A stretch of DNA of 64,000 nt from assembly GCF_009905605.1 (NCBI RefSeq), contig NZ_JAAAKZ010000013.1, positions 62,001 to 126,000 on the forward strand. The letters are read 5' to 3'. This stretch comes from Runella sp. CRIBMP. GTDB lineage: Bacteria > Bacteroidota > Bacteroidia > Cytophagales > Spirosomataceae. Shown here in pieces: positions 1-64,000 of this stretch. Made by a program: the position numbers and the translations under genes. The notes under the pieces are model-generated. The model was given only the letters and a program-made list of their open reading frames with translations, was not told the origin of the DNA and did not search any database. Position 1 is the first letter of the stretch. Each line of letters starts with the position of its first letter.

Positions 1-1
1 A

Positions 2-649
2 GCCTACCGCAACGAACGGGTAGACGAATTACTCCAGCTTTGTCAACTGGAATCCGTGGCCGAACATCCCGCCAAATCGCTCTCAGGTGGCGAAAAACAG
101 CGCACCGCCATTGCCCGGGCTTTGGCCGAAGAAGCCAAAGTATTGCTGTTGGATGAGCCTTTTGCCCATTTGGACTTACCCAACCGTCGCCGCCTCACCG
201 AAACCATTCGAGAGCTGGCCGAACAAACGGGCATTGCCTGCATTTTTGTCACCCACGACGCCAATGATGCCCTCAGCCTCTCTACGCGCATGGGTATTTT
301 ACAACATGGAAATTTGATTCAGCTCGGTACGCCTGAAGCCATTTATCATTCACCCGCCGATGCCTACGTGGCCGAACTGACGGGCGAAATAAATCTGTTG
401 GATGCAGATTTTTTCAAAAACCATATCCATTCTCACCTCCCCGATGGCCGGCTCGCCATTCGGCCCGAAAAACTCACGCTCTCCCTTTCGCCTACCATTT
501 ATGGGGTAGAAAGTGTGGTAAAACGGGTAGTATTTGAAGGAAGTCACTACAAAATATACCTTCAAGCGGGGCCGCAACTCCTCAAAGTTTATCACGATGA
601 AGTGGTGCCTTTGGAAAAATCAGTATTTGTTGATTTTCGTACTTTCTAA
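2..649 (+). CDS. ABC transporter ATP-binding protein, C-terminal part (5' end outside window)
   Basis: The reading frame is open from base 2, so the gene begins before the window; about 215 residues are visible. They contain the ABC signature LSGGEKQRTAIARAL, Walker B VLLLDEPF followed by the D-loop AHLD, and the switch histidine in FVTHDAND. The last 70 residues include RLAIRPEKLTL, which resembles the TOBE ligand-binding domain of CysA/PotA/FbpC-type importer ATPases. The protein would power an inner-membrane importer by ATP hydrolysis. Substrate (iron, sulfate, molybdate or polyamine) cannot be told from this fragment, and the Walker A motif and permease genes are not in view. The GTG at 56 is internal and is not the start. 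Confidence 0.9.
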   Translation, partial: AYRNERVDELLQLCQLESVAEHPAKSLSGGEKQRTAIARALAEEAKVLLLDEPFAHLDLPNRRRLTETIRELAEQTGIACIFVTHDANDALSLSTRMGILQHGNLIQLGTPEAIYHSPADAYVAELTGEINLLDADFFKNHIHSHLPDGRLAIRPEKLTLSLSPTIYGVESVVKRVVFEGSHYKIYLQAGPQLLKVYHDEVVPLEKSVFVDFRTF

Positions 650-780
650 AATCGAATAAAGATAACCTTGAATACAGAGAAACTACAGAGATAAATCGCT
701 ACTAGCGTACCACGGGGAAATAGATTTGGGGAGCATTGCAAATATACGTAATTTTCAGCAAAACTAAATAACCCTTCATC

Positions 781-3700
781 ATGCGATTTCTACCCTTTCT
801 GGCCTTACTGGTTGGTTTTTGGGGCAACAGTAGCCACGCCTCGGCACAAGGCACTCGTCTGCTGCGTCAACCCACCGTCAGCGACCGCGCCATTGTCTTT
901 GTATATGCCGACGACCTCTGGCTCGTTGACCGCGACGGCGGCAACGCCCAACGCCTCACCACCCACGAAGGCACCGAATCTCTCCCTCATTTTTCGCCCG
1001 ACGGTAGCCTGATTGCATTTTCGGCCCAGTACGCTGGCAACACCGACGTGTACGTTATTCCCGCCACTGGTGGCGAACCCAAACGCCTCACTTGGCATCC
1101 AGGTGAAGACGCGGTGCAGGGCTGGACTCCCGACGGGCAGAGTGTCGTTTTTCGTTCGGGGCGCAGTGGCTATCCAACCGCCATTGCTAAGTTTTTCAAA
1201 GTCAATGTTAAGGGCGGATTTCAAGAAGAACTGCCCATTCCGCAAGCCCACGCGGGAGAGATTTCGGACGATGGCCAAATGGCGGCCTACCAAACCATCG
1301 GCTTTTGGGACCCCGAATGGCGTAATTATCGCGGCGGACAGGCCCAACCCATCTGGATTGTAGACTTAAAAACCCTTACGCTCAAAACTACTCCTCAAAC
1401 CGACCGTGAGCGCCATACCGACCCCGTTTGGTATAAAGACATGGTCTATTTTCTTTCTGAGCGCGACTATGCCAACAATATTTGGTCGTTCAACCCCAAA
1501 ACCAATGAGCTGAAGCAGGTCACTTTTCACAAAGATTTTGACGTAAAAAGTCTGGATGCTTCCAATGACCGCATCGTGTATGAACAAGGAGGCTACCTCC
1601 ACCTGCTCGACCCGCAAACTGGGCAAGCCAAGCAACTGATAATCAACGTTCAGGGAGATTTTACGTGGGCATTGCCCCGCTGGCAAGATGTGCGCCCGTC
1701 GGCCCTGTTGAATGCGTCGCTTTCTCCCACGGGTAAACGGGCTTTGTTTGAATACCGAGGAGATATTTTTACCGTTCCCAAAGAAAACGGCGATTGGCGC
1801 AACATCAGCCACAGTTCAGGCGTGGCCGACCGCTCGCCTGTATGGTCGCCCAATGGTCAGAAGATTGCTTGGTTTTCGGACGCCAGCGGTGAATATCAGT
1901 TGATGATTTCGGACCAAGAAGGACTCGAAAAACCGCGCGCCGTGGCCTTACCCACTCCCACATTTTACTTTAAACCCCAATGGTCGCCCGATAGCAAATA
2001 CATTTCATACACCGATACGGATTATAATTTATGGGTTATTGAAGTTGAGGGTGGTCAACCCAAAAAGATTGATACCGAGCGTTTCGCGCACCCAAATCGC
2101 AGTCTGAACCCCGTTTGGTCGCCCGACAGCAAATGGATTGCCTACGCCCGTATTTTGGACAATCAACACAAAGCCATCAAAGTCTATAACCTTGAAACGG
2201 GCCTAACGCATCAATTGACCGACGGCATGTCAGACGCGATTTCGCCCGTGTGGGACGCCAGCGGTAAGTATTTGTATTTTTTAGCGAGTACGAATTTTGC
2301 GCTAAACACAGGTTGGCTTGACATGAGCTCGTATCAAATGCCCGTTACCCGTGGGGTATACATGATTGTTTTGGCCAAAGGCGAGCCATCTCCTTTTCTG
2401 CCCAAAAGTGACGAAGAAATCGTAGAAAAAACCGAAAAGAAAGAAGAGCCAACCACCGACGACAAATCCAAGAAAACGGATAAGAAAGGCAAAGAAGTGC
2501 CCAAAAAGGACGAAAAACCAGAACCTAAAAAGGGAGTTGTGGTAAAAATAGATTTGGATGGGCTTGACCAGCGCATTCTGGCGTTGCCCAAAGTAGCGGT
2601 AAAAGATTATGACCAAATCATCGAAGGCCCTGAAGGTTCTCTGTTTTTTACCGAAAACATCCCCGACCAACCTGGCTTTATCCTTCATAAATACACCCTC
2701 AAAGACCAGAAAAACGAAGATTTTTTGAAGGGAATTCAATATGCCGTTACGGCACACGACCGCAAGAATCTGCTGTACCGCAGCGAAGGTTCATGGGGTA
2801 TTGTAGCCACCGCCAATCCCCCTAAACCAGGCGACGGAAAGCTGAACATGGCAGGCATGAAAATTCAGATTGACCCCAAAGCCGAGTATAAGCAAATCTT
2901 CCGCGAAGGCTGGCGCTACCAACGAGACTTTCTGTATGTAAACAATACCCACGGCGCTCCTTGGAACGATGTGTATCAATGGTACTCTCCTTGGATTGAC
3001 CACGTTCGTCACCGCACCGATCTCAATTACGTGGTCGATATTTTGGGTGGAGAAATTGCCGTAGGGCATTCCTATACCTCAGGCGGTGATTTTCCAACCT
3101 TGGATAATAACAATCCTGCGGGACTTTTGGGGGCAGATTTTCGCATTGAAAATGGGTTATATCGCCTCAAAACCATTTTTACGGGCGAAAACTGGAATCC
3201 TGAGTTGCGTGCTCCCCTCTCTGGCCCAGGCATCGACGTCAAAGAAGGTGATTATCTGCTGGAAATCAACGGCGTGCCCCTTACGGCAGAGATGGATATT
3301 TACAGTTTATTGGAAGGCACGGCCAACCGCCAAATCAAAATTCGGGTAAGTGCTACGCCCGACTTAAAAGCCGCTAAGTTGATTACGGTGGTGCCCATTG
3401 CCAACGAAGCCCAGCTCCGCACGCGGGCTTGGGTGGAAGGCAATCGTCGCAAGGTATCCGAACTTTCCAAGGGCCAGTTGGCCTACGTATGGATTCCCAA
3501 TACGGGCAATGGAGGCTACGAGTATTTTAACCGTTATTATTTTGCCCAACAGGATAAAAAGGGAGCGATTATTGACGAGCGCAACAACGGCGGCGGTTCG
3601 GCCGCTGACTATATTGTGGACGTTTTGGCCCGAAAATTACAAGGATATTTCAACAGTCGCGCCAACGACCATAAGCCCTTTACCACACCGATGGCTGGGC

Positions 3701-4095
3701 TTTGGGGCCCTAAAGTAATGATTATCAATGAGCGCGCTGGCTCTGGGGGTGATTTGATGCCGTTCTTGTTCCGCCAAGCCAAAGTCGGTCCGTTGGTAGG
3801 CACCCGCACCTGGGGAGGGTTGGTCGGCACGTGGGACACCCCGCCGTTCATTGACGGTGGTCGGATGGTAGCGCCACGCGGTGGTTTTTATGATATTGAC
3901 GGAAAATGGTCGGTAGAAGGTGAAGGCATTGCGCCCGATGTGGAGGTCCACCAAGACCCCGCCAAAGTAGCCAAAGGCGAAGACCCGCAACTGGAAAAAT
4001 CGGTGCAGGTAGCGTTGGAATTGTTGAAGACGCAAAGCGTGACGCTCAAACCCGAGCCAGAAGCGCCTATTCGTTATAAAAGACCACAGAAGTAA
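781..4095 (+). CDS. tricorn-like S41 family peptidase with PD40 propeller and PDZ domain
   Basis: 1104 residues. A signal peptide (about 1-22, ending ASAQ) sends it to the periplasm or beyond. PD40/WD-like repeats of the SPDG type fill roughly residues 30-520 and match tricorn and TolB propellers. A Lys/Glu-rich linker lies near 545-585. A PDZ-like segment is near 816-861 (GDYLLEINGVPL). The C-terminal S41 core has DERNNGGGSAADY, the probable nucleophile Ser988 in NERAGSGGD, and an acidic residue at Glu1046 in VEGEGIAPD, the layout of tricorn core protease. Length fits tricorn homologues (about 1050-1100). It probably degrades peptides outside the cytoplasm. A TAnnTTTG box (TAGATTTG, 721-728) lies upstream without a clear minus-33 partner. 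The gene stands alone and converges on the ceramidase-like gene. Confidence 0.92.
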   Translation: MRFLPFLALLVGFWGNSSHASAQGTRLLRQPTVSDRAIVFVYADDLWLVDRDGGNAQRLTTHEGTESLPHFSPDGSLIAFSAQYAGNTDVYVIPATGGEPKRLTWHPGEDAVQGWTPDGQSVVFRSGRSGYPTAIAKFFKVNVKGGFQEELPIPQAHAGEISDDGQMAAYQTIGFWDPEWRNYRGGQAQPIWIVDLKTLTLKTTPQTDRERHTDPVWYKDMVYFLSERDYANNIWSFNPKTNELKQVTFHKDFDVKSLDASNDRIVYEQGGYLHLLDPQTGQAKQLIINVQGDFTWALPRWQDVRPSALLNASLSPTGKRALFEYRGDIFTVPKENGDWRNISHSSGVADRSPVWSPNGQKIAWFSDASGEYQLMISDQEGLEKPRAVALPTPTFYFKPQWSPDSKYISYTDTDYNLWVIEVEGGQPKKIDTERFAHPNRSLNPVWSPDSKWIAYARILDNQHKAIKVYNLETGLTHQLTDGMSDAISPVWDASGKYLYFLASTNFALNTGWLDMSSYQMPVTRGVYMIVLAKGEPSPFLPKSDEEIVEKTEKKEEPTTDDKSKKTDKKGKEVPKKDEKPEPKKGVVVKIDLDGLDQRILALPKVAVKDYDQIIEGPEGSLFFTENIPDQPGFILHKYTLKDQKNEDFLKGIQYAVTAHDRKNLLYRSEGSWGIVATANPPKPGDGKLNMAGMKIQIDPKAEYKQIFREGWRYQRDFLYVNNTHGAPWNDVYQWYSPWIDHVRHRTDLNYVVDILGGEIAVGHSYTSGGDFPTLDNNNPAGLLGADFRIENGLYRLKTIFTGENWNPELRAPLSGPGIDVKEGDYLLEINGVPLTAEMDIYSLLEGTANRQIKIRVSATPDLKAAKLITVVPIANEAQLRTRAWVEGNRRKVSELSKGQLAYVWIPNTGNGGYEYFNRYYFAQQDKKGAIIDERNNGGGSAADYIVDVLARKLQGYFNSRANDHKPFTTPMAGLWGPKVMIINERAGSGGDLMPFLFRQAKVGPLVGTRTWGGLVGTWDTPPFIDGGRMVAPRGGFYDIDGKWSVEGEGIAPDVEVHQDPAKVAKGEDPQLEKSVQVALELLKTQSVTLKPEPEAPIRYKRPQK

Positions 4096-4100
4096 ATAAT

Positions 4101-4150
4101 AACGTTGGCGAGGACCAGTCCGCCGGTGCGACCCAGTCCTCGCCAACGTT
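4101..4150. terminator. 15-bp perfect inverted repeat between convergent genes
   Basis: Arms AACGTTGGCGAGGAC (4101-4115) and its exact complement (4136-4150) enclose a 20-nt loop. It begins 5 bases after the tricorn stop codon and ends 4 bases before the end of the opposing ceramidase-like gene, so it could stop transcripts from both sides. There is no strong T-run, so it may instead be a dispersed palindromic repeat. Confidence 0.6.
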
Positions 4151-4154
4151 GAAT

Positions 4155-5516
4155 TTATGCAGACATCTTATCCACCAAATCGCGCACAATTTCCTGAAAA
4201 TAGGCACCGTTGTAAGGCCCAAACCAGTTCATGGTGAGGGTTTCGTAGGTATCTCTTCCGTAGTATTTATCGGGTGTAATGTACCCAATATACCCTCCAT
4301 TGAAGCTCGTAACCATCAATTGCAATCCTTTCTTTTCGGCATAAGCGCTCATTTCGGCCACCAATTCTCCCGAAAAATCACACGGGAAACCCACCATCAA
4401 AACATTACCGATGCGCATCGCCTTGACATAATTGGGATAATCGCCAAAAGCCCAATGAAACACCCAAGGCCTCATGCTCAAACCCGTGGTAACTCTCGGA
4501 ACCGGCTGGCGCAGCGGCAATGGAAACGTTACCATCTGAAAAACTGGATTTGGAAAAGGTTGGATTTGAGTAAGTTGCTTCTGAACATCGCTTTCTAAAC
4601 TGTCGGCTTCGGTCCCCACTTTAACAAAGTCAGAATCAGATTCTATCCCAATTTTAGGCCCCATGCTCCCCACCGCCCCCGACATAAACAGGGCAAAATT
4701 GGCTTCTCCTTTTTCCAACGAATCTACCAACACCCCTGGGTAATCGCGCGAGAGCACGATGTTGTCGGAACTCATAATCGTTGAATGGGCCGCGTAGGAG
4801 CACAGCAAGGCTTTTTGGCCGTCGTTTCTTACAAACTGCATGGTACGCACAAACGGGTCAATAGTCCCTTCATCAAACGCCCGATTTCTAACACGCGCGG
4901 TATCAGCCAATTGATTGTACGCCACTGTTACAGGTTGGAGGTCTTTTTGCGCCAAAGTCACTGCTTTAACCATCGCATCGGCAATCCACGTTACATTTGC
5001 TTCGTTAAATTCTCCCCCAAACAACTTCCCGACAATTCCTTCACTCCAACCACCCATGCTGTTGTGCGAGTGCGTTGCACCAAAATAAACTTGCTCAAAC
5101 GGAATTCCCGTTGCTTTGAGTTTCTCTTTGAGTTGTTCGGTAACGGCGGGCGGAATAATCAATAAATCAGCGGCAACGATAGCGGCTTTGGTGTCACCAT
5201 TTTCGATGACCACCGCCCGAACATAAATAGAATCATGCACCGATGTGTACAAAGCCCCCCGCCTTACGCCATATCCAGCCGTGGGCGTGGGTGATTTTGG
5301 CGTAAAATTTACCTTTGCCCAACCCGCTTTCAATTGATTAAGGCCCGATGACTGCTTTCTAACCGGCAGCTCCTTCATTTGGGTCTTCCATTGTTGATAA
5401 TAGGGCATTTCTTGGTAGGGCGTATCGTCAATGGTAGTCAACATACACACCAATACAACCGCAATCAGCGCGACCAGACCGCCGAGAATTTTGAGAAGAA
5501 TTTTGAGAAAACGCAT
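4155..5516 (-). CDS. neutral/alkaline ceramidase-family membrane hydrolase
   Basis: 453 residues with an N-terminal hydrophobic anchor (about 5-27). The region from residue about 65 (LKAGWAKVNFTPKSPTPTAGYG) through GATHSHNSMGG matches the N-terminal domain of neutral/alkaline non-lysosomal ceramidases, where the His residues bind zinc. The protein is shorter than true ceramidases (about 650-700 residues) and lacks their C-terminal immunoglobulin-like domain, so the substrate is uncertain. It is probably an exported, membrane-anchored amide or lipid hydrolase. It lies downstream of lutC on the same strand, but a hairpin terminator (5586-5614) separates them, so it is likely transcribed on its own. 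Confidence 0.82.
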   Translation of the reverse strand: MRFLKILLKILGGLVALIAVVLVCMLTTIDDTPYQEMPYYQQWKTQMKELPVRKQSSGLNQLKAGWAKVNFTPKSPTPTAGYGVRRGALYTSVHDSIYVRAVVIENGDTKAAIVAADLLIIPPAVTEQLKEKLKATGIPFEQVYFGATHSHNSMGGWSEGIVGKLFGGEFNEANVTWIADAMVKAVTLAQKDLQPVTVAYNQLADTARVRNRAFDEGTIDPFVRTMQFVRNDGQKALLCSYAAHSTIMSSDNIVLSRDYPGVLVDSLEKGEANFALFMSGAVGSMGPKIGIESDSDFVKVGTEADSLESDVQKQLTQIQPFPNPVFQMVTFPLPLRQPVPRVTTGLSMRPWVFHWAFGDYPNYVKAMRIGNVLMVGFPCDFSGELVAEMSAYAEKKGLQLMVTSFNGGYIGYITPDKYYGRDTYETLTMNWFGPYNGAYFQEIVRDLVDKMSA

Positions 5517-5580
5517 TTTAGGAAGGAGCAGAAGTTTGATTTATGATGCACAAACTAAGAGAGAAATAACGACTGTACAT

Positions 5581-5614
5581 AAAAAGGCGCAAAGAAATAT
5601 AATCTCTTTGCGCC
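5581..5614 (-). terminator. terminator of the lut operon
   Basis: On the minus strand a 10-bp perfect stem (GGCGCAAAGA / TCTTTGCGCC, arms 5586-5595 and 5605-5614, 9-nt loop) is followed by a run of five T (bases 5581-5585). It starts 25 bases past the lutC stop codon. The shape is that of an intrinsic terminator. Confidence 0.75.
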
Positions 5615-5638
5615 CCAGTGATTTTTATAGGATTTTGT

Positions 5639-6217
5639 TTAGTCCATCAAAAACGCCAACATAGACTTAGGGCCATGCGCTCCCAAGACCAAAGATTGCT
5701 CAATATCGGCGGTTTTGGAAGGGCCCGCGATGAAGGCCCCAAACCCATAACGCTCTCCTCCAATACGGACGTAAGCATCATGCATCTTGGGGACGAGTTC
5801 TGATTTTTGAATCACTAAAGCGAGCGTTTCGGCAATAAAAGGCGTTACACGCTGCCCCATTTCGGTCTCGGTGACCCAAATAGAGCCATTTTCGGCCACG
5901 CCAAATTGGCCTTTCAAAATGGCCAAGCCCACATCCTCCAAAGAATGTGGGTCTGATTTTATCCAACTTTCCTGCGCTACATCGGCCAACGGGTCAATGT
6001 TGGTCACAATGCGACGCCCACCGAAATGCGTTTGGATATACGCCCTGATTTCTTCCCAATCTTTGACGTACACCACCTCACCGCCAATTGCGGTCAGAAC
6101 GGTCTTAAACTGTTCTACCAAATTCGCGTAAGGGTTGCCAAAATTTTGAATTTCGGGCAACGGCGTCAAAGTTGGTTTATTTTGGGCTACGGCAGCCAGT
6201 ATTTTTTCACGACTCAT
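5639..6217 (-). CDS. lutC: LutC-type LUD-domain protein of L-lactate oxidation
   Basis: 192 residues, LUD domain (formerly DUF162/YkgG). Visible family features are the N-terminal MSREKILAAV helix, a central IVTNIDPLAD segment and the C-terminal GPSKTADIEQSLVLGAHGP stretch, which is strongly conserved in LutC. With LutA and LutB it forms the three-part iron-sulfur L-lactate dehydrogenase complex that oxidises lactate to pyruvate (established for Bacillus subtilis LutABC). It is the last gene of the lutA-lutB-lutC run on this strand, 119 bases after lutB, followed by a hairpin terminator. Length is normal for the family (190-240). Confidence 0.92.
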   Translation of the reverse strand: MSREKILAAVAQNKPTLTPLPEIQNFGNPYANLVEQFKTVLTAIGGEVVYVKDWEEIRAYIQTHFGGRRIVTNIDPLADVAQESWIKSDPHSLEDVGLAILKGQFGVAENGSIWVTETEMGQRVTPFIAETLALVIQKSELVPKMHDAYVRIGGERYGFGAFIAGPSKTADIEQSLVLGAHGPKSMLAFLMD

Positions 6218-6336
6218 TTTAATATATTTTTGTCATGCTGGAAGCATCTAAATGCAACTGAAGCAGCCGATAAATTTAGGTCGATGTTCGGCTCTTTCTA
6301 ACTCGCTGGGCAAACGCAAGGCTTGCCCCTACTTCC

Positions 6337-7701
6337 TCACTTCTCACCCCTGTTTTTCTTGTACCATTCGCCAAACGATTCCTTGGGTGGCTCGGGCATT
6401 TCGCGTTGTTTGAACCAAGGATTGAATGAATTATTGACCACAAACGGGGCATTGGCCATGGCAAACCGGCCGATTTTTCCCGACAAATGATACACGGTCG
6501 GATTGGACAAAACCGCCGACATCACTTTCATGCTCAGCGTTTTAGCGGTAGGCGAATGTCCGCTTTTCGTCAGCACCTGACGCCATTCATATAACTGCTC
6601 GTGGATGTTGATTTTAACGGGGCACACATTCGAACAACTACCGCAAAGGGTACTGGCAAAGGGCAAATCTGCATTTTTGGTCATGTCCAGATTGGGCGCT
6701 AAAATGGCTCCAATCGGCCCCGCAACTGCATTGTGATAGCTGTGCCCGCCGCTGCGCCGATACACGGGACAGGTATTCATACAGGCCCCACAGCGAATGC
6801 ATTTGAGCGAATTGCGGAACTGCTCGCGGCCCAATTGCACCGTACGGCCATTGTCCACCAACACAATGTGCATTTGCTGCCCTTCGCGTGGTTTACCAAA
6901 ATGACTCGAATATGTCGTAATAGGCTGCCCAGTAGCGGAGCGCGTCAGGAGGCGCAGAAAAACGCCCAAGTGTTCGCGTTTGGGAATGATTTTTTCGATG
7001 CCCATGCACGCTATGTGTACATCAGCCAAGTGTGCGCCCATGTCGGCGTTGCCTTCGTTGGTGCAGACCACAAACTCGCCCGTTTCGGCCACGGCAAAGT
7101 TCACGCCTGTAATGGCCACACGGCGCGTCAAAAACTTCTCTCGTAGGTTTGCGCGGGCCGCGTGGGTCAATAAAACGGGGTCGGCACAGCCTTCAGGCGT
7201 TCCTAAATGTTTATGAAATAAGACACCGATTTCTTCTTTTTTCCAGTGAATACACGGCAACACGATGTGGCTCGGTGGCTCGTCGGCTAGCTGCACAATG
7301 CGCTCACCCAAGTCGGTATCAATCACCTCTACGCCGTTTTCTGTCAGGTATGGATTGAGGTGACACTCTTCGGTCAGCATCGACTTACTTTTTACGATTT
7401 CCGTCACGCCTTGGCTTTTCAGAATCGAAAGGACAATTTGGTTATGCTCGTGGGCATCGGCCGCCCAATGCACTGTAATGCCGCTTTTCTGCGCATTTTT
7501 CTCAAATTCAATCAAATAATTGTCTAGGTTAGACAACACGTTGTGCTTGATTTGAGAGGCGGTTTCGCGGAGTTGTTCCCATTCGGGAATGGCAAAAGCC
7601 GCGCGGTCGCGCTTTTGGCGCACCCACCAGAGCGTTTCGTCGTGCCAAGTAGTACGGTCAAAATCCTTATTAAACTTTTCGGCGGCGTCAGCGTGGTTCA
7701 T
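6337..7701 (-). CDS. lutB: LutB iron-sulfur protein of L-lactate oxidation
   Basis: 454 residues. The N-terminal half is a LUD domain. The C-terminal half carries two ferredoxin-type clusters: CIRCGACMNTCPVY and CGSCSNVCPV, both complete for 4Fe-4S binding. The C-terminal tail (FNPWFKQREMPEPP) is typical of LutB. The role is electron transfer within the LutABC lactate oxidation complex. The preceding lutA ends 81 bases upstream. No lactate permease or lut repressor is adjacent, so the inducer system is not visible here. Confidence 0.93.
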   Translation of the reverse strand: MNHADAAEKFNKDFDRTTWHDETLWWVRQKRDRAAFAIPEWEQLRETASQIKHNVLSNLDNYLIEFEKNAQKSGITVHWAADAHEHNQIVLSILKSQGVTEIVKSKSMLTEECHLNPYLTENGVEVIDTDLGERIVQLADEPPSHIVLPCIHWKKEEIGVLFHKHLGTPEGCADPVLLTHAARANLREKFLTRRVAITGVNFAVAETGEFVVCTNEGNADMGAHLADVHIACMGIEKIIPKREHLGVFLRLLTRSATGQPITTYSSHFGKPREGQQMHIVLVDNGRTVQLGREQFRNSLKCIRCGACMNTCPVYRRSGGHSYHNAVAGPIGAILAPNLDMTKNADLPFASTLCGSCSNVCPVKINIHEQLYEWRQVLTKSGHSPTAKTLSMKVMSAVLSNPTVYHLSGKIGRFAMANAPFVVNNSFNPWFKQREMPEPPKESFGEWYKKNRGEK

Positions 7702-7782
7702 TTTTTTCAGGTATTAAAGGTTGCTCACAACCCGATACGACAATCACGTGGCCGATTTGAGAATCTACCACTACATTCGAAA

Positions 7783-8517
7783 TCATTTCGCATTTAGAAT
7801 CTCAGCGATGTGCATTACTTTGATGGGCAATTGACGACGGCGAATAACCCCCTCCAAGTGCATCAAACACGACATATCGCCTCCGGTCAGAACTTCGGTG
7901 CCGTTTTTGATGTGGTCATCTACGCGGTCGATACCCATCCGTACCGAAACGGCTTCTTCGGCTACACAAAATGTACCGCCAAATCCGCAGCATTCATCCA
8001 CCCGGTCGAGCTTTACTAACTCTAAACCAGTAACCATCTTCAATAGTTTTTCGGGTTTAGAAAATGGCGGTGCCACCAACTCCGACATCTGGGCTACATG
8101 CAGCCCGCGCTGCCCGTGGCAACTCTGATGCACTCCTACGCGATGCGGGAAATGGGCCGTTAAATTTTCAACCTTTAAGATATCAGTCAAAAACTCCGTG
8201 AGTTCATAAATGTGCGTCCGCACGTGCGTTGCTTCGCCCTCACGTTTGTCGTCATGCAGGTGGTCTTTGATGTGTAGCACACAACTTCCCGACGGAGAAA
8301 CGATATAATCAAACTCGGAGAAGTTATTGATAAACAAACGGTTACAATCGTGCGTCAGGTGCTCATAACCAGAATTGGCCATGGGCTGACCGCAGCACGT
8401 TTGTTTGGCAGGATACGAAACCTGACATCCAAACCTCTCTAATAATTGAAGCGTAGCAATACCCACTTGCGGGTAAAACTGGTCTACATAGCAGGGAATA
8501 AATAAGCCGACTTTCAT
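7783..8517 (-). CDS. lutA: LutA cysteine-rich (CCG domain) subunit of L-lactate oxidation
   Basis: 244 residues, starting MKVGLFIPCYVDQFYP, the typical LutA/GlcF-like opening. Two CCG domains are visible: KQTCCGQPMANSG in the first half and DECCGFGGTF in the second, each with an upstream Cys (VHQSCHGQRGLH before the second). These bind unusual iron-sulfur clusters in heterodisulfide-reductase-like proteins. This is the first gene of the lut run. It lies 78 bases after the FG-GAP gene on the same strand, so co-transcription with that gene is possible but not shown. Confidence 0.93.
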   Translation of the reverse strand: MKVGLFIPCYVDQFYPQVGIATLQLLERFGCQVSYPAKQTCCGQPMANSGYEHLTHDCNRLFINNFSEFDYIVSPSGSCVLHIKDHLHDDKREGEATHVRTHIYELTEFLTDILKVENLTAHFPHRVGVHQSCHGQRGLHVAQMSELVAPPFSKPEKLLKMVTGLELVKLDRVDECCGFGGTFCVAEEAVSVRMGIDRVDDHIKNGTEVLTGGDMSCLMHLEGVIRRRQLPIKVMHIAEILNAK

Positions 8518-8595
8518 AACACAAACTTACATCATTCCCCGCTAAAATGCTGTCCTGTGGACACCTGTAGAGGAATTTTAATGCATCCGAAAGGG

Positions 8596-9768
8596 TTACT
8601 TTTTTTGCTGCAAAAACACGTGTACCCCTTTTTTGTTCGCCACCACAACATCCGGAAGGCGGTCGTTGTTCATATCTTCCGTCACAACGTGCAAGCCTAC
8701 GCCCGAGTTATTGTCAATTTCGTGCGGGGTCCAAGTAGGCGTTGGGCCGGGCTTGAATTCAAACCAGTACAATACCGCTGGCTGAAACTCTCCGGGGTCG
8801 TTGCCATTGTGCGCAAAATAACGTTTCCCCGTCACCAAATCTTTTTGTCCATCGCCGTTGATATCAACTAAACTTAGTCCGTGTGTCTGCGAAAACGCTT
8901 TATATATTTCATGCTTCGTCCAAGTGGGGTTACCTTGTCCGTCTTTGCCCTGCTCGTGCCACCACATGCCATAGGCGTGAGCCGAAGTGCTGATGACGTC
9001 TTTCAACCCATCCTGATTCACATCAAGCAGGTACATTTGCGAGCAATCTTCACCCAAATTTGCCTTATGAAATGCCCAATTGGGCTGTTTACGATCGGCA
9101 GGTGCTTCCCACCAACCTTCTTTGATAAGCACATCTAGCCGGCCATCATCGTTCATATCTACCAACCCCAGGCCGTGGGTGAATCGGTGCGTACCAGGAA
9201 TATTCCCTTCCGCAATCACCGTTTTTTCCCACTGGGTATCGCCTTTTTTGGTGGGAGATTTCAACCATATAATCTGTTTTGATTCAGAATCGTTACCCAC
9301 AATATCGGGGCGGCCATCACCGTCAATATCGCCAAAATAAGGAGATTCATTACCCAACGATTTGCTGATTACATGTACTTTCCAGTGGCCTGGTTTATTC
9401 TGTGGGTTTTCGTGCCATACCACTGGAATTCCGGGATAATCTACCCGTATCAAATCAATCCATCCATCTTGATTGACATCCATACTAAAATTCAGGAACG
9501 AATTACTGTAGCCTCCATTGACCGTAAAAGTATCTCCTTTGGCGATTTCGTGGCGTTCCCAGTTGGGTGCCTGAAACCAAAATGCCCCCGCCATAACGTC
9601 CTTCTTTCCGTCATGATTTACATCCCCTACCGCCACACCTTCCGAAAAAAACATCTTGGTCAGTACCTGTTTTGTAAAACTCACGTCTCGCCCCTTCTGC
9701 GCATAAACGGTCGTTATTCCTGCAAAAAGAGGCATGAGGGTAATCAATATTATTTTGCAATTTTTCAT
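8596..9768 (-). CDS. exported FG-GAP/VCBS repeat protein
   Basis: 390 residues with a signal peptide ending VYAQ (about residue 24). Seven repeats of the calcium-loop type are visible (for example GDVNHDGKKDV, GDIDGDGRPDI, VDMNDDGRLDV, LDVNQDGLKDV, VDINGDGQKDL), enough for one seven-bladed integrin-like beta-propeller. No catalytic domain is attached. Such proteins are usually surface or periplasmic binding modules in Bacteroidota; ligand and partner are unknown. It lies directly upstream of lutA on the same strand. Confidence 0.88.
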   Translation of the reverse strand: MKNCKIILITLMPLFAGITTVYAQKGRDVSFTKQVLTKMFFSEGVAVGDVNHDGKKDVMAGAFWFQAPNWERHEIAKGDTFTVNGGYSNSFLNFSMDVNQDGWIDLIRVDYPGIPVVWHENPQNKPGHWKVHVISKSLGNESPYFGDIDGDGRPDIVGNDSESKQIIWLKSPTKKGDTQWEKTVIAEGNIPGTHRFTHGLGLVDMNDDGRLDVLIKEGWWEAPADRKQPNWAFHKANLGEDCSQMYLLDVNQDGLKDVISTSAHAYGMWWHEQGKDGQGNPTWTKHEIYKAFSQTHGLSLVDINGDGQKDLVTGKRYFAHNGNDPGEFQPAVLYWFEFKPGPTPTWTPHEIDNNSGVGLHVVTEDMNNDRLPDVVVANKKGVHVFLQQKK

Positions 9769-9883
9769 GTATCGGTTTGAATTAGGTGCTAAAACATAAA
9801 ATGGTCAATCATTAGCTATCTACTTAATTCTGCCTTTACTTTTATCAATTTACGGCCATTTATCGGTCACACAGTTTAGTTAC

Positions 9884-9912
9884 AAAAAAATGCCCCCAAC
9901 TTTGGAGGCATT
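9884..9912 (-). terminator. terminator after the receiver-like gene
   Basis: An 11-base arm pair with one mismatch (9889-9899 and 9902-9912) forms a hairpin. On the minus strand it is followed by seven T (9884-9890). It lies 37 bases past the end of the receiver-like gene, before the FG-GAP gene. Confidence 0.65.
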
Positions 9913-9948
9913 CGTTTTTCCCAAAAATTAGGTGGAGGACAAGAAATC

Positions 9949-10299
9949 TCAAATAAGCAGATGAATCATGGCCCGTAAAACACCACCCGTGAAAGGCCAT
10001 TTCAGATAAGCCGTCGGTCGGTTAGGGATAGGCATTTCCGTAAAACCGCCTTCATTTGCCCCAACAAACACGATAGGGATATTTTTTTGAATTCTCCGCT
10101 CAGCGCTCAAAATGAGTTTACTGTAAGAGTCTTCGCAAATAATTAAATCAGGCTGAAGCGCAAAAATGCTTTTGAGGAGCTCGTCAGAAGCAGAAGCCAA
10201 CACACGTAAAACTTCGAATCCTGGCTCTTCTATCATCTTTTCAATCGGATGGGTACAGGCCGTACTGTCCTGAAGAAGGAGTGCTTTAATGGTTGTCAT
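9949..10299 (-). CDS. degenerate receiver-domain (CheY-like) protein
   Basis: 116 residues from the ATG at 10299; the frame stays open 60 codons further upstream, but that stretch is low-complexity and Lys-rich and is probably not translated. The chain has the beta-alpha order of a response-regulator receiver: MTTIKALLLQD, then PDLIICED, PIVFVG and AYLKWPF. The position of the phospho-acceptor Asp is Glu56 (followed by Asp57), and the usual Thr/Ser after strand 4 is Gly. This points to a receiver that is not phosphorylated in the standard way. There is no output domain and no kinase next door. It could be a stand-alone signalling adaptor. Confidence 0.6.
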   Translation of the reverse strand: MTTIKALLLQDSTACTHPIEKMIEEPGFEVLRVLASASDELLKSIFALQPDLIICEDSYSKLILSAERRIQKNIPIVFVGANEGGFTEMPIPNRPTAYLKWPFTGGVLRAMIHLLI

Positions 10300-10729
10300 G
10301 AATGAGTTAGGGTAAAGTATTAAGACGTAAAAATATAAAATAGTATATGAAAATTTAACAAATGGTATATTTTTTGTAAATAAATTTTTCAATTCAAAAT
10401 GCCATTTATCAACATCCTGAGATTTTATTGAACGAATCCAATTCACTTTTCGCTTCTTTGATTTAACTTTACTTTTCAAGCAAAAAACGAAAGTTAAAAA
10501 GTCGACAACTATCTCAAATTCTCATTTTTATCCTAAATTGAAAGTGTATATACGCAAAATATGGCGCTTTGGATTCTAAAGAGTTACATTCTTTAAAAAA
10601 AAGTATACGCGCCCTTTTTATTACATTTAAATAGTTCATACCATGGGTTCAGAAATTATTGCTGAATGGCAGGGTTAGGTTTCATCCAGAATCACTTTTT
10701 AATTATATCCCCAATTGACTTTTTTACAT
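10300..10729. other. AT-rich gap between divergent genes
   Basis: About 430 bases between the receiver-like gene (minus) and the SGNH hydrolase gene (plus). It is AT-rich and must hold promoters for both. The minus-strand frame of the receiver-like gene stays open through part of it (to 10479) but looks non-coding. I see no clear TTTG/TAnnTTTG pair, RNA gene or repeat. Confidence 0.5.
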
Positions 10730-11695
10730 ATGAATTCAATATTCAAGAAACACAATCAATACAAGACGTTTTGGTATATTATCTTTTATTTTTTTTCTCT
10801 TTCAACAACCATAGCCAGTGGTCCCAACCCCTTCCCAAAAAAAATCCACCGAATTGTCTTTATCGGCAACAGTATCACCTATGCGGGGCAATTTATCACC
10901 AACATCGAGGCCTACCTTCTGACGCATTACCCCAATAGGCGTTTTGAATTCATCAATGTGGGCTTGCCCAGCGAAACCGTTTCGGGGCTTTCGGAGCCCA
11001 ACCACGCGGGCGGAAGATTTGCCCGACCCGATTTGCATGAGCGTCTCGAACGGGTACTGACCCAAACCAAACCGGACTTTGTTTTTGCCTGTTATGGCAT
11101 GAACGATGGCATCTATCTGCCTTTAGATGAAGAACGCTTCCGAAAATTCCGCGAAGGTATCACGTGGTTGCACGCCCAAATTGCGGACTTAGGCGTACCA
11201 ATTGTCCACCTCACACCGCCTATTTATGACGAGCTCAAAGGCAAGGCCGTGGGCTATGCCGCCGTACTCGACACCTACTCAGAATGGTTATTGAGCCAAC
11301 GCAAGACCCAAAAATGGGAAGTAGCCGACCTCCATTTTCCAATGAAAACTTATTTGGATGAACACCGCCAGAACAATCCCGACTTTGCACTGGCCAAAGA
11401 CGGCGTTCATCCCGACGCTTTGGGGCATTGGCTGATGGCTAAACAAGTCTTGGTGTATTTGGGAGAAAAAGGGCTGGATGCAGCAGAGGACGTTCAAACC
11501 ACTTTGGCTATTCATCCAAACGGAGAGGAGATTTTGAAATTGGTCGCGGAGCGGCAACAACTCATGAAAGATGCTTGGCTAACCTCCACTGGCCACACCC
11601 GCCCCGAAATGAAGGTGGGTCTACCAATGGAGGATGCCCGAAAAAAAGCCAAAATGATAGAGAAACAACTCCGTGAGTTGCTCAAAAAGAAATAA
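10730..11695 (+). CDS. exported SGNH/GDSL hydrolase
   Basis: 321 residues from the ATG at 10730, preferred over a TTG at 10715 because it gives a clean signal peptide (about 1-30). SGNH blocks are complete: block I IVFIGNSITYAG with the nucleophile Ser, block III CYGMNDG with the Asn, and block V DGVHPDALGH with the Asp and His. The family comprises esterases and acetylhydrolases, often acting on polysaccharide acetyl groups. The Lys-rich C-terminal tail (about 300-321) is probably helical. It converges on the acetyltransferase gene with a 20-base gap. Confidence 0.88.
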   Translation: MNSIFKKHNQYKTFWYIIFYFFSLSTTIASGPNPFPKKIHRIVFIGNSITYAGQFITNIEAYLLTHYPNRRFEFINVGLPSETVSGLSEPNHAGGRFARPDLHERLERVLTQTKPDFVFACYGMNDGIYLPLDEERFRKFREGITWLHAQIADLGVPIVHLTPPIYDELKGKAVGYAAVLDTYSEWLLSQRKTQKWEVADLHFPMKTYLDEHRQNNPDFALAKDGVHPDALGHWLMAKQVLVYLGEKGLDAAEDVQTTLAIHPNGEEILKLVAERQQLMKDAWLTSTGHTRPEMKVGLPMEDARKKAKMIEKQLRELLKKK

Positions 11696-11715
11696 AGAAG
11701 CAGACTATAAAATCG

Positions 11716-12165
11716 CTAAAAATCCAAGTGACAATTAATCCAGCCCTCGTCAAAGCGGGTGCCGTATTTTTTGTAAAACTGGATGGCTGGTTCGTTCCAA
11801 TCCAGCACTTGCCACATCATACCAGTACATTGGGTATTTTTTGCTTCTTCTACCGTCACATCAAAAAGTTGTTTGCCTAGGCCATACCCGCGCATTGATT
11901 CCGTCACCACGATGTCTTCCAAGTAGAGGCGTTTGCCTTTCCACGTAGAATAACGATAGTAATACAACGAAATCCCCACCACTTTACCGTCGACTTCCGC
12001 CACAAATAAGCCAAAAATCGGCTCAGGGCCAAATCCATCTTTGAGCATCATTTCGGGGGTATTGGTGACTTGTTCAGGGGCTTTTTCGTACAAAGCAAGT
12101 TCCTGAACCAATTCAAATGCCTGGGGTACATCTTCAGCGGTACCTCTGCGAATCGTAATATTCAT
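11716..12165 (-). CDS. GNAT family N-acetyltransferase
   Basis: 149 residues, one GNAT domain. The acetyl-CoA loop is GYGLGKQLFD, preceded by the beta-strand YLEDIVVTESMRG and followed by DWNEPAIQFYKKYG, a block shared with diamine/thialysine acetyltransferases (SAT-like). The opening MNITIRRGTAEDV is also typical. It would move an acetyl group from acetyl-CoA to an amine in the cytoplasm; the true acceptor is not known. It is 61 bases downstream of the patatin-like gene on the same strand, so the two may be co-transcribed. Confidence 0.85.
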   Translation of the reverse strand: MNITIRRGTAEDVPQAFELVQELALYEKAPEQVTNTPEMMLKDGFGPEPIFGLFVAEVDGKVVGISLYYYRYSTWKGKRLYLEDIVVTESMRGYGLGKQLFDVTVEEAKNTQCTGMMWQVLDWNEPAIQFYKKYGTRFDEGWINCHLDF

Positions 12166-12226
12166 TCTTAAAATAAAAGTATAGTATAGTAAATTTCAAT
12201 TCCTCCATTTGACCGCCGAAATGCAT

Positions 12227-13183
12227 CTATGCATTTTGGGGCGACTCACTGGGAGCCGCACTGGGCGTATTCAAAATGGGCAACCCATTTTCCTGAATGT
12301 ATTCAAATCCCGTTTTGTAGCCTTGAACAATCAACCGCACGATGTCGTCCGAATTAAATTTCAACATATCGAGGTGCAAGGGTTCATGCGGACGCACCAC
12401 CGATAATTTCAGAGCCCGACCTTTCAGCCCTTCTTTTTCAACGTAGTTTTGCCCCCAAGCAATGTCGCTATTAACAATCTGGTTTACGTTAATATCCTTT
12501 ACCCGGTCCAGCAGTTTCAGCAGATTACGATAGTTTACGGGCTCATCATAAATATGCTCTGCGTGGCAGGCTATACACACAATTTCGGTGGCTCCATCTT
12601 CCAGTGCTGCTTTGAGCGGGGCTACTACCCGAAGCCCTCCGTCTAAGTACGCCGCTTTCCGTTGACCTTTGATGTGGATGGCTGGCATCAACGTAGGCAA
12701 CGAACTACTGGCCATGATGTATTCCAAAAAGCTTTCATCTTCGGGCGTGGCATACACCATTTTTCCACTTACAACATCTACCGCTCCTACTTTGAGTTTA
12801 ACAGGGCTATTTTTGAGAATAAACTCATTGAGGTTTTTTCGGATAAGGGTATGCAGAGGAGTCGTGTCTAGCAATCCATCAAAACGGCTCATCAGGGTAT
12901 CTATCCCCAAGGTAAGGCGCGACCGCACGATGGCGATGTCTTCGGGGTGGGTAATGTTTTTTATCCAGAACTCAATCAATTGACGGCTAATACCCGGCCA
13001 GTCAATTGCCTTTTTCTCAATATGTTGCTTACCAGCAGCATTTACCAAAAAGCCAGCGTTAAGGCTACCGACAGAAATCCCGTATATCATTTCGGGTTCA
13101 AAACCACTTTCCAATATCGCCTGAATTACCCCCACCTGAAAAGCGCCCTTCAGGGAGCCTCCTCCAAGTACCAATGCCTTCAT
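12227..13183 (-). CDS. patatin-like phospholipase
   Basis: 318 residues. The oxyanion-hole loop LGGGSLKGAFQVG, the nucleophile elbow GISVGS (G-x-S-x-G) and the catalytic Asp in YLDGGL are all present, so the Ser-Asp dyad is intact. There is no signal peptide, which points to a cytoplasmic or peripheral membrane lipase/acyl hydrolase. C-terminal residues after about 215 carry the LLDRVKDINVNQIVNSD segment common in bacterial patatins. The gene is divergent from the prenyl synthase gene. Confidence 0.88.
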   Translation of the reverse strand: MKALVLGGGSLKGAFQVGVIQAILESGFEPEMIYGISVGSLNAGFLVNAAGKQHIEKKAIDWPGISRQLIEFWIKNITHPEDIAIVRSRLTLGIDTLMSRFDGLLDTTPLHTLIRKNLNEFILKNSPVKLKVGAVDVVSGKMVYATPEDESFLEYIMASSSLPTLMPAIHIKGQRKAAYLDGGLRVVAPLKAALEDGATEIVCIACHAEHIYDEPVNYRNLLKLLDRVKDINVNQIVNSDIAWGQNYVEKEGLKGRALKLSVVRPHEPLHLDMLKFNSDDIVRLIVQGYKTGFEYIQENGLPILNTPSAAPSESPQNA

Positions 13184-13508
13184 AGTATGTTATTATTATT
13201 TATCAAAAAGTGGCCAACATTGCCCTTTTCTATCCTTTGTTTTGTATTCATAAACAATGCCGTTTTTGGTATTTTGCCCTCAAAAATATTTTCTTATTCT
13301 AAAAAAAGGGGAATGTCATTACAGTTATTGTCGCTCGGTTGAAACAAATTATAGAACTTTCGTGTAATGTTAACAGATTTTGTCCCAAATTTGGCGTTTG
13401 TCCCATAACAAAACAAGTAAAGATACCGATAGGCTGAATTTGTCATTAGTATACGGCTAACCTGCCCACCCATTACTCGGGGTTGTCCGTACACTTTTCC
13501 CTGAAATT
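13184..13508. other. intergenic region between divergent genes
   Basis: 325 bases separating the patatin-like gene (minus) and the polyprenyl synthase gene (plus). It should contain both promoters. I do not see a convincing TTTG / TAnnTTTG pair for either gene, nor a small gene, RNA or long repeat. Confidence 0.5.
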
Positions 13509-14483
13509 ATGTCTCTTTCCATTAAAGATATTCAAGCCCCCATCTCCTCCGAAATGGACGCCTTTGAGCGAAAATTTCGGCAATTTATGAAAAGTGAGGT
13601 CATGCTTCTTGACCAAATCATGAATTATATCGTGCGTCGAAAAGGAAAACAACTCCGTCCGATGTTTGTTTTCTTGACGGCTGGTATTAGCGGTTCCATC
13701 ACCGAGGCTACGTATCGGGGAGCAGCCCTCATTGAATTGCTCCACACCGCCACGCTCGTCCACGACGACGTGGTTGACGACTCCAACTACCGACGCGGTT
13801 TTTTCTCGGTCAATGCCCTCTGGAAAAACAAGATTGCGGTATTGGTGGGCGATTATCTTTTATCACGCGGGCTATTACTCTCGGTTGATAACCAAGACTT
13901 TAGTCTTCTGCAAATTGTCTCCAACGCTGTTCGAGAAATGAGCGAAGGCGAGCTTCTTCAACTCTCAAAAGCGCGCCGCTTGGACATCACGGAGGATGTC
14001 TATTTTGAAATTATTCGCCAAAAAACCGCCTCGCTTATTTCTTCCTGCTGCGGCGTGGGGGCACGCTCTGCGGGAGCATCTGAAGAATTGGTTGACAAAA
14101 TGCGCCAATTTGGCGAGAAGGTAGGGCTCGCCTTTCAAATCAAAGATGACCTGTTTGATTTTGGAGATGCCGAGGTAGGAAAACCCCTCGGTATTGACAT
14201 CAAAGAGAAAAAAATGACCCTGCCGTTGATTTACGCCTTACGTCAAACTACTTGGACCAAAAAACGGCAGATCATCAATATCATCAAAAATCACAGCGAC
14301 AAGCCCCAAAAAGTAGCCGAAGTCATCCAGTTTGTTCGTGACTCTGGCGGGATTCAGTACGCTACACAGGCCATGCAAAAACTGGTCGAGGAAGCCAAGG
14401 CTATTTTACACTCCTTTCCTGAGTCCAACTACCGCAATTCACTGGAAGGCTTAGTCCAATATACCATCGAAAGAAGCAAGTAA
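13509..14483 (+). CDS. polyprenyl diphosphate synthase (trans-isoprenyl family)
   Basis: 324 residues. Both aspartate-rich motifs are present: LVHDDVVDDS (first, DDxxD) and IKDDLFDF (second), with the GKQLRP basic patch near residue 55. The enzyme condenses isopentenyl diphosphate onto an allylic diphosphate. Length and motif spacing suit a long-chain product, such as the side chain of menaquinone in this phylum, but chain length cannot be read safely from sequence alone. It ends 10 bases from the opposing TMEM220-like gene. Confidence 0.92.
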   Translation: MSLSIKDIQAPISSEMDAFERKFRQFMKSEVMLLDQIMNYIVRRKGKQLRPMFVFLTAGISGSITEATYRGAALIELLHTATLVHDDVVDDSNYRRGFFSVNALWKNKIAVLVGDYLLSRGLLLSVDNQDFSLLQIVSNAVREMSEGELLQLSKARRLDITEDVYFEIIRQKTASLISSCCGVGARSAGASEELVDKMRQFGEKVGLAFQIKDDLFDFGDAEVGKPLGIDIKEKKMTLPLIYALRQTTWTKKRQIINIIKNHSDKPQKVAEVIQFVRDSGGIQYATQAMQKLVEEAKAILHSFPESNYRNSLEGLVQYTIERSK

Positions 14484-14493
14484 CGAGCGTCTT

Positions 14494-14850
14494 TTACTTC
14501 CCCAATCTGGTGCGTAAGTAAGCCATCAACAGCATTCCTACTCCGCTCACTGTTAGTCCCAGAGATTCGCGGGCGAGCTCGATGTTAATGCTCCGCATTT
14601 TCATTTCTCCCCAAAATACGCCTTCATACTGGGGTGGCCATTGCTGATAGGAAGCAAAAAAATAGGCCAGTGCCATCACTACAAAAACATAAGGACGCGG
14701 CGCCTTGGCGAAGTAGATACTCAAGCAAGCTGCCACGGCAATACCGTAGATGGGCATCCATACCTGAGGGTCGGGGTCGTTGTATTGAACAACCACGAAA
14801 TAAACAAACAAAAGGGCAAACAGCAGGGAAACAATCTTAGTTAGGTTCAT
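14494..14850 (-). CDS. TMEM220-family small membrane protein
   Basis: 118 residues from the ATG at 14850; an upstream ATG at 14943 would add 31 residues with no family match. It begins MNLTKIVSLLFALLFVYF and has the motif VQYNDPDPQVWMPIYG, characteristic of the TMEM220 family. About four hydrophobic segments follow. Function is unknown for the family. Confidence 0.8.
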   Translation of the reverse strand: MNLTKIVSLLFALLFVYFVVVQYNDPDPQVWMPIYGIAVAACLSIYFAKAPRPYVFVVMALAYFFASYQQWPPQYEGVFWGEMKMRSINIELARESLGLTVSGVGMLLMAYLRTRLGK

Positions 14851-14969
14851 AGTCAGAAGAAAAATTAGCGGATTTGCAAAGTATGATTTCCGAAATACGA
14901 TTACTGAAAAACAGTTATTGGGTGTGCAAAACGTTTTTGACAAATTTATGTGTTCACCCTGTCACAAGC

Positions 14970-15007
14970 AAAAGCCTTGCTCCAAAAACGGTCAGAGCAA
15001 GGCTTTT
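14970..15007 (-). terminator. terminator of hppA
   Basis: A perfect 13-bp stem (arms 14970-14982 and 14995-15007, 12-nt loop) sits 22 bases past the hppA stop. On the minus strand its distal arm begins GAGCAAGGC and ends in four T. The shape is that of an intrinsic terminator. Confidence 0.75.
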
Positions 15008-15028
15008 TATATAAATCAGGAATAGTTC

Positions 15029-17680
15029 CTATTTTTTCGTCACCCGAACCGAGATACGGCGGTTCTGAGCACGCCCTTCTTCGGTGTCGTTGGACGCTAC
15101 TGGATATTGGTCGCCGTAGCCTTCTGAGTCAATCCGGCTGTTGTCAATGCCCATCGCTACCAATTCAGCTTCAACGGCAGCCGCGCGGTCGCTCGACAGT
15201 TTGAGATTGGCATTGGCATCACCTGTGTTGTCGGTATAACCGCCCAATTTGATATTTACCGCTGGAAATGCTTTCATAATTTCGGAAACGTTCTTCAATT
15301 GCTCCTGCGACTCCGGCTTCAACGTTGCTTTACCTGTTTCAAACAACAAACGGTCAAAATCAAACCAAGTCGTTTTATCAACGGGTTTGTCAGAACGAAT
15401 AAAGTCAATCAAGCCTACTTCAATAGGGTTGCCATTAGCGGCAATATTGAGTTCTAAGCCGTTGTCAAGTTTCAACGTTGCGGCGCTAGTGATGGTACCG
15501 TTTTCGTTGTTTTTAGTTACGTTTACCTCCATTGTTTCTTTCATGGCAGTATGGTCATGGCCACCTTTTACGGCGATATAAGGAGCAATTACCAACGACA
15601 CGATAGACATCAACTTAATCAAAATGTTCATAGAAGGCCCCGAAGTATCTTTGAATGGGTCCCCTACGGTATCTCCCGTTACGGAAGCCTTGTGTGGTTC
15701 CGATTTTTTGAAATACATCTGACCGTCAATCATTACTCCTTTTTCGAATGATTTCTTAGCGTTGTCCCACGCACCACCGGCATTTGATTGGAAAATCCCC
15801 ATCAACACACCTGATACGGTCACCCCTGCCAACAAACCACCCAATACTTCAGGCCCCATGGTGAACCCAACAAGTACTGGCGTAATCAAGGCAATGGCAC
15901 CTGGCAAAATCATTTGCTTAATAGACGCCTCGGTAGAGATGGCCACGCATTTTTCGTATTCGGGTTCGGTTTTGTATTCCATGATACCAGGAATCTCGCG
16001 GAACTGACGACGCACTTCGTTCACCATTTCCATGGCTGCTTTACCTACCGCTGAAATACACAACGCACTAAAAATAAACGGAATCATCCCCCCAACAAAC
16101 AAGCCCGCAAGTACGTCGGCTTTGTAAATGTCAATTTGGGTAATGCCCGCAATTCCAACGAAAGCCGCAAACAGGGCGAGCGAAGTCAAGGCGGCCGAAG
16201 CAATTGCAAAACCTTTGCCAGTGGCAGCAGTGGTGTTACCAACGGCATCCAAGTTGTCGGTACGCTCGCGTACTTCTGGAGGCAACTGCGACATTTCAGC
16301 GATACCACCCGCGTTGTCGGCAATCGGCCCGAAAGCGTCAATCGCCAACTGCATGGCCGTAGTCGCCATCATTCCTGCGGCTGCGATAGACACGCCATAA
16401 AGGCCCGCAAACTTGTACGAAAGAATGATACCACCCGCCAACGTTAAAATTGGCAACACCGTTGATTCCATACCCACGGCCAAACCTCCGATGATGTTGG
16501 TAGCATGACCCGTTCCTGATTTTTCGATGATTGACAACACAGGACGCTTGCCCATGGCCGTGTAATATTCGGTGATATAAGACATCAACGCACCTACAAC
16601 CAAACCCACCACGATTGCATAAAACACCCCGTCAGAGGTAAATTCAAAGCCGCGTAGGTTGAGGGTCTCGGGTAAAATATTTTTTACTAAAAAGTAAGAA
16701 GCCACAAATGTAATTCCAATTGAAGCCCAGTTACCGATGTTCAAGGCATTTTGTACGGATGAAGTTTCTCCTTTGATACGTACAAAGAACGTGGAAACCA
16801 ACGACGCCAACAGACCCACCCCCGCAATCAGCATCGGGAGCAATACGGGCGAAAAGCCTCCGTAGTTATCTTCTACACCAATTTCTTGGCCTAAAACCAT
16901 TGTTGCCAAAATCGTGGCAACATACGAGCCAAATAAGTCGGCACCCATACCCGCCACGTCACCTACGTTATCGCCCACGTTGTCGGCGATAGTGGCAGGG
17001 TTACGCACGTCGTCTTCTGGAATACCTGCTTCCACTTTACCCACAAGGTCGGCGCCCACGTCGGCCGCTTTTGTATAGATACCACCACCCACACGTGCAA
17101 AAAGCGCGATAGATTCTGCACCCAACGAAAACCCAGCCAAGACTTCGATGGCGGTTTTCATTTCGTCGGAGGTCAGCGGTTTACCCGCCGCGAAGATGTT
17201 ATAAAACAAGATAAAAAGGCCTCCTAAGCCCAAAACCGCCAAACCTGCTACACCCATTCCCATCACAGAACCACCCGTGAAAGAAACTTCAAGGGCTTTG
17301 GCCAGCGACGTCCGCGCCGCTTGTGCGGTACGTACGTTGGCTTTGGTGGCGACTTTCATACCGATGTAACCCGCAGTAGCCGACAACAACGCACCAATCA
17401 AAAACGCGACGGCAATGAGGGGTGAAGAATGGATAGGATGCTCAGGCGTGCCTTCATCAGAACCTAACCAAAATAATAAAATGGCCGTGGGAATGGCGAA
17501 ATAAGCCAGGATTTTCCACTCGGCTTTAAGAAAAGCAATGGCTCCGTCGGCGATGTAGCCAGAGAGTTTTTGCATGTTTGCGTCACCGGCTGGCTGGTTC
17601 GACACCCAGCTGAAACGCCAGGCCGTGTACAATAGCCCCAAGACACCAAAAGCAGGAACGAGATAAACGATATTATTCAT
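15029..17680 (-). CDS. hppA: membrane-bound pyrophosphatase fused to a C-terminal OmpA domain
   Basis: 883 residues, longer than usual pumps of this family (about 650-770). Residues 1 to about 703 are the multi-span PPi-energised cation pump, with the signature DVGADLVGK near 207 and the acidic loop [20 protein letters not shown] after it. [10 protein letters not shown] near 480 has Ala and Gly at the two positions linked to K+ dependence; Na+ versus H+ transport is not resolved. After the last membrane span (about 680-703) comes a linker, then an OmpA/MotB-like peptidoglycan-binding domain (about 765-883: [21 protein letters not shown] and a NRRISVRV ending). The pump uses pyrophosphate to build an ion gradient; the extra domain could tie it to the cell wall. 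Confidence 0.93.
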
Positions 17681-18006
17681 GCGTAGTAGTTAGGATATTT
17701 GATTTAAGGTTTAAAAAAAATTCGGGCAAATATAGCAGAACCTAGCCCATTTACCCAATGCCCAAGGTAGGAATTTGCTTATTTTATATCGCTTTTGTAC
17801 TATTTTTACGACTATCGAGACTCTATGAATGCCCCATTTTCGGTCGCAATGGGCAAATGCTATTTTTCATTACAGCGTAAATAGGATCTGTTTTGGGAGT
17901 CCATCTATAGTAAGTCGTGTATGTCTTATTAAAATATAATGATTGTTGTCTAAATTTGCCAAAGCAGCCACAGTCCTCCCTTTGAGCTGCAAACAGCCCC
18001 TTATCT
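17681..18006. other. intergenic region between hppA and the histidine kinase
   Basis: 326 bases between divergent genes. It contains the hppA promoter candidate and, on the plus strand, a TAnnTTTG box (TAAATTTG, 17951-17958) 48 bases before the kinase start but without a good minus-33 element. I see no gene or RNA in it. Confidence 0.5.
17737..17768 (-). promoter_or_regulatory. predicted hppA promoter
   Basis: On the minus strand TTGG (17765-17768) is followed after 20 bases by TATATTTG (17737-17744). This fits the Bacteroidota sigma-ABfr pattern TTTG-N19-21-TAnnTTTG with one mismatch. It lies 57 bases upstream of the hppA start codon. Confidence 0.55.
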
Positions 18007-20169
18007 ATGAAAAGAATGCTTTGCCTCTGCTTTTTTTTACTTCCGTATTTGGGCCCATGCCAAAAAACTGGAATTACTATTCAAACGGGGCAGCTGTTTT
18101 TCAAGGATGACCACTGGAAATTTATGGCCGGAGATTCATCAGCATGGGCGAATCCAAGCTACGATGATCGTCATTGGAAAAAAGCAACCACCTCACTACG
18201 GGACAATAAGGATCTTTGGAAAGCAAAAAAAGGCTGGTTTAGGTTAAAATTCAACCTTTCTAAAAAGTCCTTAAAAACGGACTATTCCCTCATTGTAAAA
18301 CAATTTGGCCACTCCGAACTGTATTTAGATGGGAAATTGGTGGCGACAACCAACAACTCTGATCCACAGGATTCAGCATCGCAGCTCAGGCTTATGCAAA
18401 TCCCGTTTACCGTCAAAGACACCAATACTCACGTTTTAGCCCTGCGATACTCATTTCGTTCGTCCCCGCTCTATTACGCCTCAACCGATGAAGATGCTTT
18501 CAAGCTCTGGCTTGAACCATCGCATCAGTCTATGCTCAACCAATTGGTCAATACTGCTTGGAATGCGGGCGTCGGCGGTATGCTGACGGGATTGTTTGGG
18601 ATACTCTCCCTACTTCATTTTCTTTTTTTTCGCGCCAACTCTAATCAAAAGGTTCACCTGATCTTAGCCTTTGCCACTTTTTGCTTTACTGTCCTGTTTG
18701 CGCTCAGTATTGTAGATGGCTTTACGGGAACTCTTACCCAAAAATCATTGCTGGATGTAGGGCAGACGTTAAGCATTCATCTGGCTTTTGGCTTGTTGTT
18801 GACTGCCGTTTACACTTTTTTAAAACGCCGACACGGTTGGTTCTTTTACTTTATTATTATCTCGTTGGTGGTTAGTTTTGGCTATCAATGCTTTATCGGG
18901 CCTTTACCTAATGGCCAATTTTTCATTCCTTTTTTTCTGGTGTTAATCGATTATATCAGAGTGAGTTGGCTGGGAAAACGACAGGGTGGTTCTGATAATA
19001 AATTACCTTGGAATTCGCTCCGTTTCTCCTTTTTTGCTTTACTGCTATTGATTCTTTCGGGAATCATAATGGGAATTGTGCAAAGCCTCACTGGGCTGGG
19101 AGACAATGCTTTTATCTTAGCTTTTGTGCTGCTTATTTTTGTTTTTTCAGTAGTGCTAAGCATTCCTATTGGCCTATCGCTCTCTTTGGTACAAGACTAT
19201 ACCCACACGTACAAATCCATGCGGCTGCATCTGGAAGAAGTCCAAAAACTTTCGGCCAAAACATTAGCTCAAGAGCAGGAAAAACAACATATTCTGGCTA
19301 CCCAGAACGAAACCCTTGAGCGTCAGGTAATGGAGCGAACCGCCGAGCTGAATCAGTCGCTCGAAACCTTGAAAGCTACGCAAGCCCAACTCATCCAAAA
19401 GGAAAAAATGGCCTCACTCGGAGAGTTGACCGCGGGCGTGGCCCATGAGATACAGAATCCGCTCAATTTTGTCAATAACTTCTCAGAAGTCTCCGTGGAT
19501 TTATTGGACGAGCTACAGGAAGAAAGGGAAAAATCTCTCGAACAACAGGACGTCGAGCTCGAACAGGAAATTCTGGCCGACTTACGACAGAACCTCCAAA
19601 AAATCACCCATCACGGGCAGCGGGCCAGTTCGATTGTGCGCAGTATGCTCGCGCACTCGCGCATATCATCGGGCCAAATGGAGCCAACCAACCTCAACGC
19701 CTTGGCCGACGAATACCTGCGGCTCGCCTACCACGGCCAACGAGCAACCCACCCAACTTTTAACTGCCAATTAATCACCGATTTCAGCGCCGATATTCCG
19801 ACCCTCCACCTTGCCACACAGGACATAGGACGCGTATTGCTCAACCTGTTTGGCAATGCCTTTTACGCCCTTCACCAAAAACAGCAACTTATTGCTGAAG
19901 CCTACGAACCAACAATTTGGGTAAGCACCGCTTTAAAAGAAGACAAAGCCGTAGAAATTCGCATCCGCGACAATGGGCTGGGCATTCCGCAAGCCATTAT
20001 TCAAAAGGTTTTTCAACCGTTTTTTACCACCAAACCCACGGGCGAGGGCACTGGGCTCGGGCTGTCGTTGTCGTACGATATTGTCACCAAAGGCCATCAG
20101 GGAACGTTGGACGTGACGAGTACCGAAGGAGAAGGGACGGAGTTTGTTATCACGCTGCCTGTTAAATAA
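18007..20169 (+). CDS. membrane sensor histidine kinase with an N-terminal jelly-roll-like sensor
   Basis: 720 residues. A signal peptide (about 1-20) precedes a periplasmic region (about 25-165) containing DDRHWKKATTS and FGHSELYLDGKLV, like the galactose-binding fold seen in glycosidases. About seven membrane spans follow (185-400), the 7TM-DISM type layout. A coiled coil (about 405-470) leads to the HisKA domain with phospho-accepting His480 in AHEIQNPLNFVNNFSE. The ATPase domain has the N box FGNAFYAL, DNGLGIP and GTGLGLSLSYDI. It should autophosphorylate on His480 and pass the phosphate to a response regulator, but none is adjacent. The M28 peptidase gene starts 36 bases downstream and may share its transcript. 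Confidence 0.9.
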   Translation: MKRMLCLCFFLLPYLGPCQKTGITIQTGQLFFKDDHWKFMAGDSSAWANPSYDDRHWKKATTSLRDNKDLWKAKKGWFRLKFNLSKKSLKTDYSLIVKQFGHSELYLDGKLVATTNNSDPQDSASQLRLMQIPFTVKDTNTHVLALRYSFRSSPLYYASTDEDAFKLWLEPSHQSMLNQLVNTAWNAGVGGMLTGLFGILSLLHFLFFRANSNQKVHLILAFATFCFTVLFALSIVDGFTGTLTQKSLLDVGQTLSIHLAFGLLLTAVYTFLKRRHGWFFYFIIISLVVSFGYQCFIGPLPNGQFFIPFFLVLIDYIRVSWLGKRQGGSDNKLPWNSLRFSFFALLLLILSGIIMGIVQSLTGLGDNAFILAFVLLIFVFSVVLSIPIGLSLSLVQDYTHTYKSMRLHLEEVQKLSAKTLAQEQEKQHILATQNETLERQVMERTAELNQSLETLKATQAQLIQKEKMASLGELTAGVAHEIQNPLNFVNNFSEVSVDLLDELQEEREKSLEQQDVELEQEILADLRQNLQKITHHGQRASSIVRSMLAHSRISSGQMEPTNLNALADEYLRLAYHGQRATHPTFNCQLITDFSADIPTLHLATQDIGRVLLNLFGNAFYALHQKQQLIAEAYEPTIWVSTALKEDKAVEIRIRDNGLGIPQAIIQKVFQPFFTTKPTGEGTGLGLSLSYDIVTKGHQGTLDVTSTEGEGTEFVITLPVK

Positions 20170-20205
20170 GAACAATTAATTATTCCACATCCACTCATAA
20201 AAAAG

Positions 20206-21252
20206 ATGCAAATCTTCTATATTCGTTCAGCATCCATCCTTATTTATGCCGTTTTTACGCTACAATGCCTTGCCCAACCTTCCGTTTCGGAAGTTTGGGT
20301 TTCAGAATCATTACTGAAAAAACACGTTTATACATTAGCTTCCGACAGCTTACAAGGGCGAGAAACGGGAACCATCGGGCAATTCAGAGCCGCTGGTTAT
20401 TGTCTTGAAACTTTTAATAAAAATCATTTACAACCTATTTTTCAGTTGGATAGTGTAGGGGGGAGTTTCTTACAAAAATATTACTTTACACCCGCTTTAG
20501 TGTCTTTTTTTGGCAGGATGGCTGTCGTAGCCAAGCGTAGTGAACTGTCAAATCCCCCATCGGCTGAAAATAGTCAAGTACTATTTGCCCATAACGTGGG
20601 CGGTTTGCTCGTGGGCACGGACCTAAAAAACGAGATTATTATTATTTCTGCTCACTATGATCATTTGGGAAAGCAGGGAAACCTAATTTACAATGGAGCA
20701 GACGACAATGCCTCCGGTACGGCCTCGGTGTTGGCCATAGCCGCCGCCTTTGACAGTCTAGTGCAGCAGGGCATCAAGCCGCGTCGCAGTATCTTATTTT
20801 TATTATTTTCGGGCGAAGAAGGCGGTCTGATAGGCTCCCAGTATTTTGTGGCGGCAAGTCCTTTTGCCATGAGTCAAATCCTCTGCAATCTAAACGTCGA
20901 TATGGTGGGACGAACCGATTGGAAACACCGAAAAAAAACCAACTACTGCTACTTGATTACGGGAAAATCAGATACTGAGCTAAAACAAACCATTGAAATC
21001 GCCAACCAACAAACGGTCAAGCTTAGTATCGACTACAGCTATGATTCAGAAAACGACCCCAGTCAATTTTACTATCGTTCTGACCATTACAATTTTGCCA
21101 AAAAGGGCATTCCGATTGCCTTTTTTATGGACGGCGAACACCCTGACTATCACCAACCTTCGGATACAGCTGACAAAATCAACTACAACATACTACAAAA
21201 ACGAGCTACTTTGATATTTCAAAGTGCATGGATGATGGCGAATCCGAAGTAG
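20206..21252 (+). CDS. exported M28 family zinc peptidase
   Basis: 348 residues with a signal peptide ending CLAQ (about residue 24). All five di-zinc ligands of M28 aminopeptidases can be placed: His in SAHYDHLG, Asp in GADDNASG, Glu in GEEGG, Asp in NVDMVGR and His in DHYNFAKKG. It probably trims N-terminal residues from peptides in the periplasm or outside. It lacks a PA domain. It follows the histidine kinase closely on the same strand. Confidence 0.9.
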   Translation: MQIFYIRSASILIYAVFTLQCLAQPSVSEVWVSESLLKKHVYTLASDSLQGRETGTIGQFRAAGYCLETFNKNHLQPIFQLDSVGGSFLQKYYFTPALVSFFGRMAVVAKRSELSNPPSAENSQVLFAHNVGGLLVGTDLKNEIIIISAHYDHLGKQGNLIYNGADDNASGTASVLAIAAAFDSLVQQGIKPRRSILFLLFSGEEGGLIGSQYFVAASPFAMSQILCNLNVDMVGRTDWKHRKKTNYCYLITGKSDTELKQTIEIANQQTVKLSIDYSYDSENDPSQFYYRSDHYNFAKKGIPIAFFMDGEHPDYHQPSDTADKINYNILQKRATLIFQSAWMMANPK

Positions 21253-21294
21253 ACGATTTTTCGCGGCAATACCATTTACCAGACTCCGCTTTTC

Positions 21295-21326
21295 ATTGCA
21301 GCTTCATTGAAAAAAACGTAACTTTG
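21295..21326 (+). promoter_or_regulatory. predicted promoter of the MNT-HEPN pair
   Basis: ATTG (21295-21298), 20 bases, then TAACTTTG (21319-21326). The minus-7 box fits TAnnTTTG exactly and the minus-33 box with one mismatch. It lies 71 bases before the nucleotidyltransferase start. Confidence 0.4.
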
Positions 21327-21397
21327 GGTAAACTTTCACCAAAGCAAAACATAAATTTTCCTTCATTAAACCGCCTTACGATACTCCATTGAGTCCT

Positions 21398-21685
21398 ATG
21401 CAATCTCTCAAAGACATCTTGCACTATTTGGCAAATCCAAATTTTTACCAAACATACAACTTGGAAAGAATCGGGGTTTTTGGCTCAATGGCGCGTGGAG
21501 AAGTGGCCAATGATTTGGACTTATTGATTGATGCCGACCCACGAGATTTCAAAAAATGGATCCAATTTAAAGAGAAAATCGAATCTGACTTGGCTATTAA
21601 AGTAGATATTATGTTTGAAAAATATGCCGATCCAATCATTCTACACAGAGCAAAAAAAGAAGTAATTTATGCGATCAGATATTAA
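21398..21685 (+). CDS. mntA: MntA-like nucleotidyltransferase (antitoxin of MNT-HEPN pair)
   Basis: 95 residues from the ATG at 21398 (a TTG at 21389 would add three). The minimal nucleotidyltransferase core reads GSMARGEVANDLDLLID: Gly-Ser, then D-x-D. The spacing between GS and DxD is 8 residues, shorter than the 9-10 usual in the family, and the common Ser before the first Asp is Asn. A third acidic site is in KVDIMFE. In type VII toxin-antitoxin systems MntA adds AMP to a Tyr of the HEPN toxin and so blocks it. It overlaps the HEPN gene by 17 bases, which fits translational coupling. Confidence 0.85.
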   Translation: MQSLKDILHYLANPNFYQTYNLERIGVFGSMARGEVANDLDLLIDADPRDFKKWIQFKEKIESDLAIKVDIMFEKYADPIILHRAKKEVIYAIRY

Positions 21686-22112
21686 AAATGATTTAGTCTA
21701 TTTGCTCCGAATTCTTGAATCTATTGGAAAAATACAACTCTATATCGCTGATTTTGAGGAAGCACTTGGCTTTTTTAAAGCCAATGACCAGCAAAACTTT
21801 AATGCTTCCCTAATGTTGCTTATTAATATTGGTGAGCAAAGCAATCGAGTGAGTGATGCATTAAAAACAAAGCACTCAAGTTTAGCTTGGTCTCAAATTA
21901 AAGGGTTTCGTAATCGAATCGCTCACGACTATATTGGTATTGACCGTTTTATCACTTTTGATATTCTTCAAAATGAATTGCCTGCATTAAAAGGTCAATT
22001 AGAACTTATTGTACGCTTGGAAATGCTGGATGGAAATTTTGACAGAGAAGAATACGAACTCGCTCAAACCAGTGAATACTATACCCATATTGATTATAAA
22101 AACATTGCTTAA
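21669..22112 (+). CDS. hepT: HepT-like HEPN toxin
   Basis: 147 residues, mostly helical. The motif RNRIAHDY matches the HEPN RNase signature R-x4-H-x-Y, including the Tyr that MntA AMPylates. In characterised pairs HepT cuts RNA, including tRNA, when the antitoxin is lost. The pair sits between the M28 peptidase and dnaE; the gap before dnaE is only 9 bases, so some dnaE transcription may pass through it. Confidence 0.87.
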   Translation: MRSDIKNDLVYLLRILESIGKIQLYIADFEEALGFFKANDQQNFNASLMLLINIGEQSNRVSDALKTKHSSLAWSQIKGFRNRIAHDYIGIDRFITFDILQNELPALKGQLELIVRLEMLDGNFDREEYELAQTSEYYTHIDYKNIA

Positions 22113-22121
22113 TACCCCAAT

Positions 22122-25100
22122 ATGCAATTCTCCCACCTCCACTGCCATACCCAATACTCCCTACTCGACGGCGCGGCCGATATAAAAAAGCTGTTTAAGA
22201 AAGCCAAAGCCGACGAGATGCCCGCCATCGCCATCACCGACCACGGCAACATGTTCGGTGTGTTTGAATTCGTGGCCGAAGGCCACAAAACGGGCATCAA
22301 GCCCATTGTGGGCTGTGAGTTTTATTTGGTAGAAGACCGCCACAAAAAACAGTTTACCAAAGAACAAAAAGACGTACGCCGCCACCAACTGTTACTGGCC
22401 AAAAACGCCGAAGGCTACCGCAACTTAGCCAAACTTTGCTCGCTGGGGTTCATTGAAGGGATGTATGGCAAGTACCCGCGTATCGACAAAGAACTGTTGG
22501 TAAAATACCACAAAGGACTTATCGCCACTACCTGCTGCATTGGGGCAAGTGTGCCGCAGGCCATCATCAAAAAAGGCGAAGAAGCTGGGCGGCAAGAGTT
22601 TAAATGGTGGTTGGATTTATTCGGTGACGACTACTACGTAGAAATCCAACGTCACGGTATCCGCGACCAAATCATTGCCAACGACGCCCTGCTCAAATAC
22701 GCCAAAGAGTTCAACGTCAAGGTGATATGCTCCAACGACAGCCACTATGTAGAACAAGACGATGCCAACGCGCACGATATTTTACTTTGTGTAAACACTG
22801 GCGATAAACAAGCCACCCCCACCAATAAGGATTTTGACGACGCCAATCCGATGCCCAAAGGCACCCGCTTTGCGTTTTTCAACGATGAATTTTATTTCAA
22901 AACCAAATCCGAAATGCTCAAGACGTTCAGCGACCTACCCGAATCGCTGGACAATACGCAGGAAATCGTGGATAAAGTAGAATTGCTGAAGCTCAACCGC
23001 GACATTCTGCTGCCCAACTTCCCCATTCCAGAAGAATTTAAGAAGCACACTATTTCTCAAATGATTGACTTCAACGGCAAGATGAAAGAACTCACCGCCG
23101 ACGTCCTCAATCAATGGGAATACCTCAAACACTGGACCTTTGAGGGCGCACGGAAGAAATACAAAGAGATTACGCCCGAAATTGAAGAGCGCCTCAACTT
23201 TGAGTTGAACACCATCAAAAACATGGGTTTCCCTGGCTACTTCCTCATCGTGGCCGACTTCATTCAAGCGGGCCGCGATATGGGCGTGCTCATCGGCCCT
23301 GGGCGCGGCTCGGCGGCGGGGAGCGCGGTGGCCTACGCGATTGGTATCACCAACATCGACCCCATCAAGTACGACCTGCTGTTTGAGCGTTTTCTCAATC
23401 CCGACCGTATCTCCATGCCCGATATTGATACGGACTTCGACGACGAAGGCCGCCAAAAAGTGATTGATTATGTGGTGCAGAAATACGGCAAAAACCAAGT
23501 AGCGCAAATCATTACCTACGGCACTATGGCCGCCAAATCGTCCATCAAAGACGTGGCGCGAGTCATGGACCTGCCGCTGGCCGAAGCCAACGCCGTGGTG
23601 AAGTTGGTGCCTGATAAGCCTACTTACAACATGAACCTGAACAAGGTTTTTAACGTACCCATCGAAAAAATGGCGGAAATCATTTCGCCCGATGAGGTCG
23701 AAAACCTGAAAAAACTGCGCGAAATGCTCAAAGGCAACGACCTCACTGCCAGAGTATTGAAGGAGGCGCAGAAGCTGGAAGGCACCGTCCGCAACGTGGG
23801 TATCCACGCGGCAGGAATCATCATTGCGCCCGAGGATTTAACCAATCTGATTCCCGTTAGTACTTCAAAAGAATCAGAATTGCTCATTACGCAGTACGAA
23901 GGAAAAATCATTGAAGATGCGGGCGTTATCAAAATGGACTTTTTGGGGTTGCGCAACCTCACCATCATCAAAGAAGCCCTGCGCATGATTGAGGCCAACC
24001 ACGGCGTCAAAATCGACATCGACTATATTCCGCTCGACGACCCCAAAGTTTTTGAACTCTTCCAACGCGGTGATACCAACGCCGTGTTTCAGTTTGAATC
24101 CGACGGCATGAAAAAATACATGCGTGAGCTCAAACCCGACCGTTTTGAAGACCTCATCGCCATGAATGCCCTCTATCGTCCTGGGCCAATTGCCTATATT
24201 CCCAACTTTATTAATCGTAAACATGGACGTGAAAAAGTCGAATATGACCTTCCCGAAATGGAAGAATATTTGGCAGATACCTACGGGATTTGTGTGACAG
24301 GCGACACGCTCATCCATGATGCTAAAACGGGAGAAAGAGTACGTATTGATAGCCTTCAGCACCGCGTAGGCACGTTCTGGGTACAGGGAGTAAACGAAGC
24401 TTTGCAGCCCCAAAGCGCCCCTATTACCCATTGGGTTTGCAACGGTGAAAAAGAAGTGTTAGAACTTACATTAAAAAATGGTAGTCGCGTGAAACTGACC
24501 GCCGACCACCAAGTTTTGACCGAAACAGGCTGGCGTAAAGCAGGAGAATTAGGTGTAGGAAGTGCCATTGCTACACCTCGAAAATTGTTGGTTGAAAATG
24601 AAAAGGAATACGACCGTGACAAACTGCGCGTTTTGGCCTACATTTTGGCCGATGGCTCATTGAGTGGTTGTGGTGCTACTGCCGATTTTGTTTCAAAATC
24701 CCCCGAACTGATTCATGCTTATACCGATAGCCTCAACGCCTTTGAACGCGTGGAAGCCCGCACGTTACAACAAGTACGAGACGTAACCCGTGTGATGGTG
24801 GCAGGCACTGAGAAAACGCATTACCACGAAACAAATTCGTTGGTATTTCAACTACGTGAATGGGGATTAAAAACAATGAAAGGCGGTTGTCGTTCAGACG
24901 AAAAATTTGTACCTGAGTTTATTTTTGGTCTTTCGGAAGATACGATTGCTTTTTTCTTGGCATCACTTTGGGATTGCGATGGTCATATTGCCAATGATTT
25001 ATGCCATTTCAAAACCATTTCGCCACGATTGGCCAACGACGTCAAGACCTTACTTTTACGGTTAGGAATATATAGTATCACTTACGAATCTTATTATCAC

Positions 25101-27083
25101 AACAATCGCCGTGACCAAGAAATGACCGCCTACCAAGTAACGGTCTATAACTTGAAATCATTTGCTGAGTTCATTGCCCCACATTTGGTTGTGAAATCAA
25201 TGAAAGAGGTAAAATTAACGGGCCACGAAGTACACGATTCTATTTCAAGACAATTATTTTTAGATGAATTGGGGCAAGTTTGGAAAGGGTCAGGACGAGG
25301 GCTAATGGAAAAATACGGTTTTGACCGTCAGCATCTTTTACCCCATAAGATTGAAAAATGCCCTCGTATAAGTCGTAGTGCCGTTTTGCCGCTCACCAAA
25401 CAACTTCCGCTCGAACGCACTTCGCGGATTTTAAATGTTCGTTGGGAGGAAATTACTGAAATTCGGTCAATCGGTAAGGAAAAAGTGTATGATATTACGG
25501 TAGCAGGAATCCACAATTTTGTAGGTAACAACATCATTCTTCACAACTGTACCTATCAAGAACAGATCATGCTTCTCTCGCAAAAGCTAGCCAATTTTAC
25601 GAAAGGCGACGCCGACGTTTTGCGGAAAGCGATGGGGAAAAAGCAAATTGAGGTCTTGAACAAAATGAAGAGTAAGTTTGTGGAAGGCGGTAAGAAAAAT
25701 GGCCTCGACGAAAAGAAACTCGACAAAGTTTGGACCGACTGGGAAGCCTTTGCTTCGTATGCCTTTAACAAATCGCACTCAACTTGTTATGCGTTTGTGG
25801 CTTACCAAACAGCCTACCTCAAATCGCACTATCCGTCGGAATACATGGCGGCGGTGATGACGAGTTCGTTGGGCAACATCGAAAAACTCACTTTCTTTTT
25901 GGAGGAATGTAAGGCCATCGGCCTGTCGGTACTCGGCCCCGACGTCAACGAATCGGAGCGGCGATTTGGTGTCAACAAACGCGGCGAGATTCGCTTTGGG
26001 CTGGGCGGTATCAAAGGCACGGGCGACGCCGCCGTGGAAAGCATCATCGAAGAGCGCGACAAAAACGGCCCATACAAAGATATTTATGATTTTATGACCC
26101 GCGTCAACTTGCGGACTGTCAACAAAAAAACCATTGAATCGCTGGCCTACGCGGGGGCGTTTGATTTGTTTGAGGACTTCCACCGCGCTCAATATTTTAC
26201 GACGATAGACGGGGAGCAACAAAATCTCATCGAAAAGCTCATCCGCTACGCCAACGCCGTGCAAGCCGAAAAATCCAACGCCCAAGCCTCGCTGTTTGGA
26301 GGATTTGGCGGCGGTCGGTCCGACATTGCGCGACCCAAAGCGCCCAACGTGGAGCCATGGGGCGATATTGAGCGGTTGCGTTTTGAAAAAGACGTAGTAG
26401 GCTTCTACATCTCTGGCCATCCACTCGACATGTTCCGACTTGAACTCGACAACTTCTGTACCTGCACGCTCGACCGCGTCATGGCAACCTCCGAGCTCGT
26501 CGAAACGAGCGACGAGGAAAGCCCCGAAACCACTGGGCCCGTCAACGTCGAAATTGGCGGAAAGCCGCTGTTGTTTGGCAAAGACGTGACCGTGGCGGGC
26601 ATAGTGAGCAGTTTTCAGATTCGGACCACCAAAACGGGCAATCCGTTTTGTATTTTTAAACTGGAAGACTACGCCGGCTCGATGGAAATGGCGCTTTTCG
26701 GCGAAGATTTCGTAAAGTTTTCGGCCTACATCCAAACGGGTCACTTCCTATTTGTGAAAGGCAAAATCCAAAACCGCTGGAAGTCAGAAGACCAATACGA
26801 GTTTAAAATCAGCTCAATGCAGCTACTAAGCGAAGTGCGCGAAAAACTCACCAAAGAGATTCGTTTACAGTTGGATCTAGACCTGCTCGACGGGGTATTG
26901 GTGGCCAAGCTCAACGAAGCCGTGCAGGCGCATCCTGGCAACTGCTCGCTGTCGGTTTCGGTATTAGACAACCTCACCCGTACCGAGATAAAACTCCAAT
27001 CCCGACTCCACCGCGTAGCCCCCACCAACGCTTTTTTCAAACTGCTAGAAAGCATGGGCGGCGTGAAGTTTTCGGTGAATTGA
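22122..27083 (+). CDS. dnaE: DNA polymerase III alpha subunit interrupted by an intein
   Basis: 1653 residues as encoded; removing residues 724-1142 gives a 1234-residue DnaE, a normal length. The PHP domain opens MQFSHLHCHTQYSLLDGA with ITDHGN. The polymerase core has GPGRGSAAGS and the catalytic Asp residues in PDIDTDFDD (from residue 434). YAFNKSHSTCYAFVAYQTAY, where cyanobacterial split inteins sit, is intact. A C-terminal OB fold (VTVAGIVSSFQIRTTKTG) is present. This is the replicative polymerase. The extein junction reads TYGI-CTYQEQ, in place of the usual TYGI-xx-YQEQ. Confidence 0.96.
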   Translation: MQFSHLHCHTQYSLLDGAADIKKLFKKAKADEMPAIAITDHGNMFGVFEFVAEGHKTGIKPIVGCEFYLVEDRHKKQFTKEQKDVRRHQLLLAKNAEGYRNLAKLCSLGFIEGMYGKYPRIDKELLVKYHKGLIATTCCIGASVPQAIIKKGEEAGRQEFKWWLDLFGDDYYVEIQRHGIRDQIIANDALLKYAKEFNVKVICSNDSHYVEQDDANAHDILLCVNTGDKQATPTNKDFDDANPMPKGTRFAFFNDEFYFKTKSEMLKTFSDLPESLDNTQEIVDKVELLKLNRDILLPNFPIPEEFKKHTISQMIDFNGKMKELTADVLNQWEYLKHWTFEGARKKYKEITPEIEERLNFELNTIKNMGFPGYFLIVADFIQAGRDMGVLIGPGRGSAAGSAVAYAIGITNIDPIKYDLLFERFLNPDRISMPDIDTDFDDEGRQKVIDYVVQKYGKNQVAQIITYGTMAAKSSIKDVARVMDLPLAEANAVVKLVPDKPTYNMNLNKVFNVPIEKMAEIISPDEVENLKKLREMLKGNDLTARVLKEAQKLEGTVRNVGIHAAGIIIAPEDLTNLIPVSTSKESELLITQYEGKIIEDAGVIKMDFLGLRNLTIIKEALRMIEANHGVKIDIDYIPLDDPKVFELFQRGDTNAVFQFESDGMKKYMRELKPDRFEDLIAMNALYRPGPIAYIPNFINRKHGREKVEYDLPEMEEYLADTYGICVTGDTLIHDAKTGERVRIDSLQHRVGTFWVQGVNEALQPQSAPITHWVCNGEKEVLELTLKNGSRVKLTADHQVLTETGWRKAGELGVGSAIATPRKLLVENEKEYDRDKLRVLAYILADGSLSGCGATADFVSKSPELIHAYTDSLNAFERVEARTLQQVRDVTRVMVAGTEKTHYHETNSLVFQLREWGLKTMKGGCRSDEKFVPEFIFGLSEDTIAFFLASLWDCDGHIANDLCHFKTISPRLANDVKTLLLRLGIYSITYESYYHNNRRDQEMTAYQVTVYNLKSFAEFIAPHLVVKSMKEVKLTGHEVHDSISRQLFLDELGQVWKGSGRGLMEKYGFDRQHLLPHKIEKCPRISRSAVLPLTKQLPLERTSRILNVRWEEITEIRSIGKEKVYDITVAGIHNFVGNNIILHNCTYQEQIMLLSQKLANFTKGDADVLRKAMGKKQIEVLNKMKSKFVEGGKKNGLDEKKLDKVWTDWEAFASYAFNKSHSTCYAFVAYQTAYLKSHYPSEYMAAVMTSSLGNIEKLTFFLEECKAIGLSVLGPDVNESERRFGVNKRGEIRFGLGGIKGTGDAAVESIIEERDKNGPYKDIYDFMTRVNLRTVNKKTIESLAYAGAFDLFEDFHRAQYFTTIDGEQQNLIEKLIRYANAVQAEKSNAQASLFGGFGGGRSDIARPKAPNVEPWGDIERLRFEKDVVGFYISGHPLDMFRLELDNFCTCTLDRVMATSELVETSDEESPETTGPVNVEIGGKPLLFGKDVTVAGIVSSFQIRTTKTGNPFCIFKLEDYAGSMEMALFGEDFVKFSAYIQTGHFLFVKGKIQNRWKSEDQYEFKISSMQLLSEVREKLTKEIRLQLDLDLLDGVLVAKLNEAVQAHPGNCSLSVSVLDNLTRTEIKLQSRLHRVAPTNAFFKLLESMGGVKFSVN
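24291..25547 (+). mobile_element. DnaE intein with LAGLIDADG homing endonuclease
   Basis: In-frame insertion of 419 residues (724-1142 of the precursor). Block A starts at Cys724 (CVTGDTLIHDAKTG). Block B has TADH with Thr793 and His796. Two LAGLIDADG motifs follow: VLAYILADGSL (Asp844) and FLASLWDCDGH (Asp953). The C-terminal blocks are KVYDITVAGIHNFVGNN and a final His-Asn, followed by Cys1143 as the +1 residue. All residues needed for protein splicing are present. Base use inside is more AT-rich than in the flanking dnaE. The endonuclease motifs look intact, so the intein may still be mobile. Confidence 0.94.
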
Positions 27084-27100
27084 TGGACAAAATAAATTTG
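27069..27100 (+). promoter_or_regulatory. predicted promoter of the restriction-modification operon
   Basis: TTTT (27069-27072), 20 bases, then TAAATTTG (27093-27100), matching the TTTG-N19-21-TAnnTTTG pattern with one mismatch. It overlaps the end of dnaE and lies 25 bases before the methylase start. Confidence 0.45.
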
Positions 27101-27125
27101 AAACATATCTTTAAATAAAACTAGA

Positions 27126-28052
27126 ATGATAGAAAATAAAATAGCAAAACCATTTTTAAAGTGGGCAGGTGGAAAAACCCAGCTCATTTCTGATATTGAA
27201 AAAGCTTTACCAGCAGAAATAACTCAAACAAATTTCACTTACATCGAACCATTTGTTGGAAGCGGAGCAGTTTTATTTTGGATATTAAACAACTTCCCAA
27301 ATTTAAAAAAAGCCGTAATTAACGATATAAACGAAGATTTAATAAATACGTACAAAATCATTGCAAGCAGCCCCAAAGAGTTAATTTCAATTCTCAACAT
27401 TTTGCAAAATGAGTTTCATGGTTTGGAAGGAAATGAAGGTAACAAAAAACTTTATTATTACCAAAAAAGAGAACTATATAATTCAAGGAAAGAAGAACAA
27501 ATAGGACAAGCTGCTTTATTTATTTTTCTCAATCGAACTTGTTTTAATGGCTTGTATAGAGTTAACCGTAAAAATGAATATAATGTCCCAATGGGAGGCT
27601 ACAAAAATCCAACTATTTGCGACAAAGAAAATATTTTGGCAGTGAGTAATGCACTACAAAAAGTTGAAATTTTAAACGGAGATTTTGAGCAAACACTTAA
27701 TTACACAAGCAATAATTCATTATTTTACTTTGATCCACCCTACAAACCTTTGAGTGAAACTTCAAGTTTCAATTCCTATGCTAAAGACGACTTTAACGAC
27801 CATGAACAAATTAGGTTAAGAGATTTTTGTTCAAAACTTGACATTTTAAATCACAATTGGATTTTGAGTAATTCAGATGTTAAAGGCAAAAATATTAATG
27901 ATAACTTTTTTGATGATTTATATTCAGGCTTTAACATTAAGCGTGTAGAAGCAAGGCGAAATATTAATGCAAATCCTGAGAAAAGAGGTATATTAACAGA
28001 GTTATTAATTACAAATCAAGTAAAAAATCAGAATTATGTCAGAGCAATTTAA
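27126..28052 (+). CDS. dpnM: Dam-type adenine-N6 DNA methyltransferase of a DpnII/MboI-type system
   Basis: 308 residues. It opens with PFLKWAGGKTQLISDIEKALP, the family's SAM-binding motif. It has the FVGSGAVLFWIL block and the catalytic DPPY motif in YFDPPYKPLSE. These match the Dam/DpnM alpha-class enzymes that methylate adenine in GATC. The gene is much more AT-rich than dnaE before it. It is first of four tightly packed genes; the nuclease gene starts inside its last 17 bases. Its role is to protect host DNA from the paired nuclease. Confidence 0.93.
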   Translation: MIENKIAKPFLKWAGGKTQLISDIEKALPAEITQTNFTYIEPFVGSGAVLFWILNNFPNLKKAVINDINEDLINTYKIIASSPKELISILNILQNEFHGLEGNEGNKKLYYYQKRELYNSRKEEQIGQAALFIFLNRTCFNGLYRVNRKNEYNVPMGGYKNPTICDKENILAVSNALQKVEILNGDFEQTLNYTSNNSLFYFDPPYKPLSETSSFNSYAKDDFNDHEQIRLRDFCSKLDILNHNWILSNSDVKGKNINDNFFDDLYSGFNIKRVEARRNINANPEKRGILTELLITNQVKNQNYVRAI

Positions 28053-28875
28053 AATCTTCTTATCACAACTTTCAGAAACCAATGCAACGCTTGATTATTT
28101 TACTGATTTTAAGAAAATAAAGAGTAATATAAACAAAATTTCTATCAAGTTAAACCAATTAAATTACTTACTTGGAAAGGACAATTTAAAAGAAGCTGTT
28201 AACGAACTTTACGAAGAAAACCCGAAAGTTTTCGAGGTTTTAGACATTCTTATTGCTATTCGCAAGAACAAAAGTGCCAAAACCTTCAACAACAAAGGCA
28301 AAATTGTTTTGCTTGACACTTATTTTAATTCGCCCGAATTGATTTTGGAATACATCGAAGAGACAGGGTTAGCCAAAGTTTTTAGAAACAAAGACGTCAC
28401 TAATTTGGTAGATTATGTTTTTGGAATTGAAGTTGGTTTAGATACCAATGCAAGAAAAAACAGAGGTGGTGACAATATGTCAAAAGCCGTTTCACTCATT
28501 TTTGACAAAGCAGAAGTTTTCTATAAAAAGGAAGTAAACAATACTATATTTCCTGAAATTATCAGTTTAGGAGCCGATGTTAAACGATTTGACTTTGTCA
28601 TAAAAACAAAAAAGAAAACTTATTTGATTGAAACCAATTATTACAATAGCGGAGGTTCAAAACTGAATGAAACAGCAAGAGCATATTCAGATGTTTCCCC
28701 AAAAATTAATAAATATGACAATTACGAATTTGTTTGGATAACAGACGGACAAGGTTGGTTCTCTGCAAAGAACAAATTGGAGGAAGCGTATAACATTATA
28801 CCTAGTTTATACAACCTAATAACGCTTGAAAATTTTATAAAAAAAATTCATACAGAAGAAATAGTTAAGTTTTAA
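28036..28875 (+). CDS. dpnII: DpnII/MboI-type restriction endonuclease (GATC)
   Basis: 279 residues. The stretch VKRFDFVIKTKKKTYLIETNYYNSGGSKLNETARAY is the strongly conserved core of DpnII, MboI and LlaDCHI nucleases; its Asp and the ETN segment belong to the PD-(D/E)xK-like active site. It should cut unmethylated GATC in incoming DNA. Its start codon lies within dpnM and its stop codon directly precedes dpnA, so the three genes are translationally linked. Confidence 0.93.
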   Translation: MSEQFKIFLSQLSETNATLDYFTDFKKIKSNINKISIKLNQLNYLLGKDNLKEAVNELYEENPKVFEVLDILIAIRKNKSAKTFNNKGKIVLLDTYFNSPELILEYIEETGLAKVFRNKDVTNLVDYVFGIEVGLDTNARKNRGGDNMSKAVSLIFDKAEVFYKKEVNNTIFPEIISLGADVKRFDFVIKTKKKTYLIETNYYNSGGSKLNETARAYSDVSPKINKYDNYEFVWITDGQGWFSAKNKLEEAYNIIPSLYNLITLENFIKKIHTEEIVKF

Positions 28876-29754
28876 ATGATAAGTCCCTATTTCAAACTTG
28901 ATAAAAAAAACTTCTATCTTCTTCACGGAGATACAAGAGAACTTTTGCCTCAATTTGAGCACAAATTTGATATGATTTTTGCCGATCCTCCCTATTTCCT
29001 ATCAAATAACGGGCTTTCAATTCAAAATGGACAAATTGTAAGCGTAAACAAAGGAAAATGGGATAAATCTGAAGGTTTTGAATTTGTAAATAATTTCAAT
29101 CGACGATGGTTATCTCTAGTTCGTAACAAAATGAAAGACGATGCCACAATTTGGATAAGCGGAACCATTCACAATATTTTTTCTATAGGTCAAATTCTGG
29201 CAGAACTAGATTTTAAAATATTGAATATTATTACTTGGGAAAAACCAAATCCACCACCAAACTTTTCTTGTAGATATTTTACATATTCAACTGAACAAAT
29301 CATTTGGGCAAGAAAAAGTAAAAAAACACCACATTTCTTTAATTATGAATTAATGAAGCAATTAAACGGTGATAAACAAATGAAAGATGTTTGGAAATTG
29401 CCTGCCATTGCTCCCTGGGAAAAATCTTGTGGTAAACACCCAACTCAAAAACCGCTTTCAGTTTTAACAAGGCTGATTCTTGCTTCAACAAAACCAAATG
29501 CATGGATACTTGATCCTTTTACAGGAAGTAGTACGACTGGAATAGCCGCAAACCTTGTAAACAGAAGATTTTTAGGAATTGATCAAGAAAAAGAGTTTTT
29601 GGAAATCAGTAAAATGAGAAGGTTAGAAATTGAAAACAATAAAATTGCAACTTCATACAGACAAAAAATAGGTGGATTTAATGAGAGAAAACATCTTGAA
29701 TACCTCCTACTTGAAGAGCCAATGATTGAATATAAAAATGAACTAATACTATAA
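28876..29754 (+). CDS. dpnA: second adenine-N6 methyltransferase of the DpnII-type system (DpnA-like)
   Basis: 292 residues. The catalytic DPPY motif lies near the N-terminus (MIFADPPYFLSNNG) and the SAM motif near the C-terminus (ILDPFTGSSTTGIAANL), the beta-class order. HPTQKPLSVLTRLI is typical. DpnA-like enzymes methylate GATC and can act on single-stranded DNA, useful during DNA uptake in Streptococcus. Two methylases of different class beside one DpnII-type nuclease is the classical DpnII gene set. The start codon abuts the dpnII stop. Confidence 0.92.
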   Translation: MISPYFKLDKKNFYLLHGDTRELLPQFEHKFDMIFADPPYFLSNNGLSIQNGQIVSVNKGKWDKSEGFEFVNNFNRRWLSLVRNKMKDDATIWISGTIHNIFSIGQILAELDFKILNIITWEKPNPPPNFSCRYFTYSTEQIIWARKSKKTPHFFNYELMKQLNGDKQMKDVWKLPAIAPWEKSCGKHPTQKPLSVLTRLILASTKPNAWILDPFTGSSTTGIAANLVNRRFLGIDQEKEFLEISKMRRLEIENNKIATSYRQKIGGFNERKHLEYLLLEEPMIEYKNELIL

Positions 29755-30594
29755 ATGGGGAATAACGAAACTTGTATACACGGAGGTGTTTCGCCAATAA
29801 GTCTTTTAGTAGATCTACACCATAGCCAAGCAGGCAGTGGTAGACACCGTTGTCCGACTTGTGCATATGAACAAGGTTTTTATTTAGGTAGCAGTGGAAG
29901 TTGGAATTCCTATAAAGAGTTTTCTAAGACCTTAATAGACCCTGAACTTTGTCAATTCGGTTCAGTTGCGCCTACCCATATCTTATCCAATTTAGGTGAA
30001 AACCAAGGCGGGTCTGGCAGGCATAAATGTACCAACTGTGCATTTAAACAAGGATTTGAAGCAGGTGTCTTAAAAAATAAAATTAATGAAATTAGTATTG
30101 AAACTGTTCCTATTCCAACATTTAGGAATAGTGGGGGAAAGATACCTAATACACCTTTAAGTTTTGATTTTATTGAAAAGGAAATTAAAAATAAACACTT
30201 AGGCTTATTGGGAGAACTATTTATTCTTAAAAGTGAAATTGATTTTTTAAAATCTAAAGGTAAAGACGATTTAGCCGACAAAGTTAAGCACGTTTCTGTT
30301 GAAATTGGTGATAGTTTAGGTTATGACATTCTATCTTATGACCTTTTGGGAAATGAAAAGAAGATTGAAGTAAAAACCACTAGAAGCGACATTGCAAGAC
30401 CTTTTTATTTAACGAAAAATGAAATAGACGTTTCTTCTAAAAACCCCAATAGCTACTACCTTTATAGACTTTTTGATTTTGACTCAAATTTACATAAAGG
30501 GAAGTGCTATATAATTTCTGGCGATTTAACCAATTTATTGATTTTAGATGCTTTAGTTTTTATTGCATATCCAAAGCCAAATGAAAGCAAATAA
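29755..30594 (+). CDS. protein with duplicated C-x23-HxCxxC motif and DUF3883/NOV_C nuclease-like domain
   Basis: 279 residues; its ATG directly follows the dpnA stop, so it is the fourth gene of the restriction operon. The first 105 residues hold two copies of one motif with identical spacing: Cys7-x23-His31-x-Cys33-x2-Cys36 and Cys66-x23-His90-x-Cys92-x2-Cys95. Each ends GSGRHxCxxCAxxQGF and looks like a zinc site. From about residue 140 there is a DUF3883/NOV_C-like domain: GLLGELFILKSE, GDSLGYDILSYD, then IEVKTT, giving the D and ExK of a PD-(D/E)xK fold. I infer a DNA-binding or nuclease accessory to the GATC system. It is not part of the classical DpnII set. Function is unproven. Confidence 0.75.
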   Translation: MGNNETCIHGGVSPISLLVDLHHSQAGSGRHRCPTCAYEQGFYLGSSGSWNSYKEFSKTLIDPELCQFGSVAPTHILSNLGENQGGSGRHKCTNCAFKQGFEAGVLKNKINEISIETVPIPTFRNSGGKIPNTPLSFDFIEKEIKNKHLGLLGELFILKSEIDFLKSKGKDDLADKVKHVSVEIGDSLGYDILSYDLLGNEKKIEVKTTRSDIARPFYLTKNEIDVSSKNPNSYYLYRLFDFDSNLHKGKCYIISGDLTNLLILDALVFIAYPKPNESK

Positions 30595-30818
30595 TGTTAA
30601 CGTTTAACAGTGGTACCTCTTAACAACCAGTGACAGAAAAAGCAAAGGCGCCTCATCAGTCTAATAATATGATGGTCGAAGTGCTTTATAGATACATTTG
30701 TACTAAAAAAATCATCAGGTATTCTAGTGTGATTTATACATCGCCAATTCCTAACCATCAATAGCCATTTTAACAAATATTACACCAATAATAAAATTCT
30801 CCCAAGATTGATCGAACA
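30595..30818. other. AT-rich gap after the restriction operon
   Basis: 224 bases without a gene. One TAnnTTTG-like box (TACATTTG, 30693-30700) lies 118 bases before the HD-domain gene but lacks a minus-33 partner. No terminator hairpin is obvious. Confidence 0.4.
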
Positions 30819-31418
30819 ATGCAGACTGACAATCTATTAAAACAGGTAAGCTTCATTAAAGAGATAGACAAGTTGAAATACATTCAGCGTAAAACTAAAT
30901 TATTTAACAGCGATAGGCACGAAAATGACGCTGAACACAGTTGGCATTTAGCAATGATGGCAATTGTGCTGGCCGAACATTCAGACAAACCCATTGACGT
31001 TCTGAAAGTTGTAAAAATGGTTTTAATTCATGACATCGTAGAAATTGATGCTGGCGACACTTTTATTTATGACGCTCAAAAAAACCATACAAATACCGAC
31101 CAAGAACTTATTGCTGCAAACCGAATATTTGGACTTTTACCCGCAGAACAAGCAGAAGAATTTATTGACATCTGGAAAGAATTTGAAGAAGGTGTGACCG
31201 ACGAAGCAAAATTTGCCAAAGCAATGGACCGATTTGAACCATTGCTACAAAATACCTCAAATAATGGCGGTACTTGGACCGAATTTAATGTTCCTTATCA
31301 AAAAGTTTACGATAAGAAAAAAGCAATTAAAAACGGTTCAGCATCCATTTGGAGCTATGCAGAGAACTTAATCAACGAAAGTGTGGAAAAAGGAATCCTC
31401 ATAAAAAAGGTTGACTGA
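30819..31418 (+). CDS. HD-domain hydrolase (HDDC2/YfbR-like)
   Basis: 199 residues. The metal-binding HD pattern is complete: RHENDAEHSWHLAMMA (first His), VLIHDIVEIDAGDTF (His-Asp plus following Glu and Asp) and a later Asp in AMDRFEPLL. The closest family style is the HDDC2/YfbR 5'-deoxynucleotidase group, which removes phosphate from deoxynucleoside monophosphates. Whether that activity holds here is inference. It is transcribed in the same direction as the restriction operon and the arr gene, in an accessory block. Confidence 0.85.
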   Translation: MQTDNLLKQVSFIKEIDKLKYIQRKTKLFNSDRHENDAEHSWHLAMMAIVLAEHSDKPIDVLKVVKMVLIHDIVEIDAGDTFIYDAQKNHTNTDQELIAANRIFGLLPAEQAEEFIDIWKEFEEGVTDEAKFAKAMDRFEPLLQNTSNNGGTWTEFNVPYQKVYDKKKAIKNGSASIWSYAENLINESVEKGILIKKVD

Positions 31419-31568
31419 CCAAGCAGAAAAACTTCGCTAACACGGGTTTTGCATCAGCCAGGATGGCGTGCAAAATTCAACCCTCAGCCGCCACGCTTTG
31501 ATTTCCTCCTGAATGCAAAGAATCAAAACTTTAGCTTAAAAGAAGCCTTTCAAAAACCTAGAACACCA

Positions 31569-32000
31569 ATGCAAACAAACAGCAGTGAAGACAAGCCAGA
31601 CCTAAGTTTACATACATTTTATCATGGAACGAAGGCCAATTTGAAACATGGAGACCTGATTGAGCCGGGATTTAATTCAAACTACGGCAAAGGCAAAAAG
31701 GCCTCTTATGTTTATCTAACCGCCACCTTGGATGCGGCCATTTGGGGAGCTGAACTTGCTTTGGGCGACGCACCCGGCCGAATTTACATCGTAGAGCCAA
31801 CGGGCCCCATAGAAGATGACCCCAATTTGACGGACAAAAAATACCCGGGCAATCCAACCAAGTCTTATCGTACAAAGAGCCCGCTTCGGGTCTCGGGTGA
31901 GGTCACCGATTGGCAGGGACACGCTCCTGAACAGCTAAAAACGATGAAGGAACACCTTGAGCGACTGAAGCAACTGGGGATTGAGGCAATCGAAGATTAA
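31569..32000 (+). CDS. arr: rifampin ADP-ribosyltransferase
   Basis: 143 residues from the ATG at 31569. The frame is open upstream to a TTG at 31449, but the extra 40 residues do not belong to the family. Family features are FYHGTKANLKHGDLIEPGF near the N-terminus, YVYLTATLDAAIWGAELA, and the C-terminal SPLRVSGEVTDWQG. Arr enzymes use NAD+ to ADP-ribosylate the C23 hydroxyl of rifamycins and give resistance; length is normal (138-150). Base composition is less AT-rich than the restriction genes, so it may have a different origin. Confidence 0.92.
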   Translation: MQTNSSEDKPDLSLHTFYHGTKANLKHGDLIEPGFNSNYGKGKKASYVYLTATLDAAIWGAELALGDAPGRIYIVEPTGPIEDDPNLTDKKYPGNPTKSYRTKSPLRVSGEVTDWQGHAPEQLKTMKEHLERLKQLGIEAIED

Positions 32001-32048
32001 GTAAAAATGAACAATAGTGAGCCATTTTCAGACTCACTATTGGCAAAT

Positions 32049-32693
32049 TTAGACACTGGCAATAAATGGCGCTTTTTTAACAAACGTTTGGGTAAACAGC
32101 TGTTGAATAAGAAAATGTGCCAAATCTGTCGCGCTTATTTTGTCCCCAAGACAATCTTCCAAACTGACACGAATTTGACCATATTCGTCGGTTTGTTCAA
32201 TTAAAGGAAGTCTTACTAAAGTCCAATCAACCTCACTATTTGTCAAAATCTCAAATTCAGACTGCTTGTTAGCCGTTGAAATGGGATATTTTTTTCTCAT
32301 CCATTCTGTTGCGAAAGCTGTTTTGGGGCTTTTATTATCCAAAGGAGTATCCACGTTCAGCCCAGTAGTTACGATATAACGATGAACATTATACTTGTTC
32401 ATCGCCTGAATAACATTGGCAGTTGATTCGCTAAAGATGGTAGGTGCACTTGGAGGAATTCCCAAACCTAGTGTGCTAATTACGGCGTGACAACCTTTAA
32501 CCAAGGTATCGACGGTGCTGTAAATCGTTACATCACCCTTAACAACTTCGATAAGTGGGCTATTGATAGGAAAATTATCGGGGTTTCTGAGAAGAATTTT
32601 GAGTTGAAACCCTTGATTTATTAGTTGCTTTACGAGGTATTTCCCTGATTTACCCGTACCGCCAATTACTGCAATTTTTATATTATTTTTCAT
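32049..32693 (-). CDS. NAD(P)-binding protein, NmrA/atypical SDR type
   Basis: 214 residues. The Rossmann motif is IAVIGGTGKSGKYLVKQL (GxxGxxG). The chain KGCHAVISTLGLG and the later YPISTANKQSE suit the atypical short-chain dehydrogenase family (NAD(P)H-binding, SDR_a5/NmrA-like). The catalytic Tyr-x3-Lys is not clearly present, so it may bind cofactor for sensing or carry out a flavin-reductase-like reaction. It runs opposite to arr. The upstream gap (32694-32984, about 290 bases) contains no visible gene. Confidence 0.82.
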   Translation of the reverse strand: MKNNIKIAVIGGTGKSGKYLVKQLINQGFQLKILLRNPDNFPINSPLIEVVKGDVTIYSTVDTLVKGCHAVISTLGLGIPPSAPTIFSESTANVIQAMNKYNVHRYIVTTGLNVDTPLDNKSPKTAFATEWMRKKYPISTANKQSEFEILTNSEVDWTLVRLPLIEQTDEYGQIRVSLEDCLGDKISATDLAHFLIQQLFTQTFVKKAPFIASV

Positions 32694-32984
32694 TCTCGTT
32701 CTTTATAAAATTTGAGCAAACAATTACATCCGTATTTATCCAAATAGACAAAACGAACCAGCAAAAGCCTTTTGGACTTTCGTAACAAGAAGCGTCAATA
32801 TTTTATAAAGAGATTTTAATAGGTCAAAAGTACAAAAAATAGGACATTACACAAGCCGATGGCCTATTACCAAATTATGGGTAACACAAATAAGATGGAA
32901 AGTCAACTACGCTATTCCAAATTGAACTCCTTGCGTAGAGTGTCTGTAATTATACTAATTTAGGGGTGATAATTATTCAAACCT

Positions 32985-35402
32985 ATGATGAAACATAAAC
33001 ACCTCCTTGGACTCCTTTTCGCATCAGGAATCAGCTTTCACCTTCCTGCGCAAAAGGTCATTCCGCAAAGCATTGCCTCCGTTTTTGCCAATGCTGAAAG
33101 CATTACGGGCCGACCAAACTACCTCGATAGTCCTTTCAACACCGCTGGTGACCGGCTCTACATGGTAGGGCATCAAAACGGCACGTTTCCCGATTTGGGC
33201 TGGCACGTCAAAGGCGAAATGGGCGGTATTTGGCATCATCCCATCAAACTCATGGACGGTTTTGAGGCGAGCGTCACCGCCGACGGTGCCACCGTAGCTC
33301 TCACCAAGGCCGATGCGTTTGTCAATTATCCGTTTGGCAACAAACATATTTTCAATACTTTTTCAGAAAAAATAACCGTCGAGCGCCTTCAATTTGTACC
33401 CGATGGAAAAAGTGCGGTCTACGTCGAGTTTTTGGTCAAAAACAAGACCAACAAAAAACTCAATGTGACGCTAGACCTCAAAGCTATTTCCAACCTCATG
33501 CCCGTTTGGCTGGGTGAGCGCACGGGAATGGTGGACGGAAAAGATGCTGCGATTTATCGTTCGGCGGAGAATTTTTGGGTCGCCAAAGACGCCCTCAATC
33601 CATGGTATGCGGTGTATGGTTCTAGCATAAAGGGCACCCCCTCAAGTACTTCAGAAGCCAATCTCACCAAGCCCAATGTCTCAACGACCCACACCCAATA
33701 CACCTTTGAAATCGCGCCCAATGGCGTTTTCAGCTTTCCGTTGATTATTGCGGGGTCTTCCAAAAGCGAAGCCGAGGCCGTTCAGGCCTTTAAGGAAGTG
33801 CGCGAAAATGCCCTTGCGTTTGTTTCAAAAAAGAAAGCAAGATTTGAGCAAATCAATCAAAAATCCCGCATTACGCTCAACGACAAAGAACTTGAAACGG
33901 CGTTTCGTTGGGTCAAATACAACACCGACTGGCTCATCGTCGACGTGGCGGGCCAAGGCCGGGGCGTGAGTGCAGGCCTGCCCGATTATCCGTGGTGGTT
34001 TGGCGGCGACATGGTCTACACCCTCAAAGGACTGATTGCTACTGGCCAAAAGTCGCTGACTTACAGCACGATTGACCTCATCCAGCGCATCTCCGAAAAG
34101 ACCAACGGCAACGGCCGAATCGTTCATGAAGTATCTACCAACGGCGCGGTTTTTAACCCCGGCAACGTCAACGAAACGCCACAATTTGCGTCCCTGATTT
34201 GGGATGTTTTTTGCTGGACGGGCGACCGAGCATTTCTGAACAAATACTTTCCTAGCATTGAAAAAGGGCTAGATTGGCTCCTTAGAGAAAACGACAAAGA
34301 CGGCAATTCGCTGCCCGATGGCTTTGGAATGATGGAGATTCACGGCATGAATTCCGAGATGATTGACGTAGCGGCCTACTCCCAAAAAGGCTTTGCCGAT
34401 GCAGCCCAAATGGCGACGATTTTGGGAAAGAATGCATTGGCAAAAAGCTACCAAGATAAAGCAGACCTCATCAAAGCAAAAATCAATAAAGACTTCTGGG
34501 TGGAAGAATTTGGCTCATATGCTGATTTTATCGGCACGAAAGAACAAGCATTGCATTTGGCCCAAGATGCCATCGTGCGCGCCGATACCCTCAAAAAACC
34601 TTGGGCGGTCAAAGAACTAAAAGACACAAAAGCCAAAATTGAAACTTACGAAGCTGGCCTGAAAAAGGGATTTGTGATGCACCACAACTGGGTCGTCAAT
34701 ACCCCGATGGAAATGGGCATTGCTGACAAAGAAAAGGCCCTTGCCGCGTTGGAAACCGCCAAAAAATTCACCAATCCTTTTGGAATGTTTGTGACGGGAA
34801 TCGACCGCGACGAAACCGCTGGCACCGACGAAGGTTCCTTTGCCGCCCTATCCGACAAAAAAATATTTACCTACACGGGGGCCGTCATGACGCTACCCAC
34901 GGGGGTACAAGCCGTGGCCGAAAACAACTATGGTCGCCCTAATGAGGCCTATAATTTGCTCAAAAAGATGACCAAATCGTTTAGTTACGCGTTTCCCGGC
35001 TCCATTTATGAGGTTTCGCCCGACTACGGTATGATGACCCAAGCATGGAACATGTACGCTTTTGGAGAGCCCATCATCAAGCAGTTTTTTGGCATCAAGC
35101 CCCTCGCCCACCAAAAACAAATCAAGCTTTCGCCGCTGCTCCCTGCGGCCTTGGTAGAAGGAAAAATTGAAAATGTGACTGTTGGAACAAATGAAATTTC
35201 GGTGACGTTCAAACAAACAACGGGCCGCGATACATTTAAAATAAACCAAAAATCAGCCGACTGGGATATCGTTTTGGCCCAGCCCAAAGGCAAATATGCC
35301 CGATGGATTTTGAACGGAAAACCAGTGCAACCCCAAACCGTGGGTGACACAGAGCAGATTTCAGTTTTGGGGAACACTGTTCGTTTAGAGCTTATTAAAT
35401 AA
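32985..35402 (+). CDS. exported six-hairpin glycosidase-like protein (debranching-enzyme-like)
   Basis: 805 residues with a signal peptide ending LPAQ (about residue 22). An N-terminal beta-rich domain (about 30-270) precedes an (alpha/alpha)6-type catalytic region from about 290. GLPDYPWWFGGDMVYTLKGL, TNGAVFNPGNVNETPQFASL, GDRAFLNKYFPSIEKGLDWLL and DKDGNSLPDGFGMME are like amylo-alpha-1,6-glucosidase and trehalase-type enzymes. Acidic residues in these blocks are likely catalytic, but which ones cannot be assigned. The substrate, probably a glucan or oligosaccharide, is unknown. DUF202 and GNAT genes follow closely and may share its transcript. Confidence 0.78.
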   Translation: MMKHKHLLGLLFASGISFHLPAQKVIPQSIASVFANAESITGRPNYLDSPFNTAGDRLYMVGHQNGTFPDLGWHVKGEMGGIWHHPIKLMDGFEASVTADGATVALTKADAFVNYPFGNKHIFNTFSEKITVERLQFVPDGKSAVYVEFLVKNKTNKKLNVTLDLKAISNLMPVWLGERTGMVDGKDAAIYRSAENFWVAKDALNPWYAVYGSSIKGTPSSTSEANLTKPNVSTTHTQYTFEIAPNGVFSFPLIIAGSSKSEAEAVQAFKEVRENALAFVSKKKARFEQINQKSRITLNDKELETAFRWVKYNTDWLIVDVAGQGRGVSAGLPDYPWWFGGDMVYTLKGLIATGQKSLTYSTIDLIQRISEKTNGNGRIVHEVSTNGAVFNPGNVNETPQFASLIWDVFCWTGDRAFLNKYFPSIEKGLDWLLRENDKDGNSLPDGFGMMEIHGMNSEMIDVAAYSQKGFADAAQMATILGKNALAKSYQDKADLIKAKINKDFWVEEFGSYADFIGTKEQALHLAQDAIVRADTLKKPWAVKELKDTKAKIETYEAGLKKGFVMHHNWVVNTPMEMGIADKEKALAALETAKKFTNPFGMFVTGIDRDETAGTDEGSFAALSDKKIFTYTGAVMTLPTGVQAVAENNYGRPNEAYNLLKKMTKSFSYAFPGSIYEVSPDYGMMTQAWNMYAFGEPIIKQFFGIKPLAHQKQIKLSPLLPAALVEGKIENVTVGTNEISVTFKQTTGRDTFKINQKSADWDIVLAQPKGKYARWILNGKPVQPQTVGDTEQISVLGNTVRLELIK

Positions 35403-35419
35403 AAAACAGCCACTACAAA

Positions 35420-35719
35420 ATGGACAACGCTCAAAACAAGGACCTGATTTTACGGGAAAAACTGGCCATCCAACGAACAATTTTGGCCAATCAATCCACC
35501 TTTTTGTCATTTTTGCGCACGTCGATGTATTTTCTAGTGGCTGGGCTCAGCATGAAAAGTCTGTTGAAAATTGAAAGCGCTTTGTCTATTCAACTCCTCT
35601 TCTTTGGGTGTTCATTCATCCTTCTCACCGTGGGTACTATCAACTATTTCAGGCAAAACAAAAAAATAAAGGAAAGTGAAATCCACATTGGCAATTACCA
35701 AAAAGAGCATCTCGAATAA
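35420..35719 (+). CDS. DUF202 membrane protein
   Basis: 99 residues. The N-terminal REKLAIQRTILANQSTFLSFLRTSMYF block is diagnostic of DUF202 (YidH-like) proteins. Two hydrophobic spans follow (about 34-55 and 61-78), then a charged tail. Function is not known for the family. It starts 17 bases after the glycosidase-like gene. Confidence 0.85.
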   Translation: MDNAQNKDLILREKLAIQRTILANQSTFLSFLRTSMYFLVAGLSMKSLLKIESALSIQLLFFGCSFILLTVGTINYFRQNKKIKESEIHIGNYQKEHLE

Positions 35720-35730
35720 ATACCCATCCA

Positions 35731-36186
35731 ATGGAGATAAGAAAATACAAAAGTGCTGATCAAGAACAGGTTATCCAACTCCTACGTCTCAACACCCCCG
35801 AGTATTTTTCGCCCGACGAGGAGGAAGATTTAGTGTATTATTTAGCGCACCACGTCGAATATTATTACGGGGTGGAAATAGACGGCGTAGTTGTTGGTTG
35901 CGGCGGCATTAATCTCGCCGACGACGGCATCACGGCCAAATTATCCTGGGATATTGTACATCCTGACCACCAAGGAAAAGGCATTGGCAGTGCTTTGACA
36001 AAGTACAGAATCGAAAGAATCAGGGAAATGGAAGGGATAAAAACCATTTCCGTCCGAACGTCGCAACTTGTGTATCCTTTTTATCAAAAATTCGGTCTCG
36101 AACTCAAAGAAATCGTGGAAGATTTTTGGGCCGAAGGCTTCGATATGTACCGCATGGAATGTGATTTAGACATGGCCCAACCCTAA
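35731..36186 (+). CDS. GNAT family N-acetyltransferase
   Basis: 151 residues. It opens MEIRKYKSADQEQVIQLL, and the acetyl-CoA loop HPDHQGKGIGSALTKYR and the VYPFYQKFG block are intact. The acceptor is unknown. It begins 11 bases after the DUF202 gene, so it is probably the last gene of a short run. Confidence 0.87.
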   Translation: MEIRKYKSADQEQVIQLLRLNTPEYFSPDEEEDLVYYLAHHVEYYYGVEIDGVVVGCGGINLADDGITAKLSWDIVHPDHQGKGIGSALTKYRIERIREMEGIKTISVRTSQLVYPFYQKFGLELKEIVEDFWAEGFDMYRMECDLDMAQP

Positions 36187-36192
36187 ACTTAC

Positions 36193-36244
36193 TCACGCAA
36201 AGTCACGAAAAACAGACTCTTTGCACCTCTGCGACTTTGCATGA
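36193..36244. terminator. inverted repeat between convergent genes
   Basis: Arms TCACGCAAAGTC (36193-36204) and GACTTTGCATGA (36233-36244) pair over 12 positions with one mismatch. It sits between the stop codons of the GNAT gene and the opposing amidohydrolase gene. The core GCAAAG/CTTTGC resembles the lut terminator. Confidence 0.45.
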
Positions 36245-36256
36245 GAATTGGGCACC

Positions 36257-39238
36257 TTAAGGCCGTTTTAACAACTCTTCCAATGTATATACTTTTCCAT
36301 TGACAAGCACGTAGCGTACGCGCTGGGCATCATGGATATTTTGGAGTGGGTTACCTTCTACGATGCTGATATTGGCAATTTTCCCCACTTCTAACGTTCC
36401 CAAATCTTTATCAACATTGAGGCTTTTTGCGGCATTAATCATCGACGTTTGTAAGGCTTGAAAGGGCGTAAACCCGCTTTCTACGTAGCTCCACAGTTCT
36501 ACATGCAAGCTCGTACCGTAAGGCATAATGGGCGAATCGGTACCGCTCGTGATGCGCGCCCCTCTTTCCAGAAGTCGTTTGGCAACTTTGCCCGAATTGG
36601 CATAATTCAGCACAATGGCCGAAGGCTGGCTTTTCATCTGTTGGGCCGTCTCCAGCATTCCAGTGCGGTAATATGAGGGATACAATTGCCGAAACTGCGG
36701 CGTATCAAACAGGCTCGTATCTTTCGTGATGGTGCTCCAATACCCACCCGAAAGCGCCAATGTAGGTGTAATAACCATTTTTGACTGACTGATAATTTGC
36801 ACTACATCGTCATAGCTATGGGCCGTTGAGGTCAGCTTGGGCGAATACCCCCGTCGACTCGTAGCGCCAAGGTGCTCCACCGCATCCACGCCGTACCGGG
36901 CAGCAGGAAAAATCTCGTGCGACGATACCGTCATGCCATTTTGGTGGGCATATTCGGTGATTTTTTGCTGCCATTCATCGGGCATCCGCACGTAGGTTTT
37001 GATAAGGTCGTAGCCCAATCGGCTGGCGCGGTTGAGTTCGAGTTTAAGCTGCGCTTCAGAGCCGATGGCCGTGGCCATGTTGTAATAAATGCGGCCGCCG
37101 TCGGTGAGGGCTCCCGTCAAAAAGTGAAACGGCCCTGGTCGCTTACCGCTGTGCCAAGCTTCGCGCTGCTCTACGGCATCATACGGGTCAGAACCCGGCT
37201 CACGCACCGTCGTAATGCCGTAGGCCAACCAAATCCGCCCCGTTTTTTCACCAAACTGCGCATCGAGGTGAGAATGGGTTTCAAACAATCCAGGCATAAC
37301 GGTCAGGTTGGACGCATCTACTTTACGGTAATTGGCGGGGTAATTAGCGCGGTGCGGTTGAATCGCTTTGATGCGACTATCTTCCACCACCAAGTCTACG
37401 TTGGTAAGTAATTTTTCATTTTTTCCGTCAAACAACAGCCCCGCATGAATCACGACCGTGCCTTTGGGCTTGGCGTTAGTCCACGTCAAGTCAAGCGGAA
37501 TGTCCTGCTTACTTGTGTCGGCGAGGGCCACTTTCCGCAGGTGGTCGGTGGCCACGTACACCAACGATTTTGAATCACCCGTCCACGTAGGCGCTTCGGC
37601 CAACTCCGACGTAACGGCGCGGGGTTGACCCTTAAATTGACCGTCTTCATTGACATCAATGACCCACAGCAAAGCGTCTTTGACGTAGGCCAGTTTGGTG
37701 CCATCGGGCGACCAAATCGGGCCGTTGCGGTAGCGCATCGCGGGGGTTTGGTAGGGCATGGGCGTATTGAAACTAACGGCTTGTCCGCTTTCGGAATTGA
37801 CCAATAAAAACTTGCTTATCCCTTCACGAAACTTGGAAGAATACGCTTCCAGTGCCGCCAACATCACGTATTTTCCATTCGGCGACCACGAAGGCTGCCC
37901 CGGTTGAAACATGGGTTTGTAGACCGCTTTGGTCAAATTAGTGGTCAAATCCATGATTTGCAGCACCGTTCCCACGGCCAGTGTGTTGCGCAGGCCCTGT
38001 TTCATGAACGCAATCTTTTTGCCGTCGGCCAACCATGAACCCTGAAATTCATCGTCGGCAGTTTGGGTCAATTGAGTGATTTTTCGGGTCGAAAGCTCCA
38101 ACGTGTACAAATCCATGTTGCCCGTACGGTCGGCAGAAAAGAGTAGTTTTGCGCCATCTGGCGACCACGCCAAGTCGGTTTCATAATACGCATCGTCGGT
38201 CAGCTTTACGGGTTTAGGTAGGCCAATCGTCAGCAGCCACACATCACCGAGCGCAATAAAAGCTACCTGTTTGCCATCGGGCGATGCGACTGGACTGCGA
38301 ATACCTCTCACTGTTTTTAAAGAAGGGCCATCAAAATCGTAGGTTTTTCGTTGATACACAGGCGTACTGACCGTCATCGTCACCTGGAACGGCACTTCTA
38401 CGCTACCGCCATCTTCGGCACCACGCCGCTTTATTTTTCCGTCGGTGGTATACAAAATACTCCCGTTGGCCTCCCACGCCGCCCGAAAGGGAAACACATC
38501 TTCGCCCGTTTTGCTCAACGCAACAATTTTGCCCGTTGCCACTTCGACCGACAACAGCGAAGTTTCGGCAACAGTCAATAATTGGTAACTAATCCATTTT
38601 CCGTCTTTGCTCCATGCAGGGGCACTCGGCGTGCCTTTTCCCGCTGGAGCCAGCAATTTTTCCGTACCATCCTCCAACAGCAAATAAATACCCGCGCCAT
38701 TGGCCCGACTTGACGCAAAAGCCAATGTCTTGCCATCGGGCGAATAAACAGGGGTGTAGTCGTGTTCCAAATGGGTGGTGAGCGCGGTAGAGGTACCCTT
38801 TGAAAAGTCGATTTTCCAAATGTCATAATTGCCTTTCTGGTCCGATGAGCAAACAATGCTTTTGCCATCGGGTGCCCAGAAAGGTTCGCGGTGGTCGTAG
38901 GGTCCAGAGGTATGTTGTTTGAGCTCTTTCCCGTCTTTATTTACACTCCAAATATGGTACGTACCACCCCGATACGACTGAAAAGCAACCCGTTGCCCAT
39001 CGGGACTCCAGCAGGGTTGGCGGTCGTCGCCCATGCCGTCGGTCAGTGATTTAGCCACTCCACCTTTGGCGGGAAGCGTGTAAATAGTTCCCTGCAAATC
39101 AATGGCAATGGTTTGGCCGTCGGGCGAGAGCGCCATCGCCATATTGGTTCCTTCATTGACCGTAATCTGTTTTGAATCCAGACGCTGGGCCGCGACTTGC
39201 ATCGAAAAAAATAAAAATGCGATGGTATAAAATTTCAT
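36257..39238 (-). CDS. exported TolB-propeller amidohydrolase
   Basis: 993 residues from the ATG at 39238, which gives a signal peptide ending QVAAQ; an earlier ATG at 39316 adds an unlikely 26 residues. Residues about 25-600 are PD40/TolB propeller repeats (many SPDGK motifs). From about 630 comes a metal-dependent amidohydrolase domain: MPGLFETHSHLDAQFG holds the His-x-His metal pair, SSHEIFPAARYGVDAVEHLG two more His, and TSGTDSPIMP the catalytic Asp. This architecture is known in exported prolidase/imidazolonepropionase-like hydrolases. It follows a SusC/SusD pair on the same strand (about 115 bases), so it may process what that pair imports. Confidence 0.88.
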   Translation of the reverse strand: MKFYTIAFLFFSMQVAAQRLDSKQITVNEGTNMAMALSPDGQTIAIDLQGTIYTLPAKGGVAKSLTDGMGDDRQPCWSPDGQRVAFQSYRGGTYHIWSVNKDGKELKQHTSGPYDHREPFWAPDGKSIVCSSDQKGNYDIWKIDFSKGTSTALTTHLEHDYTPVYSPDGKTLAFASSRANGAGIYLLLEDGTEKLLAPAGKGTPSAPAWSKDGKWISYQLLTVAETSLLSVEVATGKIVALSKTGEDVFPFRAAWEANGSILYTTDGKIKRRGAEDGGSVEVPFQVTMTVSTPVYQRKTYDFDGPSLKTVRGIRSPVASPDGKQVAFIALGDVWLLTIGLPKPVKLTDDAYYETDLAWSPDGAKLLFSADRTGNMDLYTLELSTRKITQLTQTADDEFQGSWLADGKKIAFMKQGLRNTLAVGTVLQIMDLTTNLTKAVYKPMFQPGQPSWSPNGKYVMLAALEAYSSKFREGISKFLLVNSESGQAVSFNTPMPYQTPAMRYRNGPIWSPDGTKLAYVKDALLWVIDVNEDGQFKGQPRAVTSELAEAPTWTGDSKSLVYVATDHLRKVALADTSKQDIPLDLTWTNAKPKGTVVIHAGLLFDGKNEKLLTNVDLVVEDSRIKAIQPHRANYPANYRKVDASNLTVMPGLFETHSHLDAQFGEKTGRIWLAYGITTVREPGSDPYDAVEQREAWHSGKRPGPFHFLTGALTDGGRIYYNMATAIGSEAQLKLELNRASRLGYDLIKTYVRMPDEWQQKITEYAHQNGMTVSSHEIFPAARYGVDAVEHLGATSRRGYSPKLTSTAHSYDDVVQIISQSKMVITPTLALSGGYWSTITKDTSLFDTPQFRQLYPSYYRTGMLETAQQMKSQPSAIVLNYANSGKVAKRLLERGARITSGTDSPIMPYGTSLHVELWSYVESGFTPFQALQTSMINAAKSLNVDKDLGTLEVGKIANISIVEGNPLQNIHDAQRVRYVLVNGKVYTLEELLKRP

Positions 39239-39352
39239 TTGCAGCAAGTTAAGATACAGAAAATAAAAAGGTTTGAGTGGAAACACGTTTGCCCATTTAC
39301 TGGTCTGAATCAGCAAAGGGGCAAACGTTCCTAATAATACGAATAAAAGAGC

Positions 39353-40816
39353 TTATTTATAAATCGCCATTGCATCAAAAACCCCTGGCACGGGTTTTGG
39401 TGAAAGTGGATTTCCGTTGATTTCGTTTTGCGAATAGATAAAACGCATGGGCAATTTATCCCCCGCGTTGGGAGTCAACTTTATCCCTGTTGGGCTGGTG
39501 CGATTGCGGCGTTCGTCGTTCCAACCGATGGTTTGACAATAAAAAGCCACGTAGCGCTCCTCCAAAATTTCCCGCATAAGGGCATCATTTTGGGCAATTC
39601 CGTCGGTATTTTCCATGCCTCCCTTTACAAAATCAGCTTCTACATAAGGCAGGTATTTATACGAAAAATTGGCGGCAGTCACACTGTTGATGTAGCCGCC
39701 ACCCGTGTTCATAAACGCCCGGTATTCATTCAAATACGCAAGTGCATCCGCAAAACTACCCGCCCGTAGGGCCATTTCGGCCTGAGTTAGTTTATTTTCC
39801 TGAAACGTCACCAACGGAAACGCCGCATCTACGCTCATAAAACCTACCTGCGTGGCCCGTTTTTGGGTATTCGGCTCCACCCGATTGGGCACGTTGACCC
39901 CTTGACGCAAATAATAAAAATTGAAACGGGCGGTTTCGTCGGTTTTGGCATTGCCCCGGTAGGTGGTGGTGAGCGTAGGGTCAATCAGTTTTAACAGATG
40001 ACAAGGCGCATTGGCTTTGGTAACGGCCGCCCCATCACCAATCCTACTCACGGCCAAGAAGTTATAAATAAAATTTTGATTTTGTCCCTGAATAACCCCG
40101 TGCGGCATGTACATAGAATTGGTGGCTTTGCTTACGCCTTTTGCCGCTGCTACCGCCGCCAATGGGTACTCTTTGGTATCGGTATAAAACCTGGCTTTGA
40201 GCGTGTAGGCCACTTCAATCCACTTTTTTGGGTCCCCCCCCAACAGCACATCCGTGCCGGCACGCGGTACGCCCACACCCGTTTCGAGGTCTTTGATGGC
40301 TTCGTCAAGCAGTTTTTGCACGCCAGCGTAGACTTCGGTTTGGGTATCATATTTTGCATTCGGAAATTCCTCCAATTGAGCAGCCTGCGAAAAAGGAATA
40401 TCTCCGTAAAGCGATGTCATGGTTCCCATGTTGTGGGCCATGAGTACTTTGGTCATCCCTGCTAAAACCTTGACGCCCTGCGGCTCAATTTTGGCCAACA
40501 ACAGGCGTGCATTGCGGTGAATGCCATAATAACTGCTGCTCCACATGCCGTCAAAATAAGAACCCGCCACGTTGTAAACGTGAAAATCGGCCCACTGACG
40601 GTCGTAACCGAAATAATAGCCGCTCCAAATACTCGACAAAAGCGAGTTGTAGCCTTCGTGTACCGAGGCCGCGGCCAACTCAATACCCGTAAACATCAGC
40701 TCAGCGGGCGCATCGGTCGGGTTGTTTAAATCATCGTTAAGATTACTCACTAGGGAGTCACAGGCCGTCAGAGACAACGTGATGGCAAGGGCGGCGGTTG
40801 AAATATATTTTTTCAT
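39353..40816 (-). CDS. SusD/RagB-type nutrient-binding lipoprotein (RagB2 subfamily)
   Basis: 487 residues from the ATG at 40816. The signal peptide ends with a lipobox (LSLTACDSL), so the Cys is lipidated and the protein sits on the outer membrane. Family features are a TPR-like helical body, DLNNPTDAPAELMFTG near the N-terminus, and the C-terminal GWNDERRNRTSPTGIKLTP. This fits the SusD-like subgroup often paired with peptide-related SusC. It caps the SusC barrel encoded directly upstream (52-base gap) and passes substrate to it. Confidence 0.9.
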   Translation of the reverse strand: MKKYISTAALAITLSLTACDSLVSNLNDDLNNPTDAPAELMFTGIELAAASVHEGYNSLLSSIWSGYYFGYDRQWADFHVYNVAGSYFDGMWSSSYYGIHRNARLLLAKIEPQGVKVLAGMTKVLMAHNMGTMTSLYGDIPFSQAAQLEEFPNAKYDTQTEVYAGVQKLLDEAIKDLETGVGVPRAGTDVLLGGDPKKWIEVAYTLKARFYTDTKEYPLAAVAAAKGVSKATNSMYMPHGVIQGQNQNFIYNFLAVSRIGDGAAVTKANAPCHLLKLIDPTLTTTYRGNAKTDETARFNFYYLRQGVNVPNRVEPNTQKRATQVGFMSVDAAFPLVTFQENKLTQAEMALRAGSFADALAYLNEYRAFMNTGGGYINSVTAANFSYKYLPYVEADFVKGGMENTDGIAQNDALMREILEERYVAFYCQTIGWNDERRNRTSPTGIKLTPNAGDKLPMRFIYSQNEINGNPLSPKPVPGVFDAMAIYK

Positions 40817-40868
40817 TTTTTGTGTCATTTTGGAGATTAAAAATGCGAAAGGCAGGTATCAGTTATTA

Positions 40869-43800
40869 TCAGTAATTGATTCTGACCGAAAAAACGACCG
40901 ATTTAGAGCCTGGGTTATTGAAGTAATCTTGACCGCGACCGTTGCCAGTACCATTGAGCGACGTTTCGGGATCAATACCTACCACATCCGTCCAAAGCAA
41001 TAAATTACGCCCCGTAGCCGATACGCTAATCGAACCCAATTTGAGTTTTTCTTTCAACCAAGGGCTGCGCCAGTTGTAGGCAAGGGTAGCCTCGCGGAGT
41101 CGGGTCCAACTGCCGTCCACCATGAATTGTTCCTGCAAAGCACTGAATCCCTGCCCCAACGTAGTGTACCAAGCCTGATCAAGCAATACAGGCCCTGCGC
41201 CAAAATCCTGAATATTGCCGCGTACTGCGCTGCCTGCTTCAAACACTTTTCCGTCGTAGTTTTTGAGGCCGCCGGCTGGTATCGTCACTTCATTTCCTAC
41301 GTCCGCGTGTGTACCGAAATTATAGAGTACAGATTGGGTATTGGGCGCAAACGTCGAGCCCTGGAAGGTTTCAAAAAGCACATTGAGCGAGAAGTTTTTG
41401 TAATTGACATTGGTTCCGAAACCTGCCCGGTATTTGGGATTAGGATCACCAATCACGCCGTAGGTAGGTGCCAATTGCGGAAAACCGTTGGCGTTCAAAC
41501 TCAATGAGCCGTCGGCCTTACGGAGATACGTGCCGCCATAAAGGGCTGATAATGAATAACCAACTTTAGCCACCGAGCTAGTAAGCGTGCTGAACCCTCC
41601 CAAAACAATCTGGTCGGTTCCCGCCAAATCTTCCACCCGATTTATGTTCCGGCTGATGTTACCAATGAGTTGAATATCCAGCGCTCCTTGACGAAACACC
41701 TCGGCCGAAACTTCACCTTCCCAACCTTTGTTAGACATGGTTCCCGCGTTGGTATAACGACTCGTAAAACCCGTACTCGGCGCGGCGGCCACTTCTAGTA
41801 GCAGGTCTTTGATGGTATTGCGGTAATACGTAAAGCCCAGCGAAAGGCGGTCTCTGAAGAAGCGCATATCGCTTCCGATTTCCCACTCCGTTTTACGTTC
41901 GGGACGCAAAAAAGCATCTCCCTGTTGCGACGACTGCACAAAAGCACCGTTTCCGTACGCCACGCCGCTGGCTGTACCGCCCCAGCCCCCCGAAAACTCC
42001 GCCGTCACAAAATCGGTCGTACTTCGGTACGGTTGTGGTTGTACACCCACGACGCCGTAAGACCCGCGTAGTTTACCAAAACTCAACCAACCGATTTCTC
42101 TCAATGGGTCTAGTTTGGTAAACTGCCACGCCATATCTACCGAAGGATACAGAAAGGTCCGGTCGGTTTTTTCACCAAAAGGAGAGCCCGACTCCGCCGC
42201 CGCGCCGAGGTTCAGATAAACTTGATCGTAAAATCCAAAATTGGCAGTGCTGTAAAGTCGTGTGGTACGAATCCGGCGCTCTTCATCAAAAGGAGTACGG
42301 TTGGCTGCGGTGGAGTTGCTAGCATCCATCGGGCCATTCGGAATCAAGAAATTGACCATTGAGTAGCCCAGATTGAGAAAATCACGATTGTTGACATTCC
42401 AACCCAAAATATACGTCCCCGAAATATTAGGCGTAATGTCTTTCACGGCGCGGGCTATCACGTCAAAGTTAAGCTCGGTTTCTTTAAACATCTCTTCGGT
42501 ATAACTTCCCGTGAATGCGCTCCCTGCCGAGCCTACTGGATAATAACTTTTGCGCGTATCGGTATAAGAATCTACCCCGCCGCGTGCTTTCAACTCAAAC
42601 CATTTCTGCGGCTTGAAACTGATTTCGGTGGCGGTGATAAAACGGTCGACGAGCGTAGGATTTTGCAACTCATTGATCACCCACAACGGCGAATCATAAA
42701 TGGGATTATCGTTGCCCAAATAGCGGCGATAAGACCGTTGGCGCAAAATCGGGGCAGCCGTAGGAGAAGAATAGTAATAGCCTTTGTAATCAGTATCGTC
42801 AAAATCAGGTGGCGTGCGTACCATCCCCAAATAAAGTCCGTTGACGTTTGACCCCGTCTGGATTCGATTCGATTTAGATTTAACGTATGAGGTCTTGGTC
42901 GAAAGTGAGAGCATATCTCCAAACTTACGGTCGGCATTGAGGCGGAAGGTAGTCCTGCGATAGTCACTTTGTCCGCGAATTATCCCTTTTTGGTTCAGGT
43001 CACCCACGCTCAAATAATAGGTTCCCTGCTCATTTCCGCCGCTGATGCTTATGTTGTTATCCACAAAATATCCCGTCCTGAACACCTGATTGATGCGTTG
43101 ATCGTTGTAGGTTTCTTTGGAATTTTTCTTTGTAATCGGATAATACTTCGTTCCGTCTAGGGCTTCAAAATACTGCCCCGTGGTGTTGAATTCATCGGCG
43201 CCCCCCGAACGGTTTTCGATTTTATCCCCCCACGAGTTGGAGGCCGTAGGGCTAAAAACCCCGTTGACCCCCTGCCCGTATTTATCTTGCATGGGGTGCA
43301 AAAGATTTACTTTATCAATGGAAACCGACGAGCTGAACGAAATATCAACTTTGTTGCTGTTCCGACCTTTTTTGGTCGTAATCACCATCACCCCATTGGC
43401 CGCGCGCGAGCCCCACAGAGAGGCAGCGGCGGCTCCTTTAAGAATCTGCACATCGGCAATATCATTGGGATTCAGGTCATTGAGCCGCGACTGTTGGCGT
43501 ACCCCACCAGCCGATTCACCAATGCTGCTATTGCTCATCGGAATACCATCAATGATGACTAAAGGTTGATTGTCGCCAGTGATGGTACTTTGCCCACGTA
43601 TTTGGATGTAGGAACCTGCGCCTGGGTCACCTGATGAACGGGAGATTTGGACCCCGGCGGCTCGACCAGCCAAACCGTTGATAACGCCCGTTTCGCCCGT
43701 TCGGGCTATGGCTACGCCCGTTACTTTGGAGGAGGTCGCGCCTTGGATGTCTTTGTTTTGCTCAAAACCCAACGCCGTCACGGTCACTTCCATGAGCTGC

Positions 43801-44096
43801 TTGGTATCGGTTTTAAGCTTAATTAAAAAATTGCTTTGGTCGCCAATGGGCAATTCTTGGGTAGACATTCCAATGAATGAAACCACCAGAATCCCTCCCC
43901 CAGAAGGCACACTGAGGGCAAAATTCCCTTCAGCATCAGAGTTGGCCCCCGTGTTGGTGCCTTTGAGCAAAACGTTGACCCCAGGTAGGACGGAGCCATT
44001 TTCGGCATCAGTAATTTTACCGGTAATCTTGCGGGTTTGTCCGTAGGTAGATATACCAATCAAACCAAGCAAAAGAATGAGTAGAGAACACTTCAT
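40869..44096 (-). CDS. SusC/RagA-type TonB-dependent outer-membrane transporter
   Basis: 1075 residues from the ATG at 44096 (another ATG lies 9 bases upstream). After a signal peptide ending STYGQ there is a carboxypeptidase-regulatory-like domain (KITGKITDAENGSVLPGVNV). The TonB plug follows (NGLAGRAAGVQI, ATSLWGSRAANGVMVITTKKG is close to the family signature), then the beta-barrel to a C-terminal aromatic end (VVFSVRINY). It imports a large substrate across the outer membrane using TonB energy. It pairs with the RagB2-type lipoprotein after it. Confidence 0.93.
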   Translation of the reverse strand: MKCSLLILLLGLIGISTYGQTRKITGKITDAENGSVLPGVNVLLKGTNTGANSDAEGNFALSVPSGGGILVVSFIGMSTQELPIGDQSNFLIKLKTDTKQLMEVTVTALGFEQNKDIQGATSSKVTGVAIARTGETGVINGLAGRAAGVQISRSSGDPGAGSYIQIRGQSTITGDNQPLVIIDGIPMSNSSIGESAGGVRQQSRLNDLNPNDIADVQILKGAAAASLWGSRAANGVMVITTKKGRNSNKVDISFSSSVSIDKVNLLHPMQDKYGQGVNGVFSPTASNSWGDKIENRSGGADEFNTTGQYFEALDGTKYYPITKKNSKETYNDQRINQVFRTGYFVDNNISISGGNEQGTYYLSVGDLNQKGIIRGQSDYRRTTFRLNADRKFGDMLSLSTKTSYVKSKSNRIQTGSNVNGLYLGMVRTPPDFDDTDYKGYYYSSPTAAPILRQRSYRRYLGNDNPIYDSPLWVINELQNPTLVDRFITATEISFKPQKWFELKARGGVDSYTDTRKSYYPVGSAGSAFTGSYTEEMFKETELNFDVIARAVKDITPNISGTYILGWNVNNRDFLNLGYSMVNFLIPNGPMDASNSTAANRTPFDEERRIRTTRLYSTANFGFYDQVYLNLGAAAESGSPFGEKTDRTFLYPSVDMAWQFTKLDPLREIGWLSFGKLRGSYGVVGVQPQPYRSTTDFVTAEFSGGWGGTASGVAYGNGAFVQSSQQGDAFLRPERKTEWEIGSDMRFFRDRLSLGFTYYRNTIKDLLLEVAAAPSTGFTSRYTNAGTMSNKGWEGEVSAEVFRQGALDIQLIGNISRNINRVEDLAGTDQIVLGGFSTLTSSVAKVGYSLSALYGGTYLRKADGSLSLNANGFPQLAPTYGVIGDPNPKYRAGFGTNVNYKNFSLNVLFETFQGSTFAPNTQSVLYNFGTHADVGNEVTIPAGGLKNYDGKVFEAGSAVRGNIQDFGAGPVLLDQAWYTTLGQGFSALQEQFMVDGSWTRLREATLAYNWRSPWLKEKLKLGSISVSATGRNLLLWTDVVGIDPETSLNGTGNGRGQDYFNNPGSKSVVFSVRINY

Positions 44097-44429
44097 AATG
44101 GGCATTTAGTTTGTTGTTTAGGTTAATTGTCAACATAACTTACTGACCAAAAGCGCTAACTCAAAATTTAATTCGGCTATTATGAGAAAATTTAAAATAG
44201 TTATTTAGATAATTAAAGATTCATATAGTTTGAATTTTTATATTATACAAAAAATATAATTTTATCGACAAAAAGTCATTATTTGTCTACATATCTCTAC
44301 TACTCAGCATTCTAAGAAACATACGTATTTGTACTTAACTTTTAAAAGCCGCCCGACATTTCATTTTTTAAGTATAAAAAAAGGGAGACTCGAAAGCCTC
44401 CCTTTTTTAGAACTGATTCTGACTCGAAC
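44097..44429. other. AT-rich region upstream of susC
   Basis: 333 bases between the SusC gene and the ferritin-like gene, both on the minus strand. It is very AT-rich between about 44160 and 44290. It holds the terminator at 44376-44407 and presumably the SusC promoter, though no exact TAnnTTTG box is seen. Confidence 0.45.
44376..44407 (-). terminator. terminator after the tandem ferritin-like genes
   Basis: A hairpin with GGGAGAC / GCCTCCC arms (one mismatch, loop tcgaaa) is flanked by A and T runs. On the minus strand it ends in seven T. It lies 23 bases past the second ferritin-like gene and separates it from susC. Confidence 0.75.
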
Positions 44430-45263
44430 CTACGAAGCAATAAACAACGTAGCCACTGCCAGTACTTGCTCTTTGGTCAATGGCTCGTCAAATGCTTCAG
44501 TGATGGCATTGGCCGAGAAGCCACCGAGCGTTTTGACATCTACCCCTGCTTGGGTGGTATTTTCTTCGCCATTATAAATGGCCTGAACAACGGCGTTATC
44601 AATGCCACTGTCTTTACCAGTTATCCACGGCTTGACCGAAGCGCCATTGGCTTTCCGCATCATACGGATATGAGCCGCATGACGGGCTTCTACCGAGTGA
44701 ATATTGAGCGCGGCGGTGAGGACGGCATTTTGCTGTACCAAATTGGGGGCTTGTCCTTTGTAAGCACGAACGCCCGTATCTTCCAGCGATTGTGCAACGG
44801 CCAAAAACAATTGGTAATTGGTAAAAGCCATGGCAAACGGCCCCGTACCAGTACCTTGCCCACCAGAAAAGTCAAACTTTGGCTCTGCCACTGGCGTTCC
44901 ACCTGCTCCAGTAATAGCCGTTTTTAGAAAATTCACGTGCGCTTTTTCGTGATTCATGATGGTTGTGATGGCCGCAGTGGGCGCTCCCGCAGGAATCAAG
45001 CCCGCACTTGCCAGCGCTTTTTCGTAAAAACGATACTCAAGGTATTCGAGAGTAAGCGCGTAGTTGAGCACATCCACCACATTGGTAGTAGATTGGCCGT
45101 AAGCCTTCTGAAACATACTACCCACTGCCAGCGGCACCGCCGCCATGGTTAGTTTTTTACCTAAGTCGGCAAAGTCACGCAGTGCCTTGCGGCGACTATT
45201 GAGGCGGTCACTCATTTCAGGGTCACGCTCCTCAATCATATTTAATATTTTCAAAAAATCCAT
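44430..45263 (-). CDS. ferritin-like domain protein, second of a tandem pair
   Basis: 277 residues. The N-terminal region has twin Arg (NSRRKALRDFADLGKKLTMAAVPLA), compatible with Tat export of a pre-folded protein. The body carries ferritin-like helices with metal-ligand patterns EYLEYRFYEKAL, NHEKAHVNFLK and HSVEARHAAHIRMM (Glu and E-x2-H pairs). It belongs to the ferritin-like PF13668 type, some of which are linked to desiccation tolerance; whether it forms a cage or oxidises iron is unknown. It starts 13 bases after its paralogue. Confidence 0.82.
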   Translation of the reverse strand: MDFLKILNMIEERDPEMSDRLNSRRKALRDFADLGKKLTMAAVPLAVGSMFQKAYGQSTTNVVDVLNYALTLEYLEYRFYEKALASAGLIPAGAPTAAITTIMNHEKAHVNFLKTAITGAGGTPVAEPKFDFSGGQGTGTGPFAMAFTNYQLFLAVAQSLEDTGVRAYKGQAPNLVQQNAVLTAALNIHSVEARHAAHIRMMRKANGASVKPWITGKDSGIDNAVVQAIYNGEENTTQAGVDVKTLGGFSANAITEAFDEPLTKEQVLAVATLFIAS

Positions 45264-45276
45264 GATGTTCCCTTGG

Positions 45277-45978
45277 TTATGCCAATGTACCGGCGTTGAT
45301 TTTTGTTTTGATAAATGGAGCCGCCGCCGTTAACACTGCCGATGGCTCTTTGGACATTTCCAAGCCGTTGGCATCAATGACGGTGCTGTCGGCAAACGTT
45401 CCGTTGCTGATTAAATCACGGATATAGGCCGCATGACGTGCCTCTACCGACACGATTTTTCCAGCAATGGCCAGCAAATCGGGCGAAGTCAGGAAGCGTC
45501 CCGCTCCGTTGTAAGCTGCCACTCCCAAATCTTCAAAGGTCTTCGCGGCATTCAGCACACTTTCACGTTTTGAGAAGTCAATAGAGCTAAAATCCACTTC
45601 CAATCCACCAATGGCATTGACCCCAAGAGCTGCTTTGAAAAATTCGCGGTGTGCCATTTCATGGTCTCTGATGTCGGTCAATAAAGACCTTTCATCGGCG
45701 GTAATTCCCGAGAATTGAGACTCGATAACTCGCTGATAAAAAGCCGCTTCCAGTTGCTCCAATGCATACGCATAATTCAACACCGCGTTGTCGCCAGTAC
45801 CAAAATTCACCTCTCCCGCCACAATCACTGGGTCGTCCTCTTTACATCCCGTCAAAATCAGCGACGTAGCCGCTGCCGTTCCTCCAGCCCATTTGAGAAA
45901 TGAGCGCCGATGCACACCCTTTACCAGCAAACCACTGTTGCTTTCAAGGGATGATGGTGTGTTTTTTAAAATGTTCAT
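45277..45978 (-). CDS. ferritin-like domain lipoprotein, first of a tandem pair
   Basis: 233 residues. HRRSFLKWAGGTAAATSLILTGC combines a Tat motif with a lipobox Cys, so it is probably exported folded and lipid-anchored. The ferritin-like helices show YALEQLEAAFYQRVI, RDHEMAHREFFKAAL and VSVEARHAAYIRDLI, the same Glu/E-x2-H pattern as the downstream gene. The two probably arose by duplication and may act together in the periplasm. The upstream 174-base gap holds no clear promoter box. Confidence 0.83.
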   Translation of the reverse strand: MNILKNTPSSLESNSGLLVKGVHRRSFLKWAGGTAAATSLILTGCKEDDPVIVAGEVNFGTGDNAVLNYAYALEQLEAAFYQRVIESQFSGITADERSLLTDIRDHEMAHREFFKAALGVNAIGGLEVDFSSIDFSKRESVLNAAKTFEDLGVAAYNGAGRFLTSPDLLAIAGKIVSVEARHAAYIRDLISNGTFADSTVIDANGLEMSKEPSAVLTAAAPFIKTKINAGTLA

Positions 45979-46152
45979 ACAATTGGTTTGTTAAAAAATA
46001 GTACTGAAACTAATAAAGGCAAAAGCAAGGGGTACTCGTTTATCATTTTTCCGCAACCGTTATTGCTATACTTTTTAACGTACGGCATTCTTTGGGCAAA
46101 TAGATTTAGAACGTTTCTAATTTTTCTCACCAGAAACATTCTAAGGAGCTAA

Positions 46153-46623
46153 TTAATCTTTCAAGTCACGCTTGAGTTCGTCGATATTTTTCTGAAAATC
46201 CGATTTAAATTCTTTCCAATCGCGTTTCAAACCTCCTTTAAGCTCGGTAATATCGTTGTCTACGTCCTTCAATCTAGCATCCAATCGGTCCCTTTGCGCC
46301 CGCAAACGAATCTTTTCGGAGTTGCTGGCTTTGTCTATATCGCGGTCTAACTTCTCAATACGGGTTTTTATTTCCATTCTTCTTTCCTCCATCGTCGCCA
46401 AAAACTCCCGCTCTTCCTGCTTGAGTTCGGCCGAAATTTCTTCGCGCTTGGCGGTAGCCTCCTCCTTAGCTTCTGTCAAATCTTCGGTTACTTCGGCGCT
46501 TGCTTCTTGGGCTTCTTTTTGTGCCTCGGTCAATTCTTCTTGGGCATTTTCCTGCTTGCTTTCACAACCCACAAACGCCAATCCCCCAACCAATAGCGCA
46601 ACTGTTATTATGTACTTTTTCAT
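46153..46623 (-). CDS. small lipoprotein with a long charged coiled coil
   Basis: 156 residues from the ATG at 46623 (MKKYIITV); an ATG three codons earlier is also possible. The signal peptide ends in a lipobox (LAFVGCES). The rest is nearly all Glu, Lys, Arg, Asp and Ala in heptad-like order, a single long coiled coil. No enzyme motif is present. Function is unknown; a periplasmic structural or envelope-stress role is plausible. Confidence 0.78.
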   Translation of the reverse strand: MKKYIITVALLVGGLAFVGCESKQENAQEELTEAQKEAQEASAEVTEDLTEAKEEATAKREEISAELKQEEREFLATMEERRMEIKTRIEKLDRDIDKASNSEKIRLRAQRDRLDARLKDVDNDITELKGGLKRDWKEFKSDFQKNIDELKRDLKD

Positions 46624-46856
46624 AGTTTTCAACTTAGATTTTAACGATGATTATTGATATCTTTTGATAGGGTAAAAACTTTGTACCAATCGGTAAATCA
46701 GCTAAAAGAGGGCAAAAGCCAGCCCCAACTTTCTACAAAAAGGGTAATAAACTACCCGACCCAAAAAACAGAAATAGCCCAGTCAGGCATAAGGTAGGTG
46801 GTCCATTTTTTTTATTGTAAACAGGACAATGTATTCCTCCAAAACCGATAAAAGAC

Positions 46857-47117
46857 ATGCAAACACCCTCAAATAACAATTCAAGTGCATCCATCGGAAA
46901 TTCTGCCTCTGACTTGTGGATTCCGGATGCCGAGCAGCCCAACGAGGCCGCCAACGAAGTGTATGATGAACCAAAAAATCCAAGAAATTTAGCGCAGGAA
47001 GCCAAGGACTTTCCAGAATGGTCCATCCTTCAGAACACCCACGATGATGGCCAACCCGACGAGGCACACGACGCATTTTTGACGCCTTCAGGCCGAAGTT
47101 TTATTGACGAAGTATAA
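46857..47117 (+). CDS. small acidic hypothetical protein
   Basis: 86 residues, rich in Asp, Glu, Asn and Pro, with no signal peptide or membrane span. I do not recognise a family. Support for it being real: a normal ATG, a coherent hydrophilic composition ending in TPSGRSFIDEV, no better frame on the other strand, and a 23-bp perfect terminator palindrome beginning 14 bases after its stop. It is probably intrinsically disordered. Confidence 0.55.
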   Translation: MQTPSNNNSSASIGNSASDLWIPDAEQPNEAANEVYDEPKNPRNLAQEAKDFPEWSILQNTHDDGQPDEAHDAFLTPSGRSFIDEV

Positions 47118-47130
47118 AAAAACAGGACAA

Positions 47131-47179
47131 TTATTCATCAAAAAAGGCTTGCCGATGGCAAGCCTTTTTTGATGAATAA
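47131..47179. terminator. bidirectional terminator with a 23-bp perfect stem
   Basis: Arms 47131-47153 and 47157-47179 are exact complements with a 3-nt loop (gat). The middle reads AAAAAAGGCTTGCC on one side and GGCAAGCCTTTTTT on the other, so a T-run follows the GC stem on both strands. It lies between the small plus-strand gene and the end of the minus-strand oxidoreductase gene. Confidence 0.85.
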
Positions 47180-47192
47180 GGTGGCTAAGAAG

Positions 47193-48308
47193 CTAAACGG
47201 GTACTTTCTTACCTCCCGCCGCGATGGATTTATAAATCGCTTCTATCACTTTCATGTCTTTCAACCCTTCTTCGCCCGATATATTGGGCTCAGGTTTTCC
47301 GTTCAGAATACAATCAGCCATGCCGTCCATTTGCCAAGTTTGGTGCATTTTGGTCGTATCCCAGCTCATTTCGCCTTTGTGGGTGCGGCCTTTGATGGGG
47401 CCGTAGCCAAAAGCAGGACCGAGTTCGACAAAGCCCTTCTCGCCAATTACATAAAGGCGTTCAAAATTATTGAAATTATAAGTAGTTGAACAAGAAGCTA
47501 TTACGCCACTCGGAAAGCCCATTTGCCAGGTCACGGTCTCGTCTACTTCCTTAAATTTTACGGGGTCAGTTTTGGCTTCTTCGGCCGAAACCCAAATGGG
47601 TTCTTCACCCGTGGCGTAGCGAGCACCGTTGATACAATAAATACCCACATCCATCAGGGCACCTCCTCCCGCGAGGGCTTTTTTGAGTCGCCATTGATTA
47701 GGATTGCCGCTTTTGAAGCCGTCGTAAGTGTTTACATGCATAATTTTGCCCAATTCACCCGATTCTCGCATCCGTATCAATTCGCGGGTGTAGGGTTCGA
47801 AGTGCAGTCGGTAGCCGATATATAGCTTCACATTTGCTTTTTTACAGGCGGCAATCATCTCTTGGGCCTGTTTTACGCTGACGCTCATGGGTTTTTCGCA
47901 GATGACGTGTTTACCCATTTTAGCGGCCCGAAGGGTATATTCGTGGTGCATTGAATTGGGCAGCGTAATGTAGACCGCGTCGATGTTGGGATTATCTTTG
48001 ATTTTTTCAAAGTCCTTATAATCGTAGAAATTGGCTTTGTCCAAACCGAATTTATCCGACCATTTCCCGACTTTTTCGGGTGTTCCCGTTACTCCTCCCA
48101 CCAACTTGGCTATTTTGCAGTCTTTCATGGCAGTAGCCACCCGCTCTGCATAACTTCCAAGGCCTACCAAGACCACCCGAAGTTGTTTGTCGGCTACAGG
48201 GCTAGTTTCAGGAAGTACGGCGGCCTGTGCTGGGGTCAGTGCAGATACCAAAGGCAGGGTGAGCGCCGAGCCACCAATCTTGAGAAGAAAGTCACGACGA
48301 GATTTCAT
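47193..48308 (-). CDS. Tat-exported Gfo/Idh/MocA family oxidoreductase
   Basis: 371 residues from the ATG at 48308, which gives a Tat signal (SRRDFLLKIGGSALTLPL); the frame runs 27 codons further up but that part is not conserved. The NAD(P) Rossmann motif is VVLVGLGSYAERV, and the active-site Lys lies in EKPMSVS. The sugar-binding domain follows (GGGALMDVGIYCINGARY). These enzymes oxidise sugars or inositols; the Tat signal puts this one in the periplasm with its cofactor already bound. It is divergent from the M14 peptidase. Confidence 0.9.
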   Translation of the reverse strand: MKSRRDFLLKIGGSALTLPLVSALTPAQAAVLPETSPVADKQLRVVLVGLGSYAERVATAMKDCKIAKLVGGVTGTPEKVGKWSDKFGLDKANFYDYKDFEKIKDNPNIDAVYITLPNSMHHEYTLRAAKMGKHVICEKPMSVSVKQAQEMIAACKKANVKLYIGYRLHFEPYTRELIRMRESGELGKIMHVNTYDGFKSGNPNQWRLKKALAGGGALMDVGIYCINGARYATGEEPIWVSAEEAKTDPVKFKEVDETVTWQMGFPSGVIASCSTTYNFNNFERLYVIGEKGFVELGPAFGYGPIKGRTHKGEMSWDTTKMHQTWQMDGMADCILNGKPEPNISGEEGLKDMKVIEAIYKSIAAGGKKVPV

Positions 48309-48405
48309 GAAGTTGTTACAGTTAGTTTCTCTAAAAAGCACCAATACGTCGTTTTCTATGGTTACTACGGCTAAATTTGTCAAATACATTCAAAAGAAGT
48401 TTGTC

Positions 48406-48413
48406 TATCTTTG
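48406..48413 (+). promoter_or_regulatory. minus-7 box of the M14 peptidase gene
   Basis: TATCTTTG (48406-48413) fits TAnnTTTG and lies 44 bases before the ATG at 48458. The nearest TTTG (48376-48379) is 26 bases away, longer than the usual 19-21, so the minus-33 box is unclear. Confidence 0.4.
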
Positions 48414-48457
48414 TTACAAAAGTCCTTAGAATGCCATTTATCTTCAAACAAAACCCA

Positions 48458-50992
48458 ATGAGAAAATTTACGTTCATTTTAGCAGGATTACTCCTGACGC
48501 TTCAATCCTTTGCTCAACTCCAATCTCCCCAACAATTTTTCGGTTTTGCCCCTGGCGAACAAATGGTTCCTACGCATCGGTTGTACCAATACGCCGACCA
48601 TGCCGCCTCTCAGGTTCCTGCCAAGGTGAAAGTGATGTCGTATGGACAAACGTTTGAAAAACGCCCGCTGATGATGGTCGTGGTTAGTTCCGAAGAAAAC
48701 ATGAAGAACTTGGAGCAAATTCGCACCGACCACCTCAAAAGCATTGGAATGTTGGCCGGTCAGCCCACGAGCAAAACCCGCCCAGCAGTGATTTGGATGA
48801 GCTACAACGTACACGGCAACGAAGCCACCAACTCAGCCGCTTTCCCCAAAGTTTTACATGAGCTATTGGCGGGTGGAACCGTATCTGACAAAATCCTAAA
48901 AAATGCCGTTATCATTCTTGCGCCTTGTCTCAATCCTGACGGACACGACCGGTATGTAAACTGGTACAACCAAAAAATAGGCACTTCGCCCAACGCCAAT
49001 ACCTCCGCTTGGGAACACGGCGAGCCGTGGCCAGGTGGTCGCTACAACCACTATTTGTTTGACCCCAACCGCGATTGGGCTTGGCAAACGCAGGAAATCA
49101 TGCAACAGTTGGTTGCCGTATACCACCAATGGATGCCGCACGTTCACGGCGATTTTCACGAAATGGGTCCCAACAGTCCGTATTATTTTGCACCCTCGGC
49201 CAAGCCCTACCACGAAGATATTACCCCTTGGCAACGCGAAATGCAGGATGTAGTCGGAACTTATAACAAACGTTATTTTGACCGCAACAACTGGTTGTAC
49301 TATACCCGCGAGCGCTTCGATTTGTTTTACCCCAGCTACGGCGACACTTGGCCTACCTACAACGGTGCCATTGCGATGACCTACGAACAGGGTGGCGGCG
49401 GCATCGCCGGATTGGCATATGAGCGCACCGAAGAAGGCGACACCTTGCGCCTTACCGACCGCGTAGCCCACGTGGCAGCAGCCAGTATTGCCACCATGGA
49501 AGCCATTGCCGACCGCTCCGCTAAAGTGGTGGATGAATTCATTAAATTTTATGACCGTAACCAAAACAACCCGCTTGGCACTTATAAGTCGTACGTGATA
49601 AAAACCGCTGGTGAAGAAGGCCGCATCAAGGCATTGAAAGAGTTGTTGGACAAAAACCAGATTCGCTACGGATACGCCACCGACTCCAAGTCATTGACTG
49701 GTTATAATTACTTAAATCAAAAAGACGAAGCCTTCAAAACCGACGCGGGCGATTTGGTCATCAGCGCCTATCAGCCTAAATCCAACCTGTTGAAAATATT
49801 ATTTGAAACCAAGCCCAAACTGGAAGACTCGGTGACGTATGACATTACGTCGTGGTGTGTTCCATTGGCATTTGGGGCCAAAACCTACGGTGTTAAAGAG
49901 AAACTTACGCCTGGCGCGCAACCAACCTCCGCAACTCAACCCGCATCGGGCATGGTAAACAAGCCCTACGCATACCTTGTCAATTGGAAGTCAGCCGAAG
50001 ATGCCAAGTTTTTGGCCGCGGTTCTCAAACAAAAAATACGCGTTCGGGCGGCCGAAAAGCCGTTTGAAATTGGCGGCAAAGCTTACGCACAAGGAACGCT
50101 TGTCATTACCCGCGCAGGCAATGAGCAGCTAGGCGAGGCCTTTGACAAAATCATTCGGGCAGAAGCCACCAAACTTGGCATAACCCTCAACGCCACCGAG
50201 GGCGGTGGTGCGACCAAAGGCTCTGATTTTGGTTCTGATTATGTCTTTAACCTAAAAGCAGCTCCGCGCATCGGCCTGATTGCGGGCGAAGGCACCTCAA
50301 TGACCGCCGTGGGTGAGGTGTGGCATTTCTTCGATCAAGAACTCAAATACCCCATCACGCTGATTGATCCCAACAGCCGTTTTACAAGCAGCTTACCGTT
50401 TGCGAAACTGGACGTATTGATTATTCCTACTTCGTTTGGTGCAAATATCCTGCGCGAAAGCCAATTCCCTGTGCTGCGCGAGTGGTTGCGCGGGGGCGGC
50501 AAATTGATTTTGTTAGAAAACGCGACCTCATTGTTGGCCGACAAAGAAGGATTTGGTCTCAAAAACAAAAAAGAGGACGGCAAAAAAATGGACAAAAAAA
50601 CATCGGCCGACTCACTCAAAGTATACGGCAACCGTGAGCGAGAAGCAGTTTCTGACGATACCCCGGGTAGTATTTACCGCATCAAACTTGACAATTCTCA
50701 CCCGCTAGCTTTTGGTTTTCCTGACCATTTCTTTGCTTTGGTCAACAACACTTACAACTACGACTTCCTGAAAGATGGTTGGAACGTGGGGTATTTGAAG
50801 AAAGAAAAAGATAGCTACGTGGCTGGCTTTACGGGCAAAAACGCCAAAGAAAAACTACAAAATGCACTGTTTTACGGCGTAGAAGAAATTGGTCGCGGCA
50901 AGGTGATTTACATGGCCAACGACCCGCTCTTCCGTGGTTTCTGGTACAACGGCAAACTGCTGTTTTCCAACGCGGTATTTATGGTTCCTTAA
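48458..50992 (+). CDS. exported M14 family zinc carboxypeptidase
   Basis: 844 residues from the ATG at 48458, chosen because it opens a clean signal peptide (MRKFTFILAG to QSFAQ). The zinc motif is YNVHGNEATNSAAF (His-x2-Glu), with the third ligand His in PHVHGDFHEMG. The peptidase domain covers about residues 25-360. The remaining 480 residues include a segment ending ILRESQFPVLREWLRGGGKLILLEN that resembles a class I glutamine-amidotransferase-like fold found in such large M14 proteins. It probably degrades peptides outside the cytoplasm. Confidence 0.9.
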   Translation: MRKFTFILAGLLLTLQSFAQLQSPQQFFGFAPGEQMVPTHRLYQYADHAASQVPAKVKVMSYGQTFEKRPLMMVVVSSEENMKNLEQIRTDHLKSIGMLAGQPTSKTRPAVIWMSYNVHGNEATNSAAFPKVLHELLAGGTVSDKILKNAVIILAPCLNPDGHDRYVNWYNQKIGTSPNANTSAWEHGEPWPGGRYNHYLFDPNRDWAWQTQEIMQQLVAVYHQWMPHVHGDFHEMGPNSPYYFAPSAKPYHEDITPWQREMQDVVGTYNKRYFDRNNWLYYTRERFDLFYPSYGDTWPTYNGAIAMTYEQGGGGIAGLAYERTEEGDTLRLTDRVAHVAAASIATMEAIADRSAKVVDEFIKFYDRNQNNPLGTYKSYVIKTAGEEGRIKALKELLDKNQIRYGYATDSKSLTGYNYLNQKDEAFKTDAGDLVISAYQPKSNLLKILFETKPKLEDSVTYDITSWCVPLAFGAKTYGVKEKLTPGAQPTSATQPASGMVNKPYAYLVNWKSAEDAKFLAAVLKQKIRVRAAEKPFEIGGKAYAQGTLVITRAGNEQLGEAFDKIIRAEATKLGITLNATEGGGATKGSDFGSDYVFNLKAAPRIGLIAGEGTSMTAVGEVWHFFDQELKYPITLIDPNSRFTSSLPFAKLDVLIIPTSFGANILRESQFPVLREWLRGGGKLILLENATSLLADKEGFGLKNKKEDGKKMDKKTSADSLKVYGNREREAVSDDTPGSIYRIKLDNSHPLAFGFPDHFFALVNNTYNYDFLKDGWNVGYLKKEKDSYVAGFTGKNAKEKLQNALFYGVEEIGRGKVIYMANDPLFRGFWYNGKLLFSNAVFMVP

Positions 50993-51000
50993 CAAGAACA

Positions 51001-51028
51001 TGGTGCAGGTTTCTCAAAACCTGCACCA
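51001..51028. repeat. 12-bp palindrome after the M14 gene
   Basis: Arms TGGTGCAGGTTT (51001-51012) and AAACCTGCACCA (51017-51028) are perfect complements around a 4-nt loop. It begins 8 bases after the M14 stop and could help end transcription or be a dispersed repeat. Confidence 0.6.
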
Positions 51029-51029
51029 G

Positions 51030-51074
51030 TACAAAGCAAAAGCGCGAGACTGGGTCTCGCGCTTTTGCTTTGTA
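51030..51074. terminator. 21-bp perfect palindrome between convergent genes
   Basis: Arms 51030-51050 and 51054-51074 are exact complements with a 3-nt loop (tgg); the stem contains AAAGCAAAAGCGCGAGAC and its complement. It lies 18 bases before the end of dapA (minus strand) and 37 bases after the end of the M14 gene (plus strand), so it probably ends both transcripts. Confidence 0.7.
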
Positions 51075-51091
51075 TATCAATGTCACAGAGC

Positions 51092-51976
51092 TTACATCAG
51101 CCCTTCTTTTTCCATAATTGCTTTCAGTGTAACCCCCAGTTCGTCTGACGCTTTGACCAACGGCAAACGGACCTCACTGCTGCAAATGCCTTTGATTTCG
51201 AGGCACTTTTTGATTCCTACGGGGTTAGACTCGGCGTACAACGGTGCGTCCATATCCAGAAAACGGTACTGAATCGCGGCGGCTTCTTCCATGCGGCCTT
51301 CGAGGGCGTGCCAGGTCATTTCGGTAAATTCTTTCGGGAATGCATTGGCAATCACCGAAATAACCCCTCTCCAGCCCACGCTCACCATCGGCGTCACGTG
51401 GTTGTCGTCGCCTGATATCAACAAAAAATCTTTCGGACACTCGCTGGCGAGTTCCATGTACTGGTCAAAATTTCCACACGCATCTTTGATACCGATGATG
51501 TTTGGGTGCTTTGCCAATTCTGCGATGGTTTCTACCTTCATGTTGACCACCGTTCGTCCAGGTACATTGTACAGAAAAACGGGCACGGGACTTGCGTCAG
51601 CAATAGCCGTAAAATGTGCAATCAGGCCTTTTTGCGAAGGTTTATTATAGTAAGGACATACCGACAAAACTGCATCGACGCCCGTCAAATCTGTTTGTTT
51701 GAATGTTTCAAGCACTGCGCGGGTATTGTTTCCTCCCAACCCATACACAATGGGAAGCTTTTTAGGGTTGTTTTCCTGCACAAACTTCAACAAATCGAGT
51801 TTTTCCTGTGCGGTGGTGGTCGATGTTTCTCCCGTAGTACCCTGTACCACAAGGTAGTTAACGCCACTATCGCTTACAAAGTGAAGGAGTTTTTGGAGAG
51901 CAGGAAAATCAATATCGTGGTTAGCGTCAAAAGGGGTCACAAGCGCAACGCCTACGCCTAAAAATCTGGTGTCCAT
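51092..51976 (-). CDS. dapA: 4-hydroxy-tetrahydrodipicolinate synthase
   Basis: 294 residues, normal length. The Schiff-base Lys lies in IIGIKDACGN, the Tyr in FLYNVPGRT, and the pyruvate-binding TTGE in VVQGTTGETSTT. The enzyme condenses pyruvate with aspartate semialdehyde in the lysine/diaminopimelate route. A TAnnTTTG box (TACCTTTG on the minus strand, near 52048) precedes it. It follows the class III aminotransferase by 87 bases. Confidence 0.93.
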   Translation of the reverse strand: MDTRFLGVGVALVTPFDANHDIDFPALQKLLHFVSDSGVNYLVVQGTTGETSTTTAQEKLDLLKFVQENNPKKLPIVYGLGGNNTRAVLETFKQTDLTGVDAVLSVCPYYNKPSQKGLIAHFTAIADASPVPVFLYNVPGRTVVNMKVETIAELAKHPNIIGIKDACGNFDQYMELASECPKDFLLISGDDNHVTPMVSVGWRGVISVIANAFPKEFTEMTWHALEGRMEEAAAIQYRFLDMDAPLYAESNPVGIKKCLEIKGICSSEVRLPLVKASDELGVTLKAIMEKEGLM

Positions 51977-52063
51977 TGGGTACTTTTTCCGTTAGTTATT
52001 AATTGAGATTGGTGGAGGTTAAAAATCGGGTCACGACTTTCGCTGCAAAGGTATCAAAATTTG

Positions 52064-53332
52064 TTAATCAATCGCTTCCAAAATTATCGCGCAGGCTTCG
52101 CGAATCTGCGCTTCAGAAATAACCAAAGGCGGCGCCAACCTCATGGAATTATCACAAAATAAGAACCAATCCGTGATAACGCCACTACCACTTTGACTGT
52201 TTTGAATGGCCCGGTCGATGATGGGTTTCAATACATCAAAAGATTCAAACTCCACCGCCAACATCAACCCTCGGCCGCGTATCTCTTTTATCTTGGGATG
52301 AACCAACAATCTTTTTATCAAATCTCCCTTTTCATTAACGCTCCATCCCCGCTTTTCTTCGTTTTCTTGTGTTCCATACAAAACATCCTGTACCACTTCC
52401 AACGTAGCCAACGATGCCGCACAACTCACAGGATGTCCGCCAAAAGTAGTTATATGACCCAAAATCGGATTATTTTTAAAAACCGACATGATTTCTTTGG
52501 ACGAAATAAAGGCTCCGATGGGCATTCCGCCGCCCATGCCCTTAGCGCACAAAAGCACATCAGGCACCACATTGTAGTGTTCAAACGCCCAGAAGGTACC
52601 CGTTCGGCCAAAACCCGTTTGAATTTCATCAAAAATCAGGAGGGTGCCTGTCTCGTCGCAACGTTTTCGGAGGGCTTGGTGGTAGGCTTCGGTGGGTACG
52701 CGCACGCCCGCTTCTCCCGAAATCACCTCAATAATCACCGCTGCCGTACGGGTCGTAATTTTGTCCAAATCTTCCAGCACTCCGTGCCGAATATGACGAA
52801 TATCAGGTAATAAAGGCCGAAAACTCCTCTTAAAAAACTCCGCCCCCGCCAAACTCAACGCGCCCTGCGTACTGCCGTGGTAGGCATTAAAACAGGAAAT
52901 AATTTCGGAACGTCCGGTAAAACGCTTGGCCAACTTCATGGCCCCTTCCACGGCTTCAGTGCCAGAGTTGGTAAAATAGACATTGTCTAATGACCGGAAC
53001 CTTGGCAGGGTTTTGAGCCCTGCCAAGGTTTCAACCAACGCTTCGGCCAGTTTGACCTGCGGGGTTTCGATGTATTCGCCATACACCATCAAATGCAGGT
53101 ATTTATCCAACTGATTATGAATAGCTTCCAATACTTTTGGGTGCCGATGCCCCACGTTGCTGACGGCAATCCCCGAAATCATGTCGATATAGCGTTGGCC
53201 GTTTTGACCGTATAAATAGATTCCCTCGGCCCGTTCGATGTCCAGTGCCAACGGGAAATCGGAGGTTTGGGCGAGGTGATTATAAAAAAGCTGTTGTCGG
53301 TGAGAAAGTGCGTTGGTCATTGAGAATTCCAT
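52064..53332 (-). CDS. class III (PLP) aminotransferase with a palindromic in-frame insertion
   Basis: 422 residues from the ATG at 53332 (another in frame at 53320). PLP-fold blocks are present: YFTNSGTEAVEGAMKLAKRF, NAYHGSTQGALSLAG, IFDEIQTGFGRTG with the catalytic Asp, and the cofactor Lys in LLCAKGMGGGMPIGAF. It is like ArgD, ornithine or 4-aminobutyrate aminotransferases; the substrate is not settled. Between LVE and SLDNVYF there is an extra stretch ETLAGLKTLPRFR, encoded by the palindrome at 52998-53030, where relatives have a short link. The reading frame is kept, so the gene is probably functional. Confidence 0.9.
   Translation of the reverse strand: MEFSMTNALSHRQQLFYNHLAQTSDFPLALDIERAEGIYLYGQNGQRYIDMISGIAVSNVGHRHPKVLEAIHNQLDKYLHLMVYGEYIETPQVKLAEALVETLAGLKTLPRFRSLDNVYFTNSGTEAVEGAMKLAKRFTGRSEIISCFNAYHGSTQGALSLAGAEFFKRSFRPLLPDIRHIRHGVLEDLDKITTRTAAVIIEVISGEAGVRVPTEAYHQALRKRCDETGTLLIFDEIQTGFGRTGTFWAFEHYNVVPDVLLCAKGMGGGMPIGAFISSKEIMSVFKNNPILGHITTFGGHPVSCAASLATLEVVQDVLYGTQENEEKRGWSVNEKGDLIKRLLVHPKIKEIRGRGLMLAVEFESFDVLKPIIDRAIQNSQSGSGVITDWFLFCDNSMRLAPPLVISEAQIREACAIILEAID
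52998..53030. repeat. 13-bp palindrome inside the aminotransferase gene
   Basis: Arms AACCTTGGCAGGG (52998-53010) and CCCTGCCAAGGTT (53018-53030) are perfect complements with a 7-nt loop. Its 33 bases are a multiple of three and encode TLAGLKTLPRF on the minus strand without a stop, at a surface-loop position of the enzyme. Confidence 0.8.
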
Positions 53333-53353
53333 TTTTCAGCTGCAAATATCAAC

Positions 53354-53385
53354 AAAAAACCTTCGACCCAGGCCGAAGGTTTTTT
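53354..53385 (-). terminator. terminator of the second SusC/SusD pair
   Basis: A perfect 12-bp stem (53354-53365 and 53374-53385, 8-nt loop) with AAAAAACCTTCG / CGAAGGTTTTTT arms gives a T-run on the minus strand. It lies 34 bases past the SusD stop and just before the aminotransferase start. Confidence 0.78.
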
Positions 53386-53418
53386 GTTTTTAAGAATAAC
53401 AAAACCGTGGAGCGGTTT

Positions 53419-54792
53419 CTAGTAACCCACGTTTTGTGTCAATTGCTTATTTGCATCTATTTCACGCTGCGGAATCGGGAAAATCAAGCGCGGGCTGTTG
53501 AAGTCCAACGCGCCCACTTTGCCTTTCAAACGCTTAATATCGTGCAATGTGTGACCCTCAAAGGCCAGTTCCAACTTGCGTTCTTTCAAAATATCAGCAA
53601 TGGTCACCTCGGTTAAAGCCGTTGCACCCGCTCTGGCACGAATCGCATTAATATCTGCCAAAGGAGCCGCTCCCACGGTAGTACCAAGGCGGAAATTAGC
53701 TTCGGCACGAATCAAATACATCTCAGCCAAACGCATGATTGGCACATTCCCAAAACGATCTAGGTGCTTTTGGGTATACGTTAAATTGCTTGGGGGAGTG
53801 ACAAAAAATTCTCCTCGGGTATCTCCTGCTCCATAAAGGGCACGGTGAGCGGGCAAAATACGAAAATCGCCGCGACCTGCGGTACCTGGAATTGAGCTTA
53901 TTGCTGTCCCAAAAAACGTATTAAGGCTATTGGCACCATCTTGGGCGGTTACGGTCGTTGAGAAAATATATTCTGCGGGGTTTGCTCCACCGTTTCTCAA
54001 AGATGTATAAAACAAAGAACTGAAAGGAGTCACCAAACGCTGACGACCAGAAGTGATGACGCGATTGGCGGCGTCGCGGGCAGAGGCATAATTTCCCTGC
54101 TGCAAATACACCCGGGCCAACATACCAGCCGCGGCATTTTTGGTGGCATAGATGGTGTTGGAAGCGGGCAATAAATTCTCGGCTTTGGTTAAATCGTCCA
54201 ATACCTGCGCGTACACTTCGGCTACGCTGTTGCGTTTTCTGTAATCAGCATCGGTTACGCTACGCGTTGGCTCAAGCACAAGCGGTACCCCTGCATTGGC
54301 GGCGTTGTCGCCATCGCCCCATGTTTTGGCATAAAGACGTACTAGTTCAAAGTACAAAGCCCCACGGATGAAACGTGCTTCACCTTCAATACGCGCCTTT
54401 TTGGCCTCTTCTACCTTATCCAACGCCGACAATACATTGTTACAACGGTTGATGGCATTGTAAGAGTCAATCCACGTAGTGCTGGCGGTTGAGTTGGCGG
54501 TGGTTAATTGCTTATCAAAAATTTCTAATAAGTTGGCAAAAGTACCGCCAAAACGAATTTCTCCAGCATCACCGTATAAATCGGATACGTACTGAAAAGC
54601 GCCCCCGTACACATCACCATCCTGAATACCGTCGTAGCAACCAATCAGGGTCACTTCAACGTCTTTGGAAGTACTCAAAGCAGCCACATCATCAATACTC
54701 TGAGTGGGTGCTACATCGAGTTTTTGGTCGCAACCGCTCAACAGCGTCATGGCCGCAGCGGTTAAAAAGCTATATTTGAATAGTCTATTCAT
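53419..54792 (-). CDS. SusD/RagB-type nutrient-binding lipoprotein
   Basis: 457 residues. The signal peptide ends in a lipobox (MTLLSGCDQKLDVAP). SusD features are RFIRGALYFELVRLYAKTWGD (TPR-like helix), TRSVTDADYRKRNSVAEVYAQVLDDLTKAE-type segments, ILKERKLELAFEGHTLHDIKR near the C-terminus, and the PIPQREIDANKQLTQN ending. It belongs to the classic SusD family, pairing with the SusC gene 28 bases upstream. The ligand is unknown. Confidence 0.93.
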   Translation of the reverse strand: MNRLFKYSFLTAAAMTLLSGCDQKLDVAPTQSIDDVAALSTSKDVEVTLIGCYDGIQDGDVYGGAFQYVSDLYGDAGEIRFGGTFANLLEIFDKQLTTANSTASTTWIDSYNAINRCNNVLSALDKVEEAKKARIEGEARFIRGALYFELVRLYAKTWGDGDNAANAGVPLVLEPTRSVTDADYRKRNSVAEVYAQVLDDLTKAENLLPASNTIYATKNAAAGMLARVYLQQGNYASARDAANRVITSGRQRLVTPFSSLFYTSLRNGGANPAEYIFSTTVTAQDGANSLNTFFGTAISSIPGTAGRGDFRILPAHRALYGAGDTRGEFFVTPPSNLTYTQKHLDRFGNVPIMRLAEMYLIRAEANFRLGTTVGAAPLADINAIRARAGATALTEVTIADILKERKLELAFEGHTLHDIKRLKGKVGALDFNSPRLIFPIPQREIDANKQLTQNVGY

Positions 54793-54819
54793 TTTCTGAA
54801 AGTCGTTTTAGAGAGGATA

Positions 54820-57800
54820 TTACAAACCAATATTGATACCAAACAAAATGGTACGTGGCTGAGGCGGCGTATAGAAATCGTTACCGATGGCAAAGTTGCT
54901 GGTAAAGCTATCGGCACTTACTTCAGGATCCCAACCCTTGTAATTGGTAAAGGTTGCTAAGTTCATTCCAGAAACATAGACCTTCACTCTTTCCAGTTTT
55001 ACACGATTGACAAGGCTCGTTGGCAGTGTGTAGCTCAATGTAGCCGTACGAAGACGAAGATACGAACCATCAAAAATGTAACGACTTGATGCCTGGTTTC
55101 CGTTGCCACGCAGATAACGGGCCTCTGGAACGTCGGTGTTACGATTTTCTGGAGTCCAAGCGTTCAACTGATCTTTGGTTTGGTTATCTTCATAAATACC
55201 GTTGGCCGACGAATACTGACCTACCCCATAAAAGTTAACTTGGTTGCCATATACTCCGTTGAAGAATACGCTCAAATCAATGCCCTTGTAAGAGAAAGAG
55301 TTGGTAATACCTCCGATAAATTTAGGGTTGGGATTTCCAACCACTACCCGCTGGGCAGAGTTATAACCCGAGTTGGTTACCGTTGTTCTGTCAATTGAGC
55401 CGTCGGCACCTTTAGTATTTTTGTAGAACAATGCATCACCGTTATCAGGATTTACACCCGCATACTCAACCGTGTAAAACACTCCGATAGGCTGGCCTTC
55501 CACCACGCGGTTCATGTTACGAATCCCGCCTTCAATGACTTGACCTTGAATATCAGTCACTTTGTTTCTATTGTTGGCCCAGTTGAATGACGTATTCCAC
55601 TTAAATTTACCCACAAAGTTTTGGGTATTTACCACAAATTCAAAGCCCTTGTTTTCCAACTTACCCACGTTACGCACTTGGCTTACAAAACCAGTGGTGG
55701 CAGGAATGTTTACGTTCAGCAACAACCCAGAGGTATTTTTAACGTAGTAATCAATTTCACCATTGATACGGTTGTTAAGAATTCCAAAGTCAATACCAAA
55801 GTCAGTTTGATAGGTTGTTTCCCATCTCAAATCAGGGTTTCCGATTTGTGAAGGCCGCTGACCTGCCGCACCTGCGTACCCTGCATCACCCTGAAACAGG
55901 CCTAATTGTGGGAAGTTACCGATTTCTGAGTTACCTGTTCCACCGTAGCTAGCGCGGGCTTTTAGGAAGCTGATGACAGTATTATTCTTTAGGAAATTCT
56001 CTTCCGACAGCACCCATCCCAACGACACCGCAGGGAAGAAACTGTAGCGTGAGTTGGCCCCGAAACGTGAAGAACCGTCGATACGTGCACTGGCCGAGAG
56101 TAAGTATTTATCGGCAAATTTATAGTTGGCACGGGCAAAATAAGATAAGAACCGGAAATTGGTTTCGGTACTACTACCGTCAGATTTGGTTGCCGCACTG
56201 GCAATCCGCTGGTAGGAGTTTGAAGGAAACTGGGTACCTTCGATGAAGTTGGTCTTGGTCTGCGATTGTTGATACGACATCCCCAGCGTAGCACTGATTC
56301 CGTGTTGGCCGAAACTATTGTCGTACGCAAAGAAATTATTGGTATTATAGTTGGTCACAAACGTACCGTAGTTGGCACCGATACCGTTGGTCGCCCGGGT
56401 TTGGTTACGTACCGTTTGGCTCTGGAAATATCCTTCTTCCTGCTGGTTTAATAAGTCAACCCCTACTTCACTACGGAATTTCAAGCCTTTAAAGATGTTG
56501 GCCTGCAAATAACCATTCGTAAGGTTACGAATAGACGTTGCCACAAATTTGGCGTAGTTGATTGAAATAATCGGGTTGTAGTACAAAGGAATGTTAATGT
56601 CACCAGGAGGCGTACCCGCTGGAAGACCCGTGTTGGGATCCAGAAACGGCGTCAGTGGTGTCAATGCTGCCATCTGCAATGGGTTAGAGAAGGCATTATC
56701 ATCGGGCAAACGTTGGTTTTCGGTACGGGCCAAGTTCATTGTCAAACCGACCGAAAGCCAGTTGTTGGCTTGGTGATCAAGGTTTAAGCGCCCCGACATA
56801 CGCTTCAATCGGTTACCAATAATCGTTCCTGTCTGGTCTAAGTATTGACCTGAGATAAAGAACCGTGTTTTGTCATTCCCACCGCTCAACTGCAAATCAG
56901 CCTGATGCATCGGTGCTTTTTGAAAAGCCTGTTCTTGCCAGTTTACATCGGCTTGTTGGGGAGTGCCGTAGGTACCATAACTGTAATAATCCAAGAATCC
57001 GCCTGCTCCAAAGATAGACTGAGTAAAAGAATCTGGGTCATTTGGATCAATATTGGCCAAACGGTCACGGTATCCAGCTGCTTGCTTATAAAAAGAAATA
57101 AATTCTTCAGAATTAAGGAAAGGCAAACGACGGGCGGCAGTGGCCGAACCAGTTTGAAAATTGAAAGAAACATTCGTTTTTCCTGCCTTACCGCGTTTGG
57201 TGGTAATCAACACCACCCCGTTTGCGGCACGGGCACCGTAGATTGCTCCCGCAGAGGCATCTTTCAATACTTCGATAGACTCAATATCGTTTGGATTTAT
57301 ATCCGCTAAAGCGTTGGTTTCACCGCCGTAGTTACCGAAGTCTCCCGTAGTGATAGGCGTTCCGTCTACTACATACAGCGGCTGACTGCTGGCGCTGATA
57401 GAGGAGTTTCCGCGAACGCGCACTGTTACGGCTTGGCCCAATTTACCCGAACCTGAGTTGATGAATACCCCGGCGGCTTTTCCTTGCAAAGCGGCATCTA
57501 CGGTTGGGGTAGGCATATTTTCAATGTCTTTTCCTTTTACCTGAGCGATGTTACCCGTCAATTCGCGCTTGATTTGTGAACCAAAACCCGTTACCACAAT
57601 CTCGCTCAGTGTTTTGGTATCCTGAGTCAGTTGAACATTAATCACCGAACGTCCGTTTACTTTTTCCTCCAAAGGAGAAAATCCGACAAAGCTGAATACC
57701 AGCGTGGCATTGTCAGGGATAGAAATACGATAATTCCCTTCGGCGTCGGAGTTGGCACCGCGCGTGGTGCCTTTTACCGTAATCGAAACGCCCGGTAGCC

Positions 57801-57915
57801 CAGCACCCTCATCGGATGAGGTGACTTTTCCAGTCACGACCTTGTCCTGCGCCCTTACGGCAACGAACGACAAGCATACCAGCATCCACAAGCTAATACG
57901 TAAAGTGTGTCTCAT
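54820..57915 (-). CDS. SusC/RagA-type TonB-dependent outer-membrane transporter
   Basis: 1031 residues. After a signal peptide (about 1-22) comes a carboxypeptidase-regulatory-like domain (VVTGKVTSSDEGAGLPGVSI). The TonB box/plug region follows (LSEIVVTGFGSQIKRELTG, KDASAGAIYGARAANGVVLITTKRG), then a beta-barrel ending RTILFGINIGL. It would import the ligand delivered by its SusD partner. Neighbouring genes (sulfatase, two-domain enzymes) do not by themselves identify the substrate. Confidence 0.94.
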   Translation of the reverse strand: MRHTLRISLWMLVCLSFVAVRAQDKVVTGKVTSSDEGAGLPGVSITVKGTTRGANSDAEGNYRISIPDNATLVFSFVGFSPLEEKVNGRSVINVQLTQDTKTLSEIVVTGFGSQIKRELTGNIAQVKGKDIENMPTPTVDAALQGKAAGVFINSGSGKLGQAVTVRVRGNSSISASSQPLYVVDGTPITTGDFGNYGGETNALADINPNDIESIEVLKDASAGAIYGARAANGVVLITTKRGKAGKTNVSFNFQTGSATAARRLPFLNSEEFISFYKQAAGYRDRLANIDPNDPDSFTQSIFGAGGFLDYYSYGTYGTPQQADVNWQEQAFQKAPMHQADLQLSGGNDKTRFFISGQYLDQTGTIIGNRLKRMSGRLNLDHQANNWLSVGLTMNLARTENQRLPDDNAFSNPLQMAALTPLTPFLDPNTGLPAGTPPGDINIPLYYNPIISINYAKFVATSIRNLTNGYLQANIFKGLKFRSEVGVDLLNQQEEGYFQSQTVRNQTRATNGIGANYGTFVTNYNTNNFFAYDNSFGQHGISATLGMSYQQSQTKTNFIEGTQFPSNSYQRIASAATKSDGSSTETNFRFLSYFARANYKFADKYLLSASARIDGSSRFGANSRYSFFPAVSLGWVLSEENFLKNNTVISFLKARASYGGTGNSEIGNFPQLGLFQGDAGYAGAAGQRPSQIGNPDLRWETTYQTDFGIDFGILNNRINGEIDYYVKNTSGLLLNVNIPATTGFVSQVRNVGKLENKGFEFVVNTQNFVGKFKWNTSFNWANNRNKVTDIQGQVIEGGIRNMNRVVEGQPIGVFYTVEYAGVNPDNGDALFYKNTKGADGSIDRTTVTNSGYNSAQRVVVGNPNPKFIGGITNSFSYKGIDLSVFFNGVYGNQVNFYGVGQYSSANGIYEDNQTKDQLNAWTPENRNTDVPEARYLRGNGNQASSRYIFDGSYLRLRTATLSYTLPTSLVNRVKLERVKVYVSGMNLATFTNYKGWDPEVSADSFTSNFAIGNDFYTPPQPRTILFGINIGL

Positions 57916-58369
57916 GCAATTTGATTTGTTAGAGTTGATAAAATGAAAATTAAAAACGGTAAACTAAAGTATACATCTAAAAGCAACCTATTCCTTCTAA
58001 GCAAAAGCAAAAAAGGCGATTGCGGTTATTCAATCAAAAAACTACCAAAATAGATTTTTGTTAGTTGTATCTACAAAAAAGCAAGGGAGTGATTGTTTAG
58101 GTTAAGCTCCTGAGCCGATTCGAGCAGAATGTGAAAGATGGCTCAACAACAGAAAGTACAAATTTGCGCATTGGAATAATTAAGCAAATCACCCTTTTTT
58201 AGGGATATTTTTCTTTCTGTATTTTCATTGGCTAACCGTTCCATTGACTATTAGTGCAGATATCTTCAAAAACCTGCACAAAGGTACTGATTGATACTTA
58301 AAAAGTCAAAACATCAGGGCGATTCAATCCCCTGAAAAAGGGGATACTTGCATTGAGTTCCCTCCCCCA
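57916..58369. other. intergenic region upstream of the second susC
   Basis: 454 bases between the ATP-grasp-like gene and susC, both on the minus strand. A 7-bp hairpin (ATCCCCT 58327-58333, AGGGGAT 58339-58345) about 25 bases past the ATP-grasp-like stop may be its terminator. No exact TAnnTTTG promoter box is seen for susC; TACTTTAG is the nearest match. No gene or RNA is recognised. Confidence 0.45.
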
Positions 58370-59566
58370 TTAAGGTTGATAAAAACAAGTACTTCCGCCT
58401 ACCCACGTAAAATCTTTATTGAATCTCACCCCAATCATTTCGCCCCTACTCAGCCGACTTAGGCTCGTCAATAGCTGTGGACGTGGGGCATTATCCTCCC
58501 AAACATAGAGCATTCTGATTTCACATTTCACCAACCCATCTGGTGCTTCAATGACGGGCTCATACGTTACTTTTCGTTGTAAAATCCAATTTTCGGGGTC
58601 GGTTACTTCCTCAATATCCTGACGCGTAACTTGGATTTTTACGCCACTCCCTGCAAAGGAAAAGAGCGGTTTCAGCACGTAGTTTTCTAAATCTTCGGGA
58701 AAATCATCGGTGTATTCACTCAAAAAATGGGTATCTGGTACATAAGGACTTTTCAAATACGGAAGTGTATACTTACTGATTCTAAAAAACCAATTAGGGT
58801 GTCCTACCCACGTCACGTCAACATCATCCGTGAGGTCAAACTCAGTTTGAAGATCGGGGAAATTATTTAAATCATCAAAGATAAGTCGGTTGTAGATGCG
58901 CTTGATTTCGATGGTCTGGCCGTCTTTCTCGTAAAAAAGCTGACGACCTACTTTTTTAATTTTAGTATAACAAACAGCTTTTACGCCCAACAGGGCCTCG
59001 GTCACGGCAAAGTCAATACGGGTCTTTTGCTGCTCCGGATAAATTTCCAACAAAATCACATTTTCGGGGTTTTCATTCCCCAAAATCACCGCTTTCAACT
59101 TAGCAATGTATTCTGCCTGATTGGAAATACCGCTGAAATAGTTAGTGAACTCGGCTGGAACAGGAAAGTAATCACGGAATTTTTCGGTCACGTAGGTCTG
59201 GAATCCAAAAATAGATGGGAAACCCTGCAACTCAATCAATTGAGGCATCAACTCACCGTTTTCATCTTTACAAACGGCAAAGTCGATGGCTAAAAACGAA
59301 GCATGGTCATTTTCGTGGGGGACAAATTGCCCTGGCGGAATAGCGTGCTGGGTCTTGGCTTTAAAATGGGGCCCAACAATCACATCAATAAAAGACTCTC
59401 CCGCTTCAATCAATTTGTTTTTAAGGCCTGCTGGCACAAAAACGGGGGTTTCTGCCACTCGAAACTCCAATTGACCCGGCCAATCGGCCTGAATACCTTT
59501 GATGAATTCATTGTATTTTTCATCGCTAAAAGCAGCGTTGTAAGTTTGTCTTAGGGAAGAAATCAT
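58370..59566 (-). CDS. ATP-grasp-like protein (glutathionylspermidine-synthase-like), uncharacterised
   Basis: 398 residues, no signal peptide. ATP-grasp features appear in the C-terminal half: ENYVLKPLFSFAGSGVKI (Lys and Gly-rich loop for ATP phosphates), NWILQRKVTYEPVIE, then CEIRMLYVWED with metal-binding acidic residues. The N-terminal half has LIELQGFPSIFGFQ, like the ligand loop of glutathionylspermidine synthases. Such enzymes form an amide bond by way of an acyl phosphate. The amidotransferase gene lies 69 bases upstream on the same strand, so the two likely act in one pathway. The substrates are unknown. Confidence 0.7.
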   Translation of the reverse strand: MISSLRQTYNAAFSDEKYNEFIKGIQADWPGQLEFRVAETPVFVPAGLKNKLIEAGESFIDVIVGPHFKAKTQHAIPPGQFVPHENDHASFLAIDFAVCKDENGELMPQLIELQGFPSIFGFQTYVTEKFRDYFPVPAEFTNYFSGISNQAEYIAKLKAVILGNENPENVILLEIYPEQQKTRIDFAVTEALLGVKAVCYTKIKKVGRQLFYEKDGQTIEIKRIYNRLIFDDLNNFPDLQTEFDLTDDVDVTWVGHPNWFFRISKYTLPYLKSPYVPDTHFLSEYTDDFPEDLENYVLKPLFSFAGSGVKIQVTRQDIEEVTDPENWILQRKVTYEPVIEAPDGLVKCEIRMLYVWEDNAPRPQLLTSLSRLSRGEMIGVRFNKDFTWVGGSTCFYQP

Positions 59567-59635
59567 AGGTTATAGAGGGCGTTTACCCAAACAAAATTGC
59601 AATAAGTTGTTCTAACTAAAATGAAAGCTCCAAAT

Positions 59636-60469
59636 TTACACCAACTGGGCTCCTACCAACTGCTCCGCCGCCCGTTGAAGAAAAGTGGGAATAATGGCCG
59701 CTTCGGTGCGCAGGATTTTGTCGGGGTCTTGCAATGAATTGACCATATCGTTGTACTTGGCTTCACCGTAATTTTTAATAATCAAGCTCCGCTTTTCTTC
59801 TTTTTGAAAATGACGCAACATGCCTTCACCGTCGGCTTCGGGATGAAACTGCGTACCGAAAATCTCCCGTGAAAATCGTACCGCCATCACGGCCCGTTCC
59901 AAATGCGCTACGTGAGGTCGTTCTTTTTCGATGCAAAGCACTTTGGCTCCCATGCGTTCTAGCTCATGATAGTTTGGCTCAATGACTTGATAGTCGCGCG
60001 AATCAACGGCAAAGAATGGATCTAACAATTGTTCGAAAACAGGTTCTTTTAACCCAAATTGAGTTTTATGCATCGGAAAAATACCAAAAGACGTTGACCG
60101 CCGCTTACATACCAGACCGACGTTCCAATGCAAACAGGCCATTTGATACGAATGACAAATCAGCATCAAGTGTTTTTTTTGCGGATGGTGCGGCTGGCGA
60201 TTGTGTTGCCAAATTTGGTCAAGCAACATAAAAAAGGGCTTCTCCCAAGGCTCACCTACGGGCACGGGATTTCCAGGCCCACCCGATGAAATATAAATAT
60301 CGTAGCTTAAATCAGGGACGTCGCATTTTTGACGAACATCAAACACTTCATAACTGCCTTCGATTTCCTCCTGTGCCAGAAAATTCTCCACCAATGTTTT
60401 AATACAACGCATACCTTCGTTGGCATGACCGTCGTACATGTCCAAAACGGCAATCTTAATGCGCTCCAT
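59636..60469 (-). CDS. class I glutamine amidotransferase-like protein
   Basis: 277 residues from the ATG at 60469; the frame continues 17 codons up but without conserved sequence. It starts IKIAVLDMYDGHANEGM. The nucleophile Cys is in LMLICHSYQM and the His-x-Glu in GTQFHPEADGEG, so a Cys-His-Glu triad is intact. SSGGPGNP marks the oxyanion region. It may release ammonia from glutamine or cleave a gamma-glutamyl amide. It precedes the ATP-grasp-like gene in what looks like a two-gene operon. Confidence 0.8.
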   Translation of the reverse strand: MERIKIAVLDMYDGHANEGMRCIKTLVENFLAQEEIEGSYEVFDVRQKCDVPDLSYDIYISSGGPGNPVPVGEPWEKPFFMLLDQIWQHNRQPHHPQKKHLMLICHSYQMACLHWNVGLVCKRRSTSFGIFPMHKTQFGLKEPVFEQLLDPFFAVDSRDYQVIEPNYHELERMGAKVLCIEKERPHVAHLERAVMAVRFSREIFGTQFHPEADGEGMLRHFQKEEKRSLIIKNYGEAKYNDMVNSLQDPDKILRTEAAIIPTFLQRAAEQLVGAQLV

Positions 60470-60509
60470 GAGCTTTTTGTTAATTGTGTTGCTAAAAATA
60501 GAAAAAAAA

Positions 60510-60566
60510 CATACCGCCACATCACTTAAAATCTTAAAAAAAGAGTTTAAAGGCTGTGGCGGTATG
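60510..60566. repeat. long imperfect palindrome between the oxidoreductase and amidotransferase genes
   Basis: Outer arms CATACCGCCACA (60510-60521) and TGTGGCGGTATG (60555-60566) are perfect 12-bp complements, and parts of the 33-base interior (CTTAAAATCTT / AAGAGTTTAAAG) can pair as well. It follows the oxidoreductase gene and precedes the amidotransferase start, so it may be a terminator or lie in a 5' leader. Confidence 0.6.
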
Positions 60567-60659
60567 GAACTTAGTTCGTTAAAACGTTCCGCAAAATTAC
60601 GGAAATATTATCATCGTTTAACGATATGTATCAAGAACGGTTCAACTATTCCTCAGAAT

Positions 60660-61805
60660 CTATACTTGAACCCAACGTTGCTCGCGGCTACTTTGGACGA
60701 TTTTATCGCACAATTTAAGTTCGCGAAGCCCATCGGCAAAGGTCGGATACGTCGGATTTTCGGGACGACCGTTGCGAATGGCCGCATAAACTTCCTTAAA
60801 TAATTGCTTCGACGTATCGGGAAATCCTTCGTTGTGGCCACCCGGAAACGTTAATAAAGGACGTACTTCTTCGTGCACCAATGCTGGGTCACGAATCAAG
60901 GACTGGTTGTACCCGTCGCGGCGCCCAATCCACATTTCGTTGGGCGCTTCTGAGCACCAATTAAAGGTTTGATTCGATCCGCTGATTTCAAGCGTGGCGC
61001 GGTTTTTACGTCCCGCTGCTACCTGACTGACCGTTGCAACGCCCTTGTTTCCGTTTTCGAAACGGTACAGAATAGAGGCGTAATCTTCGGTGGTAATGGG
61101 TACCTCTTCGTAGTCTTCGGCCTGTAACAGCTTGCCGGAATAAGTAGCAATCGCTTTTTTAGGCTTCATCCGGGTTTTATGGACGGTATTAAAATCAGCC
61201 ATTACTTCCGTGATGTGCAAACCGGTGATGTATTCAATCAAATCAAACAAGTGAGAGCCTATATCAGCCACGGCCCGTGAATCACCCGACTGCGACGGTT
61301 CCAAACGCCAGTTGTAGTCGGTAGGCAGAAACAACCAATCCTGAAGATAGCTTCCCTGAACTGAATACACCTCGCCTAATTCGCCTTTTTCGCGCATGGT
61401 TTTCATCTGACGAATGAGCGGATAGTAGCGCAAATTGAAGTGAACAGCATTCACCAATCCCAGTTTATCCGCCAATTCTACGAGTTCTTCGGCTTCTTCG
61501 GTGTTGGTGGCCAAGGGTTTTTCACACACCACATTTTTGCCCGCCAACAATGCTTTTTTCGATTGCTCGTAGTGCAAAAAGTTGGGCGTACAGATGTGAA
61601 CACACTCAATGGAATCGTCTTTCAGCAAATCATCAAATGAATCGTAGGCTTTGGGAATCCCCAGCGACTTAGCGCGGGCCTGTGCAATCTCAGCCGAAAA
61701 ATCAGCAATACCTACGACTTCAACATCTGGCAAGCGGCGAAGTGCTTCGATGTGCGCGGGGCCAATAAAGCCGAGCCCTACAACGGCTACTTGGGTTTTT
61801 GACAT
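60660..61805 (-). CDS. Gfo/Idh/MocA family oxidoreductase (cytoplasmic)
   Basis: 381 residues without a signal peptide. The Rossmann motif is VAVVGLGFIGPAHIEAL; the catalytic Lys lies in CEKPLATN. The C-terminal domain has DIGSHLFDLIEYITG and FPGGHNEGFPDTSKQLF, a block shared with sugar and myo-inositol dehydrogenase-like members. It uses NAD(P) to oxidise a sugar or cyclitol. The sulfatase gene lies 53 bases upstream on the same strand, so the two may act on one glycan. Confidence 0.9.
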   Translation of the reverse strand: MSKTQVAVVGLGFIGPAHIEALRRLPDVEVVGIADFSAEIAQARAKSLGIPKAYDSFDDLLKDDSIECVHICTPNFLHYEQSKKALLAGKNVVCEKPLATNTEEAEELVELADKLGLVNAVHFNLRYYPLIRQMKTMREKGELGEVYSVQGSYLQDWLFLPTDYNWRLEPSQSGDSRAVADIGSHLFDLIEYITGLHITEVMADFNTVHKTRMKPKKAIATYSGKLLQAEDYEEVPITTEDYASILYRFENGNKGVATVSQVAAGRKNRATLEISGSNQTFNWCSEAPNEMWIGRRDGYNQSLIRDPALVHEEVRPLLTFPGGHNEGFPDTSKQLFKEVYAAIRNGRPENPTYPTFADGLRELKLCDKIVQSSREQRWVQV

Positions 61806-61858
61806 AGTATTTTTGGGTTTTGAACGTGGGTTTGAATTTATTCTTTATCGGTGAATTA

Positions 61859-63511
61859 TTAATTGAGTTTCAGTACTACAACGGGGCTTTTCTGATAACC
61901 AATGCGATGCGCCACCACGTACAACGAATCACCTGCGGAGGCATTGATGGGTTGCGTATATACTTTCCAGCTTGGGTCTTTCCAACGTTGTTTGTAGCCA
62001 ATCGAGGCGCCTTTGGTGGCGCAAGATAAAGTAATTTTAGAAAATTCAGGCTGTATTTTGGGCGTTTCCGTGACGGGCGCCTGCTCTTTACCGTTCCACC
62101 AACGGCGCACCATCTCCATTTCGGGTTCGACGGCGGTATCACCGACCTTCTGAATCCACGCTTCGTATACTTTCCGCAATTCTTTCAGTTTGGGTTGGTA
62201 TTGAGGTAGCTCTGCAAGGTTATTGAACTCATAGGGGTCCTTTTGGCAATCATACAATTCTTCTTTGGGTTTGGTCGGCCTAAACCACAAAGATTGAGCA
62301 GCATTGAGTTTTCCCTGCTCTTTCAACGCCAGTATGGCCCGCATGGAAGGCTGTTGCAAGCGGTATTGAATATTTTGATAGTAGGGCTTTTCGGGCATAT
62401 AGTTTCGCACATATCGGTAGCGGCTGTCGCGCACGGTTCGTACGCGGTCGTATTCTGAATCCATCCGGTCGCGGGCGGCGAAGGTATACTGACGAGGTTT
62501 AGGTGCCTGCTGTTTCCCCAGAAACGCTTGCCCCTGCAAATGCGCGGGAATGGGCAAATCTACCAATGACAAAACGGTGGGGGCCAAGTCTACAAAACTG
62601 ATGAATCGGTGATCGACAACGCCTTTTTTACTTTTTTCAAAGGGATTTTTTACAATAAACGGTACCCGCAGGCCACGGTCATAGATTTCCCGTTTTACAA
62701 AAGGTAGCCCGTCGCCATGGTCGGAATAAAAGAAAACGATGGTATTTTGCTCAAGGCCATCTTCTCGAAGCTGCGCTAGAATTTTACCCGCTTGTTCGTC
62801 CATTACCATGGCATTGGACAAATGCCGCGCCACGTCCAGACGCACTTCTGGTACATCAGGATAATACGGCGGCAACACCACGTCTTCTGGTTTTACCAAT
62901 AAAGGCTCTTTGGCCCGCACCCAAACTTGCGACTCGTGCGTGACGGTAAGATTAAAAATGGCAAAGAAAGGCTGATTTTTATCCGTTCTGTTGCGCCAGT
63001 GGGCTTTGTTGCTGCTTTCATCCCAAACGGTGGGGGGCGCTTGAAACTGATAATCCTCTTTAGAATTGTTGGTGCAATAGTACCCCGCCGCCCGTAGATA
63101 TTCGGGGAAACATTTTACTTCTTCGGGCACAACCGCCGAATAACCTTTAAAACCAGGAGGATAGGCATCAAGTGCCGCCGCTGAGGCCGCCAACGTGCGC
63201 ATATTTTGGGTGCCGATAGACTGCTGATACATGCCCGTAATAATGGCCGAACGGCTCGGAGCGCATACCCCTGCGGTGGCAAAGGCATTGGTAAATCGAA
63301 CCCCTTCTGCCGCCAAACGGTCAATATTCGGCGTTTTCACCAGTTTATTTCCGTAAGCCCCCAATTGAAAACTCATGTCTTCGCAAGTAATCCATAAGAT
63401 ATTGGGCGGGGTTTTCGTTTGTATCGGAGCAGAAGCAGGTACAGGCTGCGGAAGGCGAAAAGCAAAGAATGCGGCACATACAACCACCGGCAGAAAATAG
63501 GTATGTTTCAT
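61859..63511 (-). CDS. exported sulfatase (heparan N-sulfatase-like)
   Basis: 550 residues with a signal peptide (about 1-27). The formylglycine motif is C-A-P-S-R at Cys83 (GVCAPSRSAIITGMY), followed by the usual alpha-helix residues. Metal ligands are in NILWITCEDMS, and YSDHGDGLPFVKREIYDRG is typical of N-sulfoglucosamine sulfohydrolase-like members. Activation requires a formylglycine-generating or anaerobic maturase enzyme, not present in the window. The C-terminal 50 residues resemble a chitobiase/beta-hexosaminidase-type accessory domain (KASIGYKQR-like). It may remove sulfate from a glycan. Confidence 0.9.
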   Translation of the reverse strand: MKHTYFLPVVVCAAFFAFRLPQPVPASAPIQTKTPPNILWITCEDMSFQLGAYGNKLVKTPNIDRLAAEGVRFTNAFATAGVCAPSRSAIITGMYQQSIGTQNMRTLAASAAALDAYPPGFKGYSAVVPEEVKCFPEYLRAAGYYCTNNSKEDYQFQAPPTVWDESSNKAHWRNRTDKNQPFFAIFNLTVTHESQVWVRAKEPLLVKPEDVVLPPYYPDVPEVRLDVARHLSNAMVMDEQAGKILAQLREDGLEQNTIVFFYSDHGDGLPFVKREIYDRGLRVPFIVKNPFEKSKKGVVDHRFISFVDLAPTVLSLVDLPIPAHLQGQAFLGKQQAPKPRQYTFAARDRMDSEYDRVRTVRDSRYRYVRNYMPEKPYYQNIQYRLQQPSMRAILALKEQGKLNAAQSLWFRPTKPKEELYDCQKDPYEFNNLAELPQYQPKLKELRKVYEAWIQKVGDTAVEPEMEMVRRWWNGKEQAPVTETPKIQPEFSKITLSCATKGASIGYKQRWKDPSWKVYTQPINASAGDSLYVVAHRIGYQKSPVVVLKLN

Positions 63512-63681
63512 TCAAAAGAACGGTTAGAAGATGTCTCTTTTTAAGGCGTTTAGCGCCGATTTTTACTGATGCCTGTTTTCATCTCATTGATAAAATTTTA
63601 ATTCGTTTAATAACTTTTAACAATGTTTCGGCCTTTTCAAACCTGTAAAGACGTACTTTTGCAAATAAAGCATGTGTAAAA

Positions 63682-64000
63682 TTGTTCTCTTCCAATCGTA
63701 AAATCAGTGCGCGTGTGGCTATAAGCCTTCTCTGGCTGACCTTTCTGGGGGTTGGCTTTGAGGCTTTTTCACAGGTATTAGCCCCCAAAAGACTATCCAC
63801 TCCCGTTTTTTTGGATTCTATGAAAAGGGCCACTCCAGTGGTTCCGAAGGTCATTTCTGCCGTGGGTATCAATGCCGACAGCACCCAAACCGATTCACTC
63901 CAATCCGACAGTGATTTAAAAAGTACCGTAAAATACAGCGCCCAAGACTCAACCGTCATGGACCCAGGGCAGCAGGAAGTTCATTTGTATGGTAAAGCAA
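63682..64000 (+). CDS. lptD: LptD-like outer-membrane LPS assembly protein, N-terminal part (cut by window end)
   Basis: The frame is open from a stop at 63646 to the window edge. Translation shows a signal peptide (VAISLLWLTFLGVGFEAFSQ), a low-complexity stretch, then TVKYSAQDSTVMDPGQQEVHLYGKA, which matches the start of the OstA/LptD N-terminal domain in Bacteroidota. No ATG is available before residue 58, so a TTG at 63682 (with positive residues before the hydrophobic core) or the GTG at 63715 is the likely start. A TACTTTTG box (63654-63661) lies just upstream. About 106 residues are visible. Confidence 0.65.
   Translation, partial: MFSSNRKISARVAISLLWLTFLGVGFEAFSQVLAPKRLSTPVFLDSMKRATPVVPKVISAVGINADSTQTDSLQSDSDLKSTVKYSAQDSTVMDPGQQEVHLYGKA

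What the first reader, a model, noticed from the sequence alone, without database searches (positions are those of the whole stretch)
29755..30594. Fourth gene of a DpnII-type operon joins duplicated zinc-like motifs to a DUF3883 nuclease-like domain
Seen: the ATG abuts the dpnA stop, so it is translated with the GATC system. Two copies of C-x23-H-x-C-x2-C have identical spacing and are followed by a D...ExK pattern. Known: classical DpnII loci have two methylases and one nuclease, not this gene. Inference: it may be a DNA-reading nuclease, a guard against methylation-evading phage, or a stabiliser of the system. An undescribed accessory of GATC restriction is the strongest candidate here for a new system component.
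Basis: partly seen in the sequence, partly recalled or inferred. Interest (0 to 1): 0.75.

Follow-up and report, generated by a model that had tools for sequence, protein, structure and literature searches.

The report
Zinc-headed nuclease in GATC restriction operon
A bacterial DNA-cutting defence operon that protects GATC sites carries a fourth, abutting gene joining a previously unclassified zinc-type domain to a nuclease-type domain, and it travels with the operon's protective methylases even when the cutting enzyme is swapped, which suggests an optional second line of defence.

Summary
Gene 29755-30594 (279 aa) starts directly after the dpnA stop, has two C-x23-H-x-C-x2-C copies, and ends in NOV_C/DUF3883 (PF13020) with the E154, D191, E205, K207 pattern kept across the family. 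All 6 close relatives found elsewhere also lie in Dam-type MTase + nuclease + DpnA-type MTase operons, although the nuclease differs (two DpnII subtypes, or Sau3AI/MutH type). Identity of the gene ranks with the methylases (0.87, 0.84), not the nuclease (-0.18). A same-genus genome has an empty site, so the four genes behave as one insert. The head is an unclassified double repeat with a confident AlphaFold model (pLDDT 89) and no fold match in PDB or BFVD. It also exists alone: inside three GATC operons, and on phages and plasmids mostly without GATC genes nearby. It is optional: of 11 close-methylase loci sampled, one has this gene and one the head alone. NOV_C elsewhere is joined to modification-reading heads (MrcB_N, DUF3427), so I favour a reader-nuclease that attacks DNA escaping the GATC enzyme (about 0.4). 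Substrate and activity are untested..

The parts
27126..28052 (+). M1: Dam/DpnM-type D12-class adenine MTase (GATC inferred from family)
   Evidence: PF02086 6.9e-66; TIGR00571 dam 9.5e-88
28036..28875 (+). R: DpnII-type endonuclease, overlaps M1 by 17 bases
   Evidence: PF04556 8.2e-95
28876..29754 (+). M2: DpnA-type N6_N4 MTase
   Evidence: PF01555 2.9e-57
29755..30594 (+). fourth gene, Zn-Zn head fused to NOV_C, 279 aa
29773..29889 (+). head repeat 1 (residues 7-45), C7/H31/C33/C36
   Evidence: model pLDDT 89
29950..30069 (+). head repeat 2 (residues 66-105), C66/H90/C92/C95; cysteine pair seen only in the fused proteins here
30214..30489 (+). NOV_C (DUF3883) nuclease-type domain (residues 154-245), E154, D191, E205, K207
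   Evidence: PF13020 8.1e-17; conservation
27091..30766 (.). 3676-bp block (one-base uncertainty at the joint) present here and absent in a same-genus genome (G404, L209), holding the four genes
   Evidence: blastn of L209 against the window: stretches matching 26501-27090 and 30767-31418 are adjacent there

Best explanation
The gene most likely encodes an accessory reader-nuclease. The Zn-Zn head binds DNA, or a phage- or damage-specific feature of it, and delivers the PD-(D/E)xK-type NOV_C domain to cut it, while tolerating the host's methylated GATC. It would act as a second, type-IV-like layer beside the GATC enzyme, hitting DNA that the primary nuclease cannot cut (for example phage DNA with modified bases or blocked GATC sites). 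Shown by sequence: domain make-up, conserved catalytic-type residues, abutting genes, linkage to GATC-type operons, divergence in step with the methylases, optional presence. Inferred: nuclease activity, DNA binding by the head, metal binding, substrate, phage defence.
For: NOV_C with E154/E205/K207 kept in 18 of 18 and D191 in 17 of 18 profile-found proteins, and in 6 of 6 fused ones (all 44 rows). An earlier study calls DUF3883 a novel REase domain (PMC3710099, one table passage). Of 10 viral-contig NOV_C proteins scanned (10 of 21 found), 2 carry MrcB_N and 3 DUF3427, one a sub-threshold Pua-like match, 4 no named head; McrB's N-terminal DUF3578 binds an extrahelical modified base, and DUF3427 is the proposed substrate reader of SauUSI (PMC3874153, passages; that MrcB_N is DUF3578 is recalled). 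The window protein matches PADLOC PDC-S36 (3.7e-44) and PD-T4-1 (4.3e-15); systems selected against T4 generally protected against T2 and T6 (PMC9519451, section 7). Linkage to GATC-type operons 6 of 6. The gene is kept while the nuclease changes: close DpnII in L005, divergent DpnII in L002-L004 and L006, Sau3AI/MutH type in L007. Identity over 21 locus pairs ranks with M1 (0.87) and M2 (0.84), not R (-0.18); without L007, 15 pairs, 0.91, 0.89 and 0.11. BREX with the type IV enzyme BrxU is a published two-layer precedent (PMC8565348, abstract).
Against: No biochemistry. The head is not GATC-specific as a family: only 1 of 92 phage/plasmid/viral-contig loci with it clearly holds GATC-system relatives (3 more have short 73-78 aa MTase matches); many of the 92 are near-duplicates and some flanks are short. 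The head has no credible relative among Pfam families, solved sequences or folds. The gene is optional: 1 of 11 close-M2 loci, and its frame is broken in L007 beside M1, R and M2 ORFs, although that is a MAG and may be an assembly error. The pairs are not independent. The linkage sample comes from patterns drawn from the window protein, so it favours close relatives. The study of PD-T4-1 says that the five one-protein DNases it discusses do not resemble type IV systems (PMC9519451, passage; I did not see whether PD-T4-1 is one of them). Shared history with the methylases could follow from adjacency alone.
Confidence: 0.4

Rival explanations
1. It is an independent one-gene anti-phage nuclease of the PDC-S36/PD-T4-1 kind that settled in the operon as cargo, sharing its promoter but not its biology.
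For: The place between R and M2, or after M2, holds many different genes in related operons: DGQHR/DndB-like, DUF7004, DUF6997, small proteins that look like membrane proteins, a 593-aa protein that looks like an ATPase (the last two are my reading). NOV_C proteins with other N-terminal halves occur with no GATC-type genes in the stretches fetched (L063-L068). The gene is optional.
Against: All 7 fused genes known here are in GATC-type operons, and in 395 phylum genomes the 18 other genomes with a match have only the part from residue 107 on. The head turned up in GATC operons in a second, stand-alone form too (L046, L047, L069).
Confidence: 0.25
2. It is a second GATC endonuclease of type II: the head reads unmethylated (perhaps single-stranded or hemimethylated) GATC, and M1/M2 protect the host.
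For: Divergence in step with the methylases rather than with R. DUF3883 has been placed presumptively among type II REases in archaea (PMC10609329, passage), and two related loci hold what I read as an m5C MTase (L063, L064; not scanned).
Against: In 7 of 7 operons another nuclease of a GATC-cutting family is already present. The head's relatives mostly have no GATC-type genes nearby.
Confidence: 0.2
3. It is a stabiliser or regulator: the Zn-Zn head controls expression or couples survival to methylation, and NOV_C kills when methylation fails.
For: Small head-only versions sit inside GATC operons (L046, L047, L069). Small helix-turn-helix genes (my reading of their sequence) appear beside related operons, so control genes are common there.
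Against: No direct evidence; the kept catalytic-type residues argue against a pure regulator. 9 of 11 close loci lack head and NOV_C.
Confidence: 0.1

Closest known systems
PADLOC PDC-S36 (candidate defence family)
   Same: C-terminal half matches over residues 119-272 at 3.7e-44; model of 280 positions, so similar length.
   Different: The N-terminal half does not match (profile positions 124-278 only). NOV_C proteins of 270-290 aa with another N-terminal half and no GATC-type genes in the stretch fetched are seen in L063-L068; I did not scan those against PADLOC.
PD-T4-1 (experimentally selected anti-T4 system)
   Same: NOV_C part, E 4.3e-15.
   Different: Other N-terminal part (only profile positions 238-348 of 383 match); its operon content was not checked here.
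MrcB_N-NOV_C and DUF3427-NOV_C proteins (type-IV-like architecture)
   Same: Head + NOV_C plan.
   Different: Their heads belong to known or proposed modified-DNA readers; this head matches none of those families.
DpnII system of Streptococcus pneumoniae (dpnM, dpnA, dpnB)
   Same: Two GATC-type MTases and a DpnII nuclease.
   Different: The passages seen name three genes (PMC3573125); order here is M1-R-M2-gene 4.
phrog_3941 / stand-alone Zn-Zn proteins of phages and plasmids
   Same: Same double repeat (phrog_3941, 2.5e-15); repeat 1 with RHxCxxC in 14 of 15 and 50 of 50 unique frames from the two kinds of source.
   Different: About 86-90 aa, no nuclease, no cysteine pair in repeat 2 (0 of 15, 0 of 50).

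Membership tests
NOV_C / DUF3883 (PF13020) | match above the curated cut-off | tested here: met
   61.5 bits against 22.1
NOV_C / DUF3883 (PF13020) | family catalytic-type residues E...D...ExK | tested here: met
   E154, D191, E205, K207 present; kept in 17-18 of 18 profile-found proteins
NOV_C / DUF3883 (PF13020) | PD-(D/E)xK fold | tested here: inconclusive
   full-length model too poor (pLDDT 33); no PDB relative by profile
PDC-S36 | match over the whole 280-position model | tested here: not met
   best stretch covers profile positions 124-278 only
Type IV (modification-dependent) restriction enzyme | known modified-base reading head | tested here: not met
   no Pfam family above cut-off in the head, no fold match
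Type IV (modification-dependent) restriction enzyme | cuts modified but not unmodified DNA | not testable with these tools
   needs purified protein
Type IV (modification-dependent) restriction enzyme | works without a cognate methylase | tested here: inconclusive
   with two MTases in 7 of 7 loci, but they may serve only the GATC nuclease
DpnII-type GATC restriction-modification system | Dam-type MTase, DpnA-type MTase and DpnII nuclease adjacent | tested here: met
DpnII-type GATC restriction-modification system | gene 4 is a regular component | tested here: not met
   1 of 11 close-M2 loci, 0 of 9 distant ones
phrog_3941 | profile match of the head | tested here: met
   2.5e-15, two stretches

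The most novel reading that the evidence does not exclude
GATC restriction operons of this clade are a modular immune platform: the two methylases are a fixed core, while the GATC nuclease and one or more accessory effectors are exchanged. Gene 4 is an effector in which a new fold (a double zinc-type Q-x-RH domain also used alone by phages and plasmids) reads a DNA state linked to GATC methylation and triggers a NOV_C nuclease.
Probability: 0.25. Interest if true: 0.75.

Novelty: new variant of a known kind. Interest (0 to 1): 0.5.

Why it matters
NOV_C proteins turned up in many of the genomes and plasmids searched, and some carry known or proposed DNA-modification readers as heads. This head is small, models confidently, has no fold match in the two libraries searched, and occurs both fused to a nuclease and alone on phages and plasmids, so it may lie on both sides of the phage-host conflict. 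Divergence in step with the methylases while the cutting enzyme is replaced makes a testable case that a type II system recruits a second layer keyed to its own mark.

Tried and rejected
Full-length AlphaFold from 6 sequences failed (mean pLDDT 33) and was not used. A mixed alignment of heads and NOV_C domains placed the second head repeat of the stand-alone proteins in the NOV_C region and was dropped; the head alone was folded instead. The pdb_via fold library was not available. Sequence searches against solved structures gave nothing credible for the whole protein, NOV_C or the head. Viral-contig scans with alignment A2 (head of the fused proteins), with single DpnII, with single M2 and with alignment A1 (whole fused proteins) found no relatives; scans with alignments A3, A5 and A4 did. 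The phrog_3941 hit in G252 (9.3e-4, stop inside) had no restriction genes around it that I could see and no head by six-frame scan (L048), so I treat it as spurious. My first count of stand-alone heads used a mechanical ORF list that missed 14 of 101 loci; a six-frame repeat found the head in 94 of the 95 non-fused loci of that set and confirmed the census negatives. The first rank correlation set the four shortest R alignments (all with L007, under 100 residues) to 15% identity; leaving out L007, or the near-duplicate L003, or both, does not change the picture (which uses the rounded identities). Paper searches: DUF3883 with defense or restriction, DpnII operon with accessory, type IV/DUF3427, PD-T4-1, NOV_C (swamped by cholera papers), PDC-S36 (no occurrence in the 8 papers listed), dpnA/dpnM. 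In the listings and passages seen I found no description of this fusion or head; the library lacks most subscription papers, so this is weak evidence of absence. The idea that the histidine is simply a zinc ligand was weakened. The idea that the gene is tied to DpnII itself was rejected because of L007.

Full report
WHAT IS THERE. The window holds four abutting or overlapping genes on the + strand between dnaE and an HD-domain gene: a Dam-type MTase (M1), a DpnII endonuclease (R), a DpnA-type MTase (M2) and the gene in question. M1 and R overlap by 17 bases; R ends at 28875 and M2 starts at 28876; M2 ends at 29754 and the fourth gene starts at 29755. The four genes have G+C 0.30-0.33 against 0.459 for the window. 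A same-genus genome (G404, locus L209) has the HD gene 58 bases after the dnaE stop; alignment puts the difference at window 27091-30766, so the four genes are one clean presence/absence block.

THE PROTEIN. Residues 1-112 are two copies of a unit with C-x23-H-x-C-x2-C. Two such motifs are not expected by chance (0 of 200,000 shuffles). Residues 154-245 match NOV_C/DUF3883. Among NOV_C proteins found by profile and not by motif, E154, E205 and K207 are kept in 18 of 18 and D191 in 17 of 18; the 6 fused proteins keep all four; the 21 viral-contig ones keep all four too, but were retrieved by patterns that include three of them. This is the pattern expected of a working PD-(D/E)xK-type nuclease; an earlier survey called DUF3883 a novel REase domain (PMC3710099, one passage seen). 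The fold itself was not confirmed here.

RELATIVES OF THE WHOLE PROTEIN. A scan of the genome-contig collection (84,980 species by its description) with six peptide patterns from the window protein gave 46 stretches, of which 6 encode relatives at 59-78% identity, in records named as Chitinophaga pinensis MAGs (2), Bacteroidota, Cytophagaceae, Polaribacter and Porphyromonadaceae. All 6 lie in operons with M1 and M2 relatives and a nuclease. The nuclease is the close DpnII in L005 (81%), a divergent DpnII in L002, L003, L004 and L006 (35-39%), and a Sau3AI/MutH-type protein in L007. In L002-L005 the gene follows M2 directly, abutting or overlapping by one base; in L006 and L007 it lies between R and M2. 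In L007 its frame is broken into two ORFs. Over the 21 pairs of the 7 loci, identity of the fourth gene (from about residue 72) ranks with M1 (0.87) and M2 (0.84) but not with R (-0.18). Four R pairs with L007 were set to a floor of 15% because their alignments were too short; without L007 the values are 0.91, 0.89 and 0.11 over 15 pairs. Pairs are not independent, so P values mean little.

HOW COMMON. Whole-protein profile: 19 of 395 phylum genomes match, but all 18 except the window match only from residue 107 on. Head profile: the window and G477 among 99 relatives; only the window among 291 genomes of the order. phrog_3941: the window, G002 and a weak hit in G252 among 395. DpnII family: 10 of 395 genomes have a match, 3 of them over the full length (the window, G002, G333); G333 has no head or NOV_C in the stretches fetched. 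M2 profile in the class: 20 places in 19 of 395 genomes. Of 11 places with M2 at 74% or more (the window and G002 included; two have M2 incomplete, one of these at a contig end, and some flanks are short), the window has the fused gene, G002 the head alone and 9 neither; of the 9 more distant places none has either. In viral contigs the 4 closest M2 loci include one with the head alone (L237, the same record as L069); none of the other 78 loci has head or NOV_C in the stretch fetched. A six-frame repeat over 106 loci (L060-L068, L169-L186, L221-L299) found the head only in L237, and NOV_C only in L063-L068, which had been fetched for it. So it is an optional accessory of one clade, not a standard DpnII component.

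OTHER CARGO. Related operons carry exchangeable extras: DGQHR/DndB-like proteins (L003, L004, L006, L069 by family scan; L173 by weak BLAST), DUF7004 (L002), DUF6997 (L069), small proteins that look like membrane proteins, and a 593-aa protein that reads like an ATPase (L171) (the last two kinds are my reading). Gene 4 is one item of this set.

THE HEAD ALONE. Stand-alone 86-90 aa versions sit between R and M2 in G477 and G002 (L046, L047), and between R and M2 with other cargo in L069. Beyond that the head is spread over phages and plasmids; the 12 annotated neighbourhoods showed me no common partner. Only 1 of 92 such loci clearly holds GATC-system relatives and 3 more have short MTase matches; many of the 92 are near-duplicates, some flanks are short, and only relatives of the genes studied here were looked for. 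Repeat 1 keeps RHxCxxC in 14 of 15 unique frames from tblastn or profile searches and in 50 of 50 from the pattern scan; repeat 2 keeps Q-x-RH in 14 of 15 and 50 of 50 but has no cysteine pair in any (one search gave 49 of 49 by ORF list). The scan patterns favour this form, so the 15 are the fairer sample. The 6 aligned fused proteins keep both sites. So Q-x-RH is the deepest shared feature and may be the working surface, with zinc as scaffold; this is inference. AlphaFold2 on residues 1-111 with 38 sequences gave pLDDT 89 and pTM 0.85, with each CxxC pair at the start of a helix. Foldseek found nothing at E 0.001 or better in PDB (best 2.7) or BFVD (best 0.58). Foldseek can be weak on small metal-stabilised domains (recalled), so a new fold is possible, not shown.

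WHAT NOV_C DOES ELSEWHERE. Of 21 viral-contig NOV_C loci I scanned 10: MrcB_N in 2, DUF3427 in 3, a sub-threshold Pua-like match in 1, no named head in 4. McrB's N-terminal DUF3578 binds an extrahelical modified base, and DUF3427 is the proposed reader of SauUSI (PMC3874153, passages). The window protein also matches PADLOC PD-T4-1; the paper on that screen reports that its anti-T4 systems generally also protect against T2 and T6 (PMC9519451, section 7), though it says that the five one-protein DNases it discusses do not resemble type IV systems. Winged-helix readers of methylated GATC fused to nucleases are a precedent for reading this mark (PMC11037411, passages), but a cutter of fully methylated GATC could not live with a Dam-type MTase.

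READING. The picture I favour is a reader-nuclease with a new head, recruited by GATC operons as a second layer and used together with whichever GATC nuclease is present. Divergence in step with the methylases suggests, but does not prove, a link to methylation state; simple adjacency would give the same pattern, although R is as close by and does not show it. The main rivals are an independent passenger and a second GATC endonuclease.

LIMITS. No activity, metal or DNA binding was or could be tested. The linkage sample is small and favours close relatives. GATC specificity of M1, R and M2 is taken from family membership. That the host is a member of the Bacteroidota is inferred from the named records that hold close relatives.

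Noticed in passing
window 22122-27083: dnaE ORF of 1653 aa holds an intein-like insertion (my reading); in 13 genomes of the genus the open frame is 1236-1248 aa in eight, 1640-1673 aa in four (the window's included) and 927 aa in one.
   Followed up: partly
window 27084-30818 and L211:2584-3239: The place after dnaE looks like an insertion hot spot: empty in G404, and in G396 filled by a different insert of about 600 bp with small genes that ends in a second 65-bp copy of the dnaE 3' end.
   Followed up: partly
L004:3500-5126, L006:4297-6004, L069:3642-5259: A small membrane-type protein (my reading) followed by a DGQHR/DndB-like protein recurs as a pair inside GATC operons.
   Followed up: no
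L169:8117-8638 and L172:8592-9098: A 168-173 aa protein with a KGG-x2-T-x-TGL-x-FE-like start lies beside close M2 relatives, in L169 in the place of R; it may be a third type of GATC nuclease.
   Followed up: no
L069 / L237 (IMGVR_UViG_3300038674_000546): A contig in the viral collection carries a seven-gene GATC operon with DUF6997, head-only protein, small protein and DGQHR protein between R and M2.
   Followed up: partly
L181, L183, L185; L225, L229, L230: DUF6997 relatives lie beside or near more distant DpnA-type MTases, and DUF7004 relatives lie near others; both may be linked accessories of such systems.
   Followed up: no
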